Below the pieces are notes generated by a model that was not told the DNA's origin, did no database searches, and saw only the letters and a program-made list of their open reading frames with translations. From Golubevia sp. BC0850 (Eukaryota > Basidiomycota > Exobasidiomycetes > Golubeviales > Golubeviaceae): a stretch of 64,000 nucleotides of DNA. The position numbers were made by a program, and so were the translations under genes. The stretch covers positions 1,922,001 through 1,986,000 of the forward strand of contig JAAVVG010000001.1 of NCBI GenBank assembly GCA_012976225.1, in the 5' to 3' direction. This document shows positions 1 to 64,000 of the stretch, piece after piece (position 1 is the first letter of the stretch; every line of letters begins with the position of its first letter).

Positions 1-18
1 TTCTACCTCTCCCAATAG

Positions 19-192
19 CACGAAGGATCTCAAACCACCTCTCAATCAGCAGTAGACAAAGATACCACATCGAAACTAGCAGAAATTGACTCTTCCTTCA
101 AGAAGAATCGTCAAGATGTAGTCGATAAACTCTTAGAAAGAGTTACCAAAGTCGAACCTGAATTACACAGGAACTTCGTCAAGGCCAAGTAA
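19..192 (+). CDS. VMA10: V-ATPase subunit G, 3' exon (partial)
   Basis: This is the last exon of the gene; the 5' part lies outside the window. An AG acceptor at 17-18 opens a frame that ends at TAA 190-192. The translation includes SAVDKDTTSKLAEIDSSF and ends RVTKVEPELHRNFVKAK. That matches my memory of the C-terminus of fungal V-ATPase subunit G, which has an alpha-helical DKDT..KL.EI segment followed by a conserved VEPELHRN-type tail. Subunit G forms part of the peripheral stalk (with subunit E) that holds the V1 head during ATP-driven proton pumping at the vacuole and Golgi. Known from the family: a protein of about 115 residues. The 57 residues here would be its C-terminal half. Confidence 0.85.
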   Translation, partial: HEGSQTTSQSAVDKDTTSKLAEIDSSFKKNRQDVVDKLLERVTKVEPELHRNFVKAK

Positions 193-894
193 AAGTCTGG
201 TCGGAATGGGGAGAGAATCTATGAGCTATCAATCAGTTTTTCTTCAAGTTCGCCATGGACTGTTTTCAATAGAAGATGACTTGAGGAATAGACGATCCAG
301 ATTGAAGTGAATTTCTCGCTCTCTCTTTTAGTTCCTTTACGTCTTCTCGACATTGTCCTTTATTTTGTATATTTCTTTTCTTCTTTTACCTTTCTTTCAT
401 CATGATGAATCCTTCTCATAAGATCCTACTCCCACTCTTATCTCTGACGAGAATCGTTTCCAAAGGGATTTGTTCGACCCTCGCGCCTTCTGCTTTGGTC
501 CTTCTTGACTCGAGCTAGTCAAGAAATGATTTTGATTATTTTCCTACCTCCTCAAAGTGAGGCCTGTTGACAGAGACATCTCGCGACGCTGCATCCCTGC
601 CCTGCCTAGACACTCTCTTCTCGCTGCTCTTTCTCATCGCTCGTTCTGCCTGCATTCTTTTGGAGATCTACTCTGTTCCATCTAAGAAAATACGTCCCAA
701 CTTTGAATTTGAGAGTAGGCAGCTCGGAGCACCTGTCAGAATACATAAGACCGAGCTTTTTTAATTTAGTTCGGTTGGAGTTTTGTTTTGGAACTTGCAG
801 ACCTTTCCTTCTTTCTTCCCTCCCCATCCTCCTTCCTTCCTCTCTCCTTCCTCTTCGATTCTTCCCTTTTCTTGTTCTGGTCTCTACGAAGGAA
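193..894. other. intergenic: VMA10 3' region and promoter of next gene
   Basis: About 700 bp, T/C-rich on the plus strand. Short open frames here have Arg/Glu- or Ser-rich compositions typical of chance reading of pyrimidine tracts. I see no convincing gene. Confidence 0.6.
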
Positions 895-2865
895 GATGGA
901 CGGCGTCCAAATGGAGTCACTTCACAAAACGTCAGTCTCAAGTTCCTTCAAAGCTTCTTTCGATCATCTTCCGAACTGACTTCTTCTTCTTCTTTCCTGC
1001 GGGGCCCATTGCAATGACAGATTAGGATGCATGCTCATTGGTGTCTTGCTCAATTGCTTTCTTCTAGGTTTCTCTTCGTAGGTATCTTTCATCTAAAAAA
1101 GACGGCATCTCAGTAGTAATTGGTAGAGATTCTTCAAAAGGTCGAACCTCTGCCTGAAGGGTTGCGACCCCTTCGAAGGAAGCTCACACAGCGCGGTCTT
1201 CGACTTGAACCTCTTTCAAAAGTCGCTGATAACGAACATGAATCCATGGTCCTTCTCGCCTTCTCTTTCGACAGAATGCAAGCCTATCTCTATTCAGCTC
1301 GATTCCGACATGACCCTAAAATCATCAAGCTTTTAGTGGCCTTCATTTTCGTTATAGACGTCGCTGAATCTGCTAATCTGATAAGTCTAATGTGGGATTA
1401 TCTGATCAAGAATTTTGGGGACTTTGCCAATACGAATGTTGCTAGCAGTAAGTAGAGTCGATCTGAACTTCCAGCAAACTTCCTGCATTGCCTACGTTTC
1501 TAACGAATTGACTCACTTTCTTATTTCATTCAGACTCCTTTGCATCGGTGTCATTGATAGAAGGCATAATCGCTTTCGTCTGCCAGAGCTTCTTCTGTTA
1601 CAGAGTCTATCTCTACCAGAGGTCTAGAATGGTCTTGATTCCCATTATGCTCTTTGCTACGGCTTCGTTCTTAGCTTCAATCGGAGTCACAATTGCTGTG
1701 AGTTTTCTTGATACGATCGTTGGGGGGGGGCTCTACGCCTGTTCTAGCCGAGACAGAGCAAGGATGAAGGAATTTCGGACCAACCCCAACGTCTTGACTC
1801 ATCACCTAACATCTTTCGCATTTTCAACAGGTTGTGGATCTTCGAAATTTCTCGGAGTTCTCCAAAGCCAATGGAATCACCATTCCTTGGCTAGCATGTG
1901 GCGTAGTAGGTAAGTTCGAGTATCGAGTCTCAATGATCAGCGTGCACTTGTCGCTCTCTTGATTGAAGTGGTTGTGATCTCCGAATACTCATGGTCTACA
2001 ATTCTCCCTTCCTTTCCCTCCCCTCTTTGTTTCTCCCTGGTCCTCCGTCTCAGCCGACGTTCTCATCGCGATCTCTCTAACTCACGCCTTCAGGCATTCA
2101 AGAATGGGATTCTCTGCTTCGGACTCAGCCCTCAACGGTTTGAGAAGACTTGCTCTTCAGACTGGATTATTGACCATGACAACCTCGGTCATCGTCATCG
2201 TTCTCTTTACTGTTCCTTCGACCGGCTTGAGTTACTTGGTCTTCCAGGTGAGTTCAGAGTTTTCGCTGTCGCCTCGAGAGCTCCTGGCTTTATCTGACCT
2301 TCTATCTCTCTACAACTCAAACCAGATCCCATCTTCTAAGCTCTACTCCAACTCACTTCTGAGCGTTCTTCTAAATCGACCAGTGAATCCGGCCAATTTT
2401 GAGGATCTAGATGGTGAAAACTCTGAATCTAGGAATGGAAAGGGACAAGGAAGTCAATACCCAAAGAACACGACGATTAAAGACGCTTTCAAATTCCAAT
2501 TGGGTATGCTAAGACCTCAAACTAGAGTTGAAATCGTTGAAGAACATCAAGAAGTACAAGAAGAGATCGAAATTCACGAAGTCAGCGCTGGTGGGAAACG
2601 AAGATCGGGTAGAAATAGCAAGACTTTCCCTTCAGAAAACGAAACCATATCACGCATAACTGATCAAGATCCACTTGAAATATCAAGAGACGAAGAAATC
2701 TCAAGACAGAAAAAAATGAACGATGATGATGATTCCATAATTTCTGAAAATCCAACGAATGAATTTACAAGAACGAATTCTTTAGGTTCAACTTTAAAGG
2801 CTAGATCTTCTGGATCTGATGGAGAATTGAAAAATGAACCTTCGCTTTATAGGCAACCTTATTAA
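895..2865 (+). CDS. DUF6534-type seven-helix membrane protein
   Basis: Proposed exons are 895-930, 1021-1077, 1275-1447, 1534-1697, 1831-1909, 2054-2247 and 2326-2865. The sum is divisible by three (about 414 residues). The N-terminus is hydrophobic (LGCMLIGVLLNCFLLG), then MQAYLYSARFRHDPK and further helices (SLIEGIIAFVCQSFFCYRV, MVLIPIMLFATASFLASIGV). The C-terminal half of the core has DVLIAISLTHAFRHSRMG, LRRLALQTGLLTMTT and a final SSKLYSNSLLSVLLNRP. These are the hallmarks of the basidiomycete DUF6534 family, whose function is unknown. A disordered acidic tail of about 160 residues follows. The last five exons are well supported. The first two and the 197-nt intron before 1275 are tentative, and the start could lie elsewhere. 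Confidence 0.75.
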
Positions 2866-3211
2866 TGAATTTCAAGCTTTCGATCTGTCCGGCCCTCTCT
2901 CTTGCTCTCTCTCTTGCTCAACACTCTACTATAATCCTCACAAACCAAATTAGATCATCTCAAAGAGGTCAAGCTCTCTGTAATTTTTCCCCTTGCTAAC
3001 ACCAATCTGCTTTTTTGTAGCTCCAATAATTTCGAAGCGTCAACCCAACTTACTCTAACTTGTATTTGTCATTAATCTCAAACCTTCTCATGGACGGATG
3101 CCGTCCCTTTCCAATTGATCGACACTAAAACTCTCCAACACTGACTTCCATCGACATTTTCCGATTGAAGTCGATTTCAAAAGCTATGTACAATTACAGT
3201 GACGAGGAGAC
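2866..3211. other. convergent 3' intergenic region
   Basis: About 345 bp between the stop of the DUF6534 gene and the stop of SDO1 on the opposite strand. It is pyrimidine-rich, with no gene seen; it probably holds the two 3' untranslated regions. Confidence 0.6.
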
Positions 3212-4470
3212 TCACTCCATCCTGCGAGCTCCTTCCATCAGAGAGCTAGTACCACCTCCAGCATTCATGTTTCCATTCATATCATCAGTTCCACCATCTT
3301 CATTTCCTACTGTCACACTTGAAGCTAGAGTTTCGACTTTCCCTCTTCCTTTGGTTTCAATTTCTAAAAGATCGTTAATTGCTTTCAAAGAGCCCGGCGA
3401 GATTAAGGCGATCTATTTGAAAGAGGGAGAGTTTGAGTAAACAAGACACGTCAAAAAGAGATAAAGGAGAGTAACTTAGAACTCAAGATATCAGACAACC
3501 TCCAGATCGAAGAGGAATAAACAGAATAGTCTGAATTGCCAGCAAAGACTCACCAACTCCCATTCTTCCTCCCACTCCTCATTCTCAACCTTCTCAACAA
3601 GCTCCATCACTTTATCCTTAACTTTCTTTCCTTCTTTCGCTATCATCGTGATTCGAATTCTCATTTGCATTCTACTAATCTTTAAACTACTACCGTTTTG
3701 TAACTGTTTAATTAGATCCAAAGCCATTGATTTCGGGTTCTTGTTGGTTTTGACTGAATAACCAATCTCAGTCATTCCTTTTTCGATCATTCCGACTGTG
3801 TGAGGTCGACCTGTTGTTGGGTCTACACACATTGTTGAAACTAGAGATGCAATTTCTCTGCGAGTGGAATCTAGCTCGAAGGCTCGTTCTTTTTCTCCTA
3901 CTTGGAGTTCACCTTTTTTGAGGATCTGGAAGAGAAATACGATGCAGAGATTGAGTAAGATGGTTATGTTATGAGAAGGAGTCAGAAGAGAGAAACGTTG
4001 GAAGGTGGAGAGCAGAGGTTCACAGACCTGCAAATCTGAAGGAGCACCTCACTCTTTCCTTCTTGATTCTTTCTTCCTATTTTCTGAAGCCTAGACCAAC
4101 TCTGATTCGAGCAGCACTGAACGGTAAGCCTGTCCATCTCCTTTCTTCTATCTTTAATCTTGCCAAATTGCTGAGCTTCTTCTCTTCTTTCTCACGATTC
4201 ACTCTCACTCACCTCCAAAACGATTTTCTCCAGTTCAGTTTTACCGAAAGCCTTATTTACTTCATCAGCATTTGCCAGTTGACCTTTAGAAACGTTATTA
4301 AAGACTTGATTGATTTGAAGAACTTCATCCAAATCCTTCTCAACACCAGATCTCCATTCCAACACTTTGTTCTTATAACAAGCGATTTCGAACCTTTTGC
4401 CACCTTTCTTTAAACGAACCACTGAAACGTTGGTTAACTTGATTTGAGTTCCTGGTTGATTAATTGGCAT
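3212..4470 (-). CDS. SDO1: Ribosome maturation protein SDO1 (SBDS)
   Basis: Exons read on the minus strand: 4470-4213, 3925-3554 and 3412-3212; 276 residues. Sdo1/SBDS works with the GTPase Efl1 to evict Tif6/eIF6 from late 60S subunits in the cytoplasm. The FYSH domain at the start shows [37 protein letters not shown] and VFNNVSKGQ. The middle domain has [24 protein letters not shown] and [20 protein letters not shown]. The last exon supplies [20 protein letters not shown], the usual end of domain III, plus a Gly/Asn-rich tail. The start is the first Met after an upstream open stretch; it gives the expected N-terminus and leaves 114 bp to the divergent UTP23 start. The first intron is long for this window (287 nt). 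Confidence 0.95.
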
Positions 4471-4584
4471 CCTGTTGCAGTTGGTTGCAGCGTTGAGGTT
4501 CGGATTGAGCCAAGTCCAACCTTTTTTTTGAAGCTTCTGTTTCTCCTCCTTCTCTCTTTCCCATCCAAAGAAATCGCTCTCGAG
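4471..4584. promoter_or_regulatory. Divergent promoter between SDO1 and UTP23
   Basis: Only 114 bp separate the two start codons, which point away from each other. It must hold both 5' leaders and core promoters, so it is probably bidirectional. It contains a T run and CT-rich stretches on the plus strand; I see no clear TATA box. Both genes serve ribosome assembly, so a shared promoter would make functional sense (inference). Confidence 0.65.
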
Positions 4585-5913
4585 ATGAGACAAAAACGAG
4601 CCAAAACCTACCGAAAACTACTTCGAACGTACATTCAACACTTCAGTTTCAGGGAACCTTATCAGATCTTACTGGACGATTCATTTCTTCTAACTCTCTC
4701 AAAGCACAAGATCAATAACCCTCTAAAGAGAATCACTGATTTGATTCAAACTTCAAAGGATGCAAAACTCATGATCACTCAATGTTCAATCGTTGCTCTT
4801 TACAAGAGAGAGAAAGAAGGAACAGAATTCAAAGAGGCGGTTGAAATGGCGAAGGGAGCTGAAAGAAGGAAATGCAATCATAGAGAACCTATTGAGGTCG
4901 AGGATTGTATCAAAAGTGTGGTTGGTAAGTAAAGGGCTTGAATGAGAGATCATGGGTGTTTTGGTTCAGTTGGAAGCTGGGGGAGTGGAAGGAATGAGAG
5001 GTTGCTGGAAGAGGTAATTTGGAAAGAATGAGAAGAACTTGCTACTCCTAAATCTCCCACTTGTTCGGAACTGACCTTATGAACTTATCAACCTAACTCC
5101 AAATAGGAACTTCGAACCAACACAGATACATTTTAGCAACCGATTCAGCTTCAATTCGTCATCATTTAAGGAACAACGTCTTGGGAGTTCCAGTCATTCA
5201 CAACAATGAAAGAGGTGTCATGGTGATGGAACCGATGAGTGAACTCACTCAGACTAGGATTGAACAGGTGATTTTGATCTCATCACCCGATCTGGACCTT
5301 TGAGGGCGAGACTGAGAGGAAGAGTCCTGGAGACATTCAGCATACATTCTTACTCACTACCCTTTCTCTACTCATTTTCCTTCAGTTGGAACTTCGAAAA
5401 CTTTCAGCCACGAAATCAGAAGCTTCAATACTTGGAACTGGGAATGCTCAAGACATGGAGAATGTTGTCGGTTCTACTTCAACGAAGACGGACCCAGTCG
5501 AAGGAAATGAAGGTCCAGTCTTTAAGAAACGGAAAGTCAAGGAACCTAATCCTTTGAGCATGAAGAAAAGCAAGAAACAAAAGGAAAAGGAAGCCAAAGA
5601 GAAGGCTGAACTTCAAAAGCAGAAGAATAAAGGGAAGGGAAAGGAGAAGGTGAAGGAAGGAGGTTCATTGAAGGGAGTCGGGGAGGTGAAGCAGAAAGTT
5701 GGGGAGAAGAGGAAGAGAGATGGAGATGAAGATCTAAAGTCTCATGGTTCGGTTAAAGAGGATGGGAAGAAAGAGGTGGGAAAGGGGTCGGATACTGTTG
5801 TTGGCGGAGAGGGAGAGGGAGGAGAGACGAAACCGAGTGGGACTAAGAAAAGGAGGAAGAGAGGTAAAGGTGGGAGTAAAGGCTCAGGAGAGGTAGTAGT
5901 TCAAGAATCTTAG
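4585..5913 (+). CDS. UTP23: rRNA-processing protein UTP23
   Basis: Exons 4585-4924, 5107-5267 and 5386-5913; 342 residues. Utp23 is an Fcf1-like PIN-domain protein of the small-subunit processome in the nucleolus, needed for release of the snR30 snoRNA and 18S rRNA maturation. The protein starts [20 protein letters not shown], the family signature, followed by [20 protein letters not shown] zinc-finger arrangement is visible: Cys in [10 protein letters not shown], then KCNH, then EDCIKSV. Exon 2 gives [20 protein letters not shown] and [19 protein letters not shown], closing the PIN fold. The tail of about 170 residues is Lys/Glu/Gly-rich and probably nucleolar-targeting. The chosen Met is the only one that gives the conserved start. 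Confidence 0.95.
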
Positions 5914-6342
5914 ATAGACAGATTTCATTTGTACATTCTTCAGTCACCATTGATAGGCAGCTTTTAGCTATCTTCGTCGAGTGACACGCTCCAATTGAAA
6001 AGACGTGACGTGAAGGGTTTGAAGATCGGTCTTAGTCTCGAGAGCTGAAGGCTCGAGGAAGGAGAAGGGAGAGATATGAAGCATTAGGTGATTCGATTGC
6101 CAAATTTGAGGCACTCCAAACAACAAGGAGCGGAAGAAAGGTACATCAGATCTCGACTTCTTTCTCCATCTTTCCCACCAACATCTTTTATCACCTCTAC
6201 CTCTACCTCTCCTCTTCTCTTCTCCAACCTCTCCCCCTCTCAAACTCATCGACATATCAATTCTCAAATTGTCATCGTCCTCTGTTCAACTTTTCCAAGG
6301 GTTAGATCATCTCCTTGGTTTCAAGGAGGGTGGAGTTAGTCG
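5914..6342. other. intergenic region
   Basis: About 430 bp between the UTP23 stop and the next start. It includes a long C/T-rich stretch at about 6150-6260, typical of promoters in this window. No gene seen. Confidence 0.55.
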
Positions 6343-7213
6343 ATGCAAACAACGTCAATCGGTTACCAAACAACAAGCTCACAACCTGTTGGCAAATCAA
6401 TTATCCAGTCTAACAAGTTCAAGCTTTCTATCTGGAATGAAGCTGGTCCCATTGAAATCTCTACTCAACAAGAGGTGAGTGTTGTACAAGCATACTGAGC
6501 TTCTCTTCTTATCTCTCCTTTCTCCATACTTACCTTCTTCGACCTCTCCTTCTCCTGAATCCTTTCATTTTCAGTACGTTTATTCCATCTTCAACAGAGC
6601 CAACATGTTGCCAGACGAGGTTGTCATTCGTTACGAGGATCCAAACCAAATGGGAGGTTGGTCTGAACCAATTGGCTCACTCGATCTGCCTTTCTTGGCT
6701 AATTCTATTCATCAAGAGGCTACCTTTATGTTTTTGCCTGTTGAGAAGGATACTCCGGAGTTCTATGCCGGTGAGCGCTTCGCAAGATGGGAAGGAAGGA
6801 GCTTGGGTTTCGATGGCGAGCAGGATGTGATAATTGGAAAGGTTCTAGCGATTTGAGGTTCATCAGTCGGTTTTCATGGTCACGAGGAACTTATGTGGTC
6901 CGATCAAAGAGAGATGTGGGCTCAATGGGTGGAAGATGGCGGTGTTGTTCTGAGACGGGAGCTGGTTGAGCTGCCTTCTAGTTCATCGAGAAAATGCTTC
7001 TGGCTTGAACACCGAGAGTACAGACAAAAAACTCATTTTTTCGTTAGGAGTGGATCTTTGGAAGAGGATCAGAAGCTGACCCAAGTCCCGTCCTTTCTCT
7101 CTTCTCGACAATCCTTCAGCTCATCAATCTGCAGTCCTACCATCAACAAGAGAGTATCAGACTTTTTTGAGCTGGAGCTCGGATTTGTAGAAGAGCGGGA
7201 CGTTATTCGGTGA
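6343..7213 (+). CDS. Unrecognised small protein, two possible C-termini
   Basis: I do not recognise the family. Exon 1 (6343-6474) encodes MQTTSIGYQTTSSQPVGKSI, with SNKFKLSIWNEAGPIEI further on. A clear GTGAGT...TTTTCAG intron leads to exon 2 from 6575 (YVYSIFNRANMLPDEVVIRY). If exon 2 is read straight on, it stops at 6856 (137 residues). A GTGAGC donor at 6771 and a CATCAG acceptor ending 6866 would instead remove 96 nt, including that stop, and join VGFHGHEELMWSDQREMWAQ in the same frame to 7213 (224 residues). The intron length is a multiple of three, so both forms keep frame. Trp, Glu and Asp are frequent and no membrane segment is seen. The spliced form looks more likely, because its downstream region reads as protein for at least the first 50 residues. 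Confidence 0.5.
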
Positions 7214-7974
7214 ACAAGTTTCTTCTTCTCTTTCCCGTATCTCTACATCATCTCTCATTTGTATCCGGTAGCATTCTCATAATCACAATCAACACTACAG
7301 ACACCATCTCATCCTCATCGGTTCCCATCCTCTTTTCCCTTTGACTCGAATCTTCCTTTCTGTCGACGTGCTCCCTTAACCTCTTCTCAAGACGTTCTCT
7401 CTTCCATCACCTTCTCTTTGTAACAATATGGCTTTCAAATGTTTATTGACTGTTCATCCTGCCTGCGTCTCTGTTGAACGTCTTCCATGGCGAGCGTGTC
7501 TAGCATTGCTGTTTTCCGCGGCACTCTCTCGAAGAATAAGTCTTCGCTTCAGTTCAAAGTCGTCTTTGCCATCACCATTTTATTTTTCAGTTCAGTAATA
7601 CAAGGTTTGGGGATATAGAAAAGGATTATTAAGGTAGGTGAAAGGAAGGGAGGGGGAAAAACCGAGCTTCTAGAGCCTTTTTTTTCGTGTAGACTAAGTC
7701 GCTTTCGATGCAGAGAAGCGAGCTTCTTGAATTTTGGAAAAAGAGAGGTGACAGATTTAACAAAGGGACAAAAGCAGCCCGCGGAAAAGAGAAGACTGGA
7801 ACGGAAAAGGAGAAGAGACGGGAGGACGAATCTACTTCATCGAGACTTTTGGAAGAGCAGGTTGAAGAATCGAGACGGGAAAGGAACGAAACGGAGAAAT
7901 AAAGAGCACCAGAGAAAGAGGAGGAACAGTCGAAGCTTGATTGGAAGTGGAACTTTAAACTTTGCATTTGACGA
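7214..7974. other. intergenic: convergent 3' regions
   Basis: About 760 bp between the preceding gene and the stop of the BET gene on the minus strand. Charged open frames near 7700-7980 on the plus strand are Arg/Lys/Glu-rich and lack family features. No gene called. Confidence 0.55.
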
Positions 7975-10900
7975 TCAGTAGGCATCATCATCAGAATCGG
8001 AGTCGGAATCGGATCCAGAGCTGTCTGATTGAATCAAATCGTCGTGGGCACCAGAGCCACCAGCTGCTGGGTTTTGAGCAACTGTAAGAACGAGCAAGGA
8101 GAAGAAAAGAAAATCGTGAGTAATCGTGCTCTGTCGATATCATCTGACCCTTTTTTGCTGCACTCCTGCCCTTTCGATTCATTGAGCACAATGAACTCAC
8201 CTCCTGAATCGAATTGAGAAAGTTGAGTTTGCAAACTAGCGATTCTCTTAGCTTCAGCCTCTTCATCCAAAACACCCCTCTTGTTTCCACCTTTCTTCCC
8301 GCCTTTCTTCTTCTGACCACCACTACCTCCTCCACCAGAAGTTCTAGGCTTCTTAGGTCTAACGACATATTTGTAAAGTTTGTAAAGAGTTCCAGGTTTG
8401 AGATCATCAATGTCCAATTCGATTTCTTCTTCGTCATTGGCAGAGTGGGGCTTGTCTTCAGCAATGATTCTCAAAGCTCCATCGAGTCTATCATCCGGTA
8501 ACTCGGTAATCTTAGCAGCTAACTCTTCCTTCTGTTCATAAGTGACTATTCTGATGTCTTCTTCTGAACCGTCTCCTGAATACTTCTTCTTTCCTCCACC
8601 GTTAGTAGAAGGATTCTTACGTTTGACACCTCCTCCACTCTTCTTCTTCTCGGATTTAGCCTTTCCATTACTTCCTCCACTCTTTCTAGGAGCAGCTGCT
8701 ACTGGAGCTGGAGCTGGAGGTTTACTACGAACGGGCTTGGTCATGGCGCTAGATTGCATAGAAACTAAGCTAGCTTTAGTATTAGCGATAGCTTTTGGAT
8801 TCTTAGTTTTGCTACCTTCTAATTGAGCTAAATTGTTTTGTAAATTTTCAATCTGTTGACGAATTTGATTAGCCATTTCTTCACCTTCATCGTCTTCATC
8901 GTCTTCGTAGTAGGATTGATCTTGAGGAATGAAAGGAGCAGACCTAGGCATCTGTCTCATCCTAGCTTCATAAGCATTCTTCAGCTTCTGACCCATCACG
9001 TAGACGTCAGTTCCAGGAGGATTGAAAGTAAAACAGTTTTTGAAAAGAAGTTGCATGTCTGCATCGAAAGCTGACTTGTCTTCGTACTCTTGGTTCCTCA
9101 TCTTGTTGTTGATTGGATTCAATGCGATTGGCCTCTTGATTTGCTGGTAGTAAGCTGCACCGAAATCAATGTTCCGATCGACCAAATCGTAGAAGACCCA
9201 AGCATTGACTGCATGCTTAGGTCCCAAGAGTTCTCCAATGACCTTGTCACAGAATCTCAACTCGTCTCTGTTGACCTTCTCTTGATGGGCTCTTTCGGCT
9301 GCTGAGTTAGCTGCTGAACTCTTGGCTTTGCGCTTGGAAGATGAAGATCCGGATGGACGAGGGACAGAGTCTTCCCAGTATGGCATGTCCTTTGGAGGAG
9401 GAGGATGGATTTCTCGCTTAGGTCTTCCTCCAGCATCATCAGACGAACGACGAATTGTTGGGATTGGATTCGAGGGCTGAAGTGTGAGAAAAAGGAAGAA
9501 GCATCAGTTTCTAATCGACACTCCTGATTGACTTCTACTTTTTTAAGAAAAGTGAACTCACGCGACGAATCTTCTTGTCGACTTCAGTCTCTACTACTCC
9601 ATCTCCCCCTTCCTGTCTTGGAAAGCTACTCATTTGCTTGTCGAAGGTTCTTTCCATAGAATCACAGTTCTTGCTCAAAGGATGCTCGAGTCCATTGAAT
9701 CTTCTACAGTTCGAGAAGACTCTCCTTACCTCTTCTTCCCATTCAACGTAATTTCTGTAGACATCTCTCTTGGGATCCAATCCAGCTTGTACTGCTGATT
9801 TGGTCTTCTCAGTAGGCTTGCTTTCCATTCCGTTCTGTTGAGACTTCAATAGACTTGCAGTAAGAGCTAACTTGTAATCGATAGTTCCGAGATCTGCTGG
9901 CTGAGTAATATAAGTAGTGTATTGAGGAATGTTGAGGGCCATTGGATCGACTGGATAATGGAAGGCTCCAGATTCAGGTCTACCTTTCAGAGCTTTGATC
10001 GAATTCTGAGCAAACTTGATTTGAGAAGCTGACATCTCGACGATGGGGTTTCCTTCTCCTTCAAACCTCTGCCGTTTCGAAGGTGGCTCTGAATCCGTCG
10101 TTGGTAGTTGAGGTGGAGGAGCAGCGTAAGCTGACGGGGCAGATGCTGACGTTGCTGAATCGGGCTGAGCTACGTAGGCGGGAGCAGCTGGTTGAGCAGG
10201 CGGAAGAGCTGAAGGAGCTGGAGAAGCTGCTCCTAGAGGTTGGACTGGAGGAGGAAGTAGAGATGAAGGAGTTTGATCTTGAACCTGAGGCTGAGGAGCT
10301 GGCGCGGAAGCTGGCGATGGAACCATTGCTGGCTGCTGCTGCTGCTCTTGAGGTTGTTGAGGCTGTTGAGGTTCGGAAGGCTGACTGTAAGCTGGCTGTT
10401 GAGATTGGGCTGGAGGTTGGGCGAATGAAGTGCTCTCCGCAGCTGGAGGAGGTAGAGATCCGTTCTGCTGTTGAGCTGGAGTTTGAGCTGAAGATTCGAC
10501 AGGTAGACTTCCGTTCTGCTGAGCTAGAGGCTCAGCTGGAGATTCAACTGGAGCTTGAGACTGTTGCTGAGAAGCTTCTGAAGGAGCGGGCATCGAGGCT
10601 GGAGGAGTTGGCATGGCCGCTGGAGTCGAGCTTGGAAGCGTTCCGTCCGTCATCTTAATATCTTCAGAAGGAGCAGAGACTGGTTGAGGTGGCTGAACAG
10701 CAGGAGAAGAAGCTGGCTCTTGAGATTGGATTGGAGTTTGGATCGATGCTGCTGGTGGTTGAGGAACTGGCGAAGGAGTGGGAGCCAAGTTCTCGACTGG
10801 AGGTGGAATTGGAGCTGGAGAAGCTGATGGTGGAGGAGGTTGACTTTGAATTGGTTGCTGAGCTGGAACCAAAGAAGGTGAAACCGAGGATGGAAGTGGG

Positions 10901-11709
10901 TTTTCGCCTTCAATCAATCTCTCTGAAGAGACTGAATGAGTAGCAGCATCTACAGTTCCAGGAGCTCCTGTAGCCATGCTTGGTCCATCTACAAATCCGC
11001 TGTCCACAGTGTTCATCTTCGTATCCACTCTAGTTCCATTCACCTCTCCATTCCCAGTTCCTAGAGGAGCTGCAGCTTCCACTGGCTCCTCCTCGACAGC
11101 CTTAGCCTCGCCACCACCTACTGAGATAGAAGTTGGTTCGCTTGAACCAGATTGACCTTCGACCTTCAATGGACTGAGCGGCACTGATTCCCCTTGAGGA
11201 ATTGCTGAAGCAGGTGGTAGACTGATTGAAGGAGTTGGTACTGAAGGAGCATCACCATTGAATGGAGTTGGAGCTGGTGCTGAAGCTGGTTGACTTGATG
11301 GCTGAGAGGCAGCTGCAGTCAATAGAGCATCGACAGAAGCACTCGAAGAAGAGTGTTGAGACAAATTTGGCTGAGATGAGGCTGAAGGAGGTTGAGAATT
11401 GTTGATTGAGGGAAAACGCGGAAGAGAGGTAGGAAGGTTTGAGTTGGTGGATGGTGGCATTGAGGGATTGGCGTCTGATGGAGCTGAGACTCCATTTGGT
11501 AATGAAGGAATAGTGACTTGATCATTATTCGAAGTTGGAAGTGAAGGATAAGAAGGGGCTACTGAAGGAGATTGGGTAGCATTCCAAGTTGCGCTTGGAC
11601 CACCAGCAGCACCAGCAGCAGCGTGGCTGACTTGAACGCCTCCATCGACAGGACCAGTTTGAGGTTGAGTTGATTGAATTGAAGGATTGATTGAAGATGG
11701 TTGATCCAT
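7975..11709 (-). CDS. BDF1: BET-family double bromodomain protein (Bdf1-like)
   Basis: Minus-strand exons 11709-9562, 9476-8201 and 8081-7975; 1,176 residues. BET proteins bind acetylated histone H4 through two bromodomains and recruit TFIID and other factors to promoters. Residues 1-550 are Pro/Gln/Ser/Ala-rich and disordered. Bromodomain 1 lies at about 555-700, with YITQPADLGTIDYKL and the acetyl-lysine Asn in NCRRFNG. A linker with KREIHPPPPKDMPYWEDS leads to bromodomain 2 at about 788-890 (QQIKRPIALNPINNKM, LFKNCFTFNPPGTDVY). The ET (NET) domain follows at about 1030-1095 (TYEQKEELAAKITELPDDRL, GTLYKLYKYV), and the tail ends in an SDSDSDSDDD acidic run. Bromodomain 1 carries an unusual insertion before its last helices. 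Gene order within the protein is the standard BET layout. Confidence 0.95.
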
Positions 11710-12625
11710 TTCTGAATGAATTAGCGATCAATCACGTCGAATTGATAGGTGGATGCCTTGGGGTGGAAGGACGTCGCGTTTTTGGCGGGAAGGAAAGGAA
11801 AGGAAGATGCGACTTCTTTGAAAAACCCTCTTGAGCTTTAATAGCACGCGCTTTGTTCGGTCCTCCTCGGCGTTCACCTCTCCCAAAGCAACAACCAACA
11901 ACTTTATGATGGATCTCTTGTGTTAGTCATTGTCTGATGGATTCTGATGTGTCTGAAGAGGTAGTCGACGCGAGAAGGGGAGAGAAGCTGAAGAAGTGAA
12001 GAAACTGAATGAGAAGACAAGCCGGTCGGAAACGCCTGTTGCACATCACAATCGAAGGGTGGGAAGAGCTCTTGAACGATTGAGAATGGGCGCGCAGGTA
12101 GCGCCAGAGATATAGAAGGCCTTCAAGGCGGTTTCAGAGAGGGAAGGAGGGAGGATGGGAGGGTACGAGTTGAGGGCTTGCGAGCAGGAGAGAAAAGAGC
12201 AACTGAGCACTTCTGAGATAGAAGTCTCCACTTTCTCCAGCCCCATTCGACAGGAAATCTTAGTTCTGAATCTATGCTCTGCTTGCAGAGGGTGAAAACT
12301 GATGAATGGAGTCAGCTCAGCCAAGTGCCTCAACTGACCTCCCGTGGACGAATCTTCCCCAAGCCAATTCTTCACCCTGTGTCTCTTCCTTCAAATCAAA
12401 GTATGCTGTAGTTGAATGCCAAATCCAATGATCTGTGAGCAGGGAGGAGCGATACACTTCAGAGGAGAGAAACCTCAACTCTCACCTCTGATTCTCTGAA
12501 AAGATGCAATTGCTGGGTACAGAGTTGAACGTGCTATCTATTTACAGTCTAATGTTAATCTGGAAGTCTATAAAAATCAAGTCAACCATCGTCAAAAACG
12601 CAGAACCTCTCTCTATGTGACATCC
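11710..12625. other. intergenic: upstream region of the BET gene
   Basis: About 915 bp between two minus-strand genes, holding the 3' end of the CRAL-TRIO gene and the BET promoter/leader. No supported gene; a 109-codon minus-strand frame at 12046-12375 has no recognisable features. Confidence 0.55.
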
Positions 12626-13691
12626 TCATCTGCCCTTGCCCCAAACCTTCACCTTCCCATCTTCCCAAGAAATCGGTCCTTTGGGAACTCCCTGCTCTCC
12701 CAAAGCCTCCTTCATTTCATCTCCTATAGCTGGTTTATCACCATAGACCCAATCCAACTTCCCACCATAACAAATCGGCAAAGAATCCTCGTCAATAATC
12801 CCTAACAACTCTCTGCTAGGATCACTTCCCATGATCAAAATCTTAGAAACAGTGACTGGTTCAAGTAACTTTGAGATCCAACCGAAAAGGATGGGCATAA
12901 AAGAGGGAGCATTAACAATGATGATTCTACTAGAAGTTTCAGGATAATGAGAAGAAGATATCAAAGATGCAGATTGAACGTGAGTTCGAAGACCCCAAAG
13001 AGCTCGGAGAGTTATGTGCTCCAGATCAGTAATGGTTGTGCAACTTGAAATTGGAGTTGGAGTTGATTTTGAAGGGAGGGAAGATAGGAATGGGAAGGTG
13101 AACCTTTGAAGAAGTTCAGTGAGGCAGACGCTGTGTGAAGTGGAAAAGGAAGTCTTCGTCAGCTTGATTGATCTCTTTACACCTTGTTAGAAGCCCTTCC
13201 CGGAAACTTACACTCCATCATAACGATCTTCAACTTTTGTCTTTAGAAGTTCAGAGGTCTCCTTTCCACCTAGAGTGGCAATCTTGTAGACAAAGACCCC
13301 TCTTCCCATCTTGTCGGTTTTCCCAGTCCAATTCGGTAACAATCGTTTAGAGTCCTCCAAAGCTTCAACATCGAAGTTTTCGTAGAGTGAGTCTAGGTCC
13401 TTCTCCTTTCTCCATTGACAGGTTGTCGAGAATTGTTTGAAAGCAGCTGTCAAATCGAAGTTTCGAGCTCGAAGGAATCGTCTGTTGAGACGAGTGCGAA
13501 TGACTAGAATGAGAGATTTGATGAAATCTGAGAAGAGAGAATTCTGAGACTCACAATAAGGTTGCATCGTCGTACCATTTCCGTTCCATCTGGATCTCAG
13601 CTTCGACCTTTGCCTTAAACTCTTGGAAGGCTTTTTGTTGAATTTCATCGAGATGTCCTATGTGTCCCTTCAACTCGATCGAAGGATCCAT
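12626..13691 (-). CDS. Sec14-like CRAL-TRIO domain protein
   Basis: Minus-strand exons 13691-13555, 13481-13212 and 13130-12626; 303 residues. Sec14-type proteins exchange phosphatidylinositol and another lipid between membranes and couple this to PI-kinase signalling. The N-terminal CRAL-TRIO-N region has GHLDEIQQKAFQEFKAKV and LLRFLRARNFDLTAAFKQF. The lipid-binding domain follows: GVFVYKIATLGGKET, TTITDLEHITLRALWGL, SSSHYPETSSRIIIVNAPSF, GWISKLLEPVTVSKILIMGS and a closing LPICYGGKL. The length matches Sec14. Which lipid it carries cannot be told by eye, and several Sec14 paralogues are usual in fungi. Confidence 0.88.
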
Positions 13692-14401
13692 CCAAGCGGT
13701 ACTTGCGTTTTTTAGGAGGAGAAGAAGAAGAAGGTGAAGGTGGGGGAAGAGAGGGAGAGAAGAAAGAAGTTCAGGGAGGGAACAGCTTCTTGTAGCCCAG
13801 CGGAAAGCGAGATCCGAGCTCGACGTCAATTAAGGCAATTCTTTCCAGTCGCTACTTCTGAAATTTGTTTTAAAAAGAATTGAAAACGTTCCTCTGTAGG
13901 AAGTGGAATCTGGTGTCTTGTGCGCTGTCAGCTGCCATTATATCGTCCTCGACTATAGTCAGACGTCAGAGGTCGATCTGTTCCGTTCCTCCCCTCCTTC
14001 CCCTCCTCTCCTCCAAGTTTCTGGTCGTCTTAAAATTGAGGCGACTGGTTCGCTTTGAAGAAATCGATTTGTTAAATAGAGATTTGTTGGTCTTCCTTCA
14101 CATCAAGCAAAGCTCTGGACTTCTTCAATAGGAATCCTTCTCCAAGTCCTCACAACTCAGCAGCAATTCCCTCAACCATTTATCCTATCCTATCCTATCC
14201 TCCTCTCCATTTTTTTTCCTAATCATTTTTTTCTTCTCCCATTTATCTTTCATTTCATCAACTTTAACTCAACCGACCAAGTACCACTGAATCACAAAAA
14301 AGGGTCACAGCTTGCACACATCTCTTCACTTCTCTTGCAGTTCTAGTCATCAGAAGAAGTTATTGTAGAAAAGTAGTACATCTCTTGTACTTCTGAAGCC
14401 A
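13692..14401. other. divergent intergenic region with short repeat
   Basis: About 710 bp between divergent starts of the Sec14-like gene and the large membrane/coiled-coil gene. It is pyrimidine-rich, with a short TATCC tandem at 14181-14200. No gene seen. Confidence 0.6.
14181..14200. repeat. TATCC tandem repeat, four copies
   Basis: Four perfect head-to-tail copies of TATCC, followed by C/T-rich sequence. It is a small pentanucleotide microsatellite in a promoter region. Confidence 0.85.
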
Positions 14402-17400
14402 ATGATCGTAGATCAAGATTCAATTCAAACTGATCCTTCAATTAATTTCAAATCTTCAAGATCATCAAATCGAACCAATTCCAATCCCAATCAATCCAAT
14501 AGAAAGAAGAATCAACGTCCTTCTTCAACTTCAAATAGTAGAAGAGGTTCAGAAGCTGGTCTACCGATCAACAATTCAACTCCAACAGATTGTCCGAATT
14601 GTTCAAATTCAAAACATTCAAATCAGGTTCATCAAAAGTGTCAGACAGGAACAGGTCAAGAGGAAAATCTCAAGCCAAAGAATTCAAAATCAGAACTTGG
14701 TGTTTCAATAGAAAGTGAATCTTCTTTAATCTTTGGAATCTCGATTCTAATAGGTTTCATTTCTTTGATTTTGACTTTCAGTTCCTACCGAAATTCAACT
14801 TCAAAGGGAATAGACAATTCATCAAACTCAATTCTTTCCGATTCATTAAGTTCCTCGGAATTATTCGAATCCATTTCTTCCTCCTCCTCTTCTTCTTCAA
14901 GTTCTAGTCAACCTCAAGAGAAAAGATTTTTCCCACCATTCCTATTCTCCTTGATAAGTGTTCCTACTATGTCATTCTTTAGAGCTTTGTCCTATCTAAA
15001 CCCTTCCTCTTACTCCTCGATCAAGAACGATGGATTGGCAATCGATCCGAATCATTCTTTGGATCAAAATTGGTTTCCTAGGTTGATCAATTGGTTTAGG
15101 GGAATGGCTAGAATGGAAACCGTGCTGCTATTCTTGGTCTGTTTTTTCACTTTGAGTTTTCTTGGTGAGTGTTCGCAAGAGAACCGGCTTTGAGTAGCTT
15201 GTGATCGTCTTTGGGAAGCGATTCAAGAAAAAATTACAAGCTGAGTTCTGCGAATTGGGAGGATAGAGCTCGGCGAAGAAGGTAGAAAGGAAGGGAGGAG
15301 ACGTCGGAAGTTACTGGGAGAAGGGACCTTGGGTTCGGACAGAGGCATTCTTGCTCTTGCAAGGGTAATTGATACGCTACGAGAGATGATGCATAGCTAC
15401 AAAGGTGCTAGGTTCCCTGCGCTTTTAACAGGGAAGGATTTTGTGTGGCGGCTTCCTTGGGAACCAACGTTTTGATCTTCTTTTCCCTCTTCCCTCCCTC
15501 CCTCCCCCGCCTTCAGCATATTGGACGAATCCAACAGAAGCTTCCTTCCGAACCTACCTCACCGATTCATCACTCCGACAATCTTTACGGCAACTCGAAA
15601 CCGATTCTTCAACTCCTCTCAAACCTCGATCGACCACTTCTACTTCAGATGACGAACTAGAACAACAGCTCTCTTCCAATCCAACTTCCAGATCAAAATC
15701 TTCTTCATCTTCCAGTAATCCATCATTGACATTTGCACACAAGATTTCTCTATCACTCAAGACTCCACCTTACGTTCGAAGGGATGGAAAGTTCTACACA
15801 GTGGTCACAGTCAAGCATGCGAAGAGAAATCGAGGTGGTGGAAGTTTGACTTTCCCAAATCGATTAAGTAAAAGCAAAGACCTTAATGGAGAGATTTATC
15901 AATGTTCAGAATGTGGTTTCTCAGAAGCTAATGATCCAGAAGTCGTGGATGATTGGGAAAGGATGGGAAATCATAGACATCCTCATGAACATGTTTCTTG
16001 GTATTTGGGTGCTTTTGGTACCTGGTGGTTGGTCGCTCAAGGTTGGGAGATCTCTTCCCCACCTTTGCCAGCTCCTTTGACCGGCGGTCCATCCTGGCTT
16101 CACAAGGAAACCAAAAGTCATTTCATGGATTCTGCCAGCCCGTGGAAAGAGATTGATCCACCGGGAACAAATCATCCTCTTAGTTCAAGTCATCCATTGA
16201 ATATTGGGAAGAAGAAAGAAGAATATGGTCTGGGTGAACTGGAAAGAATCAGGATCAAAGAGAGAAATGAGAAATTAGAATTCTTGGAACAGAAAGAGAA
16301 GGAAATTGATTACGGAGTTTTCGAGATTCGAAGTTTGAATGATGACGATCAGAAGGGTGAGTTCGAATGAAGATAGGAGAGATCAGGACCACCACTCGTA
16401 AGCCGAAATGGACGATCTCGACCTTTTGACTGACCATTGTTCTCCCGCCCCTAATCTTTTGACCCCACGACTTAGATTCAACGGCTGCCAATCAAAAGAA
16501 AGGTTCAAAGAAGCAATCCAATCGTTCAGGTTCTAATGCAAATCAGTCTCAAAATCGCAACATTAATTCACCGTCTCTCAACAATTCAATTCCCAATCCA
16601 AGCTCAAATCCCAACGCTTCCTCTTCAACATCCAAGCGGAAAAAAGCGAAAGCAAAGAACAAAGCAGCTCAAAATCACCTTCAAAATGCACTTGAAGATC
16701 CGAACAGTCATCATGACAAGTTCCTTCCCGATTCTTTAGCGCGAGACCTCTCTCAATCGTCTTCGCATTCTAATTCTGCAAACGCAACTTCTAGACAACT
16801 TCCTTCCGATCCAAACTCTGCTCAAGAAATCTCCAAGACCAAACACCTAGACGATCCAAATTCCGCTGTCTCGATAGCTAAAGCAACGAATCTAGACTTA
16901 GAAGCTCAGTTACTTTCGCTTCAAGAAACCTCATCAAACACTAAATCTCAATTGAATTCTCAGTTAGAAGCACTTCGAACTCGAAAGAAAGAAGAAGACG
17001 TCTCTCGATCTGAAATCAAAACTAAGATGAAAAGTCTGGATGAAAGTAAAAGACAAGCTGAAGGAGTCAAAAAAGAAGCTGAGAGAAAGCTCAAAAACAT
17101 TGAAGGTGTTAAAAACAGCTTGAAATCCAAGATTGAGGGACATAGAAAGGAAATGAAGCTGATCGTCGAGAGGAGAGAGACGAAGGAGAGAGGGTTGAAA
17201 GACCAAGGAAAGATGGACGAACAAGAAGAGAAAGAGGTTGAAGAATTAGAGAAACAGAGAACCGAGAAGACGGAGAATGAGGAACTCGAAATGAAGCAAC
17301 TCGAAGATGACCTTTCGGCTCTTGAAGGGAAATTTCAAGAACAACAGGCCAATCTTGAAGCTGCCAAGATCCTAGCTCTGGAGAGAAGACATCAAGCTCA

Positions 17401-19507
17401 AGCGGAGGCAATGGCTCATGCCAAAGCGCAAGCAGAGGTTAGAGCTGCTCAGGCTCAAGCTAGGGCTATCGCAAAAGCTCAATCTCAACAACAAGCTCTT
17501 ATGAACCCCAATCTTCTTCCTTCTCAAGCCGGTCCTTCTTCTCACATGTATCCACTTCTATCTGGTCCTGGAGATTTCGCATCAAACCCTTACGATCACA
17601 GCTGGGCTAATTCGAATCAGACTCAAATGGCTCCGCTTGCAGTGGGCGCTGGAGCTTCCTTCCTGTCACCTCTGGATCTTTCCTCAGCCAGAAACATTCC
17701 AATTCAAGATCCTCGACTTGCAACTTCAGGAGGAGCCTTCTCGCCACCGCCGAATTCACCTTTCTACACCGATCTACTTCCATCGAACCTCTTCGCTTCA
17801 ACGGACGAGGACGATGATGACCTGAGAGGTGTCTTCCCTGGAAGAGAAAGGTCAGCTACTCTGGAATCTGCTCTTGGAAGATTCGGTCTGGCTTCTGAAG
17901 ATGAAGGTGGAGAGACTCCGGATCAAGATTTGGAAGAGGAAGACAGTTTCTTCAATTTGTCTAAAGACGACCTTTCAAAACAAGATCGCGGGATTGAAGA
18001 GACCGATTCCTTCTCGGATGCGAATGGAGATGAAACGGTAGCTCAAGAAATCGAGGACTCTTTCGCAGATGCTCCTTCCTCTCAACTAGCCTCTCCAGTT
18101 CAAGTCGAGTCTCCCAATCAAGATCCTGATACTCCTGTCGAAAACGAGTCCAGCAAATCGGAAGAGCCAATTCAAGCAGAAGCCGAAGACCAATCAAACT
18201 TCAGCCCAGAAGAAGCCGAACAACCAACAACCTCTTCCCTTTCTCGAACTCGTAGACCTAGCAGCAAAGGAAGTGCCGGTCGTACTTGGTGGGGTAAGAG
18301 CAGAAGCGAAAGCGTAGCAAGATCAGATGTCACTGCTGAAGCAGGAGACAACGATTCCGAACAGAAAGAGGAGAAGACCACTGAAAAAGGAGAGAATTTG
18401 GAGAGAAGGAAAAGCAGAACCTTCTCAGTCCTACCGAAGCTTTCGCTTAATCCTTCTGCAAAAGCTTTCAAGAGTTCAAGTCGCAGCACCTCCAGACCAA
18501 CTATTCCAGAAAGATCTCCAGTTCAAGATTATCCTATTGGAGGTTATCCCAACGAAGGCAGAGTCCCATCTGGATCTCGTCTTGGATCAGGTGGTTGGAA
18601 TGGAGCTCAGCCAGCTCCTCCCGTCGTAGCTCCAATTTCTGACTATGAAGCTGTCAGACGTGCTTTCGAAGCCAACAAGTTCCCTCTAGAAGACGAAGAT
18701 GAACAAGGAAGAAGATCTTGGAGTGCCTTCGATTCATGGCAAGCTCATCAAGGTGGCCAAGGACCAAATTCTACCAGACCTTATCTATCACAACATCCAT
18801 CTCCTTTGGTTGGTGGTAGAGCTCATCCCTTCAATGGTGGTCCAACTGATTGGAATCCAAATCCTAGATCAAGCTCGGATTCTCTTCCGTATTCAAATCT
18901 TGGTAGACCTCAACAAGCTTTCGGAAACGGATTCATGGGAGGAGGTCCTGGGTTCTCTCGTCACCATCACAATGGAAGTCTGTCACGTTTAAGTTCAGGT
19001 TCTGGCTTTCAAAGGAATGGAAATCAAGAGCAACCAGGCCTATCTGCGGGTAGAGATTCTTGGTTGTCTTCTGACGATGAGCTTTTCAATCCATTAGCTC
19101 GTAGCATCTCTGCAGGTGACGTCTCTTCAACAAGCTTAGCCTCAACTTCGCTCTCTATCAACTCTTCATCTGGAACTGGAGAAGCGCGCTCTCGATTCGC
19201 TTTCTGGAATAGAAAGGCAAACAACAGTTCAAGTGGAAATATCGAAGCTGAAGATAAGGAGAAAGACAAAGCAGTTTCGACATCAGCTTCTAGCTCAGAT
19301 AATAAAGATGAATCCAACGTTCAAGATTCTTCAAGGTCAGGTTCTGATGCTTTACCTCCTCAAACTCCTGTCCTTCAAATCGGGTTCAATTCAGGTTCTG
19401 GTAGTCAAGAAGCTACTCCAACTCAAAGTCAAACTCCATCTAAGAAACGTCAATTCAGATGGAGTCGAAGAGCTGATTCTGTCTCGGTAGTTTCTGAAGC
19501 CGAGTGA
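14402..19507 (+). CDS. Large membrane-anchored coiled-coil protein, function unknown
   Basis: Exons 14402-15164, 15517-16356 and 16476-19507; 1,544 residues. I do not recognise a characterised family. In order: a Ser/Asn/Thr-rich N-terminus; a first hydrophobic segment (LIFGISILIGFISLILTF, about 108-125); a second one spanning the first intron (METVLLFLVCFFTLSFLG, about 238-255); then YWTNPTEASFRTYLTDSSLR. A folded region of about 200 residues follows, with FYTVVTVKHAKR, a possible metal site in YQCSECGF and NHRHPHEHVSWYLGAFGTWW, and Pro/Trp-rich sequence. Residues about 680-830 form a Lys/Glu/Gln coiled coil ending in an Ala/Gln stretch. The remaining 700 residues are Ser/Gly/Pro-rich and disordered, with many likely phosphosites. 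Two TM segments with both ends on one side suggest an organelle-membrane scaffold (inference). The first intron is 352 nt. Confidence 0.85.
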
Positions 19508-19910
19508 TCGATCGCGTTCTACCTTCTCTATTGTATTGCTTAAGGCATTCTTGTCGTGTCCTTTTCTATTCTACTCGTATCATCAAATCTTCCCTCCTTG
19601 TTTCTTCTTTTATTTTGTTGTTCTCTCTAAAAACCACGCCCACTCAATCTCATGTTTGCATCTTTTTGTATGTTGTTTGATCTCGATCGAGACTGGCGAC
19701 TTCTTAGAGCTTTAGGGAATGGCACAGCTCGTCTCAACATTCCGACAAAAGTCTGAAGAAGACGAAGTCACAAGTGAGTCTGGGACTTTTTTTTGCATCA
19801 CGGAAAGAACTTTTTCATTAAACGAGAAGATACGGAAACAAGAGTAGGGAAGAGGCTTTGGTTTACAGTATCGAACATCACATTTACATTTCCACTTTCA
19901 AAAGACCCGA
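19508..19910. other. convergent 3' intergenic region
   Basis: About 400 bp between the stops of two converging genes. It is T-rich and AT-richer than the genes on either side, as expected for 3' ends. No gene seen. Confidence 0.6.
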
Positions 19911-20712
19911 TTACTCTCTAACATCTTCGATAGTAACAGTTCTAACTTTGGGTTTTTCTTCGGCAACCTTTGGAATTTCCAGTTTGAGGATACCATCCTG
20001 GAACTTGGCTTTGATTTGAGAGAGATCCGCTTGTTCAGGGAAGGAGAATGAGCGACTGAAGGATCCGTAACTTCTTTCAGAGATCAGAGAGCGATGGTTC
20101 TTGGTTGAGGAGACCTCATTGGAGGAGGAGGAGACTTTTTGGACTTGAGTCTCAGAGCCGTTCTCCTTGTTGGCGTCCGAAGGTTGTTTGGAGGTCTCAT
20201 CTGTTGAAGTTGCAGAGGGATCGAAAGAGACCTCCTTCTTGGTAGATCCTGCGATGGTCAATTTGTGAAGACGATCGTCGACTGAAATTTGGACGTCCTC
20301 CTTCTTGATACCTGGGACCTCTGCGGTCAAGATGTAACGATTTGGCTCCTCGTGAAGGTCCTGTGAGAGAAAGGGTGGGAAGGGGTCAGATTCTAGACAG
20401 GAAGAGAAGCAGTGGGTGAGGAGGAGAAGTCAAGTATTGGAGTTCATTACTCACCATTGCTGGGCCGTTCAAGTTGAAATTAGAAGGCTTAAAGAAGTGA
20501 TCCATCAACTCCGCGTAGGGATGAGTGACTTGGGAAGTTGAGTTTTGAGCTGGGTGACTCCATCCGGAATTGAAAGGTGAAGAGAGGAATGGGTCGTTGA
20601 TGAGAGATCTGAAGAGAGACATGGTTGCTGGTGTGGTTGAGATTGAGCGCTTGAGTGTGTTGCTGAGTTGACGTGGAAGAGTAGAGTTGAGAGTTGATCT
20701 GATGATTGACAT
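19911..20712 (-). CDS. Hsp20-type small heat shock protein
   Basis: Minus-strand exons 20712-20455 and 20360-19911; 235 residues from the first Met. It is an ATP-independent holdase that binds unfolding proteins. The alpha-crystallin domain begins DLHEEPNRYILTAEVPGIKK, continues EDVQISVDDRLHKLTIAG and ends SIKAK-like in LSQIKAKFQDGILKLEIPK, then RTVTIED. A Ser/Thr/Glu-rich loop of about 60 residues splits the domain, as in fungal Hsp30/Hsp42 types. Residues 1-30 (including RQLSNTLKRSISTTPAT) are basic, hydroxylated and free of acids, so they look like a mitochondrial presequence. Met31 at 20622 (MSLFRSLINDPF) is an alternative start. Heat-shock elements lie upstream, and the J-domain gene follows upstream on the same strand. 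Confidence 0.93.
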
Positions 20713-20742
20713 GACTGAAGAGAGAAGGCTTCTAAACCTCTC

Positions 20743-20750
20743 TTTTTATA
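20743..20750 (-). promoter_or_regulatory. TATA box of the Hsp20 gene
   Basis: TATAAAAA read on the minus strand, 30 nt upstream of the first possible start codon (20712). If transcription begins about 30 nt downstream of it, almost no leader remains for that ATG. Confidence 0.65.
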
Positions 20751-21190
20751 CCTTTTGGGGGTCGTTGATTAGTCAACTATGCTAGAAAGTTCCACTGATG
20801 AAATCAATGCGGAGCGCTGAGTAGAGACGTAACGAGAATCTGTGAGAAGGTTCTGGAATCTTCTGCTTGAAGGTTCGAGCTCGACCATCCTCCAATCCTG
20901 CCCAAGTCAGCCGACCTAAATAATTTGTCGTCAAGCGACTAGAAATGACTAGAAACTTCTATATTCGAGAACAAATGAGGTTATACAATAATGATTGAGG
21001 AGCGCTTTGAACGGATAGTAAAAGGATAGTGCGTGACTGACTTGGGGAAGTGGCTTGAAAGTCCTGGATTGGGATGGACGAGAAGACTTGACGATAATAA
21101 TACTATAGACCAAAAATTGAGGAGGAACACGAGATGAAACTGACGAGGAATCAGAGGAGAGGGAAGAGAATCTTCAACGAAGTTGGATTT
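20751..21190. other. Hsp20 upstream region
   Basis: About 440 bp between the Hsp20 TATA box and the 3' end of the J-domain gene. It holds the heat-shock elements described separately and no open gene. Confidence 0.65.
20846..20876 (-). promoter_or_regulatory. Heat shock element cluster of the Hsp20 gene
   Basis: Contiguous alternating units GAA (20846), TTC (20851), GAA (20856) and TTC (20861), each 5 bp apart, form a perfect four-unit HSF site. Another GAA-nn-TTC pair follows at 20869-20876. Further GAAnnTTC or TTCnnGAA units lie at 20785, 20952 and 20964. Known: HSF trimers bind inverted nGAAn repeats. It sits 134-164 bp upstream of the Hsp20 start, so heat or proteotoxic induction is expected. 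Confidence 0.88.
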
Positions 21191-22550
21191 TCACGACCAC
21201 CCTGTCCCGACTCTTGCCTGCTGAGTAGATCCCTGAAGTAGATTTTCAGATTGTTTCACCCCATTAACGAAGACTGATCCCTTTTCTGGAGTGATAACGT
21301 GAACTGTCTCTTGTCCCTGTGAGAGGAAGTGAGATCGGAAGTGGGAAAGCGGAGGGAGACGGTAGAGAAGATGGAGAAGAAGCGACGTTAGAAAGCCAGA
21401 AACCCATTGAGAAGTGTCCAAAAGTGTTATCAGAAAGAGATTGAATGAATGTATGCGGCGCCTCAAGAGAAGCAGGCTTCGACTCTCAAGTATCTCTCAA
21501 CTCACCTCGCCATCGACCTTCGTAACTACAGTCTCCGTCCTTCCATTGACACTTCGAGTCTGTCGAGTCTCAGATGTGCTATTTGATCCAAATCCGTATG
21601 TTGAAGTTGAGCTGGAGGTTGAGCTAGAGGAGTAAGTTACTCCACCCGATGACGTAGAAACAGAGGGTTGATTGGAGGTCTGACCACCTTGTCTTCTTCC
21701 ATGAGTAGGAGGCATAGCTGAGAAAGACCTAGGAGATCCAAAGAACGAATTGCTTGGAGAAGTAGTGGTTGAAGTCTCCATTGTGTCTGCAGCAGCCAGA
21801 CTTGACATTCCTCCCAGACCATTCAATCCGCTGCTTCCTAACCCCATGCCCATATTTCCCATACTTCCCATCCCAACTCCCATGCCCATCGCTGACATCC
21901 TAGAATGATCACTCAGGAAAGGATCTGCTTGACCAAACGTGCTTGCACTTCCAGTTCCACCTAGCCCGGAGCTCATTCCATTCATCTCACTCTTGAACAT
22001 ATCATTAAACAACTCAAATGGATTATTAAAAGGGAATCCAGCTTTATGACCTCTAGTGTTATTCTGAGCTCTCCTTGCCGAATCTGCAGCAGACTCCCAG
22101 GTGAAACTGAAAGGACCTACGTCGGGAGAAGAACCAAAGAATTTAGACCTGTCTTCCGGAGAGCGACCTGAACTTGACGATCTATCCTTTGCAAAATTGT
22201 CGTCGAAAGAAAAAGGAGATGATTGGAATGGACCGGAAGGATTCGAAGTATAATTGTATTTCTGCCTTGAGGTTGGATTGGATAGAACTTCATATGCTTT
22301 GGCTACTAGCTTGAACTGTTGAGTTGCTTCTTCTTGTTTCTCTGGTTGAACTCTATCTGGATGGCATTTCAAAGCCTGAGATCAGGAAGATGGTTAGATG
22401 ACAAGATAAGGGAAGCTCCACTTTGATGAGGTTCACTATGTAACTTACCTGCTTCTTGTAAGCTGATTTGATCTCTGCCTGACTTGCGTTCTTATTCAAT
22501 TGAAGTACTCCGTAAAAGTCAACCTCTGCCAACGAAGGTGAGCTAGCCAT
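21191..22550 (-). CDS. J-domain (DnaJ/Hsp40) co-chaperone, class B-like
   Basis: Minus-strand exons 22550-22449, 22375-21506 and 21316-21191; 365 residues. J proteins stimulate Hsp70 ATPase. The J domain is at the N-terminus: DFYGVLQLNKNASQAEIKSA, then the HPD tripeptide at the start of exon 2 (ALKCHPDRV), then FKLVAKAYEVLSNPTSRQKY. No zinc-finger region is present. After a Phe/Ser/Pro stretch comes NNPFELFNDMFKSEM, a Gly/Met-rich segment (MGVGMGSMGNMGMGLG) and a Ser/Thr-rich region, resembling DNAJB6-type proteins that hold aggregation-prone clients (inference). It lies directly upstream of and parallel to the Hsp20 gene. Confidence 0.92.
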
Positions 22551-22953
22551 CTTTTGGAGTGTTGATGTCTGGGAGTAGAGCTGAGAGCAATAGGAATTTC
22601 TTATCGCTATCGATGGAGCTGATCGATGCGCCCATATGGATCTCTTTCCGATTCAAGAAGAAAATAGAGGCTTCAAACCTTTGAGGCAATACTTGCTCAG
22701 TAAATAGCCCAAGCCAAGTCTCAGTGAGCGAAGAATCAGAGGCACAACGAAAATGGAGACGGATTGAAACAAAGAACAGAAACAGAACACACACAAGACT
22801 TCACTGTATTTGTATTCTCGACGATTCCAGATTTGTGATCTCTACCATATCTTCTAAGTTGAAGTAAATTGACGTTCAGCAGAAAGCCAAAGACAGAGCA
22901 AAAAAAAGGGGGGTGATCACTCGAGATTCAAAAGCCCTCCAGCCTCCAGTCAT
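22551..22953. other. intergenic: J-protein promoter
   Basis: About 400 bp between two minus-strand genes. It contains one TTCnnGAA pair near 22643-22650, too little to call a heat-shock element. An A7-G run lies near 22900. No gene seen. Confidence 0.55.
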
Positions 22954-24329
22954 TCATTTATCAGTAGACCAAACTCCTTCTGGATGAAGTTTCTTTCATG
23001 CCGAGAGAGAAAAGGGGGGGGGTTGTCAGCGTCTCCTTCTGTTGTCTCCCAGAAGTTCACCAAGAACTCACCTCCTCGTCAATCTCAATCGTAGCCAAAG
23101 CGTCACAAACTGCCTTTCCACCCCAATCCTCCAGAACTTCCACTTCTTCAGGAGTGATAAAAGCAGAAGTAGTTCGATTGGCAAAGATCATTTGAACAGC
23201 CCCAGTTCTAATTCTACCTTTTTCAACGACGTTTGGATCCGATTCTATGAGTTGAGAAGCACACAGTGCAAGGTGGTTCAGGAGATAGGTTTCCATTTCT
23301 AGAGTTGAGGTGTTGGCTAATGGAGAAATTAAAATAGAGAAACTGAGTTATGGAATCATGCAGGGTGAGAAAAAGGTGGAAGTAGAAGAGGAAACTCACG
23401 TCTTCTCTCTTGAAGAACTTCGATGAGATTAGCATTAGCATCTAAGAAATGACTTGAAATCCTACCTTGACTAGAATAAAAGCTATCGGCAGAAGCGTTT
23501 GTAATGTCTCCAATGGCTCTAACTTTATTACCGCCAAACAAATCCTTCTTAACTTCAGGCATTGAACTTTCCAAAGATTTCAACAATTGATCATGTACTT
23601 CTCCATCACAATCCAGTGGTCTAGTAATGATATAAGGTTCAATTTCACCTTTACTTCTCATTTCAGCCGTAATTTCCGGATGAAAATAATCGCAATTCCT
23701 CCAAATTCCATAAGAGGTCTTTGGAACGACCAAGGATCCAATAGGTGAATTATCAGATAAAGATCCACATGAACCCATTCTAACGATGATTAAATCTCCG
23801 GAAACTATGGCTCTGACTTCTCTTACGAAGAAATCTACAAGGGAAAACCCCATTCCTATGGCTATGACTGTGATTGGAACTCCTTTGAATAGACCGGTTA
23901 AGGTCAGGAATTTACGTTGAGATTCATGAGTGAAGATGGGTTTTCCACCATCGAAATGTTTGGCTATGCGATGTGCTCGGGTGTGATCTCCTACGGTGAT
24001 GATTCGGTTTGCGACCCTGGAGAAGAGAAGGGATGAGCGAAGTTGGGAAGCGTAGAGAAAAGATGAGGCTGATCACTCACTCTCCGGGTTTGGTTCCGAC
24101 CTTGAAGATGAGGAAGGTTGAGAGAATCAGTTGAAAGTTATTGGAATGGAGAAGGAGAAGGAGAGGGAGCTGTAACTCACATGATAGGTTGCTCCTAAAG
24201 AATCTCGCTTTTGAAGGGTCAGAGTGGGGTACGAAGAGAGAAGAGTTGGAAGATGAGATGATGAATAGACGATTGATTCAATAGAATGCGACTTACAGGG
24301 AAGTTGGCATCTAGTAAAACGTTCTTCAT
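22954..24329 (-). CDS. Uridine phosphorylase-like nucleoside phosphorylase
   Basis: Minus-strand exons 24329-24297, 24207-24181, 24100-24081, 24016-23400, 23316-23072 and 22992-22954; 326 residues. The enzyme splits uridine (or a related nucleoside) with phosphate to the base and ribose-1-phosphate in pyrimidine salvage. Visible features of the PNP/UDP family: VGTKPGEVANRIITVGDHTR (phosphate site), FTHESQRKFLTLTGLFKGV, VITVIAIGMG-like PITVIAIGMGFSLVDFF, the RMGSCGSL motif, and STLEMETYLLNHLA, the Glu-Met-Glu ribose-binding motif. The C-terminus has GRIRTGAVQMIFANRTTSAF. Four exons are very short (33, 27, 20 and 39 nt) and several acceptors are AAG rather than CAG/TAG, so the small-exon joins are the least sure part; each was chosen by phase and family fit. 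Confidence 0.85.
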
Positions 24330-24461
24330 TTTGTGGTTGAACGGTAAAGATAGTCAGGATGGGAAGGAGAAGAAGGGAGGGAACAAGGGAAGAATCGATA
24401 AGCGATTCGGGCACGAGGGCAGCTTCAGACAGCTGACCCATCGGACTCTTCAGACCTAATC
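24330..24461. promoter_or_regulatory. Divergent promoter, phosphorylase / AIG2-Egt2 fusion
   Basis: 132 bp separate two divergent start codons, so the core promoters must overlap. I see no TATA box. Co-regulation is possible but not shown. Confidence 0.5.
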
Positions 24462-27256
24462 ATGGTAGATTCAAGCTTATCGCCAGTTGAAGGAAATGAA
24501 ACTCGTTCACTTTGTGAGTAAAGCCGAACAGGATCCAATGGAGGGTAGCGAGGGAGAGCTGCTTGCTGCTTCCATCCCACTGATAAGAGTCACTCTCTTG
24601 GACTTTCAGTCTTCTACGGGACTTTAGTTCATCCAGCCATTCTATCGAGAATCATAGGCTCACCTGGATCAAATCTAACAGTTCAGAATGCGATTCTACC
24701 CAATTACTCAACGTTTCATGTTAAAGGAGCAGATTATCCTGGTCTCCTCGATCCTCAAAGAAAGCAACAACTGATTCCAGATTCGTCAGAAGATCCAATC
24801 GCAGTACCTGGAACTTTGGTCTCAGGTCTCACCTCTTCAGAATTGCTACTACTAGATGGTTTCGAAGGTGAATCCTATGAGCGACAACCTTGTACTGTCA
24901 TTCTAGATCCTCAAGCATCATCAGAACTAAATACTTCAAGACCTAAAGATGCTTCTTTAGCTTCTATCCTATCTGGTTTAACATCCAAACATGTTCAAGA
25001 ACTTTTGGAAGATGGAGAAGGAAAACAGGAAAAGCAATGTGAGACTTACGTTTGGATAGATTCTTTGGAGAAGTTAGAGAAGGAAACTTGGGATTTCGGT
25101 CAGTTTGCTCGAAGTCATGCTCATAGATGGGTTGGAAAAGGCTTAACAGAAGAAGTTGAATCTGGATTTGGTGAATCAGAAGGTTCTCATGCTTGGGAAG
25201 AATATGCTGCTGTTGATAAACTTCGAGAAGCTTCAAGTACAAGTAAAGAGATTGAACAACCTTTCATTCCTGAACCTATTGCCTCAAGTTCAAATCTTAA
25301 TATAGCTCTACCTGCAGCTTCAGTGCCAGATCCATGGGCTACTCAAGATTCAATCCATTCAACTTCTGCTCCTGCTGTTGAACCTGCTAATCCTTGGGCT
25401 GTGGCTACTCATGCTGAAAGTATTCCTAATTCAAATGAATCCAAGAGGAAAGGAAGTTTGGAAAGGAAGGATTCTTTGATTGAAGAAGATGGAGAATTTG
25501 GGATGGAGAAATTTGGAAATAGCGCAAAAAAGAGATGGTGGAGTCATGCTCAAGGATACACGAATTTGAATAATGGTGAGTCGTTCAGAATCTTTCATGC
25601 AGCATCTGAGGAATATTGAGCACTGATCAATGCTCGTTTCTTATCCAGGTTCTTTTGGTTCTTGTCCTAGACCGGTTTGTGAAGCTTTCAAAGCTTTGCA
25701 GGATAAAGCGGAAGAGCAACCGGATGTGAGTCACAACATTTCGAGATTTTGTCTTTCTTTATCAGAATCTCTTGACCTGTATTGAGTCAGAGCTTGCTTT
25801 CGGATAAGGGTATCGAGAGGAACCAGAAGTCAAACTAGCCCTTCTTTCTCACTTCTCTCCGCCTCATTCTCTCAGTTCCACCTCCTCAAAACCGAACCAG
25901 CTCTCTATGAAGCCGCAATTGAACGTCTTTCTGAACTCTTAAATGCTCCATCAACAGAGATCGCTCTGGTGAATAACGCAACTACAGCTACAAATGCAGT
26001 TCTTCGAGACATTCATTGGGAGAAGAATGATGCCATCTTAGTTCTCTCGACTGTCTATGGAGCTGTAGAAAGGACTCTACAATATCTTTATGAAACTCAT
26101 CCTTCAAACCCTACTACCGTGATGGTAGAAATTAATTATCCAATGAAACATGATGAAGTTGTCAAAGCTGTCGAGGAAGTGGTTTCCAAAACTAAGAAAG
26201 AAGGGAAGGTCAAATTGAGGTTGGGAATTGTGGATGCTATTACAAGTGCTCCGGGAGTGATTGTTCCTTGGGAAAGGTTGGTGAAAGTCTTGAGAGATCA
26301 GGGAATAATGTCTTTTGTGAGTTCGCGAGGTTCTTCAAAAGATTTTCAAAGGACTTCCCATTCATGCCTCAGAACTCACAGTCTCACTTTCTCTGCCTCT
26401 CCGTCTACCTTAGATCGATGGAGCTCATGCGATTGGTCAGATACCTGTGGATTTAGGCTCTGCTCAACCGGATTTCTTCGTCTCTAACTGTCATAAATGG
26501 CTTTACGCCAAACGAGGTTGTGCAGTCTTCTACGTGCCGAAAAGGAATCAACACATCAACAAATCTAGTCTACCTACAAGTCATTGGTACATGAACGAGC
26601 CGACTGAGGAGAAGAACAATTGGTGAGTGCTGTTTATCGCTCTAATAATTTCATTCCCTTGAACAACGACTCAAATCACTTCATTTGACCTTCTTTTTCA
26701 GGAAACTCCAATGGTCAGCTTTTGGAACAGTGGAAATGGGAACCCTTTTAAGTGTCTCTGCAGCTTTGGACTTTAGGGGAAAGCTTGGAGGAGAAGTTAG
26801 AATCCGAAATTACAACAATTCGTTGGCTAGAAGAGGAGGAGAAGTTGCTGCTAAGATTCTTCAAACTGAAATCATGGAAACTGAAGATGAAGAATTGACC
26901 GCTGCGATGGTCAACGTGAGATTACCTTTAATGAATTCGAAAGTCAATGAGGAGAATTGGTATAAAGTTCGAGTTTGGATGATGGAGACTTTGACGAATG
27001 AGTATAAAACTGTGATGCCGGTTTTTAGACATAATGAGAAGATGTGGGCTAGGATTAGTGCCCAGGTTTGGCTCGAATTGAGTGACTTTGAATATGGCGC
27101 GAGGGTGAGTAAAAGCAAAGTCGGTATCAAGGGGAGAGCTTTTTTTTTCTTTTTTTTCTTTTTTGCTCCAATGCTTACCTCCTTCTCTGTTTGTTTCTTC
27201 GGCAGGCTCTGAAAGCTATTTGTCAACGTATCAACTCGGGAGAAGTCACTATCTAG
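24462..27256 (+). CDS. AIG2/gamma-glutamylcyclotransferase - Egt2-like PLP lyase fusion
   Basis: Exons 24462-24513, 24610-25575, 25649-25725, 25876-26316, 26414-26622, 26702-27104 and 27206-27256; 732 residues. Residues about 17-200 are an AIG2/GGCT-like domain: [17 protein letters not shown] (the YGTL substrate loop), [18 protein letters not shown] with the expected catalytic Glu, and closing [21 protein letters not shown] linker of about 120 residues has DPWA and NPWA. From about 340 onward it is a class V PLP enzyme: [48 protein letters not shown] and [19 protein letters not shown], with the Schiff-base Lys in HKW. It resembles fungal Egt2 as I remember it, the PLP C-S lyase of ergothioneine synthesis. 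Both domains lie in one uninterrupted 966-nt exon. Met at 25503 could serve as an internal start for the lyase alone. Confidence 0.85.
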
Positions 27257-27729
27257 TTCAACAATCGAATCATTCTACAAGCATCATCATTTCGACGAAT
27301 ATACATCGCCTCGGTCTTTCATCTCTTTGTCGTCAGTCTTTCTCGACGATTTTTTGCTTGACGCTTCAAAGCAAAACTCCAAAGATTTGCACATCGTTCC
27401 AGACTTGCTAGTTGTTCTCGACTTCGTGGTGAACTTGGAGGAGAGCCTCGACTCGAGAAGCTCTTTCTACTCTCTTTCTCTAATTGTCCAGCATGAGTTA
27501 CTGATGACACAAGAGCGAGACGAATAATGAATCCTCAAAAGTCAGAACAGAAGAGACTCCCTTGGCGGCACTATGTACCATTGGAATATTGGAAGACGGA
27601 ACCGAACGACTTAGTACGACCTACGAGTGTACGCATGATAAGATCGTATGAGGCACTGCTTCATGGTATACTATAAAACATCATCAAAAATACTTCAGAC
27701 ACCAAAATGATTCAACAGTAATTTCCGAA
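27257..27729. other. intergenic: upstream of ABC transporter
   Basis: About 470 bp. It contains the 3' end of the fusion gene and the promoter of the transporter; no supported gene and no clear site. Confidence 0.55.
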
Positions 27730-34056
<6,327 letters not shown>

Positions 34057-34364
34057 CGAAATCTTTGACTTTATTAGTACTGAACACATTTCGATTAAAT
34101 TGTGCTGTCAAGTCAGGATTCCCCGTCTGTTTTCGAACTCGATGCGTTTTGGATCTCGTTTATGTCAAGCTCCTTTGGTCGTTTTTCATTCTACACTCCC
34201 ACTTTGCTTTGTGTGTGACGACATGTGTGGATCCAATCGAAACCATCTATCTCCTGAGAAGACGAGAGAATTCATCATTAGGGAGAGCCGCCGATCGTAG
34301 TTCATTGATGGATCAGGATATTGAATTAAGACAAAATCAGTACAGAAACATTCTTCAACACCAA
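34057..34364. other. convergent 3' intergenic region
   Basis: About 308 bp between the stop of the ABC transporter and the stop of the sHSP-like gene. No gene seen. Confidence 0.6.
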
Positions 34365-35725
34365 CTAATCTAGGTCGAACCCAGCAAGTTCCACTTCCAC
34401 CTGTTTCTCAATCGCCTCTTTCCCTTCTTCGACTTCCACCCAAAGCTTCAATCCTTCCTCTGAGACTTCTGCTCTGATGCTTTCAGCTTCAACGCCTTCC
34501 GGAAGTTGGAAAGTACGAGAGGTGGATTCCTTCTGAAGTTGCTCTTGAACCTTTTCTAAAGTAGACTTCGAGAGTTGAACAAAACCATCTTCTTCCCCGT
34601 TTTCCATTTCGATTTCCTCTCCATTTTCATCGACATCGTTGACGTGTGCTTTCTTTGACTTGGAAGAGCTGGTGGAGTGAGAGGTGTTGGAACGATGAGA
34701 TGGGGTTGGCGAGGAAGGTCTGTCGATTGGAGTTGGAGTTGGAGTTGGTTCGGATTCCCAAAGACCTGAGACAGTGACCAATCCTGACTTCTCATCCACT
34801 GTTATTCCGATGTCGTTTGCGTTGATGACAGAGCTAGGTTTGGATCCGAAGGGATGAGTGAAGAGGAGTTGACGTGAAGGTTTGATTGCGTCTGAGTTGG
34901 CCAGTTGTGGTTGAGGTTGAAACTCGGATTGAGTGTCCTTTGATTCCTTGGCTTCAGCGGGAGGAAGAGTAGAAGATGGTTCATCTAGAAGGGAGCAGAG
35001 AAAAGGGCGAAGTCAGGTCAGTGAAAGGATCCAAAGCGGTGAAGGTCGATGCGTGGGAAAGACTGTGGGGTCAACTCACCTGTCTTCTCTACTGGGGTTT
35101 CTCCGGCAGGCCCTTTCCCTTTGACAGATGCTTGATCCTCTTTCACTTCACCGAAGATAGCACCAGAGAGGAGTTGCTCCAAAGCTAACAGAATTGGATC
35201 TTGATGACCTCTACTCGCTCTCTCTTGTTCTTGTCTTTGACGTTGAGCTAGAAGAACTCTTTCTCTCTCAGCTTTAACCTGTTGAGCTCTGATTTGATCA
35301 ACATAGTTCTCCTGAGCCTTTCTCTTCAAAGACTCTACGTGTTGACGATAACGAAGTACTTCTTGTTGCTGTTGATGAGCTTTTTGAGCCTCGAGTTGCC
35401 TAAGTTGGAACTCTCTGACTTGCTCAAAGTAAGCTCTTTCCAATTCCTCTTTTCTAGCTCTAGCTGTGTGAGCCTGTCTTTGAGCTTCTGCTTGAAGTTG
35501 AGCTTGACGAATGGCTTGAGCTCTAGCACGAGAGTGAGCTTCCACCTCTCTCCTTCGTATCAGGTCGATGAAATCGGATGCGTGACGTTGACGGGTTGAA
35601 TTTGAGTAGTCGGAGTGGTTGAAGAATGGATGAGAAGTTTGAGGTCCATGGCAGGAGCGGAAGATTGGAGTTGGAATTGAGTACTCGAAAGAGTCAGATG
35701 GGACGATGAAGAAGGACATGGTCAA
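34365..35725 (-). CDS. Small-heat-shock-like protein with Gln/Arg coiled-coil N-terminus
   Basis: Minus-strand exons 35725-35080 and 34984-34365; 421 residues. The first 70 residues are aromatic and Ser-rich (MTMSFFIVPSDSFEYSIPTP). Residues about 50-190 form a long charged helix rich in Ala/Arg/Gln/Glu (RRREVEAHSRARAQAIRQAQ and LRQLEAQKAHQQQQEVLRYR). The C-terminal half looks like a divided alpha-crystallin domain: GITVDEKSGLVTVSG, an insertion of about 95 Ser/Pro/Glu-rich residues with TPTPTP, then RTFQLPEGVEAESIRAEV and EEGLKLWVEVEE. The RTFQLPEGV.A..I.A segment matches the late strands of Hsp20 proteins. Upstream heat-shock elements and a TATA box fit a chaperone. Alternative start: Met3 (MSFFIV). 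Role inferred only. Confidence 0.75.
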
Positions 35726-35833
35726 GATTGAAGTTGAAGTTGGTTTGGTTTGTTTGAGTTGAGTCGAGCTTTGGGTAAGAAATGGAGAAGTTGATTAAGA
35801 TGGGGAAATAGAAAGTAGGGGACGGGAGAGGTC

Positions 35834-35841
35834 CTTTTATA
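35834..35841 (-). promoter_or_regulatory. TATA box of the sHSP-like gene
   Basis: TATAAAAG on the minus strand, 109 bp upstream of the start codon at 35725 and just downstream of the heat-shock elements. Confidence 0.7.
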
Positions 35842-35895
35842 TCGATTTGGAGGAGTGGAAACTTAAGACCGAGGGGAAGCTGGTGGAAGGGGCGA

Positions 35896-35929
35896 GAAGG
35901 TTCGAGCGCTCTCCTGGAATCTTCTGGAA
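35896..35929 (-). promoter_or_regulatory. Heat shock elements of the sHSP-like gene
   Basis: GAA 35896 and TTC 35901 form one pair; GAA 35917, TTC 35922 and GAA 35927 form a contiguous three-unit site. They lie 171-204 bp upstream of the start. Two sub-sequences, CTGGAATCTTCTG and GAAGGTTCGAGC, also occur in the Hsp20 promoter at 20846-20880. Confidence 0.87.
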
Positions 35930-36018
35930 GAATCTCGCTACGTCCACGCTCTGCTTCCACTTTCTTGACGGATTTTCTTGTTCAGCTCTTTCAAATTTGT
36001 GAATCACGGAACACGACG

Positions 36019-36354
36019 ATGTCAGAAGGCATAACAAGTCTGTTCAGCCGGGAAGGGAACGATTTGAGCACGGCTCGCGAAGAAGGAAGAGCTCGAGTAT
36101 CCAGTATACTGGATTTCATTCTCCTTCTTTTTCCTTTCTTCATCCTTCTCTTTCTTTCTTCTACGTTCCTCAAATCGTTCGTGATCTCCTTGGCTCTCTC
36201 TCCATCACTCTCCACCACCCTCTCTCACCTTCCATCCACTTTCAATCGCACTCTATCCTCGTTCCATCCATCTCATTCAAAGTCCACAATCAATGGCCGT
36301 GTCACCATATCCCTCCCGTTTCTTTCGACTCGATTTCGGATTCCATCTCCTTGA
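36019..36354 (+). CDS. Possible small membrane protein
   Basis: A single open frame of 111 residues starting MSEGITSLFSREGNDLSTAR, with one strongly hydrophobic segment (SSILDFILLLFPFFILLFLS) extended by a second hydrophobic stretch and a Ser/Thr/Arg tail. I recognise no family. It is divergent from the sHSP-like gene (293 bp apart), so the heat-shock elements could serve both. Pyrimidine-rich DNA makes false Leu/Phe/Ser frames easily here, so this may not be a gene. Confidence 0.35.
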   Translation: MSEGITSLFSREGNDLSTAREEGRARVSSILDFILLLFPFFILLFLSSTFLKSFVISLALSPSLSTTLSHLPSTFNRTLSSFHPSHSKSTINGRVTISLPFLSTRFRIPSP

Positions 36355-37472
36355 TGAACCACACCTGAGATGGTTCAAATTCCAACCGAAGATTCGTTCT
36401 CTCGGATTGGGGGCTGCTGGGTGACTAGGAGACTTGGTGATTCAGATTCATGGCGGATAAGATTCGAAAGTTGGACTCCCGTCCCATCTCCAGAAGTCTA
36501 TTCCTCAACTTACGGCTTCTGTTCCAATGTCTCCGTGTGATCTTCTCTTCTTTCGGAGGGTTTAGCTTCAAGCTCAGAAGAAAGTGAAGGTAAGTCTCTC
36601 TTGTAGGACAAACCCTCACGCTCTCGCTCGGGCTAACGGGACTATCCTCTGCAAGATAATTTAGTCAGGCTAAAATCTTAGAGAGCGAAGCGAAGACCTC
36701 CCAAGAAAGACTTCGGGACGGGAGACGTCTTGTGCATCGAAATCTGTTCTTGTTCCACGTCACGCATTCAATTTCTTTATCGCCTTGTGTGTCGATTGAC
36801 CACATCAATCCTCCACTTTCCAAATCAGACCTCGGACATGCTCGAAAGGAATCGAGGGGATAGGAGAGCTTTGGAGTTTGACGCATTGACGTCTTCTCGG
36901 AAGCTCGGGACTTTTGCACTTCTGCAAGGATGCCGAATAACCAGTCTATCTCTTGTTTCGCCTGGTGAGCCTGAAAAAAGGTTGAAAGAAGTTTCGAATG
37001 GCAGGAAAGAAATTGAGAAAGAATGGAAGAACAAGTTGACGATGACGCCACTCACTTTTCCTCACGCCTCACGACCTCAGCCCACGCCCCAGCTTCCACC
37101 ACACCTCTCTTCAGCGTTCTCTATTCCTGCAAATCAGTCGATCTAGTATTCAAGACTTTTCCAGGGACTTCCAAGGGTTTGCAAGAACTGTGGCCCAACT
37201 GCGCTCCGATTTTTGCCACACGGTGTAACGGCACAAGAGAGCTCGCGTACCTCGACAAGTTCCTCTCGCCCTCGACGTCATTCCAATCAAAAGCGGGGTG
37301 TTGTACGTGGTGGCGCTCAGGGGGAGATTGAAGTGCAGGAAAGCTCGGAAATTTTCTGAACATGGTTCGATGTGATCCTTTCTTCTTTCTTTCCTTGCTT
37401 CTTTCCTGCTTCCTCTTAACTTCTCTCACCCGAATGACGTCCATCTGCACGTTCTGCTGCTCCCAGAAAAGG
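36355..37472. other. intergenic: no supported gene
   Basis: About 1.1 kb with overlapping open frames of 100-140 codons on both strands (36665-37331), none with family features, phase-consistent introns or convincing composition. It probably contains the promoter of the secreted-protein gene downstream. Confidence 0.5.
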
Positions 37473-37480
37473 TATAAATA
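37473..37480 (+). promoter_or_regulatory. TATA box of secreted Cys-rich protein gene
   Basis: TATAAATA, 30 nt before the first ATG (37511). The spacing leaves a very short or no leader for that ATG, so the start at 37754 must be considered. Confidence 0.65.
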
Positions 37481-37510
37481 CAGGTCGAATCAGCTTCAAA
37501 TCCACTTACC

Positions 37511-39251
37511 ATGCTCACCAACTACACTTGCGAAGTTAACCCTCCTCTACCTTCCAATCTCACTGCTCCCATCTTCAACAACTGTTGCTCCAACGACAAC
37601 CTCTCTCTCAACTCCACTCAAGTCCTCACCAACTTCAGTTGCCAATCCGAATCTTCTTCCAAAGACCTCGGTAGCTGTATCACTTCTCACTCTCACTCCA
37701 ATACCGCCTGCAACCTCTCTTCTTCATCCTCCTCAACCTCTCAAGAAGACGACATGAACTCTTCTCCTCACTCCCGTGCCCAACCCATCGGATGGAAGAT
37801 CACTCTAACTGCCAGTCTTTTACTTCTAGCTTCTTCTTTCGGCGCCGTCTCAGCCAGTCCAACCACTCCCGTTCCAGACGTCAAGCACGTCGATGGAAGT
37901 TCTATCGCTGTCGAGCGTATCGGCGCAAACATGTTCATGGCTCAAGCCTCATGTAGCCAAGTCAACCAAGGCGACTGCTACAGTTCCGTTTACGATGTCT
38001 GTACAGACCAAGGATGCAACCAAGGATGCAACTGTGTCATTATTTCTTACGAGTGAGTACAGTCAGAGTCGTGTTGAGATCTTGATAAGCGACTGAACAC
38101 TGATACTTCTATTTCACGCTCCTTCTAGTCTCGATTCGCCATTCGGAGGAGGAGAAGATCTCTGCCACAATCCTCCAAGTGGATCCTATCAGTGCTCGCC
38201 ATTCGTTAATGGTGGAACCAGCGGACCTCTCTACATAAAGATGGATCCTTATGCTGTTCCAAATGCAGACATCGTCATCACTAGAGACCAGGTGAGCATT
38301 CTCCTGATCGACGCTTCGGGATCTCAAAGTCATGTCGCAACTTTGGGTGGCAAATTGCTGACGCTCGTCACCCCGTCCCTTTTCCAGACCTGTCCTCCTT
38401 CTGGACCAAACGCCGTGGTAGCTTCGGTTCATCACGACAAAGGATGTGTCTATGTCGGATATCCGGAGCCTAGCTGGGGTGTCAGCAGCTATGTAAATGG
38501 CGGAAGTCCGTACAGAAGATCTGCAGTTCCAGACACTCTAGTACCAGCTGCTTCTGAACTCGAGAAACGTTCAGACTGTACCATGGACGTCGAATCTCAA
38601 GTTGATACCTACAGTACTACCGCTATCATCTCCGAGACTGTTGACTGCAGAGGCAAGGTGAGTGCCCAGCCTGTCAATCGAAGTCTCTGTCGCCAAACTT
38701 TACTTCGTGCTAACTGAAGCCCCCTTTTCTCCATCTACTCCTTTCTCCGAATCTCCCTCTTTACTTAACACAGACTAGCCCTTGCTCTATCTCCAAAGGA
38801 CGTCAACATACTGAAGAAGTTTCGAGCACCTGGTCTTTGGAGTCTGGCTTTTCAGGATTCGGAGTCTCAGTCGGAGCTTCTTTCGGAGGATCTTACACTC
38901 AATCTGATACTTCTACTTTACAGAGCACTATCACTGGTGAGAAATTTGTCTCCTAATCTCGTCCCTCTAAGTTTTTCCCGATCAGACTTTCTCTGCCTAG
39001 CGATCTCAAGGTGCAGTTCTCGTCTTGTCAACTTTTCTTCTCTTACACCTTTTCCCTTCGTGCTTTCTACCTTCTTTTTCTTTCTTTCAGTCGAGCCTGG
39101 TAACGAAGGATACTTGAGCTACTACGTCGAAGCCACTCGCTTCACCGGTATTTTCAGAAACTGTGACCAAGATGGTCAAAGAGGATCAGTCTATGCTCTC
39201 AAGAGCGGCATAGGCGCTGAACACTACGCTGTCGTCAACACTAACCGCTAA
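37511..39251 (+). CDS. Secreted cysteine-containing protein, family unknown
   Basis: Exons 37511-38052, 38129-38291, 38388-38657, 38774-38936 and 39091-39251; 432 residues from the first ATG. The first 80 residues are Asn/Ser/Cys-rich (MLTNYTCEVNPPLPSNLT). A signal-peptide-like segment then follows Met82 at 37754 (GWKITLTASLLLLASSFGAV, then SASP). The mature region has paired cysteines: SCSQVNQGDCYSSVYDVC, then DQGCNQGCNC, then a Gly-rich region with YVGYPEPSWGVSSYVNGG. A Kex2-like ELEKRSDC site precedes DCTMDVESQVDTYSTTAI. The end is Ser/Thr/Gly-rich with alternating strand-like pattern (TWSLESGFSGFGVSVGASFG). That pattern faintly recalls beta-hairpin regions of aerolysin-fold proteins, but I would not assign it. 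Either the protein is a type II membrane precursor from 37511 or a secreted one from 37754. Confidence 0.75.
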
Positions 39252-40131
39252 GTGTCACTTCCAGCAACTTCCTCGAACAAATTTCTTTCCCTTTTAGTAC
39301 TTTTTCTCTTCTGCTCTTCGAGCTACAATCTTCTCGTTCTTTTCTTGCACTTTTCGGTCGCCCTTTCCTTTAAAGTTCTCCATATTGTTGTCTAGTACTT
39401 TTTTTGTCTTACTGCTTTGCTTAATTCAATCCGTATCGACTTTACTGAGGTGCGTCGCGAGAGAGTGAGAGTTGTGAATCTATTCTTCCTCTGAGCCCCT
39501 CGAGGCCCGAGGCTCATGCAATTTGCCAGTAAATGCTGAGGGCAGACCCAATTGACATCAATCCGCGGAAGAAAAGAAGAGATCAGGGATGAGGTCTTAG
39601 CACGAAAGCACCGAGGAGTCGAACCACCGACTGACAAAGTCGGCCAGAAAAAAGTTTTGGGTGAACAAGTTGATTAATGATAGTTCCGAACGCTGAACCC
39701 AACGTCTCCCATCCTTCCACTCTTCATGCGAATGGGCCGCAGATGCCACCAAAATCTAAATAACGAGCTCATTCTCCTTTTCAGGAAATCAGGACTTGAA
39801 AGTGGACCACCATTTTCTGTATCTGTCTTCTTTGGGCCTGACCCGCTGACCCTCGCTTCACCACACGAATCGAGTCTCTCCCTCTCTTTTTGCAGACTGA
39901 ATGTTCTTTCGCAGAAGGACACTCAAGGCAGACTTCAAGGTTTATTCAATCTGACAAAAGTAAAAAGCAGGTATCTGAAATAGAGTGACGATGATGACAA
40001 ACTTGGACGATTCGCCACAAACCCCTGAAAGATTTACATTTGGACCGTTGAAAACAAAAAAAAGAGGATCACAAAACTCTAGAAGAAGAAAGCAAAAGAA
40101 ACCGCTTGAAAAGAAAAGGAGAAGATCTCTC
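39252..40131. other. convergent 3' intergenic region
   Basis: About 880 bp between two converging stops. Open frames here are short and without features. A hairpin resembling a tRNA arm near 39600-39640 was examined and rejected. Confidence 0.55.
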
Positions 40132-41360
40132 TCATTCCCAAATCCCACCATCACCCAAACTCCCAGTCTTATTCCCACCCTTCCCACTTTTATTCCTGAC
40201 TTTCCCACCTTTATTTCCCAAACCTTTGTAATATTCTCTCATTTCCTCCTTAGAATAACCTTCTTCCCTCCTCCTATCTTGTTCTTTCCATTCCTCCTCT
40301 CTCCTCTCACTATTAGTCTTGATTCCCATATTCTCATATCTCTGAGTTCTAGAAGGTGTAGTAGTACCACTTGCTAATAACGAATTAGATTCCGAACGTT
40401 CTGAATCTCTGCGTTCGATTTTTAAAACCTTTAGATATTGAGAGCGCCAATCGGTTTTGGATTCTCGACGAGTCCATTTTGCTCCACCTGTTCCTAAAGG
40501 TGGGAGAGAGGAAGGTGTGAAGGAAGAAGATTGAATGATTTGAAAATAGGAATAGTTTATCGTGGCTGATTTTCTCCATTTTTTGCAGACGCAGGAACAT
40601 CGGAGGAGAGAGGAAAGAGGTAATTGAAGGAAGATTCGTTGAGATATCTAGAGGAGGTAAGAGAAGAGAGTTGAGAAGAGTGAATGATTAGCGAAACGTA
40701 GGCTAACAAAAGGAGAGCTCATTTCTATAGTAAAAAAGGCCCGAAGACAAAAAGAAGCAAGACTTATGACCAGCCTGCCCTCATGAGACTCACCTCACTA
40801 CCAAAAGCTCTGAGAGGATCCTTCTTGTTTTTGACCTTTGTACTTGGTACTGAGGTCCAACTCTTGTCTAAGCCTGATCTCTTCTTTGAACCTGGAGGTG
40901 GGGAGGAGGGTCGAGAGCCAAGTGGAGTTGGAGGGATGGTACCGGGCTGAGAGACGACTCCTGAGAAACAGGTGAAAAGAGAGGTGGACGATTTGAAGTC
41001 AGAAGATAGTGTGTATCACTTCCATTCATCTTAAAGGTGCATTAGGAGTGATGTCGATTGGGAGTAGCTCACTCAGCCAGTGTTGGTCTTGGCTCAGTCG
41101 GCTCCCTTGTCTCTCATTCAGTCCTCCTATGCCTCAAATGAGAGGTCAGATTCCAACTGAGATATCTAGTCTAATCATACCTCAACCGAACTCGAAAACT
41201 CACCAACTAATTCATCATCCTCACTCTCTGCAGGAGATTCCACCGCCTGCCATGCATTGTTATCGTTGTCGTCGTCTGAACCATTGCCACTTCCACTACT
41301 TGGTGCTCCCAAGCCTGATTGAGCTAACTTTGATGTAACACTTTTCAGTAAATTCGACAT
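40132..41360 (-). CDS. Unrecognised protein, basic C-terminus
   Basis: Proposed minus-strand exons 41360-41204, 40960-40802 and 40493-40132; 225 residues. It begins MSNLLKSVTSKLAQSGLGAP followed by Asp/Asn- and Glu-rich sequence (NAWQAVESPAESEDDEL). The middle is Pro/Ser-rich (GVVSQPGTIPPTPLGSRPSS) then basic (GLDKSWTSVPSTKVKNKK). The last exon has AKWTRRESKTDWRSQYLKVL, a charged helix (ERREEEWKEQDRRREEGYSK) and a Gly/Lys-rich end. I do not know the family. The second donor is read as GTAGTG at 40801, because the neater GTGAGT 8 nt later gives the wrong phase for exon 3; a missed small exon is possible. The start is 191 bp from the divergent bleomycin hydrolase gene. Confidence 0.6.
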
Positions 41361-41551
41361 TGAAAGAAAGTTGATGTTGTGGTTGTTATTGAATGTAATT
41401 GGAAGAGAAAAGTTTACTGAGCAAGGATCTCTGGTGCTCTGATGGTCACCGATCGCCGAAGCTGCCAGACCTTATCAGTAAAGTGTGAACCCCCCTTAAT
41501 CCTCTTTCTCTCCTCACCATTACACTCTCTTTTTCAAATATCAATCCGATT

Positions 41552-43800
41552 ATGGGATCAACCAGCTCTAAACCATCGACTGCAATTCCAGTCGGATCAG
41601 CTTCTTCTTACGAGAAGCAATCTTATTCTCATTCTTACTCAACTTCAACTTCTTCACACCACGCCAGTGATCGTCTGGCAAGAATCCAAGCAGAACAAAG
41701 TCATCGCCAATCAACTCCAAGAAAGTTAAGTCAGAACAAAGATGCAAGTGCTACTGTTTCATTGGATGCTATCGATAGATGGGATGATAAAGCTTTGTCG
41801 GTGAGTGCAACCTTTTACCTTCAGGAAGGGACCATCAGGTGCCAGCGAGGTGCGAGGTGGTTGATAAGCCTTCAGAGCTCCATTTGACGCGCTTACCAGA
41901 GTAGGAATGCAAGATTTGTCGAGATTCAAGTAGTCGAGGACACAGATCGAGAGAGAGCTATTCTGTCTCAAAAGCGTTATCCATCCTTATCATCTCCCCT
42001 CCCCCTCTCTCTCCTCAGAACCCAACCTCTCGTCTAGCAGCTTTAACTCTCCACAACGCCGACATTTCCTCGTCCCTACATCGTCGTACCGCAGAAGTTT
42101 CAGGTCAACATGTCTTTAACCTAAGAGCAGAATTAGAGGGGAATCCAGTCACCAATCAAAAATCCTCAGGTCGTTGTTGGTTATTCGCTACCACCAACAT
42201 CATCAGACAAGAAGTCATGAAACAATTGGACGTGAAAGAATTTCAATTGTCTCAATCTTATCTCTTCGCTTATGATAAGATTGAGAAATCAAATTACTTT
42301 TTGGAAAACTGTATAGAGTTAGCAGATGAGGCTTTGGATAGTAGAGTTTTGGGTTTCTTGAAAAGTGAACCTATTAATGATGGTGGACAGTGGGATATGG
42401 TGAGTTTGAAGGGAAGGAAAGAAATCGAAAGGAAGGAGCCTCGTTTCTTCAACTTCCCCAGTTTCCTCTGACCCTTCTGAACCCCATTCCGCTACCTACT
42501 TCCAGGTCCGTAATCTCCTGAACAAATACGGAGTAGTCCCTCAAGTCGTCTATCCAGAATCCTACAATTCTTCAAACACCACCAAACTCAATTGGCTTCT
42601 GACTACCAAATTGAGGGAATACTGTCTTGAATTGAGGGAACTTAAGAAACAAACCTTGAAGAATTTAGAAGAAGCTTCGATTTATATGAATGCTGAATCT
42701 AAGCAACAAGCTGTCTTGAACACTTTAAGAAGCAGAAAGGAAGAACAGATGGAAGAAGTTTATAGAATTGTGGTGATTTGGTATGTCTTTTTTCGAAGAT
42801 GGTTGATTCGAGTTTTGGGTCTTCAAAGTCCTTCTCACTATCGCTAACTTCTTTTCTCTTTGATTTCTTTCTCTACTCAGTCTCGGAACCATGCCAAAAG
42901 CAAACGAAGAATTCACTTGGACTTATTACGATTCAAAGAAAGTTTGTCACACTTTGAAAACCACTCCTCTGAAGTTCATGTCGGATTACACTGGAAAGTT
43001 CACTTCAAATGGTGCTTGTTCTTTGGTTCATGATCCAAGAAATTCTCCAAACAAATTGATTTCAGTTTCAAGACTTGGGAACGTTTGGGGTGGAGATCCA
43101 GTTCTTTATGTCAATACTTCTATTGATGAAATGAATAAAGGTATCATCAATCATTTGAAAAAAGGTTTCCCTGTTTTCTTTGGTTGTGATGTTGGGTGAG
43201 TTTTGCCTGTTTCCTTTTCTTTTCTTTTTCGCTGACCTTTTGAAGAATTTTCGACAAAAAAAAACCACAAGAATCTGAATTCATTAACTTTCCCCCTCTT
43301 TTTCCTCACAGAGCTTATTCAGACACTCGTTCAGGAATCATGGACACTAACCTATTCGATTATGAATCAGCTTTCGGAATCACTCTGAACTTAACTAAAG
43401 CTCAGCGTTTATCTTTGGATCAATCTCAAATGACTCATGCTATGGTTATCACTGGTGCTCATGTGGATGAAACTACTGGAAAGATTATCAGATACAGAGT
43501 TGAGAACTCTTGGGGTACTGAAAACGTTGGTGATAAAGGTGAGTATACGAGATTTCCACAACCTAGGCTTCAAACTTCTTGTCTCACTCTCTCTTTGTTT
43601 CTCTCTTCCCTCGCCCCCTCTCTTTCCCCTTGAAATCAGGCTACATGACAATGTCATCAGAATGGTTCTCTGAATACGTATACCAGGTGGTTATTAGAAA
43701 GGAGTTGATGCCAACGGAACTGTGGAAACTTTATGAGAACGGCGTCGATGGTGACACCATCATCCTTCCGCCTTATGATCCTTTTGGAGCTTTGGCTTGA
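41552..43800 (+). CDS. LAP3: Bleomycin hydrolase (cysteine aminopeptidase C1B)
   Basis: Exons 41552-41800, 42019-42399, 42506-42780, 42881-43195, 43312-43538 and 43640-43800; 535 residues. This papain-fold homohexamer trims peptides and homocysteine thiolactone in the cytosol and inactivates bleomycin. The catalytic triad is visible: Cys in SSGRCWLFATTNIIRQE, His in MTHAMVITGAHVDE and Asn in RVENSWGTENVGDKGYM. Other family blocks are FQLSQSYLFAYDKIEKSNYF, NDGGQWDMV, YGVVPQVVYPESYNSSNT and PVFFGCDVG. The C-terminus (YDPFGALA) ends in Ala, as in yeast Lap3, whose terminal residue is self-trimmed to set specificity. A Ser/His-rich N-terminal extension of about 60 residues starts MGSTSSKPS; Gly2 could be N-myristoylated (inference). 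Yeast names: LAP3, BLH1. Confidence 0.96.
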
Positions 43801-44917
43801 GTATTCTGGGCGCCAGCCCCTCATGACCCTGAACTGGCGGGATCCATCGTCTCTGACGACGCTCGTTCAGTTTGGCACACAAACTATGGCTTGAGGGGTG
43901 TCGGATATATCTATTCATGTCTATTTCAGTTGTATCTTAAAGTCTGTTTGATCAATTTAGTACGATTATGACGGATCAGAGAGGGAGATGCCTGTGGAAG
44001 GGGATGTGTGGGCTGGAATCTGAACAGACATTTTTGGTTCAGATCTCTAGCTGATGTCTTGCCTGTGATTTCTCAGAGGGATAGTCAGATATAATTGAAT
44101 ATTGAATGATGGAGAAGATGGATCAGAAAAGAAGGTAGAAAGCAGGGGAATCCGATAGTGTCCCTTTCCAGGGTCTGTTGGCAGCCTGAAACGAGGGACT
44201 TCTGATACTTACTCTAGATGTACGAGTCAGCAGGAATCTTCGAAATTCGTCAAAAGATCTAGTCTCGAGCCAAAGCCACAAGAGAGAGAAGCCGAAGAAG
44301 GTTCGCAAGAGGGTGTGAAACAATTGACGTCCTTCCAGATTTCTTTCTTATGAAACCGCAGTCGGACCCGGGTCAGCACCTCGCCAAGTCCTTTGATGAC
44401 GCTTACCGAAGTCTTCATCAACAACAAGATAACGGATTTAATGTATATATAAATTTGTGTTTCTCTCCGACGCGAGAGAGATGTCGCCACCCACCCAATC
44501 AAGAACGGTCTCGGTGGCACCGTCGGCAGATCCTTATCTCTTCTTTCGAGTGAGTATGTAGCGAGTTTCGTCGATGGAAGGGCTTCTTCTCCCGTTCATA
44601 CGGAGGATTCTGGAGTACGGACAAAAACGAAAGTCATCATCATTCTTATCTTTATGAGTGACCCATCGAGAGACAACATTCCTTCGGTACTATGCCCATC
44701 CACCCACTCGGTAACGTCCAAGATAAGAGTTCTCGAAGAACGAGACTAATGTAGGTCTTTCACGAACACAGAGACCAAAAAGCCTTAAATAGTGAGCTTT
44801 CTTCTTTCGATTCCCAACTTCTCCCCATCACATCTTTCTCTCTCTCCCTCTCTCACACACACTCTTCGAACACACCTCAACCCCAACTTCACTCCAACCA
44901 ACTTCGATTCATCAAAA
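43801..44917. other. intergenic: promoter of secreted repeat protein
   Basis: About 1.1 kb with no supported gene. It contains a TATATATAAA run at about 44444, a TTAAATA near 44784, and CT-rich sequence just upstream of the next start. Confidence 0.55.
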
Positions 44918-45662
44918 ATGCGTTTCCAAATCCTTCTATCTCTCACTCTAGCCGCTCTCTCTTTAGCTGCTCCAATCCAACCTTCTTCCAACCAAGTCGA
45001 AGTTGTCTCTCGTCAAGTCTCCACCTTCGACTCTCAAGCCTTGACTATCCGCGACTTCCAAGTGAGTTCCGTTCCTTGAAATGTTTTGTAATCTTTCAAC
45101 TAACTCATCTCACCCTCTGCTCCATCACAGTCCGCTCTTCTCTCTCGCAAGACCAAGACAAACACCGCCACCTGCATCGGAGCCTCAGCCCCTGATGGCC
45201 TACTCCAAAAGGTCGGTGAGCTCGTAGCTGCATTGGAGAAGGCTTTAGGAGTCACCGCTTTGGAAGACGCTTTGGACAAGGCTCTGCCTCTTGAAGCAGT
45301 CGAAACTGCTTTGGGTTTGACTAAGTTAGAGCAGTCCCTCAATCTGCTAGGAGGTTGCTCCAAGGACGGAGTACTACAGTACGTTGGGAAGTTGATCAAG
45401 CACCTTGAAGACACTTTGGGAGTCGTGAGTATCAATCGACTAGGAGAGAGGGGGGAAAAGAGAGAGAGAGAGAGAGAACGCCAGAGTAGCTTCATTTCGT
45501 CGTCGACAAAAACAAAACCTCCCCAACTGACCTCATGCTCTTCTCCAACCTCAACAGACTGCCTTGGAAGACAAACTAAACGAGACTCTTGGAGGAGGCC
45601 TCTACAAGCTCTTCGATGCTCTAGGACTCACCAAGTTGGAAGATTTCGGTCTTGATCTTTAA
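44918..45662 (+). CDS. Small secreted protein with amphipathic Leu-Glu repeats
   Basis: Exons 44918-45061, 45131-45424 and 45558-45662; 180 residues. A clear signal peptide opens it: MRFQILLSLTLAALSLAAP. A short mature region with VVSRQVSTFDS leads to a single-Cys segment (TATCIGASAPDGL). Then comes a periodic amphipathic array: ALGVTALEDALDKALPLEAV, ALGLTKLEQSLNLLGGC, TLGVTALEDKLNETLGGGL and ALGLTKLEDFGLDL. The LG(V/L)T(A/K)LE(D/Q) core therefore occurs four times, spaced about 25-50 residues apart. Only two cysteines are seen, so it is not a hydrophobin. I do not recognise the family; repeated amphipathic helices suggest surface, lipid or wall binding (inference). All three joins are in phase 0. 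Confidence 0.85.
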
Positions 45663-46933
45663 CCGCTCTCCATCCAAGAACTCAACATCAGTTGTCGAGC
45701 TTCACTAGTTTTCACTCCCGACGTTGCCACTTCCATGCTCAAACCTCAATTTCATCTCCCTTTCGTATCTAGTTCTGTTTATCCCATCACTCCTTACCCG
45801 CATCATATAGAAGTCTCGTTCCCTAACTCTTCGATCTGTCGCTGTGAGGCTTTCGCTCGCAAGAACGATCGCACCCTCTCTCCTTTCATTTTTCTGGTTT
45901 CTGTAAGCTTATTCAACCTCCTTTAATCTATCGTGTTTGTATTCACTTTGTTGGTTGGTTCTAGCTCTGTCTAAGTGCGTCAGTGGTTGTAGAAATGAAG
46001 CACCGAGAGAGCCAAGTCGAGCTTTCGTCAAGTCAAGAGGGGCAGATCATTTTGTAGGGTAAAGAAATCTTTTTGAAAGACAGGACTGTGAGCTCATACG
46101 TTCATTCTTTAGGGCTAGACTGCTAGAAAGCTCCGAAGAGGGTGGCGAGGATTGAATGTCGAAGGACTCGACGTCGACCTGTCCAAGCCGTGGATCTTTT
46201 GCTTTGTTTGAAAGAAAGTAGATGAGCAGGCACCATTTCCTCCACTCTTGGATGTGTAGCATCTGAGCTGTGACATTGTTGCAAGGCAACGATGACTCTG
46301 GGAAGCTTTCTCGGATCCATTTGATTGTGAATTCAGATCCATTACAATTTTCCCCCATTTAGAGTAATCCAATAATCTGAGTACCAAAAAGCCTTTGAGA
46401 GATTGTATACTGTACATAGAGGATTCTAGCTGAATTGAAAATAGACCTTGCAGGTAGTCGGCCCCTATGTAATTCCAAGGCTCTTTCTCTCCCCACCACA
46501 CTCCTCTCCCTTTCTATCTCATTCCTTGAAGGTTCCAAACTCAAAGCTTAAGGCTCTCCGTTGGACCAGCAAGTGATACCATAGACGGCCAAGAGAAAGA
46601 GAAAAAGGGAAGAGCAGCAAGACCTCAAGGCCATTCACTCTCTTTTCTTTCCTCCTCCAACTTCAAGCCAATCCTTCCTTCTACATCTTAGCCTACCTTA
46701 TCACTACATTCAACTTTACTCTAGGAACTCCATCAACTCTAGCTCTTGAAACGTCGGGGTCTCTCTATCTAGTCCTAACTTATCAGCTCAGCTTACACCC
46801 AACCTTCAAACCTCATCCCCAGACGTCTAAGAGCAAACCTATCCAGCCTTCCTCTCTCTCCTCTAATCCTTACATAATTCATCCTATCAGCTGCAGCAAC
46901 ATCAGACCTGCTCAATAAAGAGCGTCGACCAAA
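45663..46933. other. intergenic: upstream of Zds1-like gene
   Basis: About 1.27 kb. Minus-strand open frames at 46047-46544 overlap in several phases and show no family features. The last 350 bp are C/T-rich and probably form the promoter and leader of the next gene. Confidence 0.55.
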
Positions 46934-49900
46934 ATGAACATCTCACAGTCCGAGATGGACAGAGAGGTAGCAAATCTCAAGTCTCATCGTAGAATCTCTG
47001 TTAATCGTCCAATTCTAGATCCAGATTTACCAAACATGGCAGCAATCCTTGGTGGAGGTCAAGAAATCCTATCTACAAGTAACAACGAAGATCTCTATGC
47101 CTCCATTCCCTCCTCCTCTCCCTCCTCCAACAACTCATCCGATCCTAACAACCCCAAATCCAATCAAGGAACTCCTGCCAGGAGCACAAGTGAGAGATCG
47201 GGAAGGATATCTGGTGGAATCGATCTTCGAGATGATGGTGCACTTAGTAGCTTAGATTCAAGTAAAGCGCTGGATGGAGCTAGATTAGCGCTTGGAAGCG
47301 GGAAAGGAAGGTCAAAGTTCACTGCCAGAAGGAGAGGAACTAATGATCCGAGTGGAAGAGGGGAAGGGATCTCTATTAGTGATGAAAGGGAACTAGCAAG
47401 AACTGCAAGTCCAACCAAAAGCTCAAGTTCAAGTGGTGGTCATTCAACCTCCTCTACCAATCCCAATTCAGGAAATGAAGCTCCTGGAAGTCCTGTAGAC
47501 CCCTCTCATCTCTTTTGGGTCCCAGCCTCAATTCATCCTGAAATCTCTCCATCTGATTTCAGGAAGTTCTTACAAGAACATGCTTCAAGAGCTGTGAGGG
47601 ATCATGAACATGGTTCTTCTTCAACTCAAGGATCCTCCCCACCTTCTTCCCCCACCTCCTCTTCTTCAAGCTCTTCAAACTCTGCTTTCCCAACCTCAGC
47701 TTCTTCTTCTGCAAGTTCAACTCTCACTTCAATCAACACAAGTTCAAATCTGATGTCCAAGTCGAGGGTCGGCAGTCCGCCAACTTCACCAACTTCCCCC
47801 TCTTCCAACTCCCTATCTCCCACTCAAGGTCTAGTCTCAAGATCAACATCTCTAGCCAGAAGAGGCTCCACTCTACGTAGACAGTACAATCCTGAAGATT
47901 CAGATTCGGACTCTGTACCATCCATGCCGTCTTCTCAAAGATTAGGAACCAATTCAAGCTCATCTCCAGGTGGATTGGATCCGGACGACATTCCTCTTGG
48001 ATCACCTCTTGGAAGTGGAGCTCAAGGTTCGGGCGCAACCAGATCTAGAAGCATGAGAACCAAGATTGGTGAAAGTCAAGATAGACCTCCAACACTCAGT
48101 TTGGACGATCTTCAGAAGTTGGAGGCTTTGGCTGAGGAGGCCAGTTTGAGTGAAGATCCTAGTAGATTGAGGCAAGCTCTTGCAAGGACTATGAGTGTGA
48201 ATGCTGGAAGTGGTGAGTAGTCAGATGTTCGGTGCTACATTAGATTGGAGGGGTGAAGGGGACCCAGAGCGAAGAGTTGGAGTGCAAGAAAAGCCCTGGA
48301 CCTTGGTGATAGACTACTAATTTCTCGTATTCCATCCTGACCCCTTCTCATCTGCTCAGCCTTCGATACTGTCGATGCTATTCCAGCAGAGCGCTCTGAA
48401 ATGGATCCAGATGCCCCAATCATCGTCCCAAGACCAGGTCAAATCCTACGAAGAGCCGTCAGGACCAAGATTCGCAAGTCGTCTCTCAACAGCGATACTG
48501 GAAGATCTGGTGCTAGACGCAGAGGAGCTACATCAGGTTCTGGAACCAACAGTCCCTCCGAAGCTGAAAGTTGGGCGGAATCTGGTCAGAGGCGGAGAAT
48601 TGGAAGCGACGACTATACTTCTGGAGATGCCTTCGAAGACGCAGCGGAAAGGAGGCAAAGTGATCAATCTGGATCTAGCGGGGATGCAGATGGTGATGAA
48701 GGTGGTCAAGAGACTTCGTACTCTTCTTCGAGACCCGTCTCTGATGAAGCAACTGACTCAATCGTAGACGCATACAATCGAGATTCCTATCTTTCAGAAG
48801 CATCTCAAAGAAGCAGCGTCACCTCTGTCAGTCCAGCCGATGAGAAGGATTCAAATCTCGTTGGAGAAAGTCTGGAAGGATCGAGCTCAAGGAGAAGCCG
48901 GAACAGAAATGAAAGCAGAGATGCAACTCAAAGATCTATGAGTTCAACTTCTCCTCCTGTGACACCGACACAAGCAACGGCTTCCTCAAGAGGTGGACCC
49001 TCTTACTTCGACATCGAAAAAGAAAAGAGTCAGAGATCCGCAACGGTCGCGTCTAATTCCACTACCTCTACTTCAAGCGGAGGTGTTAGTTCTTCCTCCC
49101 CTCAACTCGCACCCTTCCTCTTCGAATCTCCTTCTCAATCTCCCGAGGCCGAATATCAACCAGGACCAAATCAAATCAGACCTATCCCAGTGTCTCACGT
49201 TCCTCCAGTCCCATCGTTCGAGAAGACTCGTCCGGCTCCACAACCTCCAACTCATTCTTCTACCGCACCTGCAGCTCCACGAAGTAGGATGCCGGAATCT
49301 CCTTCGTCAGTCGGAAACGGATACAGGAACCAGAGTTCTAGTAGCTCGGCGGGACTCGAGAAAGGATTCGTTCCTGGACCAATTCCACGCAAAGAACTTC
49401 GACCTTCTTCACCTCCAGCCAAAGCTAGCTCCAAAGAGAAGAAAGGTGGGTTCGGGTTGGGTTGGCTAGGGATTGGAAGAGATGATGAAGATTCCTCAAG
49501 AGGAGATGAGAAAAAGAAGGAGAAACTGGAAAAGAGAGAGAAGAGGGAGAAAGAAAGGGGAAAGGAGGAAGAGCGGGAGCGGGAGAGAGAAAGAGAGAGA
49601 CATATGGAGAAAGAAAAGGAGAGAGAGAGAGAAAGAGATAGAGAAAGGGAGAGAGAAAGGGAAAAGGAAAGAGAAAAAGAAAAGGACTCTTCAAGCTTCC
49701 TCGGTGCGCTTTTCGGCTCAAAGAAGAAAGCTCAAGACGATGGACCTCAAGGTAACTACAACAGAAACAACAGTCACATCCAAGCTGGAAGTCTACTCGA
49801 TAGAGCTCATGGAGGAGGTAAAGGAGGTGCCGTCAACTACTATCGATACCCGATTCATGTGGAAAGAGCGGTTTACAGGCTAAGTCATATCAAGTTGGCA

Positions 49901-51088
49901 AACCCTAGAAGACCACTCTACGAGCAAGTGTTAATCTCAAACTTAATGTTCTGGTATCTAAGCATCATCAACCGACCACAGCAACCACCTCCACCTCAAC
50001 AGCAGCCAACTCAATCTCCTCCTCCTCCTTCCAACCAACCCGAAGCTACCAATCTTTCTATCATGGATGACACCTCAGCTGCAGCTGCCTATGCAAGTCT
50101 TTCAACCGATTCAACTCCAAGAGTTGAAATCGATCCTTCTCCGAATTCATCCTCCAGCGGTCCTAAATCCTATCCATCTACCTCTCAACAAGCTGCGGCT
50201 TCTTCTAAAGGTAGGAAGACTGGTCTGGTCAAACCAAACAGAGCGCCAGCTAATAGTGGTAGATCTGCTGAGACTCCGATCCTTGCTGCTGGTTATGGGC
50301 AACAACACAGGCAGATCGACAGAGCTTTGTCAAATGGGCCAATTGCAGTTCAGAACACTGCCTTTTCAGTGGGTCAAGTCATCGATCCAAAGATCCTTCA
50401 GCAGCAACAGTATGTCTCTCCTAGTCCTTATGGGGGAGACACAGTAGATTATAGGGATTCATCTTCAAATCGATCTAACGCCAAACCGAAATCAACTTCA
50501 AATGCCTCTAGTCCTGAAGGTGATCCCTACGAGTACAACTACTATGCAAGTGGAGATGATTACGTGAATGGGAATGGTTCTGGAACTAGCTCAGGAATGG
50601 TCTCTAACAAAGATGAAAGATCTTACGGTGGCTCTGATGGTTATTCTTCTCAGCAAGACCAGCAACTCACAAGTCCACAAACTTCACCTGGAATGAGTCC
50701 TCAAAGAATCATGCGTTCGAGTGCTCCCGTTCAAGGAAGTGATGGGTTGAAAGGTAGAGAGAGGGAAAGAGACAATCGAGCTTCATCTCCTGTAGATGGA
50801 GAACATGCCTGGCTGGGAGGGGGAGGTGGGAATAGTTCTTCTAATAGTAGAAGTGTCTCACCCAACTCAGCTCAAAGAATCAGTGATCCTACCAATCACT
50901 ATTCAAGATCGAATGGAATGAAGGATCCAACCTCAAACAGCTCCTCTTCATCATCCTCTTCCAGATCGACTAGTCACAGGACACAACGTTCAATGAGTCC
51001 TCCAACGGTTGGGAATCTGAGCATAGGCGGTTTGGATTCGCAAGCCATGCTTCAGGCTGCTCAATCAAGTCAATCTAGAAGAAGGTAG
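46934..51088 (+). CDS. Zds1/Zds2-like PP2A-Cdc55 regulator
   Basis: Exons 46934-48212 and 48360-51088; 1,335 residues. Zds proteins bind the PP2A B subunit Cdc55 and control mitotic entry/exit and cell polarity in yeast. Two family blocks are visible: HLFWVPASIHPEISPSDFRK at about residue 192, and YPIHVERAVYRLSHIKLANP then RRPLYEQVLISNLMFWYLSI at about 920-965, the Zds C-terminal domain. Between them lie Ser-rich disordered sequence and, at about 807-870, an almost pure Arg/Glu/Lys tract coded by GA-rich DNA. Unlike yeast Zds1, about 360 further residues (Pro/Gln/Ser/Gly-rich) follow the C-terminal domain. The start gives MNISQSEMDREVANLKSHRR, a plausible conserved N-terminus. Confidence 0.88.
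49500..49690 (+). repeat. GA-rich low-complexity coding tract
   Basis: Purine-only runs of GAGA/GAAA inside the Zds1-like gene encode alternating Arg-Glu and Lys-Glu. Such tracts mutate by slippage, so length may vary between strains. Confidence 0.85.
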
Positions 51089-51568
51089 AATTTTGAAAAG
51101 TTTCAAGGGGATGTTAAGTTCGTAAAGGATACTACAGCTTCTCATCTTATCAAACCGAATTACTTTTCTCCAATGTCGCGCTCAATTCTCTACCCCTTTA
51201 CTTTGTTCATTTCTCCTCAGCTTCTCACTTTTCTCCCGTTTTCTATTTAGTTCATCTTTAAGATCTCTCTGTCTCAATCTCGCAATCTTGTCTCTCACAC
51301 AAACAATTCTTTACACTTTTCAGAGTTCATCGCTCATTTTTCCTTCCCTCTTCTTGCTCTGCAGACATCCGAAACGGAGACTGAACTCTTCAAGACTGTT
51401 CGAGCTTGAACGTGTCCTGCCGAAGAAAACAGAAACAGAAACTCGACATCTACCACCCTCTTGATTTATCACGTTGAATTATGTAGAAACTTGAGAAATT
51501 TGTTGGAAGTAAAAGTACAATGTCGGCAGAAGCAAAGAGAAGGGGAAAGTACAAGTCGAACCCTGTTA
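51089..51568. other. convergent 3' intergenic region
   Basis: About 480 bp between stops of the Zds1-like gene and RAD9. T-rich, with no gene seen. Confidence 0.6.
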
Positions 51569-54417
51569 CTAGAAGAGGGGCTTAAACCTCTTGGGATTGA
51601 CTGGATTCTCGTCTTCAAGATCAGCAGCGAAGTTTCTCATTTGAGTAGCTGGCAGCTCATCCTCGAACTCTTGATCTCGAAGCTCGGCGTCGACTTCTTG
51701 GTCGATCCCACCGTCAGTCTCCATCGTCTCCTCCTGCATGAGCGGGTGCTCTGCGAACTGAGCGTTCTCTGCAGCTTTGATCTTTTGGATCTGATCTGAA
51801 GCACGTTCTTCTCTACCGAGAGACGAAGATGCAAGATTCGCAGAATAACTTCGACCTTCTCCAAGATTTCCAAATTGTTGTGGTGGTGGAGGGTGCTGAT
51901 CGGTGTTGAAATTGGTGGAATTCATTGGGATGTCACCTTCTGTGTAGCGACGCTGATTGGGTTCTTCTTCTTGATTGACTACCTCATCTTCGTCTCCACT
52001 TTCTACACCATCCACCAGACCAATTTCCAAAGAGTCGCCACCCTGAGAGACTGGAGTAGGTGGGACCGTCTGCCTATTTGACCGAGTTGAAGTTCTTGAT
52101 TTTGAGGTCATTGGATTTGTAGTCTTTGAAGTCCTTGGTGGATTGTTTCTTGAACCACCAACAGCAAGACTTCCCATCTGCTCGGCTTGGTCGTCTTCTT
52201 CCTCCGTTGGCTTTCCTCTAGCCGCTCTTTCAGCTTTCTTTGCAGTCTTGGTTCTCTTTTGAAGGTGTCTCTTCTCGTCGTAAGTGGGTCCGATCTCCTG
52301 AGATGGGAGAGATTCGGCCATTGATTCCTGAATTCCATCTGAAGTGCTGGTCTTTTGCTTCACGAGATCTCCTCTGGGAGTCGAAGAGATCGGCTCTTTG
52401 GATCTAGTAGAGTTGGTGTCGATACCAACTTTTCCTCCTTCTTGACTCAGCTGACTCTTCCTTTGACCTTGAGCTTGGCTTTTGCTTTGAGTGGCAGACA
52501 ATCTGTCCTTTGAGACTTGGGATTGCGAGCCTCGAATCTCGACTTCTCCTCGAGCAACGGCAGCTTCCAATCCTTCCATAGCTTCAGCATCGAGGTCGAA
52601 ACTATCATCTCCCATATCAAAGTCCATTCCTTCGTTGTCATGATCCAGATCGAAGTCTTGTTCTTGAGCAGCCTGTTGACTTGCTGAAGGGAAGAAGAGG
52701 GGTCCCTTGGAGTTGCTGCCGGCCGGAGTAGTCGAACGAGCGTCGGGATTCTGGTTTCTAGGAGTTGATTCCATCGGAAGTGGCTGAGATCCTCTCCGAT
52801 TTCCCCTTGCAGAACCAATCGAAGAGATCTGTGAGCCAGAGGCTGCTCGATTGGGCTGTGATTGAGCATGGGAGTTACCTGCGGCTCTGTCCAAGGGAGA
52901 AGCTGACCTTAGGCCGTCTGAAGTTCCGTTCATGTTCCTGGCTTGAGGTGCAGCTGAAGAAGTACCAGAGGAAGATTCTCTGTCTCTATCTCTGGAAGAG
53001 GTGCCGCTTCCGTTCGCCTTGAGACCGTTTAGGATCGAGTTTCCAGAGGGTACAATGGCTCCAATTGACTTGTCGTTTCCCGCAGTCTTCTGCCTTTCCG
53101 ATTTGACTCCTGGTGCTGGTAAGGGTGGTTGATCCTTAGCATGAGTGGCCAGAATAGCGTGTGCGTAGACCACGCTCTCTTTCTTCAGAAAGATGTGAAG
53201 GGGTTCGTTTCCCATGTTGAAGGCGAGTTCCAGAGGAGCCTGAAACTGCTCAGTTAGGATGGTCAAGGACTGTGAATCGGAGTGGTGCAAATCGAATGGT
53301 TAGTAAAGTGAGAAGACCACCAGGCTCAGATAGGGAGAAAAGAGATGCAGCTAGAAACACCCCCAAACTTACCTTGAACTCCTTCAGATTGAAAGTCAAC
53401 CTAGTCTCCTGACCTATCTCGAAGTCGTCAAAATCAGTCACAGGCACAACTACCTCAGTGCTGATTTGCATTCTGTTGACTATATCCTTTGAAGCTTTGT
53501 TGGGTACCAAAGGAGGAACATCCTCTGAGCTTCTCACGACGCAGCTTTGAGGAGTCACCCATAAGGAGATCTCTCCTCCTTTGGGCCCCAGGAAGTGATC
53601 GGTCCAGTTTCTAGCACATTCTGGAGACATGCTCAACCTATTTGAGAAATCCGAAGGTCCAGTCGGTACGGACTGATCTCTAGGTTCGTAGAGAAGCTTG
53701 TGTGTTCTTGTGACTCCTAAAGGCGGAAAATAAAAAAAACTACTTCAGGTACATTGAACTGTTGTCAGAAGAAGACTGAAAGAAGAAGACTTACCATGCT
53801 TGCAATGCAAACGAACTGAAAGGAAATCTTCGATTCCTTCTTCAACGAAAGCAATCTCGCAAGTCTTTACGTTCTTGTTCGTTTTTGAGTTCTTGACAAT
53901 AGATTGGAGAGCCTGCATGCGAGAGGTTCAGATGGTGAGCCCTTGAAGAACGATGAGAACGAAGGGTGGGCAATCTCTCTCTCACCTTGATGTTGATTGA
54001 AGCTTCGATAGATTCTTGACCAACGGGACAGGTCAAAGACTCGAAGAAGTCCTCCTTGAAGTAAATGGAGCAAAAACCAGATCTTGAAGAGTTCAAGACT
54101 GAGAGTCGAATCTGAGGGATTGAAAGAGAAGTGGGTGGGTGAGTTGTGAAGGATTGTAGAAGCAGGTGATTCTCGACAAGACTGACCTCTGGAAACCCCT
54201 CTTCATCGTGATTGGGTAGAAGAAAGAGCTTGTCTCCGAATCGTGAAATGGAAGCCAAGGTTTGGTTGAAGACTGAAGTGTAAAGGGATGGGGAAGAGAG
54301 AGTTCAGATAAGACTTGAAAGCGAAGACAAGGACGCTCTCCCCTCTCTCCCTCCGTTGGATTCTTCATTCTCACTTTTCAAAGAAGCTGAATTGAAATGA
54401 GCTTCCATTCGATCCAT
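51569..54417 (-). CDS. RAD9: DNA damage checkpoint clamp subunit Rad9
   Basis: Minus-strand exons 54417-54375, 54272-54187, 54111-53986, 53912-53795, 53716-53373 and 53269-51569; 805 residues. Rad9 (the S. pombe/human type, yeast Ddc1) forms the 9-1-1 ring with Rad1 and Hus1 at damaged DNA and activates the ATR kinase. The PCNA-like fold occupies about 1-280: IFNQTLASISRFGDKLFLLP, IRLSVLNSSRSGFCSIYFKE, DFFESLTC, IVKNSKTNKNVKTCEIAFVE, RLHCKHGVTRTHKLLYEP, EIGQETRLTFNLKEFKSL, then PLELAFNMGNEPLHI. A disordered tail of about 520 residues carries many Ser-Gln/Thr-Gln sites and acidic patches and ends NPKRFKPLF. The tail is much longer than in human or fission-yeast Rad9. Met4 is an alternative start. 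Confidence 0.9.
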
Positions 54418-54642
54418 TAGATGCAAAGAAGATTATCGTTGAATGGTCTTGCGTCTTGCTTGATTGGGCGCGTATCAGAATTCCACCAAAATTTTTTGCT
54501 GTAGAACTTTTTCCTTCCCACCCATCGAAAGTGCTGTTCCTTCTATCTTCTACGCAGTTCGACCGACTCAAATTCTTGAATTCCATTCCTTCTACTTTAA
54601 CGACCAACTCATCTTTTATTCGGCAAGGCAAGGATTTCAATC
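54418..54642. promoter_or_regulatory. Divergent promoter RAD9 / KAP123
   Basis: 225 bp between divergent starts. No TATA box stands out. Both leaders must be short. Confidence 0.5.
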
Positions 54643-57600
54643 ATGGACGTGAGTTACAACTGCTGTTACTCCTCCCCTTCTACAATTCAAATTCTGACAG
54701 GAAGCCCCCCTTCCTCTCCCTATTTCTACCTCACCCCTACTAGCCTCAATTCATTCAGAATTTGCACTCTATCTTGCAACAGTGTGGTGTACCAGACACC
54801 AATGTTGTCAAACAGGTCAGTCCCAATGCCACACCTCCTTCCCTCCAGCCAACTTTCTTCTGAAAAGGATCTACCTCCTACCTTCTCTTTTTTCAGGCCA
54901 CTGCCGCTCTTACACCCATCCTCAAAGATCCAAAATCAGTACCAGCTCTATTCCAGATCATCTCTGAATCTCCAGAGCTAGCGGTCCGTCAATTAGGTGC
55001 TGTCGAACTAAGGAAGAGAATTGCCAAAGGTGCCGGTAAGGCTTGGACAGCCCAAGCTGCTGAGACTCGTGAAGCTATCAAGGCAAAGTTGTTGGAAATT
55101 GTTTTTTCTGAATCCTCGTGAGTAGAAACACGATCAAATGTGCTGGGCTTACGGAAGGTGGGGAATCTAGAGCTTTATCTCACCCTTCCTCGCCCTCCTC
55201 TCATCTTCAGCGCTCTCGTCCGTCACCAAATCTCTCGTATCATCTCTGAGATTGCCAAGAAAGAGTTACCTGCTTCGTCATGGCCTCAACTTCTACCTTT
55301 CCTATTTGAAGCCTCCAACTCTGCCCAAGCTCCTCATCGTTATGTGGCCATCTTCACCTTTTACACTTTGTTGGAAACTTTCGTGGAGGGGGACGCTCTC
55401 AGCAAACACCTTCCAACTATTCTAGGAATCTTCTCAAAGAGTATCCAAGATCCCGATTCGCTCGAAGTCAGAGTCACCACTGTCCGGTGAGTAGTCGAAG
55501 ACGGGCTGGGAGGAGGAAGGACACCGAGAAGGCAGCAGAAGCTAGGTGGACAGGCAGGAAGATCTAGGCAAATTGGAGGTTGGACTCCTGATAATCCTTC
55601 ATTTCAATTCTCAACTGTTCTTCAGTGCTCTTGGAAAAATCATTCAAAACCTCGAGGACGATGCCACCAACGACATTCAAACGATGCAAGCTGCTGTCCC
55701 TCAAATGGTCGCTGTTCTCAACCAGTGTATTGAAGAAACCAACACCGAAGGAGCCACTCACATTGTCGACGTTTTCGAGACCGTAGCTATGTGCGAAGCT
55801 CCAGTTCTCAATCAGTACTTAGGAGAGCTCATCGAGTTCTTCCTAGCCAAAGGAGCAGACATTAACATCGAGGAGGATCTCAGACACATGTGTCTCAACT
55901 CGTTGATCTGGCTCTGTCAATACAAGAAGTCCAAGATTCAATCCCTATCTCTCATCAAGCCTATCATCTCTAAGCTAATGGGTATCGCCACCGAGGCCGA
56001 TCCGGAGGACGCTGATGAGGACTCTCCTTCCAGACTAGCTCTCAGAATCATCGACACTCTCGCTACTGAGATGCCACCTTCTCAAGTCTTCCCTCACATT
56101 CACGAACAAATGACACAGTACTCAGCCAGCTCTGATCCAACTCATCGCAAGGCTGCCATGATGGTCTTTGGAGTTTCGGTCGAAGGTTGCTCAGAGTACA
56201 TCAGACCTCACATGAGCCAACTCTGGCCTTTCATTGAGAATGGTCTTCAAGATGGAGAAGTCATCGTTAGGAATGCTGCTTGTGTCGCTCTTGGTTGCCT
56301 CTGTGAGATGCTAGACGACGAGTGTGCTGCCAGGCATGCCACCCTTCTACCTGTGAGTTGGAAGACTGGGAAGAAAGATCGACTGCGTCTGCTCAGAACG
56401 AAAGCGAGCTCTCTACTGACCTCTTGTTCCTTTCTCTGCGTCACAGGTCATCATGAACTTGATTAACGACGAGAGGACTCAGAGATCAGCCTGCACCGGT
56501 CTCGACTCTCTCCTCGAGGTCATGAACGAAGCTCAGATCGCTCAATACCTCCCAGCCTTAATGGAGCGTCTCTCAAGTCTTCTAGAAACCGCTCCTATCC
56601 AAGTCAAGGCCACCGTCACTGGTGCGATTGGTAGTGCTGCTCACGCTTCCAAGGCTGCTTTCACTCCTTACTTCCAGCAGACCATGCAACGCATTCAGCC
56701 TTTCCTACTTCTATCCGAGGATGGAGATGAGACTGATCTACGTGGAATCACCATCGATACGGTTGGAACCTTCGCTGTAGCAGTCGGAGCTGAAGCCTTC
56801 AAGCCATACTTCGAGGATCTAATGAAGCTAGCTTTCGCTTCCTTGGAACTTCCAAACCCAAGATTGAGAGAATGCTCTTTCATCTTTTTCTCTACCATGT
56901 CAAGAGTCTTCGGTACTGAATTCGGTCAATTCTTAGGAGCAGTAGTCCCAGAACTCCTCAAGTCATGCCAGCAGAGTGAGCACGATCCAGTCGAAGGTGC
57001 TCCAGGTGACGGAACTGTGAATGGCCGTGATCCTCTAGAGGTCGACGACGACGGATACGTTGACATCGAAGACATCAACGACGCATTCCAAAACGTCAAC
57101 TCTGCTATCGCCATCGAGAAAGAGGTTGCTGCCGATGCTTTGGGAGAGATCTTCATCAACACAAGAGAAGCTTTCATTCCTTTCTTGGAGCAGAGTGTCG
57201 AGGAGTTGGTCAACATGCTCGATCACTTCTATCAGGGAATCAGAAAGTCAGCTATCACTTCTCTCTTCGCCTGCATCAACACACTAAACTCCCTCTCGAA
57301 TCCTCAGCCATGGGAGAAGGGCGCCCTTGTCGTGAGTACCCTAAAGACTCCTCGATGACACAAACAGACCTTTATGAGAAAGACTTGACCTCGTCTGATC
57401 GTCCCTTCTTTTCTGTCTCCCGATTTTTTTTTTCTGCAGAAGGTTCCTCTAGATGCAGAAGTCCGCAAGCTGGTCGATCACATCATCCCAGCCATCCTTG
57501 CTACTTGGGAAGCCGAAGATGACCGGTGAGTAGCAGCTGCTTGAAGATTTTTGAGGTGTATGTGAAGAAAGAATTGGATCTTGAATCAAGAATGTCGATG

Positions 57601-58871
57601 ACGAGAAACCTCAGTATCTCAGCTCACTATGACTCGCCGCTTCTGCGTGCTTGGATGGCAACTCACTGTTCCCTATTACCTGAGACTTAAGAGAATCATT
57701 CACCTTTTCTTCGGACCGCTCATAGGTGTCGAGACGTGAAGGCTGACTCAAGTTGATCTCCATTCACCTTTCCATCTTGCTTTCTCGCTCCCGTCCCAAT
57801 CATCGGTCCTAAATCAAAGCACTGCTGCCATCGAGATCTGTACCTCTCTCGCTGAATGCCTAGCCAAGAATGGACCTGCCATCATCTCTCCCCGTAAGTG
57901 ACCCGCTCCTTTTCCTCTCTCGACCGAACTACGCAACGATCCAATTTTAGTTCATGAGGCTTATCTTCCCGCTCTCCCTCTTCTTTCCAACTTCCTATTT
58001 TCCAGATCACCAAGACTCTGTCTGCCTAAACACCGCCGCCGTCCTCGAAGGAGTCTCTGAAGCCCAGATCGACGCCGACGCTGAGGAAGGAGTCGAATCT
58101 GACGAGTCCTCCGAATATGAATCAGTTCTCATCTCTGGTGCTATGGATCTAGTGGGAGCCATGGCAGTTGTCTTAGGATCTGACTTCTCCGAGCCACTCA
58201 AGCAATTCCTGCCAAGGATCGTCAAGTTCTACGCTCCAGCTCGTTCCACCTCAGAAAGAGCTGCCGCCATTGGAGCTTTAGGAGAAATCGTTCCTGGAAT
58301 GGGAGAAGCAATCACTCCTTTCACCAACGACATTCTTTCAGTCCTTTCAAGAGCTCTTTCAGATGAAGACGTCACCGTCAGATCCAACGCAGCCTACGCT
58401 TCAGGAGTTTTGGTCGAGAACAGTCAATCGGATCTTTCTTCTCACTTCAACGCTCTGTTGGCTGCTATGCAAGGATCGTTCCAGAAACCTGCCGCTGGAA
58501 CTGAGGAGCCTCAAGAGAACAAGGCAGCTAGAGATAACGCTTCTGGATGTCTTGGAAGGTTGATCTTGAAGAACCCTAACGCCGTTCCTCTAGATCAAGC
58601 TCTTCCAATCCTCTTCGGTGCCATGCCTCTAGAACACGACTTGGTGGAATGGGTCCCAATTCTGCACGCTCTCATGGCTTTGGTCCAGTCTAACAACCAG
58701 GTGGCTTTGAGCCATCTCGACACCGTCCTTCAACTCTTCGCTCACGTCCTCGGTCAACCGGAAGCCCTAGAAGGTGACGTCAGAGGTCAAGCTGTCGCTT
58801 TCATTAGCGGACTTAACGTTCAACACTCGGAGAAGATTCAAGCCAACGGTCTTTCACAATATCTAGTTTGA
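54643..58871 (+). CDS. KAP123: Karyopherin beta Kap123 (importin-4)
   Basis: Exons 54643-54648, 54759-54815, 54897-55117, 55211-55486, 55626-56352, 56447-57331, 57440-57525, 57820-57893 and 58006-58871; 1,065 residues. Kap123 imports ribosomal proteins and histones H3/H4 and is built of about 24 HEAT repeats. The N-terminus reads MDNLHSILQQCGVPDTNVVK followed by ATAALTPILK and AVRQLGAVELRKRI, the importin-beta N-terminal domain. Other conserved blocks are PHRYVAIFTFYTLLETFVEG, HRKAAMMVFGVSVEGCSEYI, NAACVALGCLCEMLDDECAA and an acidic loop (DPLEVDDDGYVDIEDINDAF). C-terminal repeats include SERAAAIGALGEIVPGMGEA and RDNASGCLGRLILKNPNAVP. The first coding exon holds only ATG GAC. The intron at 57526-57819 is long (294 nt) and its acceptor is CAAAG. 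Confidence 0.95.
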
Positions 58872-59582
58872 GGGAAAGTCTCTTCCATCTTCTCTTCCCT
58901 CTCCCATCTCTTTCCCTTCTTCTTTAGATTTCTCTCTAATCAACTTTAATTTTTGTTTTCATCCAATGTTCGTTTCCCTATTCTGCAATCTTTCTCTGGT
59001 TTCTTCTCTTTGGTTCTATTTCTCCCTACGTTTCCTTTCTCTTCAGACTAAGAATTGGCTTTCTTCACTTTCTATTTCTCCCCGAGTCCTTTCCTTTTTC
59101 CTCTGATCGTTTAAATATACCATCTTGAGCTTCTCGGGTTCAGAAAAGAGCAGCCCTTTGGCAACTCCAACCGTTCCCTCTGTTCAAGATTTCCCCCTCC
59201 TCCATTTCCCTCGCCCAACCCAAAAGTAAATGTTACAGCTTAAGCCACTTACATCTTAGACTTTCAGAATCAATTTCTTTTCAATCTTTCAAGCCTGTTG
59301 TGAGGAAGAGGAGAACGCACGGGCCAGTTTTGATACGCTTGATGCGATGACTTTGATGGCCCCTTCCCTAGTACCCAACCAGAGAGAGCCAACTCGTAGC
59401 TCCCCCTCCTCTCCTTCGTCTCAGTAGCAGAGCTACTTCAATCTTTTAACTTCAACTCGCGTAAGCGCTCATCGATTACTCAACTTCAAAGAGACAGACA
59501 GCGTCTTCTCTCCCTTCCCCCTTCTCTCTCTCCCCCCTTCGCTCCCTCCTCCCCTCTCCTCTCCTACCTCTGAACGATCATC
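58872..59582. other. intergenic: KAP123 3' end and MYO2 promoter
   Basis: About 710 bp. The first half is T-rich 3' sequence; the last 80 bp before the MYO2 start are almost pure C/T, a common leader feature here. No gene seen. Confidence 0.6.
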
Positions 59583-62500
59583 ATGACAGAGATTCTATCT
59601 TCTTACGTTCCAGGGACCAAAGCATGGTTTCCTGATAAAGATCTTGGTTGGATCTCTGCAACATTGACTAAACAGATTTCAATCACTCAAGAGACTGGCG
59701 AAGTCATTCTAGATTTCATCTTGGATGATGGTGGTTCAAGCAAGATAGTCAAGACCAACCTGAAGAAGCTGGGTGGAAAAGGTTTGGAAGAAGAATTACC
59801 TCCTTTGAGAAATCCTCCTTTGCTAGAAGCAACTGACGATCTCACAAATCTGAGTTACTTGAACGAACCTGCTGGTGAGTTATCATCGAGGAGGCAGAGA
59901 CGTGGGCAGAGGACAACGGGTGGATCGTCTACGATAAGAATGGCATAATTTTAGATTCAGTATGGATAGCACATCCCTTGGTTCTAAGAGCTGATAACCC
60001 CTCCCTTGCTCCTCCTGCATCTTTGCTGTCACTGGCTGCTACTCCCTTCCCCCTCCCCTCCAGTCCTTCACACCATCCTCAATCGTTACTCTCAAAGACT
60101 CATCTACACCTATTCAGGAATCGTCTTGATAGCAGTCAATCCTTTCTTCTCCTTGTCTCTCTATTCTCCTGAGATCATTCAAGCCTATTCTGGTAGGAGA
60201 AGAGGAGAGTTAGAACCTCATTTGTTCGCGATTGCAGAAGATGCCTACAGGTGCATGATTAGAGATGGGAAGGATCAGACAGTCGTAGTCAGTGGAGAAA
60301 GGTGAGTATAGAATGCGATGATAGAGCTTAGCTGTCGAAGGAAGGGGTCGGGTTAGAAGGCAGCTCTTGAAAGGTCGGCTCGGCTATCACATCTTCTTGG
60401 AGGAGCTCTCGACTCACTTCAGGATTCTCGATCTCTTCTTCCTCATTCAGTGGAGCTGGTAAGACTGTATCTGCGAAGTACATCATGCGTTACTTTGCCA
60501 CAGCAGAAGACCCTGAGAAACCAGGATCTAGACGCGTTCAAGGTCAAGGTCAAACAGGACAACAAAGTAAGGATTCAAGTGGGATGAGTGAGACTGAACA
60601 ACAGATCTTAGCTACCAATCCTATCATGGAGGCTTTTGGTAATGCCAAGACTACTAGAAACGATAATTCCTCTAGATTCGGAAAGTACATCGAGGTGAGT
60701 AATTCGCTTCTTTTGAGCTCCTTCATCTCTCTTTCATGAGCTGAAATTCATCCCCTTCTTCTCTTTCTTGATTTTGATAGATTCTTTTCGATGAAGGACA
60801 CGAGATTGTAGGAGCTAAAATGAGAACTGTAGGTATTTTGATGGGCTACGACATGACAAGTCGAAAGATTCGCCTTTTCTGACTCTTCCTACCCTCATCT
60901 TTGGCTCGAACAGTACCTCCTCGAACGATCGCGTCTAGTCTACCAGCCAGAAATCGAGCGTAACTACCACATCTTCTATCAGCTCTGTGCTGGAGCTCCA
61001 TCCTCGGAACGCAAGGATCTAGGTCTAGAAGACGCTTCCAAATTCCACTTCCTGAATCAAGGCGGGATTGGAAAGCATCAGATTCCCGGAGTGGACGACG
61101 CGGAAGAGTTCAAGGCTACTCAGAAGGCTTTGAGCACTGTCGGAGTCACTATCGAAACTCAATGGTCGATCTTCAGACTCTTGGCCGCTCTCCTACATCT
61201 CGGAAACGTGGAAATCGGAGCTTCAAGAACAGATGCTATGCTAGCTGATGACGAGAAGAGTCTCTTCGTCGCTGCCTCTATGCTGGGAATCAATGGATCT
61301 GAATTCAGGAAGTGGACTGTCAAGAAGCAACTTGTCACTAGAGGTGAGAAGATCGTCACGAATCTGTCTCAAGCAGCTGCCATCGTAGTCAGAGATTCGG
61401 TGGCCAAGTACGTCTACTCCTGCCTTTTCGACTGGTTGGTTGAGCAGATGAACAAGAGTCTGGCTCTAGGATCTGCCGACGTCAAGACCACGATGATTGG
61501 GGTTCTGGATATCTATGGATTCGAAAGGTTCAAGGTCAATTCTTACGAACAATTCTGCATCAATTACGCAAACGAAAGGTTGCAACACGAATTCAACAGA
61601 CATGTCTTCAAGCTGGAGCAAGACGAATACATGGCGGAACAGATCAACTGGACCTTCATCGAATTCTCAGACAATCAACCTACCATCGACATGATCGAAG
61701 GAAAGTTGGGAATCTTATCTTTGTTGGATGAGGAGTCTCGTCTTCCTTCTGGAAGCGATTCTTCTTTCCTTCAAAAGCTCTACACTCAAGTCGAACGTAA
61801 GCCTGAGTTCAAGAACGCTCTCAAACGTCCTCGATTCGGTCAATCTGCTTTCACTGTCTGCCATTACGCCTTAGATGTCACTTACGAAGCTGAAGGTTTC
61901 TTGGAGAAGAACAGAGATACTGTTCCAGATGAACACCTAGCTCTCCTCTCAAGCACCACCAATCCTTTCCTCAAACAAGTCTTGGAAACCGCTCTCACTG
62001 TTGCCAAGGATCAAGCAGCAGCTGATAACGAAAAGCCAGGAGCTCCTGGAGCTGCAGGAACGGACAAGCCTGCTGCTGCCGCTCCTCGCAAGGTTGGTGG
62101 AGGTGGAATGGTTAAGAAGCCAACTCTAGGGTCCCAATTTAAGCAATCTCTGATTCGTCTCATGGACACGATCGAGAGTACCAACGTTCACTACATCAGG
62201 TGTATCAAACCAAACGAGGCTAAGAAGGCTTGGGAGGTGGAACCTCAGAACGTTCTCGGACAGCTGAGAGCTTGTGGTGTTCTGGAAACTATCAAGATCA
62301 GTTGTGCTGGTTATCCAAGTAGATGGACCTTCGCCGACTTCGCTGATAGGTATTACATGCTCGGTGAGTTTCTGTCGAACCGTGATTCGGTCCAGCTTTG
62401 ACTTTGTGCTCACCTAGCCTCTTTCTTCTCTTTTCCTTTCTTTTTTCCTCCCTCTCAGTCAATTCAAAGAGTTGGGACATGTCTAGTATGGAGAAGGTTC

Positions 62501-64000
62501 GGAATCTCGCCACTTTCATTCTCAAGTCAACGATCCACGACGAAGACAAGTACCAAATCGGTCTTTCCAAGATCTTCTTCCGAGCTGGAATGCTGGCTCA
62601 GTTCGAGCAGAAGCGTTCAGATCGCTTGAACGCTCTAACAACTCTCGTCCAGAAGAACTTGCGTCGTCACGTTCATCAGAAGAGGTATCAGCGTATGCGT
62701 ACCGACACCGTCAAGGTCCAATCTTGGTGGAGAATGATTTCAGCTCAGAAACAAGTCGCCAATCTTCGTCGCGAGACCATCGCCACTCAGCTTCAAGTCG
62801 CTGCTCGTGGATGGCTCGCTCGTCAAAACTTCAAGAACACTACTGCTGCTATCGTCAAGGTCCAAAGCATGGTTCGTGGAAGAACTATTCGAGCTACCTT
62901 CGTCAGTCAGAAGACGGCCTTCGCTGCCACTCGTCTTCAGACCCTCCTTCGTGGTGCTCTGGCTCGTCGGGAGTACGCCAACAGTCGTAAAGGAGTCATT
63001 CATCTTCAATCCTGCTATCGTCGTCGTCTTGCCAAGAAGGAGCTCATCGCTCGTAAGAGCGAGGCCAAGTCGGTAACTCACTTCAAGGAGGTCTCCTACA
63101 AGCTTGAGAACAAGGTCGTAGAGCTCACTCAGAATCTACAGAAGAGAGTTCGGGAGGGCAAGGACCTTCAATCTAAGTGCAAGGCTCTCGAAGGACAGGT
63201 CAAGATCTGGCAAGGAAAGCACGAGGAGATCGACGCTCGCAGTCGAGCTCTTCAGACAGAGGTAGACAAGCCTTCGGTTCCTATCAGCGAATTCGAGGCT
63301 ATCGTAGCAGAGAAGAAGGAAGCGGATGAGAAGTATGGTCAAGCTGTCAAGCGAATCGCTGACTGCGAATCTCAGATCGATCAGCTCAGCGATGAGGTCA
63401 AGAGGCAAGCGGAGGAGCTCGAAGCTCGTGACGAAGCCATCATGGGTCAGAACAAGACTTCGGAGGAGGACATGGCTGCGATGGCAAGCCTTCGATCGGA
63501 GATCTCTGCTCTCAGAGAACAGCTCAACCGAGCCAACGCTCTCAACACCCTCCAGAAGAACTCCAACCGAATCGAGAACGCTGCTCCTCCTGTCTTCAAC
63601 ATGTCGACTGGAAAGGAGAACGGTTACTCAGGAGCTGCTCCTAACAAGCGTAGACCTCGACGTCACTCAGAGACCGGTCCTTGGAGCGACGACCCAGCTC
63701 GTAGGGACCCAGAGGAAGAAGAGATGTTCGCTGCCAAACGTAGCGCTGCCAACGCCAACAGACACGTCTCTGTCGCCTTTGGAGGAGATGGACAGCTCCA
63801 AGGAATGCAGCGTGGAGGATACGGAGACGACTTCGAAGATGACGATCCGTCAGAAGAGATCATGAAGATTCTTCAGAATGAAGAACAGTTGGACGAGGAC
63901 GTTCTCAATGGCCTCATCCGATTCCTCAAGGTCCCAGCTCCAAGTCTTCAGAATCCACCTTCGCCTAAGGAAGTCCTCTTCCCAGCTCATCTCATCTCTC
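59583..64000 (+). CDS. MYO2: Class V myosin heavy chain (runs off window)
   Basis: Exons 59583-59874, 60064-60301, 60451-60694, 60781-60828, 60914-62363 and 62459 to beyond the window end. Myosin V carries vesicles, vacuoles and other cargo along actin to growth sites. The SH3-like N-terminus has [18 protein letters not shown]. The motor has the P-loop GESGAGKT split across exons 2/3, switch [13 protein letters not shown], relay region [19 protein letters not shown] and the actin-side [19 protein letters not shown]. Loop 1 and loop 2 hold Gly/Gln- and Gly/Ala/Pro-rich insertions. The lever arm shows six IQ-like repeats ([32 protein letters not shown]). A coiled coil follows ([18 protein letters not shown]), then a disordered region and [20 protein letters not shown], the start of the cargo-binding DIL region. 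The remainder is outside the window. Confidence 0.96.

What the first reader, a model, noticed from the sequence alone, without database searches (positions are those of the whole stretch)
24462..27256. Gamma-glutamyl-acting AIG2/GGCT domain fused to an Egt2-like PLP C-S lyase
Seen: one 966-nt exon runs without a stop from an AIG2-like fold (YGTL loop, LDGFEG Glu) through a linker into the start of a class V PLP enzyme whose later exons resemble fungal Egt2 ([19 protein letters not shown]). Known: bacterial ergothioneine synthesis uses EgtC to remove a gamma-glutamyl group, then the PLP lyase EgtE; fungi normally use Cys directly and need only Egt1 and Egt2. Inference: this fungus may couple a gamma-glutamyl-removing or 5-oxoproline-forming step to C-S cleavage in one protein, or channel Cys from gamma-glutamyl peptides. 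I do not know of this fusion being described.
Basis: partly seen in the sequence, partly recalled or inferred. Interest (0 to 1): 0.85.

Follow-up and report, generated by a model that had tools for sequence, protein, structure and literature searches.

The report
Ergothioneine lyase fused to glutamyl-removing domain
A fungal gene reads as one predicted protein that joins a domain folded like enzymes that strip a glutamate tag to a domain of the family that finishes the antioxidant ergothioneine; the same pairing recurs across basidiomycete fungi and would likely let one protein do both steps, and our text searches found no paper on it.

Summary
A seven-exon gene (24462-27256, +) reads as one 732-residue predicted protein. 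The 966-nt exon 24610-25575 carries an AIG2/GGACT domain, a linker and the start of an Egt2-type PLP lyase. The pairing is not peculiar to this fungus: 28 of the 120 listed relatives of the PLP half carry AIG2 in front, from all three basidiomycete subphyla, and a further search adds the yeast Rhodotorula toruloides. Trees of both halves share the split of Ustilaginomycotina from the rest, which suggests one old fusion with later losses. The fused forms are not a separate paralogue family. Both catalytic motifs look intact. The genome has Egt1 and one Egt2-type gene found, this one. Likely mechanism (untested): AIG2 removes a gamma-glutamyl group as 5-oxoproline, then the lyase splits the freed cysteine S-oxide, so that one protein does the jobs of bacterial EgtC and EgtE. 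Against a plain 'Egt2' label: two substrate-side residues of Neurospora Egt2 (Arg75, Phe304) are Leu and Ala here, and its Exobasidiomycete relatives have a remodelled pocket. New variant of a known kind.

The parts
24462..27256 (+). whole gene, 7 exons: 24462-24513, 24610-25575, 25649-25725, 25876-26316, 26414-26622, 26702-27104, 27206-27256; 732 aa predicted protein
   Evidence: exon model with GT...AG introns; homology to Neurospora Egt2 runs on across the exon junctions of the PLP half
24510..25136 (+). AIG2/GGACT (gamma-glutamyl cyclotransferase-type) domain, residues about 17-193, interrupted by intron 24514-24609; YGTL loop at residues 20-23, catalytic-type Glu103 at 24864-24866
   Evidence: Pfam, fold, motif conservation, positions
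25137..25493 (+). linker, residues about 194-312, mostly predicted disordered
   Evidence: low pLDDT, open frame
25329..25400 (+). paired short motifs DPWA (residue 258) and NPWA (residue 278) shared with Exobasidiomycete relatives
25503..25505 (+). internal ATG (Met316) at the start of the lyase half: possible alternative start
25506..27247 (+). Egt2-type PLP C-S lyase half, residues 317-729; PLP lysine Lys540 at 26495-26497; the Tyr of STVYG corresponds to Tyr134 of Neurospora Egt2

Best explanation
This gene reads as one predicted protein joining an AIG2-type cyclotransferase domain to an Egt2-type lyase, and it likely removes a gamma-glutamyl group as 5-oxoproline and then would split the C-S bond of the freed cysteine S-oxide, probably as the last ergothioneine enzyme of this fungus. 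Shown by sequence: the open joined frame of exon 2, both domain families and both catalytic motifs, the recurrence of the pairing across Basidiomycota, all three parts of Egt1 and no second Egt2-type gene found in the genome. Inferred: the splicing, that both halves are active, that they work in sequence on one substrate, and that the substrate is hercynylcysteine sulfoxide with a gamma-glutamyl group, made by Egt1 when it takes gamma-glutamylcysteine instead of cysteine. On this reading the protein works like bacterial EgtC plus EgtE, but removes the glutamyl group by cyclisation instead of hydrolysis.
For: One exon spans both halves. 28 of 120 listed PLP-half relatives carry AIG2 in front; 33 of 34 proteins found from the Rhodotorula AIG2 half carry both Pfam domains. 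The AIG2 tree (30 rows) and the PLP tree (39 rows) both split Ustilaginomycotina from the rest (97/95; 99/94 for 12 rows). Holding the 14 fused rows of that tree as one clade is rejected (p 0.0005), so fused forms are Egt2 orthologues and not a side family. Tyr134, Ser196, Asp221, Lys247 and Arg438 are kept in the window. A catalytic-Glu motif is present in 61 of 64 AIG2 halves. A full-length fused relative is modelled at pLDDT 91.5 and its lyase part matches Egt2 best. The own genome has the three Egt1 parts and only this Egt2-type gene was found. In-trans precedent: in shiitake a gamma-glutamyl-cysteine sulfoxide loses its glutamyl group and is then cut by Lecsl (PMC4460571, abstract and introduction); that gene (LE01Gene02830, PMC6930676 passages), as Lecsl2, gave some ergothioneine in vitro (PMC11677154, Results and Discussion, part 1 of 2).
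Against: Arg75 and Phe304 of Neurospora Egt2 are Leu and Ala in the window; among 16 Exobasidiomycete relatives Arg75 is kept in 5, an aromatic 304 in 4 and His276 in 0. Sympodiomycopsis has both a remodelled fused protein and a standalone one with the canonical pocket. Egt2 homology does not guarantee the function: Aspergillus egt2a lowered ergothioneine in engineered yeast, where Egt1 alone sufficed (PMC9502471, passages), and shiitake Lecsl1 gave none (PMC11677154). The 62-fold preference of Neurospora Egt1 for cysteine (PMC9103826) speaks against a main gamma-glutamyl route. After Asn414-Trp415 EgtB has Asp416 (its contact with the substrate is recalled, numbering inferred); the window's Egt1 has Asn-Gln-Tyr there. 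The genome has other gamma-glutamyl enzymes: one ChaC, three GGT loci and two weak GATase_4 matches. 92 of 145 PLP relatives examined have no AIG2 half found. No expression data.
Confidence: 0.4

Rival explanations
1. Same two-step chemistry, other substrates: the protein would process gamma-glutamyl-cysteine S-conjugates or S-oxides in general (glutathione conjugates, lentinic-acid-like compounds), and ergothioneine is a minor or lost role in the Exobasidiomycete clade.
For: Remodelled substrate side with intact PLP residues in the Exobasidiomycete relatives. Sympodiomycopsis keeps a second, canonical protein. Shiitake Lecsl acts on S-methyl-cysteine sulfoxide and cysteine (PMC4460571 abstract).
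Against: The window genome has Egt1 and no other Egt2-type gene was found. Fused proteins outside the Exobasidiomycetes keep Arg/Lys75 in 49 of 49 and Trp304 in 46 of 49.
Confidence: 0.28
2. Cysteine supply: the AIG2 half does not touch the lyase substrate but would free cysteine from gamma-glutamylcysteine near the ergothioneine enzymes, or acts on other gamma-glutamyl amines, with the fusion giving only co-location.
For: The fold matches human gamma-glutamylamine cyclotransferase bound to 5-oxoproline (3juc); fungal Egt1 is described as using cysteine.
Against: Cysteine is used by Egt1, which is a separate protein here; AIG2 is fused to the step after it.
Confidence: 0.2
3. Two products: most transcripts or translation events start near Met316 and make a plain lyase, and the joined protein is minor.
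For: An ATG with G at -3 and +4 stands at 25503; the lyase from there would be 417 aa, near the size of standalone relatives.
Against: The first ATG has A at -3 and G at +4; the joined architecture recurs in three subphyla and linker motifs are shared with relatives.
Confidence: 0.07

Closest known systems
Fungal Egt2 (Neurospora crassa, PDB 5UTS)
   Same: PLP half related over its whole length, E 3.4e-84, PLP-site residues kept
   Different: No AIG2 domain; Arg75 and Phe304 are Leu and Ala in the window
Bacterial EgtC plus EgtE
   Same: Proposed order of events: glutamyl removal, then C-S cleavage (pathway in PMC4493562 passages)
   Different: EgtC hydrolyses and is another family; the EgtE model matches only weakly (36.4 bits, cut-off 400); here one chain
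GGACT / AIG2-like proteins (human GGACT 3JUC, Arabidopsis At3g28950)
   Different: Here the domain is fused in front of a PLP lyase
Shiitake Lecsl2 with gamma-glutamyl transpeptidase
   Same: Glutamyl removal followed by an Egt2-type C-S lyase in a basidiomycete
   Different: Two separate proteins, and the remover is a GGT
LolT Mannich cyclase (8DL5)
   Same: Next nearest solved PLP relative
   Different: Groups with the ascomycete Rasamsonia protein; union with the window rejected

Membership tests
Egt2 (hercynylcysteine sulfoxide lyase) | groups inside the fungal Egt2 tree and not with LolT | tested here: met
   (union with LolT and Rasamsonia p 2e-56)
Egt2 (hercynylcysteine sulfoxide lyase) | PLP-site residues Tyr134, Ser196, Asp221, Lys247, Arg438 | tested here: met
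   residue roles from PMC10805701 passages
Egt2 (hercynylcysteine sulfoxide lyase) | substrate-side residues Phe48, Arg75, His276, Phe304 all kept | tested here: not met
   Phe48 and His276 kept, Arg75 to Leu and Phe304 to Ala; so described as an Egt2-type orthologue, not filed as a proven Egt2
Egt2 (hercynylcysteine sulfoxide lyase) | activity on hercynylcysteine sulfoxide | not testable with these tools
   no assay
GGACT/AIG2 (PF06094) | Pfam score over the curated cut-off | tested here: met
   35.4 against 22.8 bits
GGACT/AIG2 (PF06094) | gamma-glutamyl cyclotransferase fold with YGTL loop and catalytic Glu | tested here: met
   fold; motifs; that Glu103 equals Glu82 of human GGACT is inferred, no residue-level alignment to GGACT was printed
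GGACT/AIG2 (PF06094) | release of 5-oxoproline | not testable with these tools
   no assay
EgtE (TIGR04343) | score over the NCBIfam cut-off | tested here: not met
   36.4 against 400 bits
EgtC | glutamine-amidotransferase-type domain | tested here: not met
   at E up to 1 Pfam lists only Aminotran_5, GGACT and a sub-threshold DUF5092

The most novel reading that the evidence does not exclude
Basidiomycota invented a third route to ergothioneine: Egt1 can take gamma-glutamylcysteine, and a fused AIG2-Egt2 enzyme, born once near the root of the phylum, strips the glutamyl group by cyclisation and then cuts the C-S bond, a convergent one-chain replacement of bacterial EgtC and EgtE that tolerates or salvages the gamma-glutamyl intermediate.
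Probability: 0.2. Interest if true: 0.8.

Novelty: new variant of a known kind. Interest (0 to 1): 0.6.

Why it matters
Fungal ergothioneine synthesis is described as needing only Egt1 and Egt2 with free cysteine. A recurrent gamma-glutamyl-acting domain on Egt2-type lyases in a phylum of ergothioneine producers suggests an overlooked gamma-glutamyl branch or a link to glutathione turnover. It is directly testable in Rhodotorula, where EGT1 and EGT2 are already engineered for production (PMC11089744).

Tried and rejected
Rejected: chance open frame; artefact of one genome; PLP half as LolT-like; fused forms as a separate paralogue family; a second full gene copy at C11 ~1902 kb, where only the 3' end is copied. 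Other splice sites at the exon 3/exon 4 junction, looked at by eye, gave no frame with an Arg at position 75.

Led nowhere or weak: the window's AIG2 half as a query found 11 smut acyltransferase-AIG2 proteins and missed the fusions, so that search is no census. The whole-genome Pfam search for Aminotran_5 did not list the window's own gene, so 'only one found' is a lower bound. The length of RtEGT2 (RHTO_04309) is not in the passages seen, so its identity with the fused R. toruloides protein P0138 is likely but not shown. Papers on EgtB substrate contacts (listing) gave little. The figure of 62-fold comes from a review passage whose compound numbers, and one neighbouring sentence on which substrate Egt1 uses, are inconsistent.

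Text searches on the fusion: AIG2 with Egt2, 0 papers; ergothioneine with cyclotransferase and C-S lyase, 0 papers; ergothioneine, gamma-glutamylcyclotransferase, basidiomycete (two of three): 209 papers, 20 listed, none of the 20 with the cyclotransferase word. Subscription papers are mostly not held.

Full report
Observation. The gene lies at 24462-27256 on the + strand. Seven exons joined by GT...AG introns (all donors GTGAGT, 73-150 nt) give 732 residues. Exon 2 (24610-25575, 966 nt) runs from the YGTL loop of an AIG2/GGACT domain through a linker into the start of the PLP half. Pfam finds GGACT (17-116) and Aminotran_5 (373-661), both over their cut-offs. The PLP half matches Neurospora Egt2 at E 3.4e-84 and then 8dl5 (LolT, named) at 1.6e-64. 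Chance of an open 118-codon linker is about 0.002.

Spread. Of the 120 best relatives of the PLP half listed (of 777 over the threshold, themselves from a capped candidate set), 26 carry both Pfam domains in the table and 28 carry an AIG2 half by BLAST. They include Jaminaea, Parajaminaea and Sympodiomycopsis (Ustilaginomycotina), Rhodotorula, Sporobolomyces, Microbotryum and Phenoliferia (Pucciniomycotina), and Naganishia, Kwoniella, Ceratobasidium, Rhizoctonia, Tulasnella and Serendipita (Agaricomycotina). Subphyla were looked up for Jaminaea, Sympodiomycopsis, Rhodotorula, Naganishia and Serendipita; the others are recalled. A second search from the Rhodotorula taiwanensis AIG2 half gave 34 proteins, 33 with both domains, one from R. 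toruloides. One database name calls a fused protein 'hercynylcysteine S-oxide lyase, partial' (Phenoliferia). Databases thus hold the architecture; the text searches found no paper that discusses it.

Descent. I built a quick tree of 77 of the 147 PLP rows and a careful one of 39 rows with LolT. Basidiomycete rows form one side of a branch (86/86, not starred). Within it stand Ustilaginomycotina (12 rows, 99/94), where the window sits in a 9-row group of Exobasidiomycete proteins (99/97), and the other two subphyla together (89/89). The 14 fused rows held as one clade are rejected (p 0.0005), so fused and unfused proteins are mixed as orthologues. The AIG2 tree (30 rows, of 65 AIG2 halves counting the window; unrooted) shows the split of Ustilaginomycotina from the rest at 97/95, but is poorly resolved inside (7 of 27 branches starred). 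The simplest story is one old fusion with later loss of the AIG2 half; the tree counts 6 changes and cannot tell gain from loss. In Exobasidium, Meira and Tilletia proteins the AIG2 half is missing from the gene models while the linker motifs DPWA and/or NPWA remain in their N-terminal parts, which fits loss after fusion. In smut proteins the AIG2 half stands behind an acyltransferase instead.

Genome. Egt1 is present on contig C8: a methyltransferase match, then DinB-type and sulfatase-modifying-factor-type parts recognised by eye in the translated exons, and matched to EgtB-type structures. The lyase query finds this gene, a 3' fragment copy, and two weak matches (E 0.05 and 0.47). One GGACT locus was found, this one. 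ChaC (1), GGT (3 loci) and two weak GATase_4 matches exist, so the AIG2 half is not the only gamma-glutamyl-acting enzyme.

Mechanism. In bacteria EgtB joins gamma-glutamylcysteine to hercynine, EgtC hydrolyses the glutamyl group, and the lyase EgtE finishes (PMC4493562, passages). Fungal Egt1 is described as going directly with cysteine; a review gives Neurospora Egt1 a 62-fold specificity for it (PMC9103826, passages, with inconsistent compound numbers), which leaves room for some gamma-glutamyl product. In shiitake a gamma-glutamyl-cysteine sulfoxide (lentinic acid) is first freed of its glutamyl group and then cut by Lecsl (PMC4460571, abstract and introduction; its abstract prefers to call Lecsl a cysteine desulfurase with both activities). 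That lyase (LE01Gene02830, PMC6930676 passages), as Lecsl2, gave a little ergothioneine in vitro, while the related Lecsl1 gave none (PMC11677154, Results and Discussion, part 1 of 2). Glutamyl removal followed by an Egt2-type lyase is therefore a described sequence in a basidiomycete, in two proteins. The fusion would put the two steps in one chain. That both halves act in sequence on one molecule, and on which one, is inference. The changed pocket keeps the rival of a broader S-conjugate enzyme alive.

Practical anchor. R. toruloides EGT1 and EGT2 (RHTO_04309) were added together in extra copy; the chosen strain made 1.5-fold more ergothioneine, with titres from 0 to 170.5 mg/L among the transformants, and in the best one EGT1 transcripts rose 77-fold and EGT2 2.2-fold, so the gain cannot be credited to EGT2 alone (PMC11089744, abstract in passages; section 8). 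I saw no mention of an AIG2 domain in those parts; that RHTO_04309 is the fused P0138 is likely, not shown. PMC9502471 (passages) reports that Aspergillus EgtA (its Egt1) alone gave ergothioneine in yeast and that adding the Egt2 homologue egt2a lowered it, so Egt2-type homology is not proof of the role.

Verdict. A real, widespread and, in the texts searched, undescribed domain architecture of basidiomycete Egt2-type lyases. The fusion as such is shown at the sequence level; the gamma-glutamyl branch is a testable inference.

Noticed in passing
window 26932-27369; copy at G000 C11 about 1902.4-1902.8 kb (L020:4882-5313), - strand: A 443-column copy (87.8% identical) of the gene's 3' end and downstream flank lies about 46 kb away; only the last part of the lyase is copied.
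   Followed up: yes
window 25329-25400: DPWA and/or NPWA linker motifs recur in 14 of the 156 proteins fetched, all of the Exobasidiomycete group, and stay in the N-terminal part of Tilletia, Exobasidium and Meira proteins without AIG2. They could be short binding sites; function unknown.
   Followed up: partly
P0121-P0131: In 11 proteins, the named ones from Ustilaginaceae-type smuts, the AIG2 half sits behind a PF01553 acyltransferase: true fusion or merged gene models, not tested.
   Followed up: no
P0018 and P0062 (Sympodiomycopsis kandeliae): One species with both a remodelled fused protein and a canonical standalone one that groups with smut proteins; could be an old paralogue or a transfer.
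   Followed up: partly
P0007 (Orchesella cincta): A springtail genome entry encodes an Egt2-type protein of 747 aa, on a long branch beside Umbelopsis: transfer or contamination.
   Followed up: no
window 23356-24072 (-) and from 28333 (+): Neighbours: a nucleoside phosphorylase-type frame (PF01048) on the opposite strand and an ABC-transporter-like frame (PF00664, below its cut-off) downstream; no ergothioneine link seen.
   Followed up: partly
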